From a virus, in the IMG/VR virus record IMGVR_UViG_3300010160_000080, positions 1 through 44,557 of that record: DNA of 44,557 nt. The stretch is one strand, 5' to 3'. Position 1 is the stretch's first letter; each line of letters starts with the position of its first letter. Of this stretch, positions 1-44,557 are shown piece after piece. The translations under genes were made by a program, and so were the position numbers. The notes below the pieces were generated by a model that was given only the letters and a program-made list of their open reading frames with translations, was not told the DNA's origin and made no database searches.

Positions 1-108
1 AGTTGTATATTGTATAGGACTACTTGTAGTCGCTATTTGTATTTTATCCGTAGCGATGTTGCCTGATGTTTGTACTGCTGAACTTGCTGTATATGCGTAT
101 GATGCCAT
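1..108 (-). CDS. Partial N-terminus of a probable virion protein
   Basis: The first 36 residues of a minus-strand gene that runs off the left edge of the window. The peptide begins MASYAYTASSAVQTSG and is rich in Ala, Ser and Thr, as is common at the start of tail or fibre proteins. The ATG at 108 is preceded by an AGGAA ribosome-binding site and, farther up, by a late-promoter-like box at 125-133. It lies 26 bases downstream of the long fibre gene. The product cannot be named from this fragment; a structural role is inferred from position, composition and the late promoter. Confidence 0.6.
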   Translation of the reverse strand, partial: MASYAYTASSAVQTSGNIATDKIQIATTSSPIQYTT

Positions 109-124
109 TTTTAATTCCTATATT

Positions 125-133
125 ATATTTATG
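125..133 (-). promoter_or_regulatory. T4-type late promoter box (CATAAATAT)
   Basis: The minus strand reads CATAAATAT, one base from the T4 late consensus TATAAATA, 16 bases above the ATG at 108 and followed by AGGAA. It sits in the short gap after the fibre gene and would give the partial gene its own late start. Confidence 0.5.
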
Positions 134-134
134 T

Positions 135-2501
135 TTATAGTCTACCGATTGCGACTTCAATTACGCCTTCGATACCTTCAAAGTTTTCTAATGCTTTACC
201 AATAACTGTTCCCATTAATGGGGACATTGCAGTTCTTGCGTAACCATTACCTGCACTAATCATCATGTCACCCTTGTAAATTGTACCACGTACTTTACAT
301 GGTACACGACCTTGTAAAGCAATAGCAACTGCAATACCTTGACAGTTTGCATTCATGGCATATGCTGGGTTAGTTGATACTACACCTGCTACTTTATTAG
401 TACCGTCTTCAGCGATGGTGACTTCCTTTTCTCCACCAAACTCCAACACAGTACCTGGTTCGTATTCAGCATCAGCTTCATAATATTCTGCCAAATCAGC
501 ATATGTAGAATTTAATCTAGAGCCTGCGCTTAGTGACCAATTACCAGTGATAGTACCTGCTGTGGTGTTTGCTCCTGTCGTTAATACGGTTGCACCTACT
601 GTACCGGTGAATGTTGGTAAATATGCTGCAACATTACTATTACTATATGACCCGGCAAAACTTATAGATACACCGTTAGCGTAGTAATAGTTATCTGTTT
701 TAATACCAGCAGTCGCAACGTTAGCTGTAACTGTTAGCGATGCCAGTGTGCCGGTGCTTGTTATGTTTGGTTGTGCCGCAGTTGTTACAGTACCTGCTGT
801 AGTGGCACTACCTGCACTAGTTGAATATGTTGCATTAGCAACAGTACCGCTTACGTTAGCGCCGGCTACTGCATTAGCTGTTGTTGCAAATGATACTGCT
901 CCTGTTACGTTAGCACCTGCCACTGCATTAGCTGTTGTTGCAAATGACACTGCACCTGAGACGTTGCCACCTGCCACTGCATTAGCTGTTGTAGCGTATG
1001 TTGCTAATCCTACAGCACCTGAAACGTTTGCGCCTGCTACACTATTAGCTGTTGTTGCAAATGACACTGCACCCGAAACGTTTGCACCTGCCACTGCATT
1101 AGCTGTTGTTGCAAATGACACTGCACCACTTACATTAGCACCTGCTACACTATTAGCTGTTGTTGCAAAAGCAACTGCACCTGACACGTTAGCACCCGGA
1201 ATAGAAGTTAAACCAGTAGCTGCACCATAATGAGTACCTACAATATTTGCTCCGGATATGTTGCCGGTTGCTGTAATTAACCCAGCTGTACCAATGTTAC
1301 CAATGTTAGCATTTCCGGATATAGATAACGAAACTAATGTACCTATACTTGTTATATTTGATTGTGCCGCTGTTGTTAATGAGCCGGTTATAGTAGTAAA
1401 TACACCGGCCGCTGCGCCTATATTACCTACATTGGCATTACCAGTAGCACTGATAACGCCCCCGGTTGTCAAGTTTCCACCGCGAATATTACCAGTAGCA
1501 GTAATCAATCCAGCTGTACCAATGTTACCGATATTAGCATTAGCTGTAACTGATAAGGAAGCTAGTGTACCGGTACTCGTTATGTTTGGTTGAGCATTAG
1601 TCATCAGTGAACCAGTCAACTGACTTGCTACAACTGCACCGGTGTTAGCATATACATTACCCACAGAAAAGTATGGACCGGTATGAGTTAACAACCCATT
1701 ACCGTTTAAAATATTAAAGTAAGGTGAACCCTGTAATGTTCCACTATTGTTAAATTGAATTGATGTGTTAGTTCCGGCGGCTACTAATGTAGATGTACCT
1801 CCTACTGTAGTAATTGCTAATGCATTTGGACTATTAGTATATGTTAGACTTGTACCATTTAATGGCCCGGTGAAGTCTGCATTAGCATATAACTCTACAT
1901 TCCCTGATGATGGGAAGTTACTGGCTACTTTAATGTAGAAGTTCTGACTGTTAATGTTTGCATTTGATACACCGTTTGCACCTGAAATAGTAACAACTGA
2001 TCCATTAGTATATGGTATCGTGTTAGCAACTGTCATTATAACAGGGGTAGCATTTGATAGTGCTACTATGTTTGCTACAATCGTTGTCTTTGGTGTCCAA
2101 GATAGATTACCTAAACCGTCTGTTTGCAATACAAAACCAGTAGAGCCACCGGTTAATTTAGCATGTGAAACATCACCTAAGTTAATTTTGAAACTAGCGT
2201 TGGCTGCAATAATGTCATTGTTTGGCCAATTGTCCCATGTATTAGTACTTGACACATATGTTAATGTTTGGCCGTTTAACGGTGCATTGATATTAAAGTT
2301 GGCACCACCAGAGCCGTCAATTTGACTGAAACTAATGTTTGAGTAAGACGTTAATACTTCAACGTTTTCATTAGGAGTAGTCTTACCGATGAATAGTCGC
2401 TTGGCATCTGATGCCCAGCCAAATTGCGCTTCGTCAAGTTGTGGCAAATCAACCAGATTACCTGATCGTTGCTGAATTTTTGAGATTTGAATGATTGCCA
2501 T
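135..2501 (-). CDS. Long repeat-rich tail fibre / virion protein with C-terminal G2-like domain
   Basis: A 788-residue fibre-like protein. The N-terminus (about residues 1-45; IQQRSG, then DEAQFGW and KRLFIGK) looks like the short adaptor that begins many phage baseplate and tropism-determinant proteins. The middle is built from repeats: NITSTGTLASL and NANIGNIGTAGLITATGNI units at about 285-430, then 18-residue units of the type ANVSGAVSFATTANAVAG at about 435-550. The last 120 residues (from ADLAEYYEAD) resemble the Peptidase_G2-type C-terminal module that caps many fibres and may self-cleave. No transmembrane segment is seen. A late box and hairpin lie just upstream. The virion role is well supported; the exact position (tail fibre or baseplate) is inferred. 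Confidence 0.8.
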   Translation of the reverse strand: MAIIQISKIQQRSGNLVDLPQLDEAQFGWASDAKRLFIGKTTPNENVEVLTSYSNISFSQIDGSGGANFNINAPLNGQTLTYVSSTNTWDNWPNNDIIAANASFKINLGDVSHAKLTGGSTGFVLQTDGLGNLSWTPKTTIVANIVALSNATPVIMTVANTIPYTNGSVVTISGANGVSNANINSQNFYIKVASNFPSSGNVELYANADFTGPLNGTSLTYTNSPNALAITTVGGTSTLVAAGTNTSIQFNNSGTLQGSPYFNILNGNGLLTHTGPYFSVGNVYANTGAVVASQLTGSLMTNAQPNITSTGTLASLSVTANANIGNIGTAGLITATGNIRGGNLTTGGVISATGNANVGNIGAAAGVFTTITGSLTTAAQSNITSIGTLVSLSISGNANIGNIGTAGLITATGNISGANIVGTHYGAATGLTSIPGANVSGAVAFATTANSVAGANVSGAVSFATTANAVAGANVSGAVSFATTANSVAGANVSGAVGLATYATTANAVAGGNVSGAVSFATTANAVAGANVTGAVSFATTANAVAGANVSGTVANATYSTSAGSATTAGTVTTAAQPNITSTGTLASLTVTANVATAGIKTDNYYYANGVSISFAGSYSNSNVAAYLPTFTGTVGATVLTTGANTTAGTITGNWSLSAGSRLNSTYADLAEYYEADAEYEPGTVLEFGGEKEVTIAEDGTNKVAGVVSTNPAYAMNANCQGIAVAIALQGRVPCKVRGTIYKGDMMISAGNGYARTAMSPLMGTVIGKALENFEGIEGVIEVAIGRL
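853..1185. repeat. Six tandem ~54-bp repeats within the fibre gene
   Basis: Units begin at 853, 907, 961, 1024, 1078 and 1132. Five are 54 bp and the third is 63 bp, carrying an extra YVANP-like insertion. They share gcattagctgttgttgcaaa or close variants, and encode 18-residue ANVSGAV/SFATTANAVAG units on the minus strand. DNA-level conservation suggests recent expansion and a site for copy-number change. Confidence 0.9.
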
Positions 2502-2530
2502 AAGTGTAATTCTTTACAGATTTACACTTA
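2501..2530 (-). promoter_or_regulatory. Hairpin covering the fibre gene start codon
   Basis: A perfect 9-bp inverted repeat (2501-2509 with 2522-2530, 12-base loop). In the minus-strand mRNA the 3' arm runs into the A of the ATG, and the purine-rich ribosome-binding stretch lies in the loop. This could limit translation of the fibre. The regulatory effect is inferred. Confidence 0.45.
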
Positions 2531-2536
2531 TTTATC
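2528..2536 (-). promoter_or_regulatory. T4-type late promoter box (GATAAATAA)
   Basis: Minus-strand GATAAATAA about 26 bases above the fibre ATG at 2501, in the gap between the nuclease and fibre genes. It matches the late box seen before other virion genes here. Confidence 0.5.
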
Positions 2537-2544
2537 AATTTTTG

Positions 2545-3228
2545 TTACAAGAACTGTGTATAGTACTGTTCAACTCTTTTGAACCACAGGTCAGTGTATT
2601 TGTCAAATTCACTATCTTCTATGATGAATTCCTGATATAAGCAAGTAGGGTCACACATAAAAATAACCCCCTTGCGAATCTTTGTACCATGTACTTCATT
2701 ATGAGCATTAGCATAGGCTGCTAGTTGAACAAAGTAATCATCAATCCATTCACGTTTTTTGGGTTTATTTGTCTGTTTGTGATCCATGATAGCTTCATCA
2801 CCATCATGTACACCTGCTAAGTCAGTCGTACCTGCATAAATTTTTGGATAATAGAGAGGAACTTCTGTACCCCAATATTCATTACATTTAACAAGACCTT
2901 GATAGATGATATTCTGGGCCATTTTATGACTTTGAATGCTATATGGATTACTTCCGGGTTCTCCAATTACACCTGTTTTTATGTAATCTTCAATCCACTT
3001 GTGCATACGTGTTCCACGACCCGCGGCTTCTGTTGTGATCTCTTGTGCTTTTTGAACACCAACACGCTTCCGCCAATTTTGTAATGCTTGCTTAGATTCT
3101 TCTGATTTGGTAAAATCTAATATAGTAGTTACACTGGGAAGTTTCTCACCATCTGGTGTAGCGTATTTTCTTGATCCGTTAATTGTTTCTCTGTGCAACG
3201 GTGTGTATTTGTATTTTTCTGTTATCAT
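2545..3228 (-). CDS. PD-(D/E)XK superfamily nuclease
   Basis: A 227-residue protein with the signature of Cas4/RecB-like phage exonucleases. A conserved start, LPSVTTIL at about 30-37, is followed by a helical stretch with GRGTRMH at 70-76. The likely metal site is E122, D136 (in GTTDLAG), then D149-x-K151 (in IMDHKQ) and the helix QLAAY at 168-172. This order is that of a single-domain PD-(D/E)XK enzyme acting on DNA ends. There are no cysteines arranged for a Cas4-type Fe-S cluster. Its ATG overlaps the stop of the upstream glycosyltransferase-like gene by 4 bases (ATGA), so the two are translationally coupled. Substrate is not known; DNA processing in recombination or packaging is inferred. 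Confidence 0.75.
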   Translation of the reverse strand: MITEKYKYTPLHRETINGSRKYATPDGEKLPSVTTILDFTKSEESKQALQNWRKRVGVQKAQEITTEAAGRGTRMHKWIEDYIKTGVIGEPGSNPYSIQSHKMAQNIIYQGLVKCNEYWGTEVPLYYPKIYAGTTDLAGVHDGDEAIMDHKQTNKPKKREWIDDYFVQLAAYANAHNEVHGTKIRKGVIFMCDPTCLYQEFIIEDSEFDKYTDLWFKRVEQYYTQFL

Positions 3229-4112
3229 ATGTGTAATAGATATTTTGGCATTGGATATATTTTATTAGTGAGTGCAAGCATACGATTTATAATAACATTT
3301 ATTATTTTTAATTCGTGTTCAGTTATAGCTGATAAAACGTCTCGGTGTATCCCCATTACTTTTATATCCGGATGTAATATTATTTTATTTAATTTCAAAA
3401 TAAGATCATTACTATGTTCCCAAATAATCGAATCACGTTGTAAACCTTCTACTTGATTTATAGCGTGTTGTTTGTTAATTTCATCTTCAACAAAAAAAGA
3501 ATAGAAAATTCCTTCATATATTGGTAGGCTGTGAAATATAGGATAAAATAATTTGTAGGCTAGTTCGGATAAACTACATTTTGAAGTTAAAGGTTCTCTT
3601 TTAATTTTGAAGGGAGTGTAGGGTGATATAAAATATTCTATTTCTCTACCAAACAACTCTGCATATTTTTTATATGTTGTATTACAATTAATGACTTCCT
3701 CAAATTCTTGAAAGTTATTATTACCTATTACATTGTCCCATTCACTAATACTTGTTTCTTTTATAAAAAAATTCTTTGAGTCTAATAATAGATAATCATC
3801 ATCAAAATGATATGCTAATAACATTTTTTGTAACTGATGCGATGTCCAGTTTTGATAATTTTTATTCAGATCACCGTATCTATCTCTTGGTCCAAGCTGT
3901 ATAATGGGATATTCATGATAAATTTTAGGTATAATCAATAATTCGTGATTTTTATAATAAGGTTGTAGCCATTTATTCCAAAAATCTATGTCAGCATATT
4001 CTTCATTAATTATAATTACATGCTTGCATGGATGTAAAAACCGCTGAATGCTTTCAGCTTGTAATAACATTTGCTGAAAATCTCTATTACATGTTACTGT
4101 AGCTAGGTACAT
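3225..4112 (-). CDS. Putative glycosyltransferase-like protein (DUF6492-like)
   Basis: A 295-residue protein that opens with YLATVTCNRD, followed by a Rossmann-like strand pattern (HVIIINEEY), as in GT-A-type glycosyltransferases. The stretch HQLQKMLLA ... DDDYLLLDSKNFF at about 90-117 matches the place of the DxD metal motif in DUF6492-type enzymes, but here the motif reads D-S-K-N rather than D-x-D. That may mean altered or lost catalysis. No membrane segment is visible. It sits between an Fe-S carrier gene (TAATG junction with 4112) and the nuclease (ATGA junction), which is not a glycan cluster. Family assignment is from pattern recognition and is moderate. Confidence 0.5.
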   Translation of the reverse strand: MYLATVTCNRDFQQMLLQAESIQRFLHPCKHVIIINEEYADIDFWNKWLQPYYKNHELLIIPKIYHEYPIIQLGPRDRYGDLNKNYQNWTSHQLQKMLLAYHFDDDYLLLDSKNFFIKETSISEWDNVIGNNNFQEFEEVINCNTTYKKYAELFGREIEYFISPYTPFKIKREPLTSKCSLSELAYKLFYPIFHSLPIYEGIFYSFFVEDEINKQHAINQVEGLQRDSIIWEHSNDLILKLNKIILHPDIKVMGIHRDVLSAITEHELKIINVIINRMLALTNKIYPMPKYLLHI

Positions 4113-4432
4113 TAGACTCTAAAGCTTTCTCCACAACCACAACGGTCACGTTCATTAGGATTATTAAATTCAAAACCTTCATTCAATCCATTGCGGACAA
4201 AATCAATTTCTAAACCCTGAACGTATGCACAACTTTTTGGATCAACATATAATGCACAACCATCACACTCTACTTTAATATCTTCTTCTCTAGGAGAGTC
4301 AACATATTCTAACACATAGGCTAAGCCTGAGCAACCCGTAGTTTTTACACCAATACGAATTCCCAGGCCTTTACCTCGTTTAGTTATTGTTTGTTGAATC
4401 TTGCGTGAAGCTTTTTCAGTAACCGTTATCAT
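4112..4432 (-). CDS. iscA-like: A-type Fe-S cluster carrier (IscA/HesB/ErpA family)
   Basis: A 106-residue protein of the usual A-type carrier length. It has the three ligand cysteines of the family: C34 in TTGCSGLAY, and C98 and C100 in the C-terminal CGCGESF. These proteins accept and pass on 2Fe-2S or 4Fe-4S clusters to apo-enzymes in the cytoplasm. Three further cysteines (C56, C59, C68) are not part of the family signature. The gene is coupled to both neighbours by ATGA or TAATG overlaps and sits among late genes, so a virion or late metabolic role is possible. A radical SAM enzyme at 23330-24355 is a candidate client, but that link is inference. Confidence 0.9.
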   Translation of the reverse strand: MITVTEKASRKIQQTITKRGKGLGIRIGVKTTGCSGLAYVLEYVDSPREEDIKVECDGCALYVDPKSCAYVQGLEIDFVRNGLNEGFEFNNPNERDRCGCGESFRV

Positions 4433-4749
4433 TTCATTGCATTATGAGCCATTTGATTTACAATCTTAGAACCTTCATCAGCACCAGGTTCATTACCTTG
4501 TGCTTGTCCTTTAAACACTACATTGTCACCTTGAATATTAGCGATATATTTGTTTAATGGAGGATTTTTAATCATGTCGTACAAATCGTTTTTGTCAATT
4601 ATTATATCATTATCTCTGTAGTATTGCAAGAGTTCTGGAACAGTCCAATCAGGCTTTTCTTGGTCAGCATCAATCTCACTTTTTAGTTGGCTAGTAGTAG
4701 CTACCAATCTAACTAATAGAGGACTGGCACTAAACTCAAACAGTCTCAT
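4429..4749 (-). CDS. Small MRxxEF-type protein, function unknown
   Basis: A 106-residue protein starting MRLFEFSASPLLVRL. An in-frame extension upstream exists, but it would run deep into the 4751-5482 gene and reads as low-complexity shadow sequence, so the ATG at 4749 is preferred; it lies right beside the stop of that gene. The body contains WTVPELLQYYRDNDI, a helical segment of the kind seen in phage head-associated proteins, and a Gln/Gly-rich tail. The N-terminal M-R-x-x-E-F echoes the proteins at 34176-34921. Its stop overlaps the IscA-like gene start (ATGA). A virion-associated role is inferred from these features. Confidence 0.6.
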   Translation of the reverse strand: MRLFEFSASPLLVRLVATTSQLKSEIDADQEKPDWTVPELLQYYRDNDIIIDKNDLYDMIKNPPLNKYIANIQGDNVVFKGQAQGNEPGADEGSKIVNQMAHNAMK

Positions 4750-4750
4750 G

Positions 4751-5482
4751 TTATCTTTTGGCGCGGCCAACGCCACCAACTGGCTCTGCTTCTGGTTCTT
4801 CAATATCAGCACTGAAATCTTCTTCGCCGCTACCTGGTAATGGTTCTTCAGCACTGATGTCAGCGTCCATACTGCCCATTCCATCATCCATTCCCGTGTC
4901 AGCACCCATATCCATACCGTTGTCTGTACCAAATGCGGCTGCACCACCTTGACCGGTGATAGTATTCAATGCTGATTTCATTGTACCTTCACTTTGTGTA
5001 AGAGCGGCTTGTAATGATGTCAATGCTTCTGTTGCTTGACCGGTAAATTGTTCTGATTCGTTTACACCAATCTCAGATTGAATACTATCTGACAATGCTG
5101 GTAGTTCTTTAACTAACATGTCAGAAACTTCTTCAATCATCTTACGTAATGAATCTACTAAGTCTTGGGCTGCTAATACAACTTGTGATTTTTCAACTTC
5201 TTCGTTCTCTGTAACAATACGAGGACGATTTACACTTAGTTCAGCAAATTGCTTGCTTAGTGCTTGTTCCATGAATACAAGTTTCATGTATGAACCATTT
5301 TGTTGGCTTTCATAGAAGTTATGTGATTGTTTTGATTCACTCATCAAACCACGTACTCTACTTAGCATGTCACGCACTTGCACGTATGACATTCTACTAA
5401 CATTCATGGATGTACCATAATGTTCTTTTAACGCACGTTGTGCGCTAACTACTTGTTTGTTGTCAAAATCTGTTAATTTCAT
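4751..5482 (-). CDS. Acidic helical virion assembly protein (scaffold-like candidate)
   Basis: A 243-residue protein with start MKLTDFDNKQ; a TTG five codons upstream is less likely. Residues 1-180 are predicted helical with many Gln and Glu (for example SLRKMIEEVSDMLVKE), and the last 60 are very acidic and Gly/Met-rich (MDMGADTGMDDGMG...). A helical, acidic, low-complexity protein behind a late promoter and near head genes suggests a prohead core or scaffold protein like T4 gp22. No sequence signature proves this. It is followed at once by the MRLFEF gene. Confidence 0.5.
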   Translation of the reverse strand: MKLTDFDNKQVVSAQRALKEHYGTSMNVSRMSYVQVRDMLSRVRGLMSESKQSHNFYESQQNGSYMKLVFMEQALSKQFAELSVNRPRIVTENEEVEKSQVVLAAQDLVDSLRKMIEEVSDMLVKELPALSDSIQSEIGVNESEQFTGQATEALTSLQAALTQSEGTMKSALNTITGQGGAAAFGTDNGMDMGADTGMDDGMGSMDADISAEEPLPGSGEEDFSADIEEPEAEPVGGVGRAKR

Positions 5483-5510
5483 AGTTGTGGGTCCCAAAGA
5501 CTAATATATA

Positions 5511-5519
5511 TTATTTATC
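5511..5519 (-). promoter_or_regulatory. T4-type late promoter box (GATAAATAA)
   Basis: Minus-strand GATAAATAA about 28 bases above the ATG at 5482, in the only gap of this gene block, which suits a late transcript for the scaffold-like operon reading down to the nuclease. Confidence 0.5.
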
Positions 5520-5529
5520 ACTTTTGGCT

Positions 5530-6003
5530 TTAATATGCGGTTTTTAGTTTATAACTTTTCTGCTGCCATTTGTCTGATTCTTGAAGATAACTGTTTAATT
5601 CATTGGTCATCTGATGTTTTTTGTACTTGTCTTCATTCAATTTTGCCAAATAAATTAATTTAGTATCAGTGTCTTTTGTTTTTTTAAACAATTTTTGGTG
5701 TATCATCATAGTCACTTCAATAGAAGATAATTTTAAATCTAGTTCAATTATTCTGTTTGCAGATGCGTATCTTCCTCTTTTGTCAAAAATACACCAACAC
5801 ATGGCATTTTTTAAATTATAAAATGAATTTATGAGGTCACCATTGTGTAATTTAACAATAGCTCCTTCTGGTTTCTTGTCAATAAAATAACTATTAAATA
5901 TTTCATATACTCCGTCAGGGTTACGAAACATAGAAATATCTTTTAACTTCTCCATCTCTTGGTTAGAAATAACTTTTTTAAACTTTTTCTCAATATCAAT
6001 CAT
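5530..6003 (-). CDS. Conserved hypothetical phage protein
   Basis: A 157-residue Lys-rich protein (MIDIEKKFKKVISNQEM...). A central aromatic stretch NAMCWCIFDKRGRYASANRI suggests a small alpha/beta domain, and the second half is charged and helical. No catalytic motif, signal peptide or membrane segment is visible. The ATG at 6003 overlaps the end of the upstream gene by 8 bases, with a GGGTGG-type purine stretch before it, so the two are probably co-translated. Not recognised beyond being phage-like. Confidence 0.6.
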   Translation of the reverse strand: MIDIEKKFKKVISNQEMEKLKDISMFRNPDGVYEIFNSYFIDKKPEGAIVKLHNGDLINSFYNLKNAMCWCIFDKRGRYASANRIIELDLKLSSIEVTMMIHQKLFKKTKDTDTKLIYLAKLNEDKYKKHQMTNELNSYLQESDKWQQKSYKLKTAY

Positions 6004-6448
6004 TCTCGGCCACCCTAAAATAAATATTTCTTAATTCGTCACTTGAATCTAAAAATGCAGGGAGTTTATCCCAAATAGTGTCAGTTTTAATCATTGGTAC
6101 TTGGTCACAATCACTGTACAATTCGCCTAATTCTGTAATACCATCATTAAACACACTAGGATGTTGTATAGTAAAATTAAACTCCCAACAATTTACATGT
6201 TCATCATTTTCTAGTAAGAACCCAAAATTCTGAAATTCATTAATTGCAATTTGTTTAATTTTAGGCTTGCTTATATCTTCCGGTTGACTACGTAATGATA
6301 TTACTTGCAATATTGTGTCAAAGTTGCACTGTGTATTTCTTTTAAACAACCAAACTTCCATATCTTCATCCGTACTTGGTTTACCACGATTGATAAAACC
6401 TGTTTGGGTGATATCAAATAGTGTGTAACAACTTATTTTAAAACTCAT
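5996..6448 (-). CDS. Conserved hypothetical phage protein
   Basis: A 150-residue protein with start MSFKISCYTLFDIT; the ATG at 6448 is chosen over a TTG six codons upstream. It has alternating strands and aromatic residues (NCWEFNFTIQHPSVFND) and an acidic middle. It ends with IYFRVAEND. No known motif is seen. It lies just after the terminator of the 6515-6922 gene and is coupled to the next gene by overlap. Position among structural genes suggests a virion assembly or tail role, which is inference only. Confidence 0.6.
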   Translation of the reverse strand: MSFKISCYTLFDITQTGFINRGKPSTDEDMEVWLFKRNTQCNFDTILQVISLRSQPEDISKPKIKQIAINEFQNFGFLLENDEHVNCWEFNFTIQHPSVFNDGITELGELYSDCDQVPMIKTDTIWDKLPAFLDSSDELRNIYFRVAEND

Positions 6449-6464
6449 ATGTATATTTAGAGGC

Positions 6465-6495
6465 AAAAAAAATCCGAGAATAAATCTCGGATTTT
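6465..6495 (-). terminator. Rho-independent terminator
   Basis: On the minus strand AAAATCCGAGA, a 5-base loop, then TCTCGGATTTTTTTT. A strong stem followed by a run of eight T, 19 bases after the stop of the gene at 6515-6922. It would end that late transcript. Confidence 0.9.
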
Positions 6496-6514
6496 GTTGA
6501 AGTTAAACTTCTAA

Positions 6515-6922
6515 TCAAGAAGCTGCTAGTTTGAAGCCAACGTTAGTAGCTGTACAACCAGATAGATCATAACCATTAACTGTACCCAAAGCAACAATAG
6601 CTGCTGCAAGAGTAGTTGTGTTCCATGCACCTAGTGGATATACCGCAACAGACATGTTAACTGCCGAAGCAGATGCCTGAACTTGATAAATCATAACTGT
6701 AGCTAACTGCTCAATTGCTTGATTAACTGCACTGATAGCACCACCAACACCCAATTGTGTTGTAGGAGCTGCACCTAGGTCTAGACCAAAGAAGTCCATT
6801 CCTGGACCGATGAAGTTAGTTACTGTACCATTTGCGTTTGTTGTTGAAGCGATTGGACCGTTCAACGTGTCCATTGCAAATACTGGTTGCGAATCGCCGT
6901 GTGTTCTTGTAAAGCCTGACAT
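6515..6922 (-). CDS. Small Ala/Thr-rich structural protein (probable)
   Basis: A 135-residue protein starting MSGFTRTHGDSQPVFAMDT, with a hydrophobic small-residue composition (LDLGAAPTTQLGVGGAISAV, VQASASAVNMSVAVYPLG). It has a strong AAAGGAAA ribosome-binding site, its own late-promoter-like box and a strong terminator, so it is an independent late transcription unit. That arrangement is typical of an abundantly made virion protein. No signal peptide or coiled coil is seen. It may be a head-decoration or fibre-associated protein; the family is not recognised. Confidence 0.65.
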   Translation of the reverse strand: MSGFTRTHGDSQPVFAMDTLNGPIASTTNANGTVTNFIGPGMDFFGLDLGAAPTTQLGVGGAISAVNQAIEQLATVMIYQVQASASAVNMSVAVYPLGAWNTTTLAAAIVALGTVNGYDLSGCTATNVGFKLAAS

Positions 6923-6966
6923 AATAAATTTCCTTTAAATAGTTTGAATCATATAGATTCATACTA

Positions 6967-6975
6967 TTATTTATG
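6967..6975 (-). promoter_or_regulatory. T4-type late promoter box (CATAAATAA)
   Basis: Minus-strand CATAAATAA 44 bases above the ATG at 6922. Together with the terminator at 6465-6495 it defines a single-gene late unit. Confidence 0.5.
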
Positions 6976-7002
6976 CCAGGTGTAAAAAAATGTTGGTTTT
7001 GG

Positions 7003-8208
7003 TTAAGTTCTTCCAGCCAAATTTTGACGACTGAACCCCATTCTATCTACATATTTAAGACCGTGGCTAACAAAACCCTCTTGGGTGTTGGTACCATCGT
7101 CTAAATAACCTTGTACAGGGCTAGATTTTGCTGCGTTATTCAACTGCTCAACTACATTCATTTTTAAATTGTATATATCAATCCATAATTGAAACACAGC
7201 TTGTAAAGTAGGAACGCTTCCGTCTATGTATCCAGGAACATGCACTTGTTTCTGTGTTTGAGGATCAAGTGTGTCATAGCCCATTAACTTTTTCTTCATG
7301 GGTTCAGACATGTTTCGACCTGCAACAAAGTCTAAGAATCCATCAGTTAAATCATTTAAATTTCCAGCAACAATTCTTTTATTGATGTATGTAGTGAATA
7401 ACATAGTAAATGCATTTTTAGCTTGCGGAGCATTATTAAAGTACTCTGATACCTTAGCACCATATGTTCTTGCACTTTTCTTAGCATTGTTTAGTAATGT
7501 TTTATCTATCTTTATCTTAGGTGTGACTGGCATTTTAGCTGGTACAATAGCAACGTTGCTGTTATTCTTTAATGTACCAATATTACCATCTAATGGAGTA
7601 GCTTCGTCGGTAGTCATTGCTGTTGCTGGGATAAATTGATGTACTACAATACCTGCTTGTTTCCCTGTCAATTCCTCACCTGCTTCACTATTTGGATCTA
7701 CGGTGTATGTTATACCATTTGGATTAGCTTTAAATCTATATAACCCGTCTTTCCCCACTTGCAAGGGACTACTGAATAACAAATCGCCCCAATAGTAACC
7801 TTTGCTTCTGTCTGACTTTTCTAATCCGGGCCATATTTCAGATATCAATGCATGTAAGTTACTACGGTCAACACCACGTGCCTTGTCATATTGCATAAAC
7901 TGCTCGGGGCTGTATACATTGCGACCAGAACCATCACCCTTGTTGAACATATGCTTATCCATAATACTGAACTTACCGTTTGGTCCACGACCAAAAATCA
8001 ATGCCGGATACCCGTCCCATTTAATAGTAATTTTCTGTGGATTTAATGCGGTATCAACTGTTGATTGAATTGCACGTTCTGCGCCTTGACCACCATCTAA
8101 TAGCACCAGATCTTCTGGATGATCCATATGACCTTTAGCTTCAACTATTACGTTTGATATTTGATCTATTTTATTGGTTAATAACGATAGTGATTCAGCT
8201 AGGTTCAT
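7003..8208 (-). CDS. Conserved phage protein with ligase-like KxDG motif (DUF6267-like)
   Basis: A 401-residue protein. The stretch ITIKWDGYPALIFGR (K63-W-D-G66) has the form of motif I of ATP/NAD-dependent DNA and RNA ligases and capping enzymes, where the Lys is adenylylated. Later come GYYWGDLLF (about 138-145), GKQAGIVVHQF (182-192) and VPAKMPVTPKIKI (222-234), in roughly the order expected for motifs III, IV and V. Spacing differs from well-known ligases, so activity is not assured. The C-terminal 200 residues are helical and unassigned. I recognise it as resembling the phage family DUF6267, whose function is unknown to me. It overlaps the 84-aa gene start region by 14 bases. Confidence 0.6.
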   Translation of the reverse strand: MNLAESLSLLTNKIDQISNVIVEAKGHMDHPEDLVLLDGGQGAERAIQSTVDTALNPQKITIKWDGYPALIFGRGPNGKFSIMDKHMFNKGDGSGRNVYSPEQFMQYDKARGVDRSNLHALISEIWPGLEKSDRSKGYYWGDLLFSSPLQVGKDGLYRFKANPNGITYTVDPNSEAGEELTGKQAGIVVHQFIPATAMTTDEATPLDGNIGTLKNNSNVAIVPAKMPVTPKIKIDKTLLNNAKKSARTYGAKVSEYFNNAPQAKNAFTMLFTTYINKRIVAGNLNDLTDGFLDFVAGRNMSEPMKKKLMGYDTLDPQTQKQVHVPGYIDGSVPTLQAVFQLWIDIYNLKMNVVEQLNNAAKSSPVQGYLDDGTNTQEGFVSHGLKYVDRMGFSRQNLAGRT

Positions 8209-8449
8209 TGTCTCTGTTCTTCTTTAATGATTTAGAGAACCTTGACTGGTCCTTGCTTTTTATAGCACTTAGTAGTTTACGCTCTAAAATCGCTGCCTGT
8301 TCAGGTGTATAATATCTGTCAATCATTTCTAGCAAATTAATTGCACTAGTAATAATGTTGTGGCCACGGCTTTCAATAATGTGACTTGTATCACGATTAC
8401 TACCAATGGACTCTAATTCTTCCAATAGGCTGCGAGTTTGTTTTTGCAT
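8195..8449 (-). CDS. Small conserved helical phage protein
   Basis: An 84-residue protein. The core SRGHNIITSAINLLEMIDRY, followed by LSAIKSKDQSRF, is a pattern I recognise from small proteins of marine and freshwater T4-like phages, but with no known function. It is mostly helical and basic at the C-terminus. A late-like box lies 17 bases upstream with AGGAA between. Its end overlaps the start of the KxDG protein by 14 bases, so the two are likely made from one transcript. Confidence 0.65.
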   Translation of the reverse strand: MQKQTRSLLEELESIGSNRDTSHIIESRGHNIITSAINLLEMIDRYYTPEQAAILERKLLSAIKSKDQSRFSKSLKKNRDNEPS

Positions 8450-8465
8450 ATAATTATTCCTAATA

Positions 8466-8475
8466 GTATTTATTC
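8466..8475 (-). promoter_or_regulatory. Weak late promoter box (AATAAATAC)
   Basis: Minus-strand GAATAAATAC 17 bases above the ATG at 8449, then TAGGAA. It differs from the T4 late consensus in the first base. Confidence 0.35.
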
Positions 8476-8486
8476 AGTTATCCGTT

Positions 8487-9911
8487 TTATTTCTTTAAAC
8501 TATTAAGTAACGACCTCAATTTTGACCCCTGCACATCACCTACAACTTTTTTCTGTAATGGTTCTAGATACTCCCCTGTAGTTTGGTCTATAATAGGTTC
8601 AGTAGATGTGACTGTAGATTGTGGCTTTAAACGATTCATAATGTCATTTGAACTAGGCCTAGGAGTATAACTTGTTTCAGCTTCTGGATTAGGGTCTGAA
8701 ATACGCATTGTCTCAACGTTATATTCCAGTTCAATTTTCTGACCAACACCAGTGGAACTACGACTTTTCATACATTGTAATTGATACTGCCCGCGTTCAC
8801 GCATACTGCGACTTGTAAAGATACCAAACACGTTATCTGCTGTGTTAATCTTACTGATACCACCACTGATGTGACTATGATCAAATTCAATTTCATCAAC
8901 CGCTGTACGATTCAACTGACTCGCAGTAACCATCAACATACCTAATTCTTTTGCTAAGTTACGCAATTCTTCTGAAACATACTTATCTTTAACAAACAAG
9001 TCAGAAGGAGACACTTTAGCTGAAACAGGCATCAACAAGTCAAGATAATCAATCATAACAAAATCAAGCTTTTGACCAGAAGAAATTTCAAACTCTTTCA
9101 AGAAAGCACGAACATGATTGATGTTACTCTGTGCAGGTAACGATTTAATTTGATAGTTACCTGCTTTCTTACCAACCATTTTAATCAATAGTTCAGCACC
9201 CGGCACATCTCTGCGAATATCTCTTGTACTTTTGTTAGTCAACATCGCATCAGTTCTTAAACCAGTTAATTCTTCACTCAGTTCTAATGTGATGTAAACT
9301 CCATTGAGTCCTAGTTGTAACCAGTTCAATGCAATGTTCATCATAACTAATGACTTACCTGAACCCGAACCACCTGCAAAAATATTCAATTCACCTCGAC
9401 TGAAACCACCATGTAATAATTTATCAAGTTGAGGCCATCCAGTGGATACTTGTCCACCACTACTAAAATATTTGTCCAATCGTGCTGATGGGCTATCAAA
9501 GTAATCAGTACCCATATCTCTAGTTAAACTGATTTGTACAGCATCTTTAACTAGTTTTTCAATTGATTCAAACTTACCACTCTCAAGCAACTCATATGCT
9601 TTAACGATAGCACGTTCTAATTCTTGCTTCTTAGTAAATGCTTCAAACTTATCTAAGAACCATTCTTTTCTGTTATCTTTAACTTCATCTAGTAACTCAA
9701 TCTCAACACCTGTAGTTGACTTAATTATTTCACTATCGGGTAATGTTCTATATTTGTCTGAGTGTTCTCTCAATAATTCTGCCACTGGTCTAAGTGACTT
9801 ATCAAAGTTCTCTGGGTTAAAGATGTTGATTACACGTGTAAACAATTCTGCATCTGACACCATTGTTCGTAACAATGTTAGTTGCATTTCTTTACTATAA
9901 TTTTCTGACAA
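8487..9911 (-). CDS. 41: Replicative DNA helicase, DnaB/gp41-like
   Basis: A 474-residue RecA-fold hexameric helicase that unwinds DNA at the fork and works with primase. Residues 1-130 form the helical N-terminal domain. The motor has Walker A GGSGSGKS at 180-187 and Walker B FVMIDYLDLL at about 280; the HISGG sensor follows. T4 gp41 has 475 residues, so the length fits. The start is TTG at 9911, supported by AGAGGAA at 9917-9923; the next ATG eight codons in has a poorer site. The start overlaps the primase gene by 17 bases, coupling helicase and primase synthesis. The C-terminal tail is Ser/Thr/Pro-rich, as expected for partner contacts. Confidence 0.95.
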   Translation of the reverse strand: MSENYSKEMQLTLLRTMVSDAELFTRVINIFNPENFDKSLRPVAELLREHSDKYRTLPDSEIIKSTTGVEIELLDEVKDNRKEWFLDKFEAFTKKQELERAIVKAYELLESGKFESIEKLVKDAVQISLTRDMGTDYFDSPSARLDKYFSSGGQVSTGWPQLDKLLHGGFSRGELNIFAGGSGSGKSLVMMNIALNWLQLGLNGVYITLELSEELTGLRTDAMLTNKSTRDIRRDVPGAELLIKMVGKKAGNYQIKSLPAQSNINHVRAFLKEFEISSGQKLDFVMIDYLDLLMPVSAKVSPSDLFVKDKYVSEELRNLAKELGMLMVTASQLNRTAVDEIEFDHSHISGGISKINTADNVFGIFTSRSMRERGQYQLQCMKSRSSTGVGQKIELEYNVETMRISDPNPEAETSYTPRPSSNDIMNRLKPQSTVTSTEPIIDQTTGEYLEPLQKKVVGDVQGSKLRSLLNSLKK

Positions 9912-10866
9912 TTTTATTCCTCTGTATTTCTATTTTTATCTTGTTCATTGTTGCTGATTCTAATATACTCAATAGTGTTGCTAGTCTACCATATTTAACA
10001 ACTGCATCGTTTACATCTTTTACATCGACATCCCAATAAGGAATGCTTACACTATATCCTAACTCTAATGCTCTTTCACAAGTAGCTAAGCCGGTCTTGT
10101 CGTGATCTGGAACAAAAATAATTTTTCTGTTTAGTTGTGCCAATAACTCTGCTTGGTCATCGTTGATTGTATTGTGTGTTAATGCACATGCACCTAAACT
10201 TAATGCATCAAATATTCCCTCGACTAAAATACAAACTGATTGGTCTGATTTCTGAAAGTCATAACCAAACACGTAGCCCGGCTGCTGTTCATTGATGTAT
10301 TTTGGAATCTTGTTGTCTAAGAATCTACTTGTATGTCCTACAATTTTATTCTTATATGTGTATGGTATAATGATACGATTCCCCATTCGACCTTGCTCAG
10401 TGGGTGTAATCATAAAGGGATATTCACTACTACTTATACCTCTAGTTTTCAAATATTCTACATATACTTTGTGTAATTCATTGTTTTGATCAAGTAAGTC
10501 AGCATCAGGAAGTTCATGGTCTTTAAACTTGATTTTCTTTTCTTTTTTCTTAGGTGCTAAATCTACAAAGTCTTTTTGTAAAACACTTTCCATGCTCCAC
10601 TTTTGAATCTGTGTCTCATCTACACCGCACCAGATTAATAATTGCTTTGTATTTTTTGTGATTGATGTACCCAATCTGAATCCACACTTGAAGCCACAAT
10701 TGAAACAATGCATTGACCAATTAGTAGTGCCATCAAACTTGATACCGCCTCGACTTCTGCGATCGGCTTTGTGCCCACGATGATGACAGCATACAGCATT
10801 GAAGCTATGCCAACCACTACCCGTGAGTTTTCTTTTGCCTGGAATTATAGACAGAATATCGAACAT
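9895..10866 (-). CDS. 61: DNA primase, TOPRIM type (gp61-like)
   Basis: A 323-residue primase that lays RNA primers for lagging-strand synthesis. The N-terminus has a zinc-ribbon-like set of ligands: CCHH at 26-29, then CFNCGFKCG with C54, C57 and C61. The TOPRIM core has VEGIFDALSLGA (catalytic Glu) and FVPDHDKTG (DxD) at about 215-260. T4 gp61 is 342 residues. A good sigma-70-like promoter lies just upstream, and the stop overlaps the helicase start, as in a primase-helicase module. The order primase then helicase on the transcript is seen directly. Confidence 0.93.
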   Translation of the reverse strand: MFDILSIIPGKRKLTGSGWHSFNAVCCHHRGHKADRRSRGGIKFDGTTNWSMHCFNCGFKCGFRLGTSITKNTKQLLIWCGVDETQIQKWSMESVLQKDFVDLAPKKKEKKIKFKDHELPDADLLDQNNELHKVYVEYLKTRGISSSEYPFMITPTEQGRMGNRIIIPYTYKNKIVGHTSRFLDNKIPKYINEQQPGYVFGYDFQKSDQSVCILVEGIFDALSLGACALTHNTINDDQAELLAQLNRKIIFVPDHDKTGLATCERALELGYSVSIPYWDVDVKDVNDAVVKYGRLATLLSILESATMNKIKIEIQRNKIVRKL

Positions 10867-10872
10867 TTAGTT

Positions 10873-10901
10873 AGTATAACAGATATTGTTACACTATTCA
10901 A
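10873..10901 (-). promoter_or_regulatory. Sigma-70-like promoter for primase-helicase
   Basis: Minus strand: -35 TTGAAT (10896-10901), 17-bp spacer, -10 TATACT (10873-10878), 6 bases above the primase ATG. It suits early host-polymerase transcription. The leader would be very short. Confidence 0.55.
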
Positions 10902-10911
10902 CAGTATTGGC

Positions 10912-11697
10912 TTATCTTGACCAGAGATTGGTAACCACACCAGCATTACTTACAAATGTCATACGAATATAAGGATGATATCCTCGTACCAAATAACCTT
11001 CTGTTGAAGTTTGGTCTACATAATCATATATGTCACTGACTAAGTACCAATTGCCATCCACAATTGTAGAACCCTCAATGAATACATTACCATAGAAGTC
11101 TGTATATGTAGCTTGTAATGATAAGACTGGGTTATCGTTTGTACTAATAACACTACTACAATAGATAGTACTGTTTGGATTAGGGTTTACATAATTGTTA
11201 GGGATCCAATTTGTATTCGCAAATTCCTGTCCATCAGGAATAGTAATAGGCATGCTTGGAACAAAGCTAGGTAATATACTGTTAACAATATTAAGATCAC
11301 CGCGCCCACCTGCATTTTGATCCACAAACACAGGGAAATCAAACGATCCTACAGGGATCTCAAGTGTATAATAGCATTTCTGAGGTACAATATCTTCTAA
11401 TTCAGCGGGTGTTATGTATAGTGAGGCAATGCCAGTCAATGGTAACTGTAATGTCAGTGCTTTCTTAATTAATACCTGATTACCCTCATAATTAATAATT
11501 CTTACTGTAATCTCCTTACCTGTAATATTAACAGGTTTTTGTTCTTGGTTCAAGAACTGAAACTGAATTTGATTGTCTACACCTTTGTGTAGAGTTAAAG
11601 GTTTGGCATACTGAGGCATATAGCTCCTAGGAGAAGTTCCTGATAAAAGAATAACGATTTGTCGCTGCGTATAAACGAATACTTGAGTTGAGTACAT
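10912..11697 (-). CDS. Virion structural protein (baseplate/neck-type, BppU-like N-terminus)
   Basis: A 261-residue beta-rich protein. After a short lead, the segment TLHKGVDNQIQFQFLNQ and the following strands (ITVRIINYEGNQVLIKKAL) resemble the N-terminal Ig-like attachment domain of BppU-type baseplate proteins. The rest is Asn/Ser/Thr-rich with strands (YTDFYGNVFIEGSTIVD). The start is uncertain. ATG 11697 keeps the sequence YSTQVFVYTQRQ, which reads like real coding sequence, but a late box abuts it. ATG 11619 has a perfect AGGAG four bases before it and would give 235 residues. No enzyme motif is seen. The structural role is inferred from fold pattern and late promoter. Confidence 0.7.
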   Translation of the reverse strand: MYSTQVFVYTQRQIVILLSGTSPRSYMPQYAKPLTLHKGVDNQIQFQFLNQEQKPVNITGKEITVRIINYEGNQVLIKKALTLQLPLTGIASLYITPAELEDIVPQKCYYTLEIPVGSFDFPVFVDQNAGGRGDLNIVNSILPSFVPSMPITIPDGQEFANTNWIPNNYVNPNPNSTIYCSSVISTNDNPVLSLQATYTDFYGNVFIEGSTIVDGNWYLVSDIYDYVDQTSTEGYLVRGYHPYIRMTFVSNAGVVTNLWSR

Positions 11698-11701
11698 ACT
11701 G

Positions 11702-11744
11702 ATATTTATCAAAATATATTAACCACTCACCCAATGATAAATAT
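11702..11744. promoter_or_regulatory. Back-to-back divergent late promoter boxes
   Basis: Minus-strand GATAAATAT at 11702-11710 and plus-strand GATAAATAT at 11736-11744 face away from each other across 25 bases. They serve the virion gene to the left and the small plus-strand gene to the right. Identical 9-mers in both directions make chance unlikely. Confidence 0.6.
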
Positions 11745-11763
11745 TTCGGTCAATATAATACTA

Positions 11764-12144
11764 ATGATTCAAAACGAATTTTTCAAAAAACTAAGCGAAA
11801 ATCATCCTTTCATCACTATATGTTCCTACGCTAATCAGGATTATGTAGGAATTGTTCAAAACAGGGATGATGTTGTCACCACTATCTATGATTATGGTGC
11901 AATAGTAGACCCCTTAATTAAGGAGAAATTCTTAGAATTAGGTGATATATGGTGGTGGGAATCTAACAGATTGATTCCTATTAATTTGTTTCTTAAGGAC
12001 GACTGGATTATTTTCAAGCCCTATATAAGAACATTTCACAACAAAACATTGACTATTGTTCATGGTCCTGCTTGTAGTATCAGTGAACTACATAAACGCA
12101 GAACAAAACGCCGCAGTATCACTCTTGTACGAAGGATGCAGTAA
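11764..12144 (+). CDS. Small conserved hypothetical, plus strand
   Basis: A 126-residue protein starting MIQNEFFKKLSENHPF. An in-frame ATG at 11734 lies inside the late-promoter box, so the ATG at 11764 is preferred. The protein has an aromatic core (GDIWWWESNRLIPINLF, KDDWIIFKPYI) and a very basic C-terminus (HKRRTKRRSITLVRR) that could bind nucleic acid. It is one of only two plus-strand genes here and converges with the DnaE-like gene, overlapping its 3' end by 26 bases; transcripts would be antisense there. Function is unknown. Confidence 0.65.
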   Translation: MIQNEFFKKLSENHPFITICSYANQDYVGIVQNRDDVVTTIYDYGAIVDPLIKEKFLELGDIWWWESNRLIPINLFLKDDWIIFKPYIRTFHNKTLTIVHGPACSISELHKRRTKRRSITLVRRMQ

Positions 12145-12700
12145 GTAAGTTCATGTGAACTGCAACTAACCATGCATAACCAATTGCATGTGCCTTCTTA
12201 AAGGCATATCCATCATCTCCCTTGTCCCACACAGTCTGACTCACTTCTTTCCAATTCTTCCCAATCAAATGTTTCTTTGCCGGTCTAATCAATGCTAAAA
12301 ACATTGCTAGTCTAGGGATACTATTGACAGGTTCAGGCATCTTCTGAATAGATTGATAGTGATTGCCCAGATGAATTAGTTTTTCAACAAATACTCTGTC
12401 ATTTAACTTAGACCAATTGGGATCTATCATCAACTCTATCAAATGATTTTCATCACGTACTTGATTATATACATGAACATTCAATAAATCTAGTTTAAAA
12501 TATCCTCTTTTGTCTGCTTCAACATAATCTATGCTTGCCATATCCCTTACAGGATCATAGGGGATATCAGTGACATACACACCAGTAGCATGATGACGTA
12601 TAGGATTAACATTACGCATTGCAGCCCTAGTGTGAGGTATCAACTTCAATAAATCATCCCTTGAGCCAAAGTCAATATCAATGTCTGAATCAATTTTCAT
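12119..12700 (-). CDS. Miniature DnaE-like (C-family DNA polymerase motif) protein
   Basis: A 193-residue protein that carries, in order, the landmark motifs of bacterial DNA polymerase III alpha. SDIDIDF (5-11) matches DnaE PDFDVDF with both catalytic Asp (D8, D10). RHHATGVYVT (35-44) matches the KHAGGVVIA segment. GYFKLDLLN (66-74) matches GLVKFDFLG with the third Asp (D71). ALIRP (136-140) matches ALFRPGP, and YAFKKAHAIGYAW (165-177) matches FNKSHSAAYA. DnaE needs about 550 residues for the same span, and there is no PHP, fingers-insert or OB region here. It may be a minimal polymerase, a nucleotide-binding relic or a regulator. It is coupled by ATGA to the exonuclease gene upstream, echoing the alpha-epsilon pair. 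Confidence 0.7.
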   Translation of the reverse strand: MKIDSDIDIDFGSRDDLLKLIPHTRAAMRNVNPIRHHATGVYVTDIPYDPVRDMASIDYVEADKRGYFKLDLLNVHVYNQVRDENHLIELMIDPNWSKLNDRVFVEKLIHLGNHYQSIQKMPEPVNSIPRLAMFLALIRPAKKHLIGKNWKEVSQTVWDKGDDGYAFKKAHAIGYAWLVAVHMNLLTASFVQE

Positions 12701-13245
12701 CGTGATAGTACCAGTCCGGCTTTAATCAATTTTACATAACCTTGTTGAACGACCATTGCCTGTCGTTCTGCATCTTCTACCGCTTTGTGTGTAGTGACAT
12801 GTCCACCGTCTTTTAAATTCACATTAGTAATATCATATAGTGTTCGTGTATCTCTGATATCCCAAAAGTTCCAGGGTGTGTTCTTACCAAGTTGTTTCCA
12901 AGCATGATCCATGACTACTACATCAAAGCTTGCTCCGTTACTCCATGCACACTTGCTACGATTCCAACAGAACTTATATAGTTGATTCATTGCTTGTTCA
13001 AATGATACACGGTCTCTGTCGCCCATAGCTTCTTCAATTGCTTCTAGACTTTGCTTACCCCACCATTCCATTGTAGCATCGTTGATACTACGATTGTATT
13101 TTTCTGTTTGATCCTCAATCGTAGGTCGAATCTCAATCTTATCAATAATGCCATGACCACGTGGGTCAAATAATACTGCACCAATAGTTAGAATCACACA
13201 GTCTGGTGTTGTGTCTAGTGATTCAATGTCAATCATTACATCCAT
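12697..13245 (-). CDS. DEDD-family 3'-5' exonuclease (DexA/RNase T-like)
   Basis: A 182-residue RNase H-fold exonuclease. Motif I is MIDIESLDT (D6, E8), motif II is in WSNGASFDVVVMD at about 102-114, and motif III is HKAVEDAERQA at about 154-164 with the DEDDh His and final Asp. This pattern is that of phage DexA and Rv2179c-like enzymes that remove nucleotides from 3' ends. It is shorter than T4 DexA (about 227 residues). It starts one base after the stop of the upstream small gene and its stop overlaps the DnaE-like gene, so it could serve as a proofreading partner. That pairing is inference. Confidence 0.88.
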   Translation of the reverse strand: MDVMIDIESLDTTPDCVILTIGAVLFDPRGHGIIDKIEIRPTIEDQTEKYNRSINDATMEWWGKQSLEAIEEAMGDRDRVSFEQAMNQLYKFCWNRSKCAWSNGASFDVVVMDHAWKQLGKNTPWNFWDIRDTRTLYDITNVNLKDGGHVTTHKAVEDAERQAMVVQQGYVKLIKAGLVLSR

Positions 13246-13246
13246 G

Positions 13247-13597
13247 TTATGCCTTTAATATTTTCCATACATATTTTTTTTCTAGTATGTCTTGAAATTT
13301 TCTTGCTTCACTTTCTTCGTGAAACACCGCTCCTCTAATCTCATACATCTGTTCTAAGTAATCACCGTATTCATGTCTAGTATCTTGATACCACTCTATA
13401 GCATCAATCCATAATGTATCATACTCACCACTGTTAAGCATTATTGCTAATCCTGCTTGGTTACATTTTACTTCACCAAACAATATATCTAACAATTTTA
13501 TATTAGATACACTATCTCTAATGTTTTTAAATGTAGGCCACGTTACTACCCAATTGTTGTTTGGTAAATCGTTTATGATGAAAGGTGAGTTGTTCAT
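13247..13597 (-). CDS. Small array protein 8 of 8
   Basis: A 116-residue protein, the last and longest of a run of eight small coupled genes. It has DTLWIDAIEWYQDTRHEYGD, and then AVFHEESEARKFQDILEKKY near the C-terminus. That ending recalls the strand, acidic-turn and helix end of its upstream relatives but extends past it and lacks the LRW tail. The ATG at 13597 overlaps the upstream stop (ATGA), and its own stop lies one base before the exonuclease ATG. No known domain is recognised. Relationship to the array is weaker than for members 1, 2 and 4. Confidence 0.6.
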   Translation of the reverse strand: MNNSPFIINDLPNNNWVVTWPTFKNIRDSVSNIKLLDILFGEVKCNQAGLAIMLNSGEYDTLWIDAIEWYQDTRHEYGDYLEQMYEIRGAVFHEESEARKFQDILEKKYVWKILKA

Positions 13598-13866
13598 TGA
13601 AATTTCAGTAGAAACACAATGTATTTCTTTTCGTCCATGATTTTATATCCATCTGTTATATTACCATTGACTATCTGCATCTTAATGCCATACTTTTCTT
13701 CTATATAATCTTCAAAATCAAACGCATCAAATTGACCATTCTTGGCATCCTGCATATACTCAACACGAACTTTTTTCAATGCGGCCCAATAGTCCCATCT
13801 TTTCTTGCGAAAATTTATATTAGGATCATCGTCATCGTAATCTTGTAGATGCGGTATAGTAGTCAT
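13594..13866 (-). CDS. Small array protein 7 of 8
   Basis: A 90-residue protein with start MTTIPHLQDYDDDD; a TTG seven codons upstream is rejected because ATG 13866 makes the ATGA junction used throughout the array. It is Asp-rich at the start, then helical (FDAFDFEDYIEEKYGIKM), and ends YKIMDEKKYIVFLLKFQ. The end fits the array pattern of a strand, acidic or Lys turn and an aromatic-Leu helix. No enzyme motif is present. Function unknown. Confidence 0.62.
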   Translation of the reverse strand: MTTIPHLQDYDDDDPNINFRKKRWDYWAALKKVRVEYMQDAKNGQFDAFDFEDYIEEKYGIKMQIVNGNITDGYKIMDEKKYIVFLLKFQ

Positions 13867-14075
13867 TTGTATAATAGCTCGAACCAAGTAGCTAGTTCAT
13901 CTTTGTAAAAAGTAAAGATTGTTTGTTTAGGAACTTCTCCTATCATATCATCCCATTTAGTTTTATAATACGCAAAGTCATAATCAGTTCCCTGAACATA
14001 TCCCTTACTTCGTAATTCTTTAACTATATCCATGATATCATTTACTGACTTGTCTTTAACTGTAATTCTAATCAT
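13863..14075 (-). CDS. Small array protein 6 of 8
   Basis: A 70-residue protein: MIRITVKDKSVNDIMDIV, a helix with KELRSKGY, and an ending IFTFYKDELATWFELLYK. The F-x-F, acidic, WF-x-L ending is that of the array family. The small alpha/beta layout could be a ferredoxin-like fold. ATG 14075 overlaps the upstream TGA and its own TGA overlaps the next ATG, so translation is chained. Function is not recognised. Confidence 0.63.
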   Translation of the reverse strand: MIRITVKDKSVNDIMDIVKELRSKGYVQGTDYDFAYYKTKWDDMIGEVPKQTIFTFYKDELATWFELLYK

Positions 14076-14293
14076 GAGGCAAACATTAATGTAAAGAGAG
14101 TGGCGTAACGTTCATCTTCTAATGTAAGATACCATGTTTTATTTACCATACCCGAATCCCATTCTGTTTTTGCTAACCAGCCTTGTCCACCTATACTAGC
14201 ATGTGTATAGTGCATTCGTGGCCCTACATTCTTAGCAAGCCATTGTTCTTGTTCACTAGAAAGATGGTTACGAGGTAATGTTATCTTTATCAC
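14072..14293 (-). CDS. Small array protein 5 of 8 (GTG start)
   Basis: A 73-residue protein beginning MIKITLPRNHLSSEQEQWL. The start is GTG at 14293, forming a GTGA overlap with the upstream stop and preceded by GAGGTGGAA; a longer GTG frame would overlap more and break the pattern. It ends TWYLTLEDERYATLFTLMF, a variant of the array ending with Phe and Met in place of LRW. The first strand IKITLP resembles MIRITVK of the next gene. Function unknown. Confidence 0.62.
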   Translation of the reverse strand: MIKITLPRNHLSSEQEQWLAKNVGPRMHYTHASIGGQGWLAKTEWDSGMVNKTWYLTLEDERYATLFTLMFAS

Positions 14294-14538
14294 TTCCACC
14301 TCAAGATGAACCACTCAGCGTCTTGGGCTTTTTCAAAAGCAAATTTAACACCATAATTCCTATACTCGCCCGTACAATTATCATTACACCAGTTTTCAAT
14401 ATCAACAGCGTGATAACGACTATCAAATGGTGCTAATTCTACCCTTATGTATTTTAACACATCAATTATTATATCATAATCCATTTCTCTAGCCATATCA
14501 CTTGATAGTTTATCTAGCATCTCTTGTTCAATATTCAT
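14290..14538 (-). CDS. Small array protein 4 of 8, LRW type
   Basis: An 82-residue protein. A helical N-terminal half (MLDKLSSDMAREMDYDIIID) is followed by DIENWCNDNCTGEY and the ending VKFAFEKAQDAEWFILRWK. This ending, F-x-F, D-A-x-W-F-x-L-R-W, is the clearest form of the array motif. The ATG shares one base with the upstream TAA (TAATG). The pattern DxENWC also appears in member 2. Two cysteines in the middle are not conserved in all members. No known family recognised. Confidence 0.66.
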   Translation of the reverse strand: MNIEQEMLDKLSSDMAREMDYDIIIDVLKYIRVELAPFDSRYHAVDIENWCNDNCTGEYRNYGVKFAFEKAQDAEWFILRWK

Positions 14539-14774
14539 TAAAAACTCAATTTACATAGTATTACATCACGCTCATACCTAAATTTAAGTTGTATAAGCCC
14601 TCTAGTGATTCGCCATCTAGCATGGCGCTCACAGTTATCTATTCTATTATACAGCCATTCTAATACTTCTTCATATGATAAGGGAAAATCCATTCGAACA
14701 TGTATTTCATATTCATGCCAACCCGGATCAGTTTCTTCCCAATCACGATGTTGGTCAAAGTTTTGAACTCTCAT
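14538..14774 (-). CDS. Small array protein 3 of 8
   Basis: A 78-residue protein starting MRVQNFDQHRDWEE at ATG 14774, which makes the ATGA overlap; frames starting farther upstream are rejected because they lie inside member 2. It has LSYEEVLEWLYNRI, parallel to DMENWCIK of member 2, and ends IQLKFRYERDVILCKLSF. The helix-Trp then strand-helix layout fits the array, although the LRW tail is replaced by KLSF. Function unknown. Confidence 0.62.
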   Translation of the reverse strand: MRVQNFDQHRDWEETDPGWHEYEIHVRMDFPLSYEEVLEWLYNRIDNCERHARWRITRGLIQLKFRYERDVILCKLSF

Positions 14775-15016
14775 GTCCATCTGATTATGAACCATTCTAA
14801 ATCTTTTTTCTCTTTGAACCAAAACTTACTGTTATTCATGTACCATCTACCATGTGGTTCCCAAACACCATTTGCAGGTGTACAACCAAATGTCTTGATA
14901 CACCAATTTTCCATATCGTGCCAATCTTGATGATACAAATAAGGCTCATAGGCTTTTATCTCAGGATCAACTGTGTAATGTTTTTCACCAAACACATTAC
15001 TTTCACTTAACTTCAT
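14771..15016 (-). CDS. Small array protein 2 of 8, LRW type
   Basis: An 81-residue protein with start MKLSESNVFGEKHY at ATG 15016, preceded by GAGGTGGG and overlapping the upstream TGA by 4 bases. It contains WHDMENWCIKTFG and ends SKFWFKEKKDLEWFIIRWT, a full copy of the array motif. Many aromatic residues (W, Y, F) suggest a compact beta-alpha domain. No signal peptide or membrane segment. Function unknown. Confidence 0.66.
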   Translation of the reverse strand: MKLSESNVFGEKHYTVDPEIKAYEPYLYHQDWHDMENWCIKTFGCTPANGVWEPHGRWYMNNSKFWFKEKKDLEWFIIRWT

Positions 15017-15234
15017 GCCCACCTCAACACAAACCAAATGTAATCTTGTTCTTTTTTGAAGCGCACGGTCATTTCAGTTGCACCGTGATGTATGTAATAT
15101 TGTTGACCGGGTAGGCCTACATGTTCCATTAACCAAACACAGGCTTCACTCCAATTAATTTTATAAGGGACAACTGCTACATACTTTTCTTTAGTATCCG
15201 CCGGCACCCAATAACTCTTTGACTTGTTTAACAT
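15013..15234 (-). CDS. Small array protein 1 of 8, LRW type
   Basis: A 73-residue protein that starts within the end of the zinc-finger gene (44-base overlap; GGAAA lies just before ATG 15234). A GTG nine codons in is an alternative start that would shorten the overlap. It has NWSEACVWLMEHVG, a helix with Trp like its relatives, and ends MTVRFKKEQDYIWFVLRWA, a full array motif. It is the first gene of the run. No known domain. Confidence 0.63.
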   Translation of the reverse strand: MLNKSKSYWVPADTKEKYVAVVPYKINWSEACVWLMEHVGLPGQQYYIHHGATEMTVRFKKEQDYIWFVLRWA

Positions 15235-15904
15235 TTTCCGGTTCTCGTTTAAACTTGATAGCCCATTGTTCTGGATTAATGTAGTCTAGTATCATCTTTA
15301 CTTGTGTTTCATTCAATGTGTCTAGGAACTCTACCCCGCTATTACTCTGATACAATATCCATGGGCTTAATTTACCATTAGCAATATACTGACATACCTT
15401 GTTAGCATTAACATATCTCAACACATCTTTTGGTTGAATTGTTTCATCGGTTGCTAACTTGATTGTAGTTTCTACACTACGATGAATCGCATCTAATGGA
15501 TCTTCATTACGTAAATGTTCAATCAAATATTTAGTATACACCGAATCACTACACCATGTGTCAATACGAATTTGATTCTTAATCAACCAATCACTGAATC
15601 GTAGAATGTTAATTGCATTAATATTTACACAATAGTTACCAAACTTTGTAAAGGCTGTGTAGTAAACACTCTTAATAAATTCTTCGTATGATTTTGGCTT
15701 CTTGCTTACACTATTCTTTTGATAGAATTGAACAAACACCTGAAAAGCAAAACGATTACCTTGAAGATCCTTGTTCAACCATCTACGCTTAGTTTCGCAA
15801 ATGTGGGTCATCATGGTCGATTCTCTGACAAACTTACTTTTGCAGAACTCGCAACTAAACTCAGCCGTTACCGCGTTCTCTTTCGTATTCTTCAATTTCT
15901 TCAT
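15191..15904 (-). CDS. Zinc-finger-containing conserved phage protein
   Basis: A 237-residue protein. Residues 16-36 hold a C2H2-like finger: FSCEFCKSKFVRE followed by THICETKRRW, with two Cys, then His and Cys. The remainder is helical with conserved-looking aromatic stretches (VYYTAFTKFGNYCV, ILRFSDWLI, KLSPWILYQS). I recognise the overall pattern from T4-like phages of cyanobacteria and other aquatic hosts, where the function is not known to me. The finger and position in a replication operon suggest DNA or RNA binding. The start overlaps the upstream gene by 44 bases. Confidence 0.68.
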   Translation of the reverse strand: MKKLKNTKENAVTAEFSCEFCKSKFVRESTMMTHICETKRRWLNKDLQGNRFAFQVFVQFYQKNSVSKKPKSYEEFIKSVYYTAFTKFGNYCVNINAINILRFSDWLIKNQIRIDTWCSDSVYTKYLIEHLRNEDPLDAIHRSVETTIKLATDETIQPKDVLRYVNANKVCQYIANGKLSPWILYQSNSGVEFLDTLNETQVKMILDYINPEQWAIKFKREPENVKQVKELLGAGGY

Positions 15905-16463
15905 CTGTTACCGTTTGACTTAATACTTCAATGTCTGAGATTTTTAATGCTGGATATAACTCTGCGAAATATACTTTCTTTCGTTGTTCCTGAACAAATA
16001 CTTTTGATATCTCTGTGATAGATTCATTGTCTGCTTTAGGATAAACTTTTGTGTAAAATTCTTTTATTTCTTTTAGTTGAGCATTCTCTTTGAATGAACT
16101 AACCTTCTCTTTGATTTGGGGGATCCAGGGATGAAATTGTTTACCTAATCCCGGGCTAGCTGCACACAACATCAACCATTGAAGCTTGGGATTCTTCATA
16201 ATGTTTTCATTAAAGAAGTATTTGTTGGCGTAATAATCCGTACTACGTATATAATATCCTGCGATATCACCTGATCCTTTTATGTAACTCATGTATTTGA
16301 TAAGCATGAACGGGACAAACTTTTTCTGTTGTACTTCTGACAGTCTGTCATAGTAACCATAGTCTTTCTTGTCCAATGCTGCGAGTGCATCAAACAGAGG
16401 AAAGTCTTGATTTTCTAGTTTCTCGTCTGCCGGTATAGCTACTTTAGCTTTTTTAGTTGCCAT
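15861..16463 (-). CDS. Conserved replication-region protein, possible gp62-like clamp-loader subunit
   Basis: A 200-residue helical protein. The stretch FVPFMLIKYMSYIKGSGD and then LQWLMLCAASPGLGKQFHPW (about 48-115) has a similar order to T4 gp62, where a small-subunit helix bundle is followed by a basic aromatic turn. The length is close to gp62 (187 residues). The match is loose and I see no gp44 or gp45 gene in the window, so this is a suggestion only. The N-terminus (MATKKAKVAIPADEK) is basic and flexible; the C-terminus is very acidic. It follows the SGNH gene with a TAATG junction. Confidence 0.45.
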   Translation of the reverse strand: MATKKAKVAIPADEKLENQDFPLFDALAALDKKDYGYYDRLSEVQQKKFVPFMLIKYMSYIKGSGDIAGYYIRSTDYYANKYFFNENIMKNPKLQWLMLCAASPGLGKQFHPWIPQIKEKVSSFKENAQLKEIKEFYTKVYPKADNESITEISKVFVQEQRKKVYFAELYPALKISDIEVLSQTVTDEEIEEYERERGNG

Positions 16464-16858
16464 TATTTGGTAACCCCTGCCATTCTTTTGTATTCAGTAG
16501 ATGTTGGATGTACTCCGTCACTAGATACTTTGTTAATGTATATAACTTTATCCTCAAATTTATCTGCTACAATGTCAACCATTTCTTGTATCTCGGGCTT
16601 GATAGCAGGGACGATCCAGTATACATGTTTAGCAGTAACAACTTGACGAATAGTAAACAACTCTTTCAATGTGTTTATCTTTTTATAATCGTTGCTACCT
16701 AAACTAATGATTACAGTGTCTGCTGATAATTCTTTAGTGATGTTTTTGTTAACCCAATTTTTACTATTGATGCCTACCTTAGCAATGACTTGACATTCAG
16801 GACGATGCTGTGCTATACCAACTGCGATACTATCGCCTAAAATTAAACAATCTAACAT
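16463..16858 (-). CDS. Minimal SGNH/GDSL-type hydrolase
   Basis: A 131-residue esterase-type domain. Block I is LILGDSIAVG with the nucleophile S10; block III is SLGSNDY (N in GSND); block V is SDGVHPT with D114 and H117. The full Ser-Asp-His set is present in a very short protein, shorter than most SGNH hydrolases (about 180-200 residues). Such enzymes remove acyl groups from lipids or glycans. No signal peptide is present, so it acts in the cell or the virion. It sits oddly between UvsW-linked and replication genes, coupled to the next by TAATG. Confidence 0.85.
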   Translation of the reverse strand: MLDCLILGDSIAVGIAQHRPECQVIAKVGINSKNWVNKNITKELSADTVIISLGSNDYKKINTLKELFTIRQVVTAKHVYWIVPAIKPEIQEMVDIVADKFEDKVIYINKVSSDGVHPTSTEYKRMAGVTK

Positions 16859-16859
16859 A

Positions 16860-17360
16860 TTAAAACGCCTGACTATAATCTACAATTTCACAATTACGAC
16901 TAATTTCTTTTACAAAATAAACACATCTAGGTTTAAGTCCATCTTCAAGTGGTACACACAAGAACTGACCATTCTTTAATCGTGGTGCATACCAGGTTAC
17001 ATCATGGTAAATGTCTACTATCTCAATGGGCAAGAACGTTGGGCTAAAGCTAGTAAGTGGATTGAACTCAAACGCATTGAAACCTCTGTCGTTGATACTT
17101 GTTAATGGTAGTGTTTCTAAATCACCATGTTCTTGTTCACCAATCAGTATCTGCCAATCTACTGGCATCTTGATTGTGTTCTTACCAATTTTTAATACAA
17201 GAGCAGGGCTATTGAATGATTCTAAAAAGATTAACGGAATATAATGATAGTCTACATTAGTAGGGTTACTATTATCTAAAATAGCAAACCTCAAGTCATC
17301 AATTTCTTCGGGGAGTGTTTCTAGGTTATAGAATTCGTTGTCTAGGGTTAATATACGCAT
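16860..17360 (-). CDS. Conserved hypothetical linked to UvsW
   Basis: A 166-residue protein. MRILTLDNEFYNLETLPEEI, HYIPLIFLESF and LPLTSINDRGFNAFEFNPL are patterns I recognise from T4-like aquatic phages, with no known function. It is rich in strands and Pro, ending with CVYFVKEISRNCEIVDY. No catalytic residues stand out. It begins 12 bases after the UvsW stop and ends just before the SGNH gene, inside the same transcript. A role in virion or DNA metabolism cannot be told from sequence. Confidence 0.7.
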   Translation of the reverse strand: MRILTLDNEFYNLETLPEEIDDLRFAILDNSNPTNVDYHYIPLIFLESFNSPALVLKIGKNTIKMPVDWQILIGEQEHGDLETLPLTSINDRGFNAFEFNPLTSFSPTFLPIEIVDIYHDVTWYAPRLKNGQFLCVPLEDGLKPRCVYFVKEISRNCEIVDYSQAF

Positions 17361-17372
17361 TTTGTTATTGTA

Positions 17373-18851
17373 TCATTTATATTTCAATTTTTCAACATCA
17401 AACGGGTATGAAGCCTCTTTATAAAATGCTTTACGCTGAGTCAAATGCCTTTTAGCAAATTTACATGAACTAGTTAGATCCCATATCATGACGTGGTCTT
17501 TGTCTTCTGCTTTACGAATACCACGGCCGATACTTTGAATAACACGAACGAAACTCTTACCCGGTTCTAATAGCATAACATTAAAGATACGAGGAATGTT
17601 GATACCAACTGCGGCAACACCATATGTAGCAATGATAATCTTGTTAGTAGCAGTGGCAATGTCTTCATAATGTTCTGTTCTTGTTGTACCCTTAGTACCA
17701 CCTGACACAAACACGACATTTTCTTCTGCTACACCTAGTTCTTCTAGTTTAAGATGTATAAGCTTGCCTGCTTCAATACGATCAACCAATATCAATGTGT
17801 TACCTGTATCCTTAACTGTCTTGGCTAATTCAGCAATCTTTTGCATTCGTTTGTCATCACTGGTTAAAAATTTAAGTTCACTCTGATAGTTTGTAAACTC
17901 CATATTATCTTGTAGTTGAACAATATTCACATGGCATTGTGACAACACACCCCTCTCTTGTAATGTACTTGCTGCCAATTGATTGATAACTGGACCCAAG
18001 CTTACAGTCAATGACATTGATTCATGTTTAGCTTTTGGAATAGTACCAGTTAATCCCCAACGAATTGGAATCTGACTCATCACACCTGTTAGTAATGATT
18101 TAAGAACATCAGCCTTTGCTTGGTGTACTTCATCAACAATAACACATACAACACCTTCAATAAAGTCTTGAAATGGTACTTCGGCTTCTCCTGCTTTAGT
18201 GTTCTTCAACATGTTACCAAGACTTTGCCAAGTGCAAATTGTATGTGTTTTTTCGTACTCTTTTCGTCCACCGTAATATACACCTACATCTAGACCCAAG
18301 TTGATATAGTCTTTCTCAGTCTGTGTAACAAGACTTGTGTTAGGAACAATAACAATACTACGTCCATATTGTTCTATACAATTTGACAGTGCGGCTGTGA
18401 TTAGTGTCTTACCTGCACCAGTTGCAATCTCTTGCAATGCTTGTAGGTTCTTTAGATAGTTATTGATAATCTCAATCTGATAGTCACGCAATATAACTGG
18501 TTGACCCTCTATTGGATGACCCTTAGGCCAGTTCTTATGTTTGAATGTATCCTCGGACACTTCAGTAAAACTGAATACTGTTTGATAGTCTCTAGTATCT
18601 TCTAGTTCAATATCATAACCTGCTTGGTCAAGTAATGGAAGAATTTCTGGGAGCAAGTTAATATATGTGCTACCACCTAAGGCAAAGTAACTGCTCTTGC
18701 CATTCCATCTACCCAACTTTACTGCAGGAAGATACCTTGCGCCCGGAACTTCAAACTCAAACATTTTCATTAGTGTTTTGCGATCACCAAGTTCAAGACC
18801 TTCAATCTTTACATTGACTTCATCTTTTATTATTAATTTACATTCTTTCAT
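17373..18851 (-). CDS. uvsW: UvsW-type SF2 helicase
   Basis: A 492-residue superfamily 2 helicase. An N-terminal substrate-binding domain (1-115) precedes the Q-motif-like LRDYQ at 121, Walker A ATGAGKT at 143-149, DEVH box at 240-243, GLTGT motif III at about 268, and motif VI QSIGRGIRK near 450. T4 UvsW is 503 residues; it remodels Holliday junctions, reverses stalled forks and helps the shift to recombination-dependent replication. The ATG overlaps the stop of the 334-aa gene (ATGA), so they are made together. Confidence 0.95.
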   Translation of the reverse strand: MKECKLIIKDEVNVKIEGLELGDRKTLMKMFEFEVPGARYLPAVKLGRWNGKSSYFALGGSTYINLLPEILPLLDQAGYDIELEDTRDYQTVFSFTEVSEDTFKHKNWPKGHPIEGQPVILRDYQIEIINNYLKNLQALQEIATGAGKTLITAALSNCIEQYGRSIVIVPNTSLVTQTEKDYINLGLDVGVYYGGRKEYEKTHTICTWQSLGNMLKNTKAGEAEVPFQDFIEGVVCVIVDEVHQAKADVLKSLLTGVMSQIPIRWGLTGTIPKAKHESMSLTVSLGPVINQLAASTLQERGVLSQCHVNIVQLQDNMEFTNYQSELKFLTSDDKRMQKIAELAKTVKDTGNTLILVDRIEAGKLIHLKLEELGVAEENVVFVSGGTKGTTRTEHYEDIATATNKIIIATYGVAAVGINIPRIFNVMLLEPGKSFVRVIQSIGRGIRKAEDKDHVMIWDLTSSCKFAKRHLTQRKAFYKEASYPFDVEKLKYK

Positions 18852-19852
18852 TTAGGTCCTAAATCTATTGGTTCTGAATTTACACACTTGACTATCTTTA
18901 ATAATTTTGCATTTTTATATTCACTTGTTGTAAATACTGATAGTGTTCCTTTATGATATATTATAGCAGGATTACTGTACTTGTGCAAGTCTTTAGGAGG
19001 TGTATTAATATCAACTAATGACACCCAAGACTTTAGTAATGATTTGGGTTCACTAATACCATCACATCCAAATTCTGCCAACCATTTAACTGCTGTATCT
19101 ATTTCTTTTATTTCAAACTCAACGTGAAATGTTGAGGCAAACACTACTTTGACTGGATCAGTTGTTTCATTAAAATGATTGATTACAGAATCGTCAATCT
19201 TGACACCGTACTTTACTAGTATGGCTATTGTTTTTAAGTCATCATTAATGGGTATATCTTTGATTGCTTCGTATAGATTTGTATTTATAGCCTTAATACA
19301 GTATAACCCGTTATGATATGTGAGTGTGGGTGTCCAATATTTCATTGATTCATACTCACCCAACTTGGTTATAATATCAGTAGTGATAGGACAATATCTA
19401 ACAACCTCATAGTATTCTGCTGACATGTACATTAAGTCACGCAACACTGTAGGACTATACTTTAGATTATATTGTCGCTTGTCTTTATCCCAAATCATTG
19501 AATAGATTGAATTTTTTCTGTATGCTGAAATGAAGTTTTTATTATAGGGTGACTTAAAGATTATGTCATTGCCCTCAATCGTAATTGAAGCACTTGTGTG
19601 TTCGGGAGTAGATTCAACAACAGAAACACTCCAAGGTAGATTTACAATATCACTTACATTGATTTTATAATGGTTAAATTGTTTAACATATTTACCAGCA
19701 ACCTTTTTAAACAGTGCATGTTGGTTACTAGTGATCCTATTGTTCTGTATAATATAAAGGGTAAGGTTGTTTACAAATTGGTCATCATATCTGCTTAGTC
19801 TAATATTACTGAGCATCCAAGTTGCAACATCATCAAGGTTTTTAAAATCCAT
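18848..19852 (-). CDS. Unknown protein coupled to UvsW
   Basis: A 334-residue protein with start MDFKNLDDVATWML at ATG 19852; an in-frame GTG seven codons upstream is less likely. Residues 85-140 (IEGNDIIFKSPYNKNFISAY, then SMIWDKDKRQYNL) look like the HARP-type or N-terminal DNA-interaction segments found beside SF2 helicases. Middle and C-terminal parts repeat strand patterns (TYHNGLYCIKAIN; IYHKGTLSVFTTS). No ATPase motif. Coupling to uvsW suggests a helicase partner; that is inference. A TATAAT box lies only seven bases above the ATG. Confidence 0.6.
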   Translation of the reverse strand: MDFKNLDDVATWMLSNIRLSRYDDQFVNNLTLYIIQNNRITSNQHALFKKVAGKYVKQFNHYKINVSDIVNLPWSVSVVESTPEHTSASITIEGNDIIFKSPYNKNFISAYRKNSIYSMIWDKDKRQYNLKYSPTVLRDLMYMSAEYYEVVRYCPITTDIITKLGEYESMKYWTPTLTYHNGLYCIKAINTNLYEAIKDIPINDDLKTIAILVKYGVKIDDSVINHFNETTDPVKVVFASTFHVEFEIKEIDTAVKWLAEFGCDGISEPKSLLKSWVSLVDINTPPKDLHKYSNPAIIYHKGTLSVFTTSEYKNAKLLKIVKCVNSEPIDLGPK

Positions 19853-19858
19853 CTTGAG

Positions 19859-19887
19859 ATTATAACAGGACACTACACAAAAAGCAA
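19859..19887 (-). promoter_or_regulatory. Possible sigma-70 promoter abutting the ATG at 19852
   Basis: Minus strand -35 TTGCTT (19882-19887), 17-bp spacer, -10 TATAAT (19859-19864). The predicted start would fall at or next to the ATG, giving a nearly leaderless mRNA. It lies after a terminator, where a new promoter is expected. Confidence 0.4.
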
Positions 19888-19897
19888 ATTTAAAGGC

Positions 19898-19922
19898 AAA
19901 AAAAGGGGAACCTAAGTTCCCC
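19898..19922 (-). terminator. Rho-independent terminator
   Basis: On the minus strand GGGGAAC, four-base loop, GTTCCCC, then TTTTTTT. It is 72 bases after the stop of the AAA+ gene and ends the early module before the uvsW operon. Confidence 0.92.
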
Positions 19923-19993
19923 GAAAGAGAGTCGCTATGAAGAAACTTATCGAAGAGGGCTTATTGACATTGCCTCTACGCACACTGCAGGGG

Positions 19994-20998
19994 TTAACCT
20001 TTCATACAAGTCGCCTGTGCAAGTGACCGCCAGTTAGCACTAATCTTAACCAAGTCTGCAACTTTCAAACACATACGCAAGGACACCTCACGCAATTTAT
20101 TGTGATTGTCCCAGATGAACGACATAATTTCGTCTGTCTGTTCTTGCGTGAAATCATATTCAGCAAACAACCCACCATCGGCATCACGATGCACTTGCTT
20201 GATACGCAACATTTTGTCACGCTCACTATCAACTGTCAGGTCCAAAAAGTGACAACGACTTTGCAATGCATCCAAGTGAGGTTGCATCTTGCCGGCTTTC
20301 TTAGCATCAAACGATTTGTTTGTGATGAAAATTACAGAACCGTTGAAGTTGAAACTGTTAGGAATACCTTCTTCACGCAAAATACGTGAATCTTTGTTCC
20401 ACGAAATTCTACGTGTCTTGCCTGAATCTAACGCACCTTTTAGTACGTTCAATGCATCCTGATCTTCCCAGATATCACAATCATCAAATACCAATACATT
20501 TTTAGCATCACTAAATTTGTACAACTTAGCAAACAAGCCAATACCTGACATTGCACCTTTGACAACTTCAAAGCGAACCTTTTTGCTAGCAAGTCTGTCA
20601 AACATACTTGCTTTTTCCATTTGAATGTTCACACCGTGTGACTTACCAATACCTGCAGGACCTGTCACAATCATAGCACGAATTTCACCACTGATACATG
20701 CCTTAGACATTTCATCAAGCACTGCAAAACGTGATGCAATACGGTCCATTGCTTCTGTTTCAGTTTCTTTAGGTGTCTCTGCTTTGACACTATCACGACC
20801 TGACACAAATTCAATCATTGATTGATTGTCAACATTAACACGAACTTGAGGACCGCGACCGGGGAACTGACCTTCATTTTTTACTGTCACAAAACCACCT
20901 TTAGAACCTAGTTGATAACCTTTTACCAGAGTGAACACTTCACCTTTGATAGTATCTTTGCGATAAGAACCACTAGTGATACGAACGATGCTTGTCAT
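19994..20998 (-). CDS. AAA+ ATPase, phage early gene
   Basis: A 334-residue protein. Residues 1-65 form a small beta-rich start (FTLVKGYQLGSKGGFVTVKN), possibly a KOW/SH3-like fold. The AAA+ core has Walker A GPAGIGKS at 113-120, Walker B VLVFDDCD at 168-175, a sensor-1-like VIFITNKS near 240 and a basic SRCHFLDL segment after it. Such ATPases remodel DNA or protein complexes; substrate is unknown. It is driven by a consensus sigma-70 promoter and ends at a strong terminator, so it is an early gene. The VWA protein at the right edge could be a partner, as in MoxR-VWA pairs, but the two are not adjacent. Confidence 0.8.
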   Translation of the reverse strand: MTSIVRITSGSYRKDTIKGEVFTLVKGYQLGSKGGFVTVKNEGQFPGRGPQVRVNVDNQSMIEFVSGRDSVKAETPKETETEAMDRIASRFAVLDEMSKACISGEIRAMIVTGPAGIGKSHGVNIQMEKASMFDRLASKKVRFEVVKGAMSGIGLFAKLYKFSDAKNVLVFDDCDIWEDQDALNVLKGALDSGKTRRISWNKDSRILREEGIPNSFNFNGSVIFITNKSFDAKKAGKMQPHLDALQSRCHFLDLTVDSERDKMLRIKQVHRDADGGLFAEYDFTQEQTDEIMSFIWDNHNKLREVSLRMCLKVADLVKISANWRSLAQATCMKG

Positions 20999-21029
20999 TT
21001 GTTTCCTTTACTTGACTGAATAAGACTCT

Positions 21030-21058
21030 ATTATAGCACAATACCCATTTATTATCAA
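21030..21058 (-). promoter_or_regulatory. Early sigma-70 promoter, repeat copy 1
   Basis: Minus strand -35 TTGATA (21053-21058), 17-bp spacer with AAATGGGTATTGTGC, -10 TATAAT (21030-21035). Shares an almost identical ~45-base block with copies 3 and 4. Drives the AAA+ gene. Confidence 0.88.
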
Positions 21059-21059
21059 A

Positions 21060-21434
21060 TTATGCTACCTTACGAAAATACTGATAGGGCAAGCCCTGTG
21101 TATAACAAAAGTACTCAAAATCTCCGTTAGCACTTTCAGCATCCATCAACCATGCAATAACACGCTCACGGCTAGTACCGTTGTGCATGAGATTTGTAAC
21201 ACGGCTTTCAAACTCCACAATAGCGCGGGCTTGTGCCTCTTTGCGGACCTTTTCTTCAGCTTCAATAGCTTGGCCGAGGACTACGAACTCAACTTCAAAC
21301 TCAGCAAGCGTCCAAGTTGAGGTATCAATACCACGGGGACGAACGCCGTAAGCATCCTTGTACATGTCCCAATATGTAGCATGAGCCTGTTCCAATTGTG
21401 TCAACTCTTCCCAAGATTTGAATTCTGTAGTCAT
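21060..21434 (-). CDS. Small early protein with VRPRG motif
   Basis: A 124-residue protein with start MTTEFKSWEELTQLEQ at ATG 21434; a GTG fourteen codons upstream lies in the promoter region and is rejected. The stretch YWDMYKDAYGVRPRG is a motif I recognise in many small phage and prophage proteins of unknown function. The middle is a long charged helix (AIEAEEKVRKEAQARAIVEFE) and the end is aromatic (FEYFCYTQGLPYQYF). A consensus sigma-70 promoter precedes it, so it is probably made right after infection. It may act on host factors; nothing in the sequence shows which. Confidence 0.72.
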   Translation of the reverse strand: MTTEFKSWEELTQLEQAHATYWDMYKDAYGVRPRGIDTSTWTLAEFEVEFVVLGQAIEAEEKVRKEAQARAIVEFESRVTNLMHNGTSRERVIAWLMDAESANGDFEYFCYTQGLPYQYFRKVA

Positions 21435-21467
21435 TTCGTAGTCCTTTTCTTTACTGTCTAAGATTCT

Positions 21468-21496
21468 ATTATACACCCAAATTGATTTATTGTCAA
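21468..21496 (-). promoter_or_regulatory. Early sigma-70 promoter, copy 2
   Basis: Minus strand -35 TTGACA (21491-21496), 17-bp spacer, -10 TATAAT (21468-21473). Core boxes match the other copies, with a more diverged spacer. Drives the 124-aa gene. Confidence 0.88.
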
Positions 21497-21500
21497 CCTG

Positions 21501-21665
21501 TTACAGGCTAGCAATATCACTGTTCAGTTTTTCAATCATTTCATCAATTTGGGAGGCAGACATTTGGTAGGATTCAGTATCACCCAGTGCTTCCTTAATC
21601 TGGAACTTTGTATATTCCAAAGTATTGATAGCCTGTTCTAATTTGAGTACTTTTTTATTACGCAT
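21501..21665 (-). CDS. Small early coiled-coil protein (54 aa)
   Basis: A 54-residue protein starting MRNKKVLKLEQAINTLEY and ending KLNSDIASL, read directly from the minus strand. GGAG stands eight bases before the ATG, and a consensus early promoter lies just upstream. Almost the whole length is helix with Leu/Ile heptads (LKLEQAINTLEY, IDEMIEKLNSDIASL), suggesting a dimer-forming coiled coil. Its size and early promoter fit a host-takeover or regulatory peptide. No known family. Confidence 0.7.
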   Translation of the reverse strand: MRNKKVLKLEQAINTLEYTKFQIKEALGDTESYQMSASQIDEMIEKLNSDIASL

Positions 21666-21697
21666 TCTTTAACTCCGTTTTGTTATTCAATACAAGT

Positions 21698-21726
21698 ATT
21701 ATAGCACAATGCCCATTTATTGTCAA
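21698..21726 (-). promoter_or_regulatory. Early sigma-70 promoter, repeat copy 3
   Basis: Minus strand -35 TTGACA (21721-21726), 17-bp spacer identical to copy 4, -10 TATAAT (21698-21703). The -35 box overlaps the stop codon region of the 70-aa gene. Drives the 54-aa gene. Confidence 0.9.
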
Positions 21727-21935
21727 ATTTTGGCAATCAATTGAGCATGAATTAGGTCCATTTCACTCTGTTCAACATAAAAGTCAGTAGTAGGATCGTA
21801 GTACTGACCCTCTTTGTTGTCATAATACAACACTCTACCGGAGAAATTGAACGGTCCTTCAAGGCCCTTGCGTGGACCATACTTGGTACGCATTTGATCC
21901 ATCTGATACTTGTCAGCAATAACTTTGTAACCCAT
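21723..21935 (-). CDS. Small early protein (70 aa)
   Basis: A 70-residue protein with start MGYKVIADKYQMDQM at ATG 21935, with AAGGAG seven bases before it; an upstream GTG frame is rejected. It contains GPFNFSGRVLYYDNKEGQYYDP, a likely beta hairpin, and ends with a helix SEMDLIHAQLIAKI. It is the first gene of the four-promoter early block reading left. No family is recognised. The small size and strong promoter suggest an early host-directed role. Confidence 0.72.
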   Translation of the reverse strand: MGYKVIADKYQMDQMRTKYGPRKGLEGPFNFSGRVLYYDNKEGQYYDPTTDFYVEQSEMDLIHAQLIAKI

Positions 21936-21965
21936 GAACAACTCCTTTTGACTGAATAAGACTCT

Positions 21966-21994
21966 ATTATAGCACAATGCCCATTTATTGTCAA
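21966..21994 (-). promoter_or_regulatory. Early sigma-70 promoter, repeat copy 4
   Basis: Minus strand -35 TTGACA (21989-21994), 17-bp spacer ATAAATGGGCATTGTGC, -10 TATAAT (21966-21971), then a block up to AGTCAAAAGGAG shared with copy 1. A full consensus promoter. Drives the 70-aa gene. Confidence 0.92.
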
Positions 21995-22008
21995 CCTTAG
22001 CAACCTAT

Positions 22009-22017
22009 CATAAATAT
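22009..22017 (+). promoter_or_regulatory. Late promoter box (CATAAATAT), plus strand
   Basis: Plus-strand CATAAATAT five bases before the ATG at 22023, back to back with early promoter copy 4. If used, the transcript starts at or within the ATG region. Confidence 0.4.
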
Positions 22018-22022
22018 TATCT

Positions 22023-23333
22023 ATGAGTAGAATACTAGTAGCATTTGATTATTGGGCGGCTAATTACCCATTGCTTAATAATCAAAATTTTAATAAACCA
22101 TTTTTAGAATTAGAAGTTGATAATGGAAATTATGAATTTTTTGATAAAATACCTGGTTATGAATGTGTGCCATCAATAACATTAAAAGAACATGATAATT
22201 TCATATATCCATTACAAATAGGATTAAACATAGATGAGTGGCCAAACAATCCAGAAATTGATATCTTATCATCTACTTCAATGTCATTAAACACATTTAA
22301 TGGTATATGCGGTAGAAATGGATTTTTGTTTTTAGATTTAGGACATGAATCCGTAATGATTGATAGTATATTAAATACTATACATTCATACCTTTTAAGT
22401 AAAAATATTCCTTTAAGAAAAGTTATATTTCAAACCGGAAGTAATAACGGAAAAGAAATATATAAAGATTATTGTTTCAGAAAAGGAATTACCTTTGCAA
22501 AAGCAATGAATATATCATGTATAGAATATTTTGAATGGCATACTAGTAGAAATTATGATATGCATGTTAATAGATTTGGGTTAGTTACTTTACCAAAAAA
22601 TATAAATTATAATACTATTGAAAAAACATTTTTGTGTTTAAATAATCGTCAAAGACCACATAGAAAAAACTTATTTATATTATGGACTATAAATGATTTA
22701 CTTAAAGATAGTTTTTATACTATGAATAATAAATCAGGATTTGAACAAGATGAAGATATACCATATCATCTTAGAGATTATATTAATATTAAGTTAATGG
22801 ATAGATTAGGCATATCTATTGAACAGATAGATTCTATAGAGGAAATATTACCGTTAAAACTAGAGGTAGATAGTGCTAAAGGTGTAGAGAGAATGGCAGA
22901 TTTATTTGGACCCATTGATACATATTATCAATCTAGTTTAATAAGTGTAGTTACTGAAACCAATTTTGAGACTAACGATATTTTTAATACAGAAAAAATA
23001 TTTAAACCAATGATTCATCGACATCCTTTTATTTTAGTAGGACCATATAAAACATTAGAGAAATTAAGAGAATTGGGTTATAAAACATTCAGTGATTTTT
23101 GGGATGAAAGTTATGATAATATTGAAGATTCAAATGAACGATTATTGAAAATAGTAGAATTATGTAAATTTATAAATCAATGGAGTGAATTAGAAAAGAA
23201 AAAGTTTTTCTATAAATCTATGTTAGTTACAACTCATAATTATAATATGATAAAAAAGTTTTATCCTGATAATATGCGTGATAATTTTTGGTATAGATTG
23301 AACAAATATCTGGATAAAAATAAAATAAATTAA
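22023..23333 (+). CDS. Putative glycosyltransferase (GT10/fucosyltransferase-like C-terminus)
   Basis: A 436-residue protein on the plus strand. Residues 323-365 (TEKIFKPMIHRHPFILVGP, then ELGYKTFSDFWDESYD) match the donor-binding end of GT10-type glycosyltransferases found in phages and aquatic bacteria. The middle has FLCLNNRQRPHRKNLF, a basic region typical of the same group. No signal peptide or membrane segment. The gene is more AT-rich than its neighbours (many ata, tta and aat codons) and stands alone on this strand, which suggests later acquisition. It converges with the radical SAM gene with a 4-base overlap of ends. Likely role: modifying a virion or host glycan. Confidence 0.6.
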   Translation: MSRILVAFDYWAANYPLLNNQNFNKPFLELEVDNGNYEFFDKIPGYECVPSITLKEHDNFIYPLQIGLNIDEWPNNPEIDILSSTSMSLNTFNGICGRNGFLFLDLGHESVMIDSILNTIHSYLLSKNIPLRKVIFQTGSNNGKEIYKDYCFRKGITFAKAMNISCIEYFEWHTSRNYDMHVNRFGLVTLPKNINYNTIEKTFLCLNNRQRPHRKNLFILWTINDLLKDSFYTMNNKSGFEQDEDIPYHLRDYINIKLMDRLGISIEQIDSIEEILPLKLEVDSAKGVERMADLFGPIDTYYQSSLISVVTETNFETNDIFNTEKIFKPMIHRHPFILVGPYKTLEKLRELGYKTFSDFWDESYDNIEDSNERLLKIVELCKFINQWSELEKKKFFYKSMLVTTHNYNMIKKFYPDNMRDNFWYRLNKYLDKNKIN

Positions 23334-24355
23334 ATAAATCCCTTGATTACCTGACTATAATCATTAAGTGAATGTTGAATGCGATTATTAGTTATATTGG
23401 GTCTACATGGTTTACAGAAACTAGTTAAAAAATTATTATAAATTTCTTTGTGTTTATCACTACACCACAAATCTCTAAAATCATCAGTAAGCCAAGATCC
23501 TAATTTTGTGTCTTCACGTCCTTTATATTCGCAGCATAGATAGATGTTTCCGTCAGCACAGAAACTAGGGAACAAAAAGAATTGGTGGCAACGTTTGTAT
23601 TGTCGTTCTTCATATCTACCTAATGCAACGTCTGCTTTAATTTCATATTTATAGCTGATAGTTTTGATTAGTTCTGCTACTTGCTCAGTCAATACATAAC
23701 TATGACCATTCAATACCATTGGTCGTAGATGCACTGATCTTGCACCAACATCTTTTGCATATTGAAATATACTGTTGAGTTCAATCTCAGTTGTGTTCTG
23801 TTCCATTAATAATATCTTAATATCTAACGGAACTCCCCTGCTACATAATTCTTTAGCAGTTTCTTTTACACGTTCAAAGGGACTTTCTGACATTTTACTT
23901 TTGCGAATTAGTTCGTATGTTTCCGGATTACCGCTGTCAATGTCAAGGCCCAAATAAGCCATTCGTTTTAGTTTGTCTGTACTTATACCTAACACCCTGT
24001 GCAGTTTTGTGCCATTTGTGTTCATTGCGGCAACATAGCCTTTGTCAATTACATCCTCTAATAGTGTTTCATAGCCCGGTAGTAGAGTAGGTTCTCCTCC
24101 ACCTGTAAAGATAACATTACTCAAGGTTCCAATGATATTACTATCGTATTGACGCCATGAGTGTAGTTTGTTTATTAAGTTGAGATATTGTTCTATAGAC
24201 TGGTACACCGGCATGTCATTTCTAAATTGCTCGGTGTTGCAGTAGAAACAGGCCTGATTGCAGATGTTAGTAGTGTCTAGGTCTATCTGCCAAGGCAATA
24301 TCTTACCGGGTATAAAACCTTGTAACCAACGTGAAACTAATTGATATTGATCCAT
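23330..24355 (-). CDS. Radical SAM enzyme with SPASM-like C-terminus
   Basis: A 341-residue radical SAM protein. The cluster motif CNQACFYC has C32, C36 and C39; TGGGEPTL at about 89-96 is the GGE motif that binds S-adenosylmethionine. The C-terminal third has further cysteines (FCADGNIYLCCEY, FCKPCRP) like SPASM or twitch domains that hold extra Fe-S clusters and often modify peptides. The substrate is not known; no precursor peptide gene was recognised next to it. The phage-encoded IscA-like protein could help load its clusters (inference). It converges with the glycosyltransferase-like gene. Confidence 0.88.
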   Translation of the reverse strand: MDQYQLVSRWLQGFIPGKILPWQIDLDTTNICNQACFYCNTEQFRNDMPVYQSIEQYLNLINKLHSWRQYDSNIIGTLSNVIFTGGGEPTLLPGYETLLEDVIDKGYVAAMNTNGTKLHRVLGISTDKLKRMAYLGLDIDSGNPETYELIRKSKMSESPFERVKETAKELCSRGVPLDIKILLMEQNTTEIELNSIFQYAKDVGARSVHLRPMVLNGHSYVLTEQVAELIKTISYKYEIKADVALGRYEERQYKRCHQFFLFPSFCADGNIYLCCEYKGREDTKLGSWLTDDFRDLWCSDKHKEIYNNFLTSFCKPCRPNITNNRIQHSLNDYSQVIKGFI

Positions 24356-24372
24356 TAGTCATATTTATTAAA

Positions 24373-25191
24373 TCAAACAAACTTGAATTTATTTGCAACC
24401 AAATATTCGCTGTTGTCTCGGGACTTTTTAGTATAGATAGCATTTACTTTGATTGTATTTTGTGTGCAAATATCTAACAATGAAAGTAATGGATTATCAA
24501 GACCAATTGATAATGACACTAAATCATTGTTGTCATCCCTAAACCAATATTCTTTGCGCTTAGTATGTTTCTTGCTAACAACAAATGTTTTGACTAACTT
24601 AAGTCGTTTTCCACCAACTTCATTCTGTGTACCTTGACTAACTTTTTTGTTATATTCATTTGATAGCATATCAAAATCTATATCATAGTCATAGAATTCA
24701 GGTAGACGATATGCCAGTGGCTGCATATCTTCTTTGAATACTTTGCCGTCAGTATGAATAAATGTATTCATGTCCTCACGAAACTTTGAGAGACTTTCAC
24801 CTTTAAGTTTCCACAACATAATTTTCTTGCTGTAATAGTCACGTACTTGTGCAGCCTTGGCATGATCCTCTTGTGTCAATTGTTTGAACAACTCAGGGTC
24901 AGTTAATTTTGTAATAGTAATATAAATTTGACCTTCTTTACGTTCTGTACGAATACGCTGCCATGCACAACTTAGTGCAAGCAAGTCTTCTTTAATTTCA
25001 AATACTTGATATCTTTTAATATCCGAATCTGTTTCCCAAGTTGATAGTTGTAAGGCTGACATACTGATTGTTCCGGTAGTCGCATTAGTATATATCGACC
25101 TTGATGAATTGCTTGTACTGATACTATTGTTTAATAGATTTCCACCGTTAAATATGTTTGCACGTTGTTTGTTTATATTTGAATTAGCCAA
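24373..25191 (-). CDS. Conserved hypothetical in recombination operon (TTG start)
   Basis: A 272-residue protein. The frame is open farther upstream, but that part lies over the UvsY-like gene and reads as shadow. The TTG at 25191 (MANSNINKQ) follows GGAAG and overlaps the UvsY-like stop by 8 bases. The nearest ATG is 43 codons in (MSALQLSTWETD). Features: SCAWQRIRTERKEGQIYIT, RDYYSKKIMLWKLKG and a basic strand-rich end (KTFVVSKKHTKRKEYWF). No catalytic motif is recognised. Position after uvsX-uvsY suggests DNA recombination or repair, by context only. Confidence 0.6.
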   Translation of the reverse strand: MANSNINKQRANIFNGGNLLNNSISTSNSSRSIYTNATTGTISMSALQLSTWETDSDIKRYQVFEIKEDLLALSCAWQRIRTERKEGQIYITITKLTDPELFKQLTQEDHAKAAQVRDYYSKKIMLWKLKGESLSKFREDMNTFIHTDGKVFKEDMQPLAYRLPEFYDYDIDFDMLSNEYNKKVSQGTQNEVGGKRLKLVKTFVVSKKHTKRKEYWFRDDNNDLVSLSIGLDNPLLSLLDICTQNTIKVNAIYTKKSRDNSEYLVANKFKFV

Positions 25192-25642
25192 TTGTAATAT
25201 CTTCCATTCCAGCTGTGCGTAGTCGCACGATATGTCCCATCTGCCACTGTTTGGCTTCAAGACCCTTCATGATGCCCAGCCATCGATTACGTAACAGTGC
25301 GACTTCGTTAATGATTGTTTCCATATCAATAACCTCATCTTCACCCTCTACGTACTTTTCGGCTGTTCTATCACTTAATGCTCTATTATACGCTTCTAAA
25401 TATTTTTGAAAATGTTTTCGGCGAATTTTCCGTAATTGAAGATTCAAGTATTGAAGCACCGCTTCAATCTCCTGTAGTTGATTGAAACGATGTTCAGTTA
25501 CTCCGGGTATAGCAGCAATGTTTTTTTCAACGTTGCCTTGAATCTTAACCTCGCTTTTAGCCGAAATTAATTCTGACTCATAATGTGTAATGAAGTCAGG
25601 TATCACGGACAAGTTGTCCGTGATTCTGGAATACCAGTTCAT
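25184..25642 (-). CDS. uvsY: UvsY-like recombination mediator
   Basis: A 152-residue helical protein. The C-terminal half (NEVALLRNRWLGIMKGLEAK, then IVRLRTAGMEDITI) matches the conserved end of T4-type UvsY, which has YW..L.....GFAIKHI.DM and is 137 residues long. The middle LNLQLRKIRRKHFQKY is the basic helical part. UvsY helps UvsX displace gp32 from single-stranded DNA. The location next to uvsX, with one small gene between, fits. The match is by pattern, so moderate confidence. Confidence 0.7.
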   Translation of the reverse strand: MNWYSRITDNLSVIPDFITHYESELISAKSEVKIQGNVEKNIAAIPGVTEHRFNQLQEIEAVLQYLNLQLRKIRRKHFQKYLEAYNRALSDRTAEKYVEGEDEVIDMETIINEVALLRNRWLGIMKGLEAKQWQMGHIVRLRTAGMEDITIG

Positions 25643-25894
25643 TTAGTTCCATTCGTCATCTGATTCGTCATCTTCGTATTCTTCATAATCATCCTCAATA
25701 TCATGTTGTGCAAGGTAATCTTTCAATGCTGTAAGCACTTCTTTTTCACCCTTAAACACATCTTTGATATCATTGGCTTCGTAATTATTATCAATCAGTA
25801 GATTAACTAACGAATCTGCCGCATCACTACGGTCATTTAAATCAATATGAGAACGCAATGCGTCCCAAACTTCAACAACAAAATCTAAGCTCAT
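25643..25894 (-). CDS. Small acidic protein between uvsX and uvsY
   Basis: An 83-residue protein: a helical start (VVEVWDALRSHIDLNDRSDAA...SLVNLLIDNNY) and a very acidic tail (EDDYEEYEDDESDDEWN). Acidic tails of this kind can mimic DNA or bind basic surfaces such as UvsX or gp32. The ATG overlaps the UvsX stop (ATGA), and the stop lies directly before the UvsY-like ATG. I recognise the layout from related phages but know no function. Confidence 0.65.
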   Translation of the reverse strand: MSLDFVVEVWDALRSHIDLNDRSDAADSLVNLLIDNNYEANDIKDVFKGEKEVLTALKDYLAQHDIEDDYEEYEDDESDDEWN

Positions 25895-26958
25895 ACTATA
25901 ACCTCCTCCTCCGGTGTTACATTACTTATCTTAGAATTTGATTTTTCACTGTACTCACTCATAACTTTGTCTAAGCAACCATCAATGTTTGCTTCCCAAG
26001 CTTTGCGAAATTTCTTAATGATTTCACCATCAAGTGTAGTGTAAACAAGACTGTTGCCTTCTTTCTTAACAAGTTCAGATTTTTCAATCATGTCAAGCAT
26101 ACCTGAATAAGGACTCATACCTGTTTCATACGGAATCTTAACTTGTACACTTTCAAAAGGTTTAGCATAACGAGTTTTCATAATTTTACAAGCGGCACGA
26201 ATGCCACGTACATCACTAACCTTGTTACCGTCTTCATCTTCTTTCAGTTTCAATTTCTTCATAGCAACAACAATGCTACTAGCGTATACGAAACCTTGTC
26301 CACCACTGATTTTGTCATCTGGGTCAAACATATCCTGACTTGCATATGTGTGATTAGTACAAACTAATCCAACATTGTGACTGCCAAACATATTAACACA
26401 GTTACGAACAAGACTTGTCAGTGCTTTAGGCTTACGACCCATGTCACCTTTCATATCACCTGCTTCAAACTGATTAACGTCAGTTGGTGTCAATAACATA
26501 CCAAGTGAATCAATGACGAACAAAACTTTTGGTTTCTCATCAATTGGTAATATTTTATAAGACTTCATAAATTCACTAATTGTTTTAGCAACATCGTCAA
26601 TCATTGCCATGTTCAATTTGAGTAATTTGTCATCAGCAGTAGATACACCCAATGCGTGTAACCATGCTTCGTCAAGTGCGTTCTCTGTGTCAATTAAAAC
26701 AACGTAGATGCCTTGTTCTTGTGCGTGACGTACTATGTTACCTGAACAGATAAAACTTTTACCTGCACCTGATTCGCCTGCGAATACTGTAACTTTACCT
26801 AGTGGTACGCCTTTGTTGAAATCACCACTAATAAGATAGTTCAGTGCATAGTTGCCTGTACTAATCCAATCAGTAGGATCATTGAATCCTATCGAAAGTC
26901 CGTCAATGGACTTTGTAATGTCCTTGCGGAACTTACTTATATCAAAGGGCTTAGCCAT
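25891..26958 (-). CDS. uvsX: UvsX RecA-like recombinase
   Basis: A 355-residue strand-exchange protein. Walker A GESGAGKS at 61-68, Walker B LFVIDSLGML at about 148-157, catalytic-Glu-like NALDEAW region, and DNA-binding loop GGQGFVYASS at about 219-228. Its length is near T4 UvsX (391). It pairs DNA for recombination-dependent replication and repair. AAGGAAA precedes the ATG. It starts 13 bases after the BPSL0761-like gene in the gp32 transcript. Confidence 0.95.
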   Translation of the reverse strand: MAKPFDISKFRKDITKSIDGLSIGFNDPTDWISTGNYALNYLISGDFNKGVPLGKVTVFAGESGAGKSFICSGNIVRHAQEQGIYVVLIDTENALDEAWLHALGVSTADDKLLKLNMAMIDDVAKTISEFMKSYKILPIDEKPKVLFVIDSLGMLLTPTDVNQFEAGDMKGDMGRKPKALTSLVRNCVNMFGSHNVGLVCTNHTYASQDMFDPDDKISGGQGFVYASSIVVAMKKLKLKEDEDGNKVSDVRGIRAACKIMKTRYAKPFESVQVKIPYETGMSPYSGMLDMIEKSELVKKEGNSLVYTTLDGEIIKKFRKAWEANIDGCLDKVMSEYSEKSNSKISNVTPEEEVIV

Positions 26959-26971
26959 TTGTGTTTCCTTA

Positions 26972-27205
26972 TTAATTATGTCGTGATGCTACTAGTCTAT
27001 CAGAAAATGATACTTTGTCAAGATACTCTGGACAATTATCTGCAATACGTTCTAATTCAAAATCGTTAGGAAAATGTCTTAATGCGGTTCTTGCTCTGTC
27101 TCTGATTAAGCTAGGTACTCGTGGTGTACGACCTGGGTCGCATAGTTCTTCTAATAACTTTTTACCCTGCTTTAGGGCACGGTAGCGTTCATCTGGTAGT
27201 GTCAT
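26972..27205 (-). CDS. BPSL0761-like small phage protein
   Basis: A 77-residue protein beginning MTLPDERYRALKQGKKLLEE, followed by CDPGRTPRVPSLIRDRARTA and LRHFPNDFELERIA. This pattern (TxPDER, L-E-E-L-x-D-P-x-R-T-P-R-V-P, R-LRH-P) is the BPSL0761 family, known from Burkholderiales and their phages, of unknown function. The ATG at 27205 is chosen because GGAG sits seven bases upstream; an ATG at 27238 would include the hairpin. It hints at a betaproteobacterial host. It lies between gp32 and uvsX. Confidence 0.78.
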   Translation of the reverse strand: MTLPDERYRALKQGKKLLEELCDPGRTPRVPSLIRDRARTALRHFPNDFELERIADNCPEYLDKVSFSDRLVASRHN

Positions 27206-27222
27206 GATATTCTCCGAGAGAA

Positions 27223-27236
27223 GGGGCCGTAGCCCC
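27223..27236 (-). promoter_or_regulatory. GC-rich hairpin between gp32 and BPSL0761-like gene
   Basis: Palindromic GGGGC-TACG-GCCCC on the minus strand, then TTCTCT. It lies 7 bases after the gp32 stop. It may partly terminate transcription or protect the gp32 mRNA end; the T run is interrupted. Confidence 0.45.
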
Positions 27237-27242
27237 ATTCAA

Positions 27243-28244
27243 TTAAGACTTGTTTTGTCTAGCCTTAATAAGGGCTAGAATGTCTTGTGCTTTGTCACTT
27301 GACGTTGCTTTAGGGATAGTGATAGGGGCATTTGCTGCCTCTTCTGCATCAGCTTCCCAGGGTGCAGTTGAAGCTGCTGCTACGGGTGCAGTCGCGGGTG
27401 CTCTAGTTTCAGTAGTAGCTGATGTTTGGGCCGCTGTTGTGCCTGCAGGTGCTTCAAGTCCCCATGGACGATAGTATTGTCCCCAACGTTCATTGTCGTA
27501 TGGTTGTCCATCAACACTTGCTTCAAACATTTCCTTGATGATACGCAATTCTGCTTCGCCGGGCTTTTTAGGTAAGAAGTCTTTCAAGTTGAACAAACCA
27601 TGTGCTGCAATAGCTGCTTGTTCTGTTTCTGTAAGTGGAGATTCTTTACGTGCCCAGTTACTAGTTGAGTAATCTGCATAACCTCCTTTGCTTGTTTTCT
27701 TGATATTAAAATCAAGACCACGTAACAAGTCTGTTGGCAATTCTTCAATCTCTGGGTCCATCAGTCCAGCTTTAACGATTGGAATGATTTGTGGGCTGAT
27801 GATGAATCTACGAATAGGATTTGCAGGAGTCTTGTCATCACCCAATGGGTTTTGACGAACAAAGCCCTGAAATAGATAACTACGTTTCTTCCAATATTTG
27901 TTAGCCATTTCTTTTAATGTTTCGTCTTTATACCAAGGACGAACTTCTGCCAAGATAGGGCAGTTGTCACCATACATTTCTACGCATGGGACTTGTACTT
28001 CAACACGTTTAACGTTAGGATCACCCTTGACGCCATTGAATGGAAGTTTGATAATTTGTTTTTCGACCCAGAAGAAATCATTCTTTGAATCACCGTCTGG
28101 TAAGAAACGAATACTAGCAGTAGTGCCTTCGTCCATGTTCCAGTGTGCGTAAACTGAATTATCAGATTGGGTGTTAGAACCCTTGTTAGTTGATTTGTTG
28201 TCTTGTGCTGCGATACGAGCACGAATGTCTGCTAATGATGCCAT
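27243..28244 (-). CDS. 32: gp32-like single-stranded DNA binding protein
   Basis: A 333-residue SSB of T4 gp32 type (301 residues). Start MASLADIRARIAAQ at ATG 28244 with AAGGAAA eight bases before it; an upstream TTG frame is rejected. The OB core follows (SIRFLPDGDSKNDFFWVEKQ). T4 uses one His and three Cys for zinc; here only C..C in VPCVEMYGDNCPI is seen, so zinc binding may be lost. The Ala/Thr-rich linker and acidic EADAEEA stretch form the C-terminal tail that in T4 contacts replication partners. It has both an early and a late promoter, fitting need in all stages. Confidence 0.85.
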   Translation of the reverse strand: MASLADIRARIAAQDNKSTNKGSNTQSDNSVYAHWNMDEGTTASIRFLPDGDSKNDFFWVEKQIIKLPFNGVKGDPNVKRVEVQVPCVEMYGDNCPILAEVRPWYKDETLKEMANKYWKKRSYLFQGFVRQNPLGDDKTPANPIRRFIISPQIIPIVKAGLMDPEIEELPTDLLRGLDFNIKKTSKGGYADYSTSNWARKESPLTETEQAAIAAHGLFNLKDFLPKKPGEAELRIIKEMFEASVDGQPYDNERWGQYYRPWGLEAPAGTTAAQTSATTETRAPATAPVAAASTAPWEADAEEAANAPITIPKATSSDKAQDILALIKARQNKS

Positions 28245-28321
28245 GATATATTTCCTTAATAAATTGAGATGGTCTCTTGTTTTATATTCGACACTCACCA
28301 TGAATGTCTAACACAAGTGTA

Positions 28322-28361
28322 AGTATAGCAAATGCTTTCACTAATGTCAATAGTATTTATC
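28322..28361 (-). promoter_or_regulatory. Overlapping early and late promoters of gp32
   Basis: Minus strand: late box GATAAATAC (28353-28361) runs into -35 TTGACA (28345-28350), then a 17-bp spacer and -10 TATACT (28322-28327). The leader to the ATG at 28244 is about 70-100 bases, long enough for self-regulation by gp32 as in T4. Confidence 0.75.
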
Positions 28362-28372
28362 ATGGATGTGGG

Positions 28373-28399
28373 AAACCGCACAAAAAAGTGCGGTTTTTT
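28373..28399 (-). terminator. Terminator after the 902-aa gene
   Basis: Stem AAACCGCAC / GTGCGGTTT with a six-base loop. It follows the minus-strand stop at 28406 by a few bases. The T run is longer on the plus strand (six T) than on the minus, so it may work both ways. Confidence 0.7.
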
Positions 28400-28405
28400 G
28401 AGTAC

Positions 28406-31114
28406 TTATTTACCCAACAATCTTCTGATTGTGTCCAGGTCTTCTTGACCCTCTTTCACATCTTTCTTGTTGTCTACACCCTTAAATGCCTTGTTTAACA
28501 TATCAGTGGCGTCCGTAGTTGCTTGCTTGGCGGTAATTCCTTTAGCTGTATATTGCTTCTTACCAGCATCTGGATCTTTTTTGTCTCTAGAACCGTATGT
28601 GCCGTGACTGGCACCGCTACCGTCACGTCCTGAAGGTGTTTGGTTCTTGTCCATTTCACTCAACGCCTCTTCTGGTAGTACACCTTTAGGTCCACCGCGC
28701 ATACTGTATGGGCTAGACATTTTCATGCCATCCATACGAGATTTAGTCAATGTACCTTTTTTACCTGCCCTATCTGTTTTATATACATCATTAGGGCCTG
28801 CTATACTTCTTCCACCTAATGTATCAAAGTTGTGTGCTTCGCCGCCGCCATGCCTTGCTATAAAAGTTCCTCTTAATATGTTCATAGCATCCCCAATGGA
28901 ACTGAATGTTCCTTTGATATCACCCCCGTAATCACCTGACTTATCTTCAAAGTCGATAGAAATTTTGCCAGTTTGTGGATTATGACGAACAACACCATCT
29001 GCATAGTAACCGCCTTCACGATCATCAAAGTAGAAAACTTCTTGACCTTCGTCATTTTGTTCTTGGTGCCAGCCGCCTAGTGTATCCATTGCTTTGGCAA
29101 AATTACCTTCACCCTCATTAAATTTAAATTTCTTTATTTGATCAGTACTGTGTCCAGTTTTTCTTCCAGGCTGTTCAGCATGTTTTTCTTCTGGACTATC
29201 AGGATGTGTTGTATCATCATATCCACCGTATACTCCGGCACCAGATTGATGTTTAGTTACACCATCTTTGCGTATGACTTTACCACCTTTGTGAGTAGGT
29301 GTTTCAGCTTCTTCAACTGTTTCCCCGGCTCTGAATCTTTTAACCATTGCTCTAAGTGCTTCAAGTTTGTCATCAGGCACATCCATGTAATGGGCGTGTC
29401 CTAATTTTTTTGAGGCTTTGCCTAACGCAGTAAAGTGATCCATCTTATCATGATTTTGCTTTGGTTCACTTCTTAATGAACTGTCAGCTTGACCCATGTC
29501 AACTTCTTCAATGCGTTCTTCATCTTTAGGATGAGCCATGTTAGGCTTACCATGTTGTGCATGAGATGGTATACCGGCTTTCTTTTGTAGGTCTTTTAAT
29601 ACGTCATCTTCATGACCTAATTTGTCTAACACTTTGCCGCCAACTTTCTTTAGTGTGTCTAACACACCTTCTTCAACTTCAAATTTGTTCTTAATATCAC
29701 GCTTCATTGCATCACTATCTTGTTTGTGAAGTTTACCTGTTTTAGTAATTCTGTTAGGTGACATGTTTTTACGCATCTGCTTGAATTCTAAATCGTCATG
29801 TCCCGTTGAATACCCCGGGCGAGGAAAATGCATACTAGGACCATTTGCTATACTATTAGCAGTTCTGTCACCAAACTCTGCACGAATCTGTGCAATGATA
29901 TCTTCATGGTCATCATCACCCATATATTCAGGATCGGTTGCATCAGTGTATGCATCTATTAAGTCATTGAGCCTTGCCTTTTTTTCTGGATCTAAACCTT
30001 CATCTAAATCATCTTCGTCTTCAGGAATACCTTGTGGATTATTACTTGTTAAGCTTTCTTCTTCACTAACTATTGGCTCTACTGGTTGTTGACTAGCTTC
30101 ACCACCGCCACCACCTTCAATTAAACTATCAGCCCATTCAGTTAGTTCATCTACTTCAGCCATTTCAGTAATGTTCTTGCTTAGTTTAGCTAATATTGGC
30201 ATTACTGATTCAATACGAGGATCTAAGCTACTAGACATAAACATTTCGCTTAAGTCAATACTACCTTCATCTTCCATAAGTGCTGGAGTATAACTTTCAA
30301 AGTAGGCGTTGTAACCACGGTGTCCAGCTAACTTGCTTAGATTCTCACGCAGTTGTTGATAATGATTGACACCTTCAGTAACTAAACGCTGAGTTGATTC
30401 GTTGAATTGACCATTGCGAGTAGCACGAACAAATGCACCCATCTTTTGATATTCTTCACAAAGACTACCAATGTGATTCCAACGTTCATCATGAGGATTT
30501 CCACCTTCGGCAATATGTCTAGCATACACACGTGCGATACCAGGTTTAGTTGTAGGTGCTAAAAATCTTTCACCTTGTTCATTCTCTAAAAAGATACGCT
30601 CTACGTTGCGATAACGTTGCTCACCTTCTTCAATTTGACGACTATGTTGAATAATCATTTTTACGTTAGGAACGTTGTCACTGTAACTTGCTTTTTTGCC
30701 CATTGGATAGTAACCTTCTTGTACTGATTCTTTTTTCTTCATATATACCCTTTTTGCCATGTCATGCTTCAGATTGTCTACATTACGTAATTCAAAACTC
30801 AATTGATATGATTGTGCGAAACGCTTTAACTGATTTAGTAATTGGTACCAAGATACATCTCCTGAACCTGTTTCTTCTTTTTCACTGTCAGCTACTTTGT
30901 CATTAAAGTAAATGATTAATTTATGAGCACCATCAATTGATATGGTGACTTTTCCGTAGTTCTCTCCGTCTTTGATAAAATCAAATTGAAAGACTTCAGC
31001 TTCTTCTGGGGTAGGGATCTCCTTACCAGAAGTATCTAACATAGTAGGATCATACCCTTTACTATGTAAAAGGTCGAAAAGTGAGCGATTTAAAGATTCT
31101 GAATTTTTTGGCAT
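28406..31114 (-). CDS. Large multi-domain phage protein next to terminase (902 aa)
   Basis: A 902-residue protein. The first 125 residues form an alpha/beta domain (AEVFQFDFIKDGENYGKVTI, KLIIYFNDK). Residues 130-320 are helical (RYRNVERIFLENEQG, HIAEGGNPHDERWNHIG). From 340 on it is acidic and low-complexity (EEDEDDLDEGLDPEKK, GGKVIRKDGVTK) with short 'EEG' or 'EVEEG' points where a prohead protease could cut. Near 680-780 is a small domain (GYYADGVVRHNP, ISIDFEDKSGD). The C-terminus is Lys/Gly-rich. No enzyme signature. Placed directly after terminase, it resembles internal head or virion-packaged proteins; that is inference. A late box abuts its ATG. Confidence 0.65.
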   Translation of the reverse strand: MPKNSESLNRSLFDLLHSKGYDPTMLDTSGKEIPTPEEAEVFQFDFIKDGENYGKVTISIDGAHKLIIYFNDKVADSEKEETGSGDVSWYQLLNQLKRFAQSYQLSFELRNVDNLKHDMAKRVYMKKKESVQEGYYPMGKKASYSDNVPNVKMIIQHSRQIEEGEQRYRNVERIFLENEQGERFLAPTTKPGIARVYARHIAEGGNPHDERWNHIGSLCEEYQKMGAFVRATRNGQFNESTQRLVTEGVNHYQQLRENLSKLAGHRGYNAYFESYTPALMEDEGSIDLSEMFMSSSLDPRIESVMPILAKLSKNITEMAEVDELTEWADSLIEGGGGGEASQQPVEPIVSEEESLTSNNPQGIPEDEDDLDEGLDPEKKARLNDLIDAYTDATDPEYMGDDDHEDIIAQIRAEFGDRTANSIANGPSMHFPRPGYSTGHDDLEFKQMRKNMSPNRITKTGKLHKQDSDAMKRDIKNKFEVEEGVLDTLKKVGGKVLDKLGHEDDVLKDLQKKAGIPSHAQHGKPNMAHPKDEERIEEVDMGQADSSLRSEPKQNHDKMDHFTALGKASKKLGHAHYMDVPDDKLEALRAMVKRFRAGETVEEAETPTHKGGKVIRKDGVTKHQSGAGVYGGYDDTTHPDSPEEKHAEQPGRKTGHSTDQIKKFKFNEGEGNFAKAMDTLGGWHQEQNDEGQEVFYFDDREGGYYADGVVRHNPQTGKISIDFEDKSGDYGGDIKGTFSSIGDAMNILRGTFIARHGGGEAHNFDTLGGRSIAGPNDVYKTDRAGKKGTLTKSRMDGMKMSSPYSMRGGPKGVLPEEALSEMDKNQTPSGRDGSGASHGTYGSRDKKDPDAGKKQYTAKGITAKQATTDATDMLNKAFKGVDNKKDVKEGQEDLDTIRRLLGK

Positions 31115-31117
31115 AAT

Positions 31118-31126
31118 GTATTTATC
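31118..31126 (-). promoter_or_regulatory. Late promoter box (GATAAATAC) at the 902-aa gene
   Basis: Minus-strand GATAAATAC three bases before the ATG at 31114 and overlapping the terminase stop. Start-codon proximity implies a leaderless or near-leaderless mRNA if used. Confidence 0.4.
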
Positions 31127-32687
31127 AACTTATCACAGCAAAGAAGGGTAACGGAGCTATGAATTCATCATGGTCTCTGATTTGACTCTCTAATTCAAAG
31201 TGATAATCACTTAACTGTTGCATCATTCTAACTGCCAACAAGCTAGACATAATCAAATCGTCTGTATCACCAATTTTAGCCGCATAACTACCACCATGAG
31301 CAACAAAAGCCTTTAATTCACTGATAAGACTACGACTATTTACCCTTAGTTTTTTACTCTCAACAAGTGTCTTGAACTTAGCACAGGCTGCTAGTTTGCT
31401 TTTGTTAGTTGTGTTAAAACCTTTGCGTCCTGGCTTACCAACTTCACTTAAAAATATACCCGGTATGTTGCTTTCACCGTATTCATGAAGTGAAACTACA
31501 GCAGCTTCTCCGATGCTGTTATTTTCAACTGAGTAATATATATTATTTGGCTCACCTGTACATTCACCAATGTACTTACAAATCTGTGCTAATAGTTTAA
31601 CTTGACTTGGAATATCAGTTTTGTTGTGCTTCCATTCACCAATCTGATTTGTTGTGTTAGCTTCAAAGATTTGAATAGCGGCAGGGTCGCCCCCTGTACC
31701 CAAACTTGGATCTAGTGCAACTGCATATATACTACCTTTTACAGGTTTCTTATACCAGCGTACTTGTCCTTGACGGAAGATAGGCTCAATACCATCCATC
31801 ATTAATAGTGTGTTTGGGTTGATTAATGTTTCGTCAGCAATAATAAATTCGCAACCAATCTCTCGGTTGAAACGATCTTCACCTAGCTGTGCTTTTATTT
31901 CATCAGCCCACTTTTGATCTCTACCTGGTTGTTCACTCCAGTGAGCACGATATGCTCTGAATCCGTTTATACCTAGTTCAGTTGTATTACCAAAGTCATC
32001 TTCGGTTTTGTTAGCACCCTTCCAAATATAAGCAAACTGATCCTCATCACTGTTTGGTGTACTTGTAATAATAGCTTTACCACCAGTTGACAATGTAGGA
32101 GTAATAGCTGTCCAGAATTCTTTAGCGATACTTGGTCTAACGAACGCAAACTCATCTAAGTATAATAGTGTAATAGACATACCACGACCAGTGTTTTCAG
32201 TAGTCGTTGCACTTACAATACGAGATCCATTTTCAAAGTCTAATGAGCCTTTGTTGTATGTTGTTACACCTGCTTTAATGTGGTCAGGACAGTTCTCATA
32301 TGCGTACCGGATACGTTGCATAATCTCCTGAGCACCTGTATATTTGTGTGCCGCAACTAAGATAGTACTGTCTGGCACAAACATGGCGTACCAGAGTAGA
32401 TATCCGGCCGCTGAAGTTGATTTACCTGATTGTCGAGGCATTAAACTAATTGAATAGCGAAAGTTGTGATAGGTTTCGATTAATCGTTTTTGATAGGGCC
32501 ACGGGTGATAAACCATACTACCCTTTGTAGGGTGTTGTATCATAAAGAAGTTATCCATAAAATATAGATAACCTGTATCAGGGTCACAGCATTTTATAAA
32601 ATCATGTAGTTCTATGTCAGTTTTAAAAACTGTTTTAGTATAAGGATTTTTTACTAATGATGGTCCGTTGCTTAATAGCTTACTCAT
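31125..32687 (-). CDS. 17: Large terminase subunit (gp17-like)
   Basis: A 520-residue packaging motor. ATPase: Walker A MPRQSGKST at 83-91, Walker B LLYLDEFAFV at about 168-177 with the catalytic Glu, and motif III TSTPNSDEDQF. Nuclease: VALDPSLGTGG (first Asp) at about 325, the VENNSIGEA segment, and the final acidic DTDDLIMSS near 488. T4 gp17 is 610 residues; this one lacks part of the N-terminal extension. It cuts concatemers and drives DNA into the prohead using ATP. A perfect TATAAATA late box stands just upstream. Confidence 0.95.
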   Translation of the reverse strand: MSKLLSNGPSLVKNPYTKTVFKTDIELHDFIKCCDPDTGYLYFMDNFFMIQHPTKGSMVYHPWPYQKRLIETYHNFRYSISLMPRQSGKSTSAAGYLLWYAMFVPDSTILVAAHKYTGAQEIMQRIRYAYENCPDHIKAGVTTYNKGSLDFENGSRIVSATTTENTGRGMSITLLYLDEFAFVRPSIAKEFWTAITPTLSTGGKAIITSTPNSDEDQFAYIWKGANKTEDDFGNTTELGINGFRAYRAHWSEQPGRDQKWADEIKAQLGEDRFNREIGCEFIIADETLINPNTLLMMDGIEPIFRQGQVRWYKKPVKGSIYAVALDPSLGTGGDPAAIQIFEANTTNQIGEWKHNKTDIPSQVKLLAQICKYIGECTGEPNNIYYSVENNSIGEAAVVSLHEYGESNIPGIFLSEVGKPGRKGFNTTNKSKLAACAKFKTLVESKKLRVNSRSLISELKAFVAHGGSYAAKIGDTDDLIMSSLLAVRMMQQLSDYHFELESQIRDHDEFIAPLPFFAVIS

Positions 32688-32692
32688 AAAGA

Positions 32693-32701
32693 GTATTTAT
32701 A
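32693..32701 (-). promoter_or_regulatory. Perfect T4 late promoter (TATAAATAC) for terminase
   Basis: Minus-strand TATAAATAC, an exact T4 late consensus, five bases above the ATG at 32687. The distance to the ATG is shorter than usual for a leadered late mRNA. Confidence 0.6.
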
Positions 32702-32725
32702 TGGGCAATTTAATAATGATATTAA

Positions 32726-32749
32726 ATAAGCACTCCTAAGAGTGCTTAT
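32726..32749 (-). terminator. Hairpin terminator after the 226-aa gene
   Basis: Stem ATAAGCACTC / GAGTGCTTAT, four-base loop, followed on the minus strand by TTAATAT rather than a pure T run. The stop codon TAA lies inside the stem. It separates this gene from the terminase unit. Confidence 0.6.
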
Positions 32750-33426
32750 CTTAAATTTTGAAGAAATTCATCATATTTTTCAAAAACTGTTAATCTATAT
32801 TCACTAGTAGAAAGACGGTCTTGCATTTTTATGTTTTTAACTATACTATTATATCTTTCACTAGTCATTGGCTTCCCATTAATTTGTTGAAACAGTGATG
32901 CAATATAGTCTACCTCAAATAAATCCTTGAAATTTACAATATAATCATATTCATCTAACACTTCACTATCTTCATTTTGAATTAAATCCAAAGTAGTGTA
33001 TACAAGATTAAACATCCAGAAAAGTGAGTAATCAAGTTTTTCTGCTGGAATAGGTAATTTTAATTCTTCATGTGTTAGGGTTATTATGTGTTCTCTGTCA
33101 TATACAAGGACCTTGTTGAGTGCCATCCACGCTAGGTCAAATTTTTCTATTAAGGTATTGGCTACTATTTTAATTTTTACTAACTTGTGTTTATTAGCCT
33201 TAATAAACAATTCTTTCCAAGAACTAAATTTTTTTGAAAAGTTAGGTATATTAGTGTATATTTCTAATTTTCCATGAGTTTTCACACATAATGCAAGTGG
33301 TGGTAATTTTGCATATGAATTCAATAGACCGGTTATATATTGGTCTCTAGCACCAGTATATAAACAATTATTTAAAAAATCTCCCCTGCCGCCAATAAAA
33401 TAATTTGTAAAAAATCTTTTGGTCAT
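32746..33426 (-). CDS. Hypothetical protein, possibly sulfotransferase-like
   Basis: A 226-residue protein. FIGGRGDFLNNCLY at about 11-24 could be a degenerate P-loop of the PAPS-binding type, and LCVKTHGKLEI follows as a second strand. The later DYIVNFKDLFEVDYIASLF is like the sulfotransferase segment that contacts the 3'-phosphate, where VNFEDL is common. The canonical PKSGTTWL is absent, so the call is weak. No membrane segment. It is next to a methyltransferase, and both could alter a surface sugar or small molecule. Confidence 0.4.
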   Translation of the reverse strand: MTKRFFTNYFIGGRGDFLNNCLYTGARDQYITGLLNSYAKLPPLALCVKTHGKLEIYTNIPNFSKKFSSWKELFIKANKHKLVKIKIVANTLIEKFDLAWMALNKVLVYDREHIITLTHEELKLPIPAEKLDYSLFWMFNLVYTTLDLIQNEDSEVLDEYDYIVNFKDLFEVDYIASLFQQINGKPMTSERYNSIVKNIKMQDRLSTSEYRLTVFEKYDEFLQNLR

Positions 33427-33430
33427 CTAC

Positions 33431-34123
33431 TTACTTGATATCTAGAGGCCTTTGTTTAGTGACCATTATACAGTAGAACTTCTCTCTAGCTTTAAAATCT
33501 TCACCTGTGTCTGGGTTTGTTCCACCAATGTCAAATTCTAAATTGTTGAATTCATTGATATTGAAACCGCAACGAGTTAGCAGTGCTACTAATTGATTTT
33601 CACCCAAGATGCTGTAGTGATTCAAGTTATATTCGTGCCTTCTTTCACAATCAGGAGCCGGTACCTCAATATACATCTTACTACCTTGCTTTAACACACG
33701 ATTGTATTCCATGATTGTAAAGATAGGGTACGGACTATGTTCTAATGCATGACGCAAAAAAATAAAGTCAACGCTTTCATCATAATAACCTTCACGCTGT
33801 GGTAAAAAGCTCATATCATATTTTTTGATAGTATGTCCTTTTTCCTCACACAGTTTAATATCTCCGGGACTTAATGAAACCCCTAGATAGTTAGTAAATT
33901 CATTAGCTTTTAACCAATCTAAGAAATATCCAGGACCGCATCCCAAATCTAAAATTTTAGCATCTTTTGCTAGGTTAAGTGGACCTACATATTTGTCTGC
34001 AATTTGTTTAGTAAGTTGTTCATGCATTGGGCTTGTGCCCTCATCATATATATGAGCAGTATACAACCACTCATTATAGAATTTAAGTTTAATTAGGTCG
34101 AGAGTAGTGTTGATATCAATCAT
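33431..34123 (-). CDS. Class I SAM-dependent methyltransferase
   Basis: A 230-residue enzyme. Motif I KILDLGCGPGYFLDW (about 56-70) binds S-adenosylmethionine; motif II-like GVSLSPGDIKLCEEKG follows; FIFLRHALEHSPYP (about 125) is motif IV with the H..EH of UbiE/Methyltransf_11 enzymes; and KMYIEVPAPD is motif V-VI. This family methylates small molecules, sugars or proteins; DNA methylation motifs (DPPY) are absent. It lies four bases from the sulfotransferase-like gene. Late or surface modification is inferred. Confidence 0.85.
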   Translation of the reverse strand: MIDINTTLDLIKLKFYNEWLYTAHIYDEGTSPMHEQLTKQIADKYVGPLNLAKDAKILDLGCGPGYFLDWLKANEFTNYLGVSLSPGDIKLCEEKGHTIKKYDMSFLPQREGYYDESVDFIFLRHALEHSPYPIFTIMEYNRVLKQGSKMYIEVPAPDCERRHEYNLNHYSILGENQLVALLTRCGFNINEFNNLEFDIGGTNPDTGEDFKAREKFYCIMVTKQRPLDIK

Positions 34124-34175
34124 TAAGAATCCTGTAATTTGATATAATTACTTATTCTCAAAACTGATGGTAGAA

Positions 34176-34550
34176 TTATTTTCTTTTATAACCTTTAAAG
34201 GGTTTAACTGTACTTTGAATATTTGTGCTGTCTAATTCTTTACTTCTTAAATCACCCTTATTTAAATCGTGATATTCTGATCCGGCAGCCTTGTATGCCA
34301 TCATTAACATATCTTGTTCTTCTTGGGTGTATGGTACTGCGATATTATATCTTCCGGCCCAACTCTCGCCGTCAATGTCTGGAACAAACGTACCATCGGT
34401 GGTGGCTACAGCCATCATTATTCTATTCAACTCATATGTACGATCGGCACAATTTTCATCACGGAACTTATGCAAACCTATAGTTGACATTTGTTTTCTA
34501 TTTCCTATTTTACCGATTCTAGATTCGGATACAAATTCGTTTGCTCTCAT
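34176..34550 (-). CDS. MRAxEF-family small virion-type protein, copy B
   Basis: A 124-residue protein with N-terminus MRANEFVSESRIGKIG and C-terminus VKPFKGYKRK. The middle has NRIMMAVATTDGTFVPDID, WAGRYNIAVPYTQEEQ, DMLMMAYKAAG and HDLNKGDLRSKELDSTN, a pattern I recognise from small proteins of T4-like aquatic phages. The N-terminal peptide resembles, in length and form, the capsid-targeting peptides of T4 internal head proteins. It is a tandem relative of the gene upstream, joined by ATGA. It is probably packaged in or bound to the virion (inference). Confidence 0.65.
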   Translation of the reverse strand: MRANEFVSESRIGKIGNRKQMSTIGLHKFRDENCADRTYELNRIMMAVATTDGTFVPDIDGESWAGRYNIAVPYTQEEQDMLMMAYKAAGSEYHDLNKGDLRSKELDSTNIQSTVKPFKGYKRK

Positions 34551-34921
34551 TTTCTCTTATATCCTTTAAAACCCTTCAAGGGACTAACTGTGCCAGTGTC
34601 AGGTGTTTCTTCGCTATCTTTACTAGTAACTAGTTGCTTACCACTAAGTCCCATTTCACCTAAAGCAAAATCAATATCGTCTGCTACATCCGGATTCATA
34701 TAACCGGACACTAGTTGATTTTCTCCCCAAACAGAATCCTTATCCATTCTAGATATATCACCATTACGTGCGGCCCTCGCACCTGCTAATGCTACAGAAA
34801 ATCTATATTGCAAATATGCATTTTGATTTTGTAATTCTGGTATTACCCAAGTAGAGGGCATTGGTTTAGTAATTCTATCAGGTAGATTACTTTGTTCAGT
34901 GATAAATTCTTTGGCTCGCAT
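34547..34921 (-). CDS. MRAxEF-family small virion-type protein, copy A
   Basis: A 124-residue protein, the same length as copy B, with MRAKEFITEQSNLP at the start and SPLKGFKGYKRK at the end. The central part (YLQYRFSVALAGARAARNG, DKDSVWGENQLVSGYMN) follows the same helix layout as copy B but with low identity. FITE is a plausible prohead protease site (hydrophobic-x-Glu). It starts one base after the fibre gene's stop. Duplication with divergence is the simplest origin. Confidence 0.65.
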   Translation of the reverse strand: MRAKEFITEQSNLPDRITKPMPSTWVIPELQNQNAYLQYRFSVALAGARAARNGDISRMDKDSVWGENQLVSGYMNPDVADDIDFALGEMGLSGKQLVTSKDSEETPDTGTVSPLKGFKGYKRK

Positions 34922-34922
34922 T

Positions 34923-36200
34923 TTAATTCTCTGTAATAAGATCCATACCGTTTTCAGTACTCATGATACTGTCAACATAGTCATTCAATCCGATATTTAA
35001 TCCGGTTATTGAACTACCAATATAAGTTGTTTGAGCTGCAATAAAGTGTAGAATTACTTCATCTTGCAATGGTTGAACAAATATAATAACATTACCATCT
35101 GCCACATCCATACTATATCGTGTCACCGGGGTTCCAGAGAATGTAGTACCATATCCAGTATATTTGACACCTAATTTATTATTAGTAATTTGTGCTGAAA
35201 TTATAATATCTTGACTGTCTCCGGTGTTGTCAATTGAACTGCGAATTTGAAAATTACCTTGTGTAAAAGTATCTGTTGGTAAAGACAATATAACTTGATC
35301 CGGCTCTAGTCCAACTGAGTATACAGTATATGTGTTTGTTGTAGTATAGAATAGATTACTGAAGTTGTTGTTAATTTTACCAAACGCTACACGAAGTGGA
35401 TCACCTTCACCGTCGTTAGGTACTGCTCCAATATTAATATATTCTTGTGCCCCATACGGTCCTGCTGTTACGCTATATTCTATTGCTGTAGTTGGTACTT
35501 GTGATAAATTATTCAAATACAAATTCGTAGCATTAATTGTAATATTACCACTAACATTTGGTTCTGTTCTGGCTGAACTATTTAACGATTGTAATTCGTT
35601 ATTAGCTGTAGGGGCAAACGCAAATAATGTTGAAAAGTTATTGTTAGTTTTCTGAAAGGCAGTCATCACAGGATCACCTAACCCATCATTAGCTATTTTA
35701 CCTAAATTAATAATCTCTTGCAGGTCACCCAAGATTACTGTGTTGAAAGTGTCTAGTAACTTGGTATTTGTTGTACCTTCAGAAAATAATGTTGTAAAAT
35801 TTTTATTAATCTTTTGGAATACAATTCTTAATGAATCACCCTTGTTTTTAGGATTGTTGTTTATTGTAATTAAGTCAGGTTTAGCTAGAGAAGAATTTGT
35901 TTGATTATTAATCTTAAACAATGTTGAAAAGTTATTGTTAATCTTTTCAAACGCTACACGGAATGAGTCACCCTTGCCATCATTCTTAGTAACACCCAAA
36001 TTGATAGGTTCCTGATTGACTTTTGATAAGATGGGCTGTATAGTAGCCGGTTGATTAGTATTAAATTGAGAGCCAAAATAGATATTATTAGTACTGATAG
36101 TAATATCATTGCTAGTCGTTGTTGGTATAGCGGTTACTGTTTGCGTGGTTGCGCTAGAACTGTTGGACTGGGGTGTTGTATCAATAACGTGTGTTGCCAT
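34923..36200 (-). CDS. Repeat-containing fibre / virion protein
   Basis: A 425-residue protein with four copies of a motif of the type NDGxGDxxRxAFxKINNNFSxLF (around 77-97, 116-139, 169-192 and 262-285). Such GD...AF.K.N.NF repeats occur in fibre and baseplate-linked proteins of T4-like aquatic phages. The N-terminus is Thr/Ser-rich and flexible; the C-terminal 130 residues are strand-rich (TVYSVGLEPDQVILSLP, NVIIFVQPLQDEVILHF), probably the receptor- or partner-facing part. It is followed by the two MRAxEF genes in one transcript and preceded by a late box in a hairpin. Confidence 0.78.
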   Translation of the reverse strand: MATHVIDTTPQSNSSSATTQTVTAIPTTTSNDITISTNNIYFGSQFNTNQPATIQPILSKVNQEPINLGVTKNDGKGDSFRVAFEKINNNFSTLFKINNQTNSSLAKPDLITINNNPKNKGDSLRIVFQKINKNFTTLFSEGTTNTKLLDTFNTVILGDLQEIINLGKIANDGLGDPVMTAFQKTNNNFSTLFAFAPTANNELQSLNSSARTEPNVSGNITINATNLYLNNLSQVPTTAIEYSVTAGPYGAQEYINIGAVPNDGEGDPLRVAFGKINNNFSNLFYTTTNTYTVYSVGLEPDQVILSLPTDTFTQGNFQIRSSIDNTGDSQDIIISAQITNNKLGVKYTGYGTTFSGTPVTRYSMDVADGNVIIFVQPLQDEVILHFIAAQTTYIGSSITGLNIGLNDYVDSIMSTENGMDLITEN

Positions 36201-36203
36201 AAT

Positions 36204-36232
36204 AATCTTAGATATAGTATTTATCTAAGATT
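36204..36232 (-). promoter_or_regulatory. Late promoter box inside a perfect inverted repeat
   Basis: An 11-bp perfect inverted repeat (36204-36214 with 36222-36232, seven-base loop) holds GATAAATAC at 36217-36225 on the minus strand. It lies between the spanin stop and the fibre ATG at 36200. It could be both promoter and a weak terminator for the spanin genes. Confidence 0.5.
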
Positions 36233-36503
36233 AGTTGTTTATGTTGTCAGAAATTTTCTTCTGTTTAGTATACCATTCTTGCCAATTTTCAACTTCATTT
36301 CTACAATCATGGTATTTCATATAGTTTTTGGTTATTACGACTATCAACTCACTGAGTAACACAGTAGGTTTGTCAATTATATCTAAGTCGGGGCATTTTT
36401 CCATCAATTCTTTAGGGGCCTGGGGGAATTCTTGTTTAACTGGTACTGGATTGCTAGCACATGCTGTTAGAAAGATAACGCAAAATAGTAGTATATTTTT
36501 CAT
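36231..36503 (-). CDS. Outer-membrane lipoprotein spanin (Rz1-like)
   Basis: A 90-residue protein with a signal peptide MKNILLFCVIFLTAC, where LTAC is a lipobox and C15 the lipidated residue. The mature part begins ASNPVPVKQEFPQAP, Pro-rich as in Rz1-type o-spanins. The C-terminal half is helical (LSELIVVITKNYMKYHDC). It would sit on the inner face of the outer membrane and, with the inner-membrane partner encoded just upstream, fuse the membranes at lysis. The ATG overlaps the partner's stop (ATGA). At 90 residues it is longer than lambda Rz1 (60). Confidence 0.8.
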   Translation of the reverse strand: MKNILLFCVIFLTACASNPVPVKQEFPQAPKELMEKCPDLDIIDKPTVLLSELIVVITKNYMKYHDCRNEVENWQEWYTKQKKISDNINN

Positions 36504-37012
36504 TTATTACCTCTTGCAGCTTTGTTTATCTCATCTGTTGGTATAGGTGTTGTAGTAATAATCGTTGTATCTACTGACTTGCCACGTGCGGCAGCATCAT
36601 GTGCCTTGATAACTTCTATTGGAATGTCGCAACGGTCATTGTATTTGACGATTTCTTTATCAATGTACTTAATAACTTCATCCCCTTTTTCCTTGACTAT
36701 TTCTTTTTGTTTGATTATTTTTACAACTGTTTCAGTTGTAACTTTTACAGATTCCACCTTAGCTTCACTGATTTTCTTCTCTAATTCGGCAACTTTTTGT
36801 TTCCATTCAAAATCTACACCATAACCACCTATCAGATAGGTGCTACTAGTCAACAACAAAATACCTACAATTTGCATAATAATCGCATACTTACCAATTA
36901 TCGGGAATAATTTCAATACATAGCTACCTATGATAGCAAGCACTCCGGCTGACATTACACAAAAGATTGCGTTGATTATCCAACTGTCGGGTAAAAGATG
37001 TAGTATCCACAT
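36500..37012 (-). CDS. Inner-membrane spanin-like protein (i-spanin) with two membrane segments
   Basis: A 170-residue protein with start MWILHLLPDSWI at ATG 37012; an upstream TTG is rejected. Two hydrophobic spans (about 11-34, CVMSAGVLAIIGSYVLKL; about 40-62, IIMQIVGILLLTSSTYLIGG) are followed by a long coiled coil (WKQKVAELEKKISEAKVESV) and a C-terminal region with RCDIPIEVI. One span is usual in Rz; two is odd, and a holin-like role is possible. The lipoprotein gene overlaps its end, as in spanin pairs. The single Cys in RCDI may form dimers. Confidence 0.7.
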   Translation of the reverse strand: MWILHLLPDSWIINAIFCVMSAGVLAIIGSYVLKLFPIIGKYAIIMQIVGILLLTSSTYLIGGYGVDFEWKQKVAELEKKISEAKVESVKVTTETVVKIIKQKEIVKEKGDEVIKYIDKEIVKYNDRCDIPIEVIKAHDAAARGKSVDTTIITTTPIPTDEINKAARGNK

Positions 37013-37016
37013 AGAC

Positions 37017-38087
37017 TTATTTAGTGTAGGCAATTACTTTTTCTACTATATAGTCAACTTCTTCGTCAGTTAATTCAGGATATATTGGAAGACTTAATAC
37101 CCCTCTAGAAAGCATTACGCTAGTAGATAGCAAGTCAGGCTTAGATAAATTCTTCGCTGTAGGTAAATCGCCTAACACATATTCATAATGAACTTTACTG
37201 TCAATTCCATCAGTCAATAAATGAGTATGAAGACTATTTCGATCAGGTAAATATAACACAAACTTTTGATGTGCGTGAGGAGTTGGTGTATCAGATAAAC
37301 AAGTTAGTGGTAAGTCTCTGAATGCATCACACCAATATTTTGCTATCTTACCTCTACGCTTTTGCCATTCATCTATATACTTTGCTCTAACAAGAATCTG
37401 AGCACAATCCTGCTCACTCATCTTACTGTTAGTTCCTACATCATGAAATACAGGCTTGTTATTGTCTCTGTATGTTGCAGCGTACAAATACAGTTGTTCA
37501 TCGTTTGTGACAATTGCCCCACCGTTACCCGAACTTGGTAGATTTTTGGTAGGATCAAAACTTATTGCCATACCACTACCTACTTGCCCATCAGCTACTA
37601 GCCAATGTTGTGCCCCGTCAACAATAATACCATATGATCCTTCAATCCTATGTTGTTCCCATGGTTTCTTACCATAGAGTCCTACTAAACAATCAAAGCT
37701 AGCTGAACCAAATGATTTACTAAAATCAAGTATGCCATACTTATCAGTATCAACTAACTCAACATCCCATCCTGCATTTAAAAATGCATTTAATGTTGCA
37801 GGATATGTAAAATTAGGTAGACGAATTTTAGGAGTGGTGGTAATCATACCACGTGGTGGCACCCATATTGACTTTTTATATCGTGCAATAATTTCTAATG
37901 CTTGTGTACCACTATGTACTGTAATGGCATACTTTGTACTAGTACGATGTTTTAACCATTCCTCAAACGAACGGGTATAATGACCACCTACAAGTTGACC
38001 ATCTTTAAGGGCTCGGTGAGTTGCATCAAGCAACTCTGGACCAATGTTCTTATACTGTCTTGCTAGACCGAAGTGGGAGATTTGCAT
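37017..38087 (-). CDS. DegT/DnrJ/EryC1-family PLP sugar aminotransferase
   Basis: A 356-residue aminotransferase-fold enzyme. HSGTQALE (58-65) binds the cofactor phosphate, VDGAQHW (156-162) has the cofactor-ring Asp, and FDPTKNLPSSGNGG has the Schiff-base Lys K181. The family makes amino sugars from keto sugars, using Glu as donor. Here the gene sits with an epimerase, a small protein and an SGNH-like protein, so it likely helps make or alter a sugar for the virion or host surface. The length is near the usual 370-390. Its start overlaps the 69-aa gene by 38 bases. Confidence 0.85.
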   Translation of the reverse strand: MQISHFGLARQYKNIGPELLDATHRALKDGQLVGGHYTRSFEEWLKHRTSTKYAITVHSGTQALEIIARYKKSIWVPPRGMITTTPKIRLPNFTYPATLNAFLNAGWDVELVDTDKYGILDFSKSFGSASFDCLVGLYGKKPWEQHRIEGSYGIIVDGAQHWLVADGQVGSGMAISFDPTKNLPSSGNGGAIVTNDEQLYLYAATYRDNNKPVFHDVGTNSKMSEQDCAQILVRAKYIDEWQKRRGKIAKYWCDAFRDLPLTCLSDTPTPHAHQKFVLYLPDRNSLHTHLLTDGIDSKVHYEYVLGDLPTAKNLSKPDLLSTSVMLSRGVLSLPIYPELTDEEVDYIVEKVIAYTK

Positions 38088-38259
38088 TTTTTGCCCAAGC
38101 TATATACCCGCCGTTAGTAACAGACCACGGACAGTATTGTTCCCATAACAATTTTGATTGTTCGGTATTTTCTTTCATCAACTTGTCTATGTTAAGTCTA
38201 GATTTATATCCATCTAGAGACCAATCATGTGCTTTCAATGCAATTTCTAATTCATTCAT
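38050..38259 (-). CDS. Small protein between epimerase and aminotransferase
   Basis: A 69-residue protein: MNELEIALKAHDWSLDGYKS, then a helix, then YCPWSVTNGGYIAWAKN. The ATG overlaps the epimerase stop (ATGA) and its end overlaps the aminotransferase start by 38 bases. It has a compact, plausible sequence rich in Trp and Tyr, but no recognised domain. The sharing of transcript with two sugar enzymes suggests a helper or regulator, which is inference. Confidence 0.55.
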   Translation of the reverse strand: MNELEIALKAHDWSLDGYKSRLNIDKLMKENTEQSKLLWEQYCPWSVTNGGYIAWAKNANLPLRSSKTV

Positions 38260-39230
38260 TTTATTCTATTCTGCCAGTAACTTGATGTACTGAGCCACTC
38301 ATAATATCTTTCAAAGCCTTCTTCTACATCTACTTTAGGATCATATCCAAAGTCTCTACGAGCGGCATCAATATTCAATGCACCACGACTTGGGAAGTCA
38401 GCATCTTTATCTCTAACATTAATTGTGCCCTTACCTGCAATCTTCACAGCAAGATTTGCTGCATCAAGTAATGTTCTGCTATGACTCTTAGTAATGTTAT
38501 ATGTTTTGTTCTCTGTGTTGTCACTTAGTGCAGCACCAACAATACCATTTGCGGCATCTTCTACATATGTAAAGTCTAGTGTTTCGTTAGCACCATTAAC
38601 ATTCAATACACCGTCACGCATTGCTGTTAACATAAACTTAGCAATGACCCGATCCTCAACATCTAGTTCACCGTATACAGCACTTGGACGAATGATTGTA
38701 TGAACAAGATTAGTTCTGCGTGTGTAGTCTTTGACTAAATCTTCACCTGCCAGTTTCAATATACCATATTGACCTTGAGGTTTACAATCATAATCTTCTG
38801 TTACGTCATCGGTGAAGTCACCATAGACCATTGAACTACTGATATAGATGAATTTACGCACCTCATACTTATCGCTAGCTTCCAGCAAGTTGAGCAACCC
38901 TTCACTCATAACACGACTTCCCCAAGCAGGATTTGCGTTAACTACTTTTTGTCTTGGGAAGCTAGCCATATGTATAACTATCTCAGGCTGTTCTACATTG
39001 AAGATGTGGTCTACTGACGGAGCATCACAAATGTCTCTGTCATAGATATAACTATCTACCGCAATTTTTTTCCTACGCTCATCCATCAGGTAATCAATTT
39101 CATCTTGAGGAATGATTCCGTAGTTTGTTTTAGTATCCATGATAGATACTAAATGACCCATGTCTTGTAATCGTTTAACTACGTTGTGTCCGATAAGGCC
39201 CAATCCGCCCGTAACTAAAATACTGGTCAT
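38256..39230 (-). CDS. NAD-dependent sugar epimerase/dehydratase (extended SDR)
   Basis: A 324-residue extended short-chain dehydrogenase. The Rossmann motif TGGLGLIG is at 7-14; the substrate-site YISSSMVYG and QYGILK (catalytic Tyr and Lys of YxxxK) follow. It is about the size of GalE/WcaG-type enzymes (310-340 residues). These act on nucleotide sugars such as UDP- or GDP-sugars. The stop overlaps the 69-aa gene and the start overlaps the SGNH-like gene stop (ATGA), so the sugar cassette is one coupled unit. Confidence 0.9.
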   Translation of the reverse strand: MTSILVTGGLGLIGHNVVKRLQDMGHLVSIMDTKTNYGIIPQDEIDYLMDERRKKIAVDSYIYDRDICDAPSVDHIFNVEQPEIVIHMASFPRQKVVNANPAWGSRVMSEGLLNLLEASDKYEVRKFIYISSSMVYGDFTDDVTEDYDCKPQGQYGILKLAGEDLVKDYTRRTNLVHTIIRPSAVYGELDVEDRVIAKFMLTAMRDGVLNVNGANETLDFTYVEDAANGIVGAALSDNTENKTYNITKSHSRTLLDAANLAVKIAGKGTINVRDKDADFPSRGALNIDAARRDFGYDPKVDVEEGFERYYEWLSTSSYWQNRIK

Positions 39231-39952
39231 ATATATTGTTTTTCTTTTAAAAATGGAATAATAACGTGTTCTGTAAATGCTTTATGTTGAATATTGCTTG
39301 GGTGATTATTGTTTGGTTCTATAAAATCATTTGGTAGATGTTCTAGACACCATTCATGTTCTCCTATTATAGGCAAAAACTTATCCATATCCAATTGATT
39401 GTATAGATATGAAATTTCAGGATGAGACTTTACTCTATCTGGTAATACTTCAGCAGTGTATGTAGTCATAAAATATTTTATATTATGCTGTTTTAAGAAC
39501 CACTGCACTCTTAACATATGTTCTATTGTATAAATCAAAGATCCATCATACTCATGGAAAGTAGAATAATATTTGCGGGCGTATGTATTTCTCCAATGTC
39601 CGTTAAGAATTACCCAATGTCCAGGAGTATCTTTTACAAATTTGGTAGGATTTTCAATCCAAGGTTCATGTATATCAAAGTAAATATCTCCTGTATGATA
39701 AAAATCATGCCTGTCAGGTCCAGACCACATGATTCCAACCAACATATCTTCTGCCTTAGTTGTTTTTAATTCTTCGATTAATCTATATAATATTCTGCGA
39801 CTAATTAATCCGTTACCTTGCGAACCCATGGCTGTAGAAATGTGAATATACTCAGTATCTAATATACTTGATAGTTGCGCCGGCCATGTCTTTGTGAGGG
39901 GAGTAACACACTCACTAAAACTACAGCCTCCAGTTATTAATAGCTTACTCAT
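39227..39952 (-). CDS. SGNH-hydrolase-like protein (DUF6071-like)
   Basis: A 241-residue protein. It opens KLLITGGCSFSECVTPL, with GCSFS in place of the GDSL block, and ends with NNHPSNIQHKAF, where the HPS..H resembles block V of SGNH esterases. VGIMWSGPDRHDFY is in the place of block III. I recognise the pattern from phage and bacterial glycan clusters, where related proteins may add or remove acyl groups. Nucleophile S11 is likely, but Asp in block I is replaced by Cys. It is the first gene of the sugar cassette. Confidence 0.62.
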   Translation of the reverse strand: MSKLLITGGCSFSECVTPLTKTWPAQLSSILDTEYIHISTAMGSQGNGLISRRILYRLIEELKTTKAEDMLVGIMWSGPDRHDFYHTGDIYFDIHEPWIENPTKFVKDTPGHWVILNGHWRNTYARKYYSTFHEYDGSLIYTIEHMLRVQWFLKQHNIKYFMTTYTAEVLPDRVKSHPEISYLYNQLDMDKFLPIIGEHEWCLEHLPNDFIEPNNNHPSNIQHKAFTEHVIIPFLKEKQYI

Positions 39953-40274
39953 ATTTTAATTTCCAAAATGTTAATTGCTTATGTGTTAGATATGCTCTAA
40001 TCTGATAAGTGTGTTCATAATTGTATATATCATGATTACGATGCCAACTAGGTTTAGGATTAGAATTTTCCATTATCCATTTTCCTTGTTCTGTTTCTTG
40101 CCACTCATATATATATTGTGCTACAAACAAATCAGGATCTTCTACATCACTCATCTTAATTGTATGAACTACATATGTGATGGATACCATTTCTTCTCCG
40201 GTATCAGATAATTGTACCTGATACTTAGGTCTAGTGAATTCGTTAAACTGCCATTGTTGCTTTGATAGGGCCAT
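39945..40274 (-). CDS. Small hypothetical ending in FWKLKYE
   Basis: A 109-residue protein: MALSKQQWQFNEFTRPKYQ, ITYVVHTIKMSDVEDPDLF, a Trp-rich middle and ending YQIRAYLTHKQLTFWKLKYE. The ending, strand then FWxL, vaguely recalls the LRW-type array proteins at 13-15 kb. It starts inside the 3' end of thyA (32-base overlap) and its end overlaps the SGNH-like gene start by 8 bases. No catalytic or binding motif is seen. Confidence 0.55.
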   Translation of the reverse strand: MALSKQQWQFNEFTRPKYQVQLSDTGEEMVSITYVVHTIKMSDVEDPDLFVAQYIYEWQETEQGKWIMENSNPKPSWHRNHDIYNYEHTYQIRAYLTHKQLTFWKLKYE

Positions 40275-41142
40275 GACTTTGATAGTTTAATAGTTCGATA
40301 TCTTCCATCTTGAAATCGTTAATATCTTTGATATTAGTATTCAATTTCAATTGAGGTAATTCAAATGGTTTACGAGTTAGTTGTTCTTTAACCTGTTCAA
40401 CATGATTTTTATAGATATGTGTATCACCGGTTGATATGATAAGTTCACCAACTTTCAAATCACAGACTTGTGCAATCAAATGAGTGAGTAGTGCATAGCT
40501 AGCAATATTAAAAGGTAAGCCAAGAAAAACATCCACACTACGCTGATACATATGGCAAGATAATTCTTTATTTTTGTTGACATAGAATTGACTCATAACA
40601 TGACAAGGAGGTAGTGCCATTTGGTCTAACTCGCTTACGTTCCAAGCACTGAGAATGTGTCTGCGTCCGTTAGGATCGGTCTTCAAACCCTCAATGAGGT
40701 TTGATAGTTGGTCAACTTCCAGTCTGTCAACTGCGAGGCGTGTGCCACCTTTGTGCGCCGGTCCCATGTCATGTTCCGTACGGTATTTGTTCCAGCGGCG
40801 CCATTGTACCCCGTAGACACGACCGAGATCACCTTCAAATTTCGCTTTAGGTTTCCAGTATGAAGCAAGCGCATTTGGCGTCCAGATAGTAACCTTTCCT
40901 TCTGCACTACCGTGGGTAATCTCTGCCAATCTACGCTCATCAGATGAGCCTTCAATAAACCAGATAAGCTCACCTTTGCAAGCTTTCCATGCAAGCTTCT
41001 TAGTTGTGACAGCGGGAAAAGATTCACGCAAATCAAAGCGAATATTACGTCCAAACACACTAATGGTGCCCACGCCAGTTCTGTCATCTTTAAGTTCTCC
41101 GTTATCTAAAATATCTTGTAATAAGTCTAAGTATTGTTTCAT
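40243..41142 (-). CDS. thyA: Thymidylate synthase
   Basis: A 299-residue enzyme that makes dTMP from dUMP using methylenetetrahydrofolate. Features: DDRTGVGT at 19-26 (phosphate-binding Arg), the KKLAWKACKGELIWFIEG segment, DLGRVYGVQWRRW at 105-117, catalytic C180 in LPPCHVMSQF, QRSVDVFLGLPFNIASYALL, and a C-terminal ATMAV that closes over folate. E. coli ThyA is 264; an insert near 118-140 explains the extra length. The middle of the gene looks richer in G and C than neighbouring genes, which hints at transfer from a host. It supplies dTMP for phage DNA. Confidence 0.95.
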   Translation of the reverse strand: MKQYLDLLQDILDNGELKDDRTGVGTISVFGRNIRFDLRESFPAVTTKKLAWKACKGELIWFIEGSSDERRLAEITHGSAEGKVTIWTPNALASYWKPKAKFEGDLGRVYGVQWRRWNKYRTEHDMGPAHKGGTRLAVDRLEVDQLSNLIEGLKTDPNGRRHILSAWNVSELDQMALPPCHVMSQFYVNKNKELSCHMYQRSVDVFLGLPFNIASYALLTHLIAQVCDLKVGELIISTGDTHIYKNHVEQVKEQLTRKPFELPQLKLNTNIKDINDFKMEDIELLNYQSHGPIKATMAV

Positions 41143-41163
41143 GGTTGTATTATATCATGTAAT

Positions 41164-41193
41164 AAGAAAAGCCCCGAGTGTTCAGGGCTTTTT
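41164..41193 (-). terminator. Rho-independent terminator upstream of thyA
   Basis: Stem AAAAGCCC / GGGCTTTT with about 10 bases between arms and TTTTCTTATT after it on the minus strand. It follows the 98-aa gene stop (41201) by 8 bases. Thus thyA needs its own promoter or read-through. Confidence 0.78.
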
Positions 41194-41200
41194 GATTGGA

Positions 41201-41497
41201 TTAAAGTTTACCTAGTAGCCGATCAGTTTCTGGTTGTACAGTGTCTGCAATACTTTGAACATTCAGCACGAATTCTACACTCACAATCATGTCATCCAAT
41301 TCATCTAGTTTGCGACTAACAGCATTTTCTATTTCTTCCGGGTCTAATCCTTGTGATAGAAATTTTTGAATATTAATAGTCTGTTGTTTTTTACCTTGAA
41401 GTTTGATAATAAGCTTTTTAATAAATTGAACAGGTATTTTATTCTTCTCTACATCTTCAAGGATGTGCTCCCATTTGTTGATGAATTCTGGTGACAT
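41201..41497 (-). CDS. Conserved small helical phage protein
   Basis: A 98-residue helical protein: KWEHILEDVEKNKIPVQFIK, KKQQTINIQKFLSQGLDPEE and VLNVQSIADTVQPETDRLL are patterns I recognise across T4-like aquatic phages. No function is known to me. Its ATG shares bases with the upstream stop (TAATG), so it is coupled to the 221-aa gene, and a terminator follows. The even spread of charge suggests a soluble partner of a larger protein. Confidence 0.7.
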   Translation of the reverse strand: MSPEFINKWEHILEDVEKNKIPVQFIKKLIIKLQGKKQQTINIQKFLSQGLDPEEIENAVSRKLDELDDMIVSVEFVLNVQSIADTVQPETDRLLGKL

Positions 41498-42162
41498 TAG
41501 ACACTAACTTTTGCTCTAGTTTTTCTAACCTTCGTTGGTTTAACTTCTACTACCGGAACAGTATCAACTGTTGGGTCTAATGACTTGGCTTCATCTGTCA
41601 ATCGTTGTGCTTCTGCTAACAAACCTTTAGCTTCACGTTCCATACGTTGTGCTTGCTCTAGTCGTTGTTTTGCTAATGATGCATCACCAAGCAAATCACC
41701 GGTTGGTGTTACTGGGTTTTGATTGCCACGCATACGGCGTACAACATCAGCTGGATCTTGCATGCCACGGCTTGCATCCATCTCTTGTAATCGTTTAACA
41801 GCACTCTCCCCTTGTTGCATTTCATCCAAAATCTTGTTCAATTCGTTTAACCGAATTGTTTGATTTGGTGCAGGTGTCATAAGAATCAATGATGTTTGAA
41901 CCTTCTTCAACTGTCCTTCTAAATGCAGTACTTGTAAGATTGGTCTACCGTCTTTAGTATATGTACGGTTTAATGCATCAGCGAGATGTTCACTGTTTTG
42001 CCCAATATCTGAATCAATACATTTGATTAACGGATCGTGAATGTGCTGATTCAGTGTTTCTGTATATGTAACTAAACACATATGTGCTTCACCGGGCACT
42101 TCACGAAATACTACTGCGACCTTGCGATCACCATGCTTACCTACGTGACGTAAAAAACTCAT
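41497..42162 (-). CDS. Conserved phage protein with helical tail
   Basis: A 221-residue protein. The first 80 residues (HGDRKVAVVFREVPGEAHMC, TYTETLNQHIHDPLIKCI) form a strand-rich domain I recognise from T4-like phages without known function. A helical middle follows (RLNELNKILDEMQQGESAVK) and a long coiled coil with Ala, Glu and Arg (LAKQRLEQAQRMEREAKG). The tail is Lys/Val-rich (KPTKVRKTRAKVSV). AAGGAGAA precedes the ATG at 42162. A structural or chaperone role is possible. Confidence 0.68.
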   Translation of the reverse strand: MSFLRHVGKHGDRKVAVVFREVPGEAHMCLVTYTETLNQHIHDPLIKCIDSDIGQNSEHLADALNRTYTKDGRPILQVLHLEGQLKKVQTSLILMTPAPNQTIRLNELNKILDEMQQGESAVKRLQEMDASRGMQDPADVVRRMRGNQNPVTPTGDLLGDASLAKQRLEQAQRMEREAKGLLAEAQRLTDEAKSLDPTVDTVPVVEVKPTKVRKTRAKVSV

Positions 42163-42220
42163 ATTATTCTCCTTGAGTAACTATAGATATTTAATGCAAA
42201 TAAATGTACGTCAAATATTT

Positions 42221-42469
42221 TTAAGACCATCTTAGTTCAAAAAGAGTTGCTTCACTTGGATCTTCAAAATATATATTACCCAAAGAAGCAATAAATGCAA
42301 ACATATCACTAGTGTTAGTTGTTACAGAAAATCTGCCACGTAATTTGTTTAATACCCATTGCTTTGAATCCTCTGTTAATAATGTTGTTGCTATTACAAA
42401 GTGAGGCGGGGGATATTCTATTTCACGGTTACTAAACCATACAATAGGATCAATTTCGTAATCTATCAT
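42221..42469 (-). CDS. LRW-type small protein, distant member of the array family
   Basis: An 82-residue protein with start MIDYEIDPIVWFSNRE at ATG 42469, which overlaps the upstream TGA (ATGA); a longer ATG frame exists. It contains TEDSKQWVLNKLRGRF and ends GNIYFEDPSEATLFELRWS. The IYF, acidic turn, A-x-x-F-x-LRW end is the same as in array members 1, 2 and 4 at 14-15 kb, though 27 kb away. This supports a phage-wide paralog family. Function unknown. Confidence 0.65.
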   Translation of the reverse strand: MIDYEIDPIVWFSNREIEYPPPHFVIATTLLTEDSKQWVLNKLRGRFSVTTNTSDMFAFIASLGNIYFEDPSEATLFELRWS

Positions 42470-42885
42470 TTGGTTAATGCATCTAACATCTTGTACTTTT
42501 CCCATGCTTCAACTACACTAGGATTTGTACTTTGATTAGTGGGAACAACTTGCATCCATAATCCATGACCATAATTAGCTGGGTGACGATACGAACTACC
42601 GTATCGATCCCCTACAAAGGCGCGAGGTTGATGAATCCTACCACTATCCCATAAACGTGTTGCAAGTTCAATAACTTTCTCTACTGCATGGTCACCAAGT
42701 TCATATAGTTCGGGATTACTAGCATAGGGATTACCTTGACTATGATAAGACCCCACTACATCAATAAAATGTTCAAACTTAGGACAGTTAGTGCGTGTTA
42801 CAATGAACATAACCTCATCCTCGGACACTTCACCATTCATTAGGCTTGTCAAACATCCACCAAGACTTGTTCCAATATACATCAT
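42466..42885 (-). CDS. Conserved hypothetical phage protein (MYIGTSLGGC type)
   Basis: A 139-residue protein. MMYIGTSLGGCLTSLMNGEV, SEDEVMFIVTRTNCP and FIDVVGSYHSQGNPYA are patterns seen in many T4-like aquatic phages; no function is known to me. The G-T-S-L-G-G-C start could be a turn that places a reactive Cys. The second half is variable (VPTNQSTNPSVVEAW). ATGA overlaps link it to genes on both sides. Confidence 0.7.
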   Translation of the reverse strand: MMYIGTSLGGCLTSLMNGEVSEDEVMFIVTRTNCPKFEHFIDVVGSYHSQGNPYASNPELYELGDHAVEKVIELATRLWDSGRIHQPRAFVGDRYGSSYRHPANYGHGLWMQVVPTNQSTNPSVVEAWEKYKMLDALTK

Positions 42886-43259
42886 ACAATCATCTTTCTA
42901 TCTTGTTTAAGATAATCACTATAAACTTTTTTACCATTATTTCTAATCCATTCAACAATAGGTTGCGGATTGTCATTAAACGCTTCTTTCAATTCATCAT
43001 AAGCCATTGTGCTATTAAATTCATAAATCTCATAGGCACGTTGACAATTAACCCTTGCACGAAGGAGCATCATTTGCAAGGGAATGCCTGCAGGCTTTAA
43101 TGGATGTGTTGTTGATTCTTTAAGAATAGAAACAATTTTTTCTTTTTCCCAATCATTATGCTCCTTCATATGACTATCAACATCAAATAAACATTCAAGA
43201 CCAAGCATATCCCACATTGCTAGATAATGTTTAGTTTTGTTCTTTTTTGATAAGCGCAT
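42882..43259 (-). CDS. Conserved hypothetical phage protein
   Basis: A 125-residue basic helical protein (MRLSKKNKTKHYLAMWDMLG, CLFDVDSHMKEHND, PLQMMLLRARVNCQRAYEIY). The mix of Lys at the start and long helices fits nucleic-acid contact, but no motif confirms this. It is coupled by ATGA to the MYIGTSLGGC gene and begins inside the 3' end of the gene upstream (29-base overlap). The family is not recognised. Confidence 0.62.
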   Translation of the reverse strand: MRLSKKNKTKHYLAMWDMLGLECLFDVDSHMKEHNDWEKEKIVSILKESTTHPLKPAGIPLQMMLLRARVNCQRAYEIYEFNSTMAYDELKEAFNDNPQPIVEWIRNNGKKVYSDYLKQDRKMIV

Positions 43260-43476
43260 ATATCATCTCTGCTTTGTTGATTGCATCTGCTAATGAGGGT
43301 TCCGTCTCTGACAACTTGATAATATCTCGCCACTCATACCATCTAGTAACATAATTTCTTGAGTTATCTTCTTTAATCATTGTTCTGTTAGACGATCCAC
43401 TCTTGCGTGAGTAGACTGTCTTTCCACCGTCCGGACTTTCGTAGATAATTATTTCTTCACTGGACTTAATCATCAT
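43231..43476 (-). CDS. Small conserved phage protein (SPDGGKTVYSRK)
   Basis: An 81-residue protein. EEIIIYESPDGGKTVYSRKS is a beta-hairpin-like motif I recognise from small proteins of aquatic phages. It then has VTRWYEWRDIIKLSETEPSL, and ends in a helix. No enzyme motif. The start overlaps the end of the 42-aa membrane protein gene by 11 bases. Confidence 0.65.
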   Translation of the reverse strand: MMIKSSEEIIIYESPDGGKTVYSRKSGSSNRTMIKEDNSRNYVTRWYEWRDIIKLSETEPSLADAINKAEMIYALIKKEQN

Positions 43477-43594
43477 TATTGGTTAATGTCTGAAGTGCTA
43501 TTGTTAATAATCTAATAAAAACAAATACTACTGCACCCAATATTGCTACAATAAAACTATAGCCTGCAATTTCAAGTAAAAGTTCCATGATCAT
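43466..43594 (-). CDS. Small single-pass membrane protein (42 aa)
   Basis: A 42-residue protein read directly: MIMELLLEIAGYSFIVAILG, then AVVFVFIRLLTIALQTLTNN, then DD. Residues 9-34 are a strong membrane span. The ATG at 43594 overlaps the VWA gene stop (ATGA); a second ATG two codons in is possible. The stop overlaps the next gene by 11 bases. Tiny one-span phage proteins can be holins, antiholins or membrane anchors; which one is not shown. Confidence 0.65.
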   Translation of the reverse strand: MIMELLLEIAGYSFIVAILGAVVFVFIRLLTIALQTLTNNDD

Positions 43595-44557
43595 TTGTCA
43601 TCATAAAGAGCATAAGTGCCGAACGGGGGATTTGGATTAGGGTCACCGTGAATGATCCAAGTTGTGTCACAGTAGTTTGGGTCTCCCCAGCTACCACAGG
43701 GGTAGCCATCAGTGAACACAATCAAACGATTAGGTACGTTGCCAATTTTCTTTAAGTAATCAAAGATAGCATCAAAATCAGTACCGCCACCACCTACTGG
43801 ATCATATGTATCAATTGAATCAAGATTTTCACTAGTGAAGTCTTGTGGGTTATATGTTTCAGTATCAAAACAGAATACGTGGACCTTATAACCATCGAAC
43901 GAATCCATCATACCACCAATCTCACCCAAGAACGCTTGTGCTTGAGTATTGCTGATAGAACCACTCATGTCAATAGCAACAACTACATCAATCTCTTGAC
44001 CGGGAGTCATACCGGGCATGATAGCATCCATATGCCAACCTCTACGTGAGGGACGCATCCAAGAATAGTCTGTGCGAATAGCACTAGTCAAATTTGTTTG
44101 AATCAGTTCACGCCAGGGCATTACTGGGTCAGTTGCTTGCTTAATCAATCGTTCAACACCTAGCGGTAACTGACCTGCTTCTGCACTTTGTGCGGCATTG
44201 ATAATTGCTTGCTTGACTTCCTGACGCATACGTTCACGTTCTTCGGAAGACATTTTTGGGCGTTTACCTTTACCGTCACCATCACCATCACCATCACTGT
44301 CTTCACCATCCATGTGATCATCAATCATTTGATCAAGTAAATCTTCAACAGATATTTTTTTAACATTTTTCATCAAGTCATCATACACTTCCTCAGCCGC
44401 TTTGCCGTCATATTTTTGTTCGTACAAGCAAGGTACTGTGGTAATGAATTGACCAATCTTGTGACGTTTTAAGTCAGCATTAACAACATAGTCATCTGCA
44501 ATGTTCCAGATTTGCGGGTCACGATCACCTCTACGACCAATGTGATCGTAAACAACA
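43591..44557 (-). CDS. VWA-domain protein of the DUF2201 putative metallopeptidase type, 5' end outside window
   Basis: At least 321 residues; the frame is open to the right edge. The visible start reads HIGRRGDRDPQIWNIADDY and then VVNADLKRH, the end of a DUF2201-type metallopeptidase-like domain; its zinc HExxH motif would lie outside the window. A helical, acidic linker (with DGDGDGDGKGK) follows, then a VWA domain with MIDAS residues D-M-S-G-S (AIDMSGSISN), Thr in GGGGTDF and Asp in VFTDGYP. VWA domains bind partners through a metal. Related VWA proteins often work with AAA+ ATPases. It is coupled to the tiny membrane gene. Confidence 0.8.
   Translation of the reverse strand, partial: VVYDHIGRRGDRDPQIWNIADDYVVNADLKRHKIGQFITTVPCLYEQKYDGKAAEEVYDDLMKNVKKISVEDLLDQMIDDHMDGEDSDGDGDGDGKGKRPKMSSEERERMRQEVKQAIINAAQSAEAGQLPLGVERLIKQATDPVMPWRELIQTNLTSAIRTDYSWMRPSRRGWHMDAIMPGMTPGQEIDVVVAIDMSGSISNTQAQAFLGEIGGMMDSFDGYKVHVFCFDTETYNPQDFTSENLDSIDTYDPVGGGGTDFDAIFDYLKKIGNVPNRLIVFTDGYPCGSWGDPNYCDTTWIIHGDPNPNPPFGTYALYDDK

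Follow-up and report, generated by a model that had tools for sequence, protein, structure and literature searches.

A candidate C-terminal subunit of a two-gene, minimal DNA polymerase III alpha in an uncultured phage

The 193-aa protein encoded on the minus strand at 12119-12700 of a 44,557-nucleotide stretch of viral DNA (IMG/VR record IMGVR_UViG_3300010160_000080; the whole stretch is referred to here as the window) is probably the C-terminal subunit of a minimal DNA polymerase III alpha that is specific to phages and encoded by two separate genes. In the enzyme that we propose, binding of the dNTP triphosphate would fall to the GxGRGS loop on the N subunit. The C subunit would bring the Asp triad, which would coordinate two Mg2+ ions, together with the K-F-D motif and, on the fingers side, the RP and FKK-H motifs. 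Joined noncovalently, the subunits would form a single Pol-beta-like palm. Such an enzyme keeps little of the thumb and has no PHP domain and none of the beta-binding, OB, or C-terminal domains found in alpha. If the halves do form an active enzyme, it would be remarkably small for the C family, with ~370 residues, little of the thumb, and neither PHP nor clamp-binding parts, and it would reveal which elements the catalytic core of Pol III truly requires. We know of no biochemical precedent for a C-family polymerase without a thumb.

A minimal Pol III alpha encoded in two pieces by distant genes, beside a family B polymerase, was described independently for group 2.2 jumbo phages by Iyer et al. 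(2021, PMC7824862), who distinguish an N-terminal protein that binds NTP from a C-terminal protein that binds Mg2+ and template. The N piece had been noticed earlier, as a truncated alpha, in genome papers (PMC5259590, PMC6102473). The window protein belongs to this system: The C half stands alone and carries Mg2+-binding Asp motifs, relatives of the window phage have a distant partner gene and a family B polymerase, and the two proteins have no other alpha domains. Unlike the system in that description, the uncultured clade to which the window belongs has a DexA-like exonuclease gene that overlaps the C-half gene. The available portions of PMC7824862, PMC5259590, and PMC6102473 make no mention of this clade-specific overlap, of a residue-exact seam with a collinear profile test, or of the seam in Tenacibaculum phage Larrie (see below). 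In the open literature we found no report of DNA synthesis by the split enzyme.

The C-terminal half: motifs, homology, and selection

The sequence-only reading of this DNA had pointed to a 193-aa ORF with DnaE-like motifs in DnaE order, and both the ORF and the order of its motifs are confirmed. The motifs comprise the catalytic Asp residues D6, D8, and D71, HxxG (H37-G40), K69, R139-P140, and FKK.H (F167-H171). In the alignment with Escherichia coli DnaE, D6, D8, D10, and D71 correspond to D401, D403, D405, and D555, and the remaining register is H37 = H511, G40 = G514, K69 = K553, R139 = R639, K168 = N757, H171 = H760, and Y175 = Y764. Thus, the earlier reading was right that equivalents of the catalytic Asp residues are kept, but its numbering of them (D8, D10, and D71) was not: Because of this register, the triad should read D6, D8, and D71, with D10 equivalent to D405. 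All four of these Asp residues are invariant in an alignment of 23 relatives, as are H37, G40, K69, R139, P140, F167, K168, and H171, at identities down to 38%.

The claim that the catalytic Asp equivalents are kept in about a third of the normal span needs revision, given that D401-Y764, which is 364 residues in E. coli, corresponds to 170 residues in the C half, about half of the length. Most of the shrinkage lies in the thumb, between the PDFDVDF and HAGG motifs (~26 residues vs. ~105 in DnaE), and in the part of the fingers that separates RPGP from FNKSH. The two fingers motifs are themselves represented, by the invariant R139-P140 and F167-K168-H171; it is the stretch between them that is shortened. 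Overall, the system resembles E. coli DnaE and Taq Pol III alpha in its ordered catalytic motifs, its Asp triad, and its GxGRGS loop (on the partner), and differs from them in that it is encoded by two genes, keeps little of the thumb and only part of the fingers, and has no PHP, beta-binding, OB, or C-terminal domain. There is no room for a PHP domain in either half (169-193 aa in most members).

Homology to DnaE is detectable at the level of profiles. A profile of the 23 C-half relatives, compared with a bacterial DnaE profile of 24 sequences built from genome contigs, scored 40.6. The highest score of 100 column-shuffled controls was 25.5 and that of the reversed profile was 16.5; because the score exceeds both kinds of control, we consider the homology to be real, and the C-family assignment proposed from the motifs is supported. 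The profile alignment covers DnaE H511-R639 and matches HHATG to KHAGG, FKLD to KFDF, and LALIRP to LVALFRP. In single-sequence HMMER searches, the window protein has a whole-length match to phrog_11778 (3.6e-56), which is labelled DNA polymerase (this name, like that of PHROG 11127 for the N half, is an automated family label only), and zero matches in Pfam, NCBIfam, and the PDB. A match of the C-half profile to poxvirus NPH-I in the PDB (E = 0.23) was judged to be due to chance. The AlphaFold2 model of the C half is well resolved in its helical half, and pLDDT is <50 at residues 1-11, 22-49, 54-60, and 65-72 (the palm half). A Foldseek search of this model, with its low-confidence palm, against the PDB and BFVD returned nothing significant (Pol III alpha at rank 19, TM 0.33). 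The palm might model this poorly when separated from its partner, and we do not count the result as evidence.

The gene sits in a replication cluster. Downstream from it, also on the minus strand, are genes for a DNA primase (9895-10866) and a DnaB-like replicative helicase (8487-9911), and the C gene is near the primase and DnaB helicase in relatives as well. The 3' end of a conserved, convergent ORF on the plus strand (11734-12144; phrog_11637, function unknown) runs into that of the polymerase half, and an ORF occupies the same place and orientation in the distant jumbo phages Paride, Phosso, GAP32, and Atu_ph07. The neighborhood is conserved in phages of hosts that range from Agrobacterium to Pseudomonas.

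The C-half ORF is real and under strong purifying selection. Relative to an 88%-identical C half (L002), dN is 0.084 and dS is 1.04 (dN/dS ~0.08). This bears on the earlier suggestion of a relic, in which the gene would be a decaying remnant of a full DnaE that has lost its biochemical role. The small size and lost domains would fit decay, as would a sequence so divergent that single-sequence searches miss DnaE. However, the dN/dS value and the invariance of the catalytic residues across phages that are only ~38% identical argue that the C half is not a relic, and the neighborhood conservation also speaks against one; we consider this reading highly improbable. In a separate comparison, two C halves (L020 and L031) are identical over codons 1-160 and strongly different in the last 27 codons (dS 0.85); the cause may be recombination in the 3' region or a contig whose end is chimeric (the L031 sequence ends shortly after).

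The N-terminal partner and the split seam

The GxGRGS triphosphate loop, which precedes PDFDVDF in DnaE, is missing from the C half, and this signature is on no window ORF in the replication region that was read. We located the corresponding part of the palm by searching relatives with PF07733. It occurs alone and far from the C half in Paride (59089), Phosso (97516), GAP32 (247491), Atu_ph07 (240841), and a 174-kb metagenomic contig from a relative of the window phage (G001, 166952). A further PF07733 match in GAP32 (at 56579, E = 0.008) falls below the family cut-off, and we attribute it to chance. The idea of a self-contained minimal polymerase must accordingly be given up, since the window protein lacks the GxGRGS portion of the palm, which is encoded separately, by a gene that accompanies the C-half gene in these phages. 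Judged by its sequence, the window gene is the predicted C-terminal half of a two-gene DnaE and not a complete minimal polymerase.

The seam between the halves can be placed at the level of residues. The N-half ORFs are 169-188 aa long and terminate in ...EFLK/N, the equivalent of FLN in DnaE, and the window protein family starts a few residues ahead of the next motif, PDFDVDF. Within the N half, G-x-G-R-G-S is invariant in the partner alignment, and only residues from about 103 onward align with DnaE. The N-piece profile scores 55.2 against the DnaE profile (shuffled maximum 28.0) and matches Taq Pol III alpha residues 381-455, up to FLN. When the N and C profiles are joined, the alignment to DnaE is collinear over 314 columns, with a score of 69.5 and the junction between FLN and PERVSMPDFDVDF. 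The N half also matches PHROG 11127 (labelled DNA polymerase). Its AlphaFold2 model has a pLDDT of 81, and the 11 best PDB matches of that model are all Pol III alpha, with probabilities of up to 1.00 and none below E = 0.001. If the halves form an active enzyme, Pol III alpha could be reconstituted in trans from pieces divided at this natural seam.

The two halves co-occur. Searches with tblastn detected the C half in 90 phage records; for the N half, the count was 88. The C/N tallies by host genus are nearly identical, at 34/34 for Escherichia, 11/11 for Pseudomonas, 8/8 each for Erwinia and Salmonella, 3/3 for Xanthomonas, and 11/10 for Klebsiella. One incomplete contig (G007, 129 kb) has an N half without a detectable C half. 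A distant N half is present in the same genome in the relatives G001 and W01-W04 and in named records. No fused or adjacent N-C gene pair is present in the loci fetched, and no third DnaE piece was found in the relatives. In G001, the C half (122948) lies ~43.4 kb upstream of the N half (166952). Because this spacing, with a minus-strand C half at 12.1 kb, would put the N half off the left end of the window, the partner is expected to lie beyond the 44.6-kb fragment. In three distant phages, the N gene is near a gp44-type clamp loader.

The DnaE of Tenacibaculum phage Larrie (ON950054) is likewise encoded by two genes, and the interruption falls where it does here, at the seam that separates FLN from P-D-x-D-x-D-F. 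Unlike those of the window system, the Larrie genes lie side by side, and they encode a far longer polymerase (515 + 676 aa). In this locus (L177, 62602-66182), the first ORF has an extra tail of ~55 aa and the second has a short leader, which are possibly the remains of a split intein or insertion.

The overlapping exonuclease

Upstream of the C half is a gene for a DEDD-type 3'-5' exonuclease of 182 aa (P0002, Rv2179c-like; 12697-13245, minus strand; Pfam 1.9e-34). The ORF and its 4-base overlap with the polymerase half, both reported previously, are borne out, and the shared bases are ATGA. The protein is distantly similar to a solved exodeoxyribonuclease of 227 aa (8kel, 2e-4), which we take from its length and name to be T4 DexA. 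In the window clade, such a DexA-like exonuclease is probably cotranslated with the C half, and it could proofread or trim.

The sequence-only reading had compared this arrangement to the alpha-epsilon pairing of Pol III. The linkage does hold within the window's clade: Wherever a locus includes >1 kb of upstream sequence, the exonuclease gene precedes the C half. The ATGA overlap is present in 15 of 24 distinct arrangements, and the other nine have a spacer of 25-921 bases, in some cases holding cargo genes. The exonuclease was not found at E ≤ 0.001 in Paride, Phosso, GAP32, or Atu_ph07, all of which are complete and have both halves; it is conserved beside the C half only in the window's own clade. 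In another contig (G005, 97500-104000; L180), the gene directly ahead of a homologue with 39% identity is that of the family B polymerase rather than a DnaE half, from which it appears that exonucleases of this type travel with polymerase genes. In E. coli, epsilon docks on the PHP domain of alpha, a domain that the split enzyme lacks. Gene adjacency suggests a possible alpha-epsilon-like pair of the exonuclease and the putative polymerase half, and the analogy is supported only in part.

These observations also bear on a refinement of the two-subunit enzyme, compatible with it, in which the window clade would have a three-protein minimal replicase: The two half-palms would assemble one active site in trans, and the cotranslated, ATGA-overlapping exonuclease would act as the proofreader, beside the family B polymerase. 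The constant upstream position of the exonuclease, the frequent overlap, and the G005 homologue point in this direction. On the other side are its absence from four complete jumbo phages that have both halves, the spacers in nine arrangements, some of them with cargo genes, the want of a PHP domain for docking, and the exo motif of the family B polymerase itself. On balance, we think the refinement possible but rather doubtful.

In several loci (L009, L014, L019, L024, and L039), different cargo genes occupy one spot between the exonuclease and the C half. They encode an HNH-like protein, a nucleotidyltransferase-like protein, and others, and the interval is a possible cargo hotspot.

Family B polymerase and the role of the split enzyme

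Close relatives that carry the N half also have a family B polymerase of 905 aa, whose motifs look intact (DxxSLYP, KxxNSxYG, YGDTDS, and exo DxE), and a Pfam match to family B polymerase was found in all four of the complete named phages. It is not in the 44.6-kb window fragment itself. Given its presence in the relatives, the split DnaE would be a second polymerase, and replication may not need it.

This is one reason to consider that the two halves form a non-polymerase complex, with a DNA-binding or nucleotidyltransferase function, in which the Asp triad and GRGS loop act on another substrate (e.g., to regulate the family B replicase, or to modify ends as a nucleotidyltransferase). The missing thumb and part of the fingers would be consistent with such a complex. 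However, the fingers-side residues R139, K168, and H171 (R639, N757, and H760 in E. coli) are invariant alongside the metal ligands, and we regard a non-polymerase function as unlikely. The two-subunit polymerase that we favor could serve as an accessory enzyme alongside the family B replicase of a T4-type replisome, for short synthesis, gap filling, lagging-strand work, or repair. Primer extension would be expected over short stretches, because the thumb, clamp-binding, and OB parts are absent. Were it active, the retention of a second, bacterial-type polymerase in a phage that already has a family B replicase would call for an explanation.

In Paride (87500-94000; L182), the family B polymerase is apparently split into ORFs of 815 and 379 aa, with a 562-aa ORF between them that is perhaps a homing element. 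Elsewhere in the window, on the minus strand at 13594-15234 and 42221-42505, are small ORFs of 70-97 aa, several with a WF.LRW-like tail; two that were tested have no match in PHROG, and these ORFs look like tandem paralogues.
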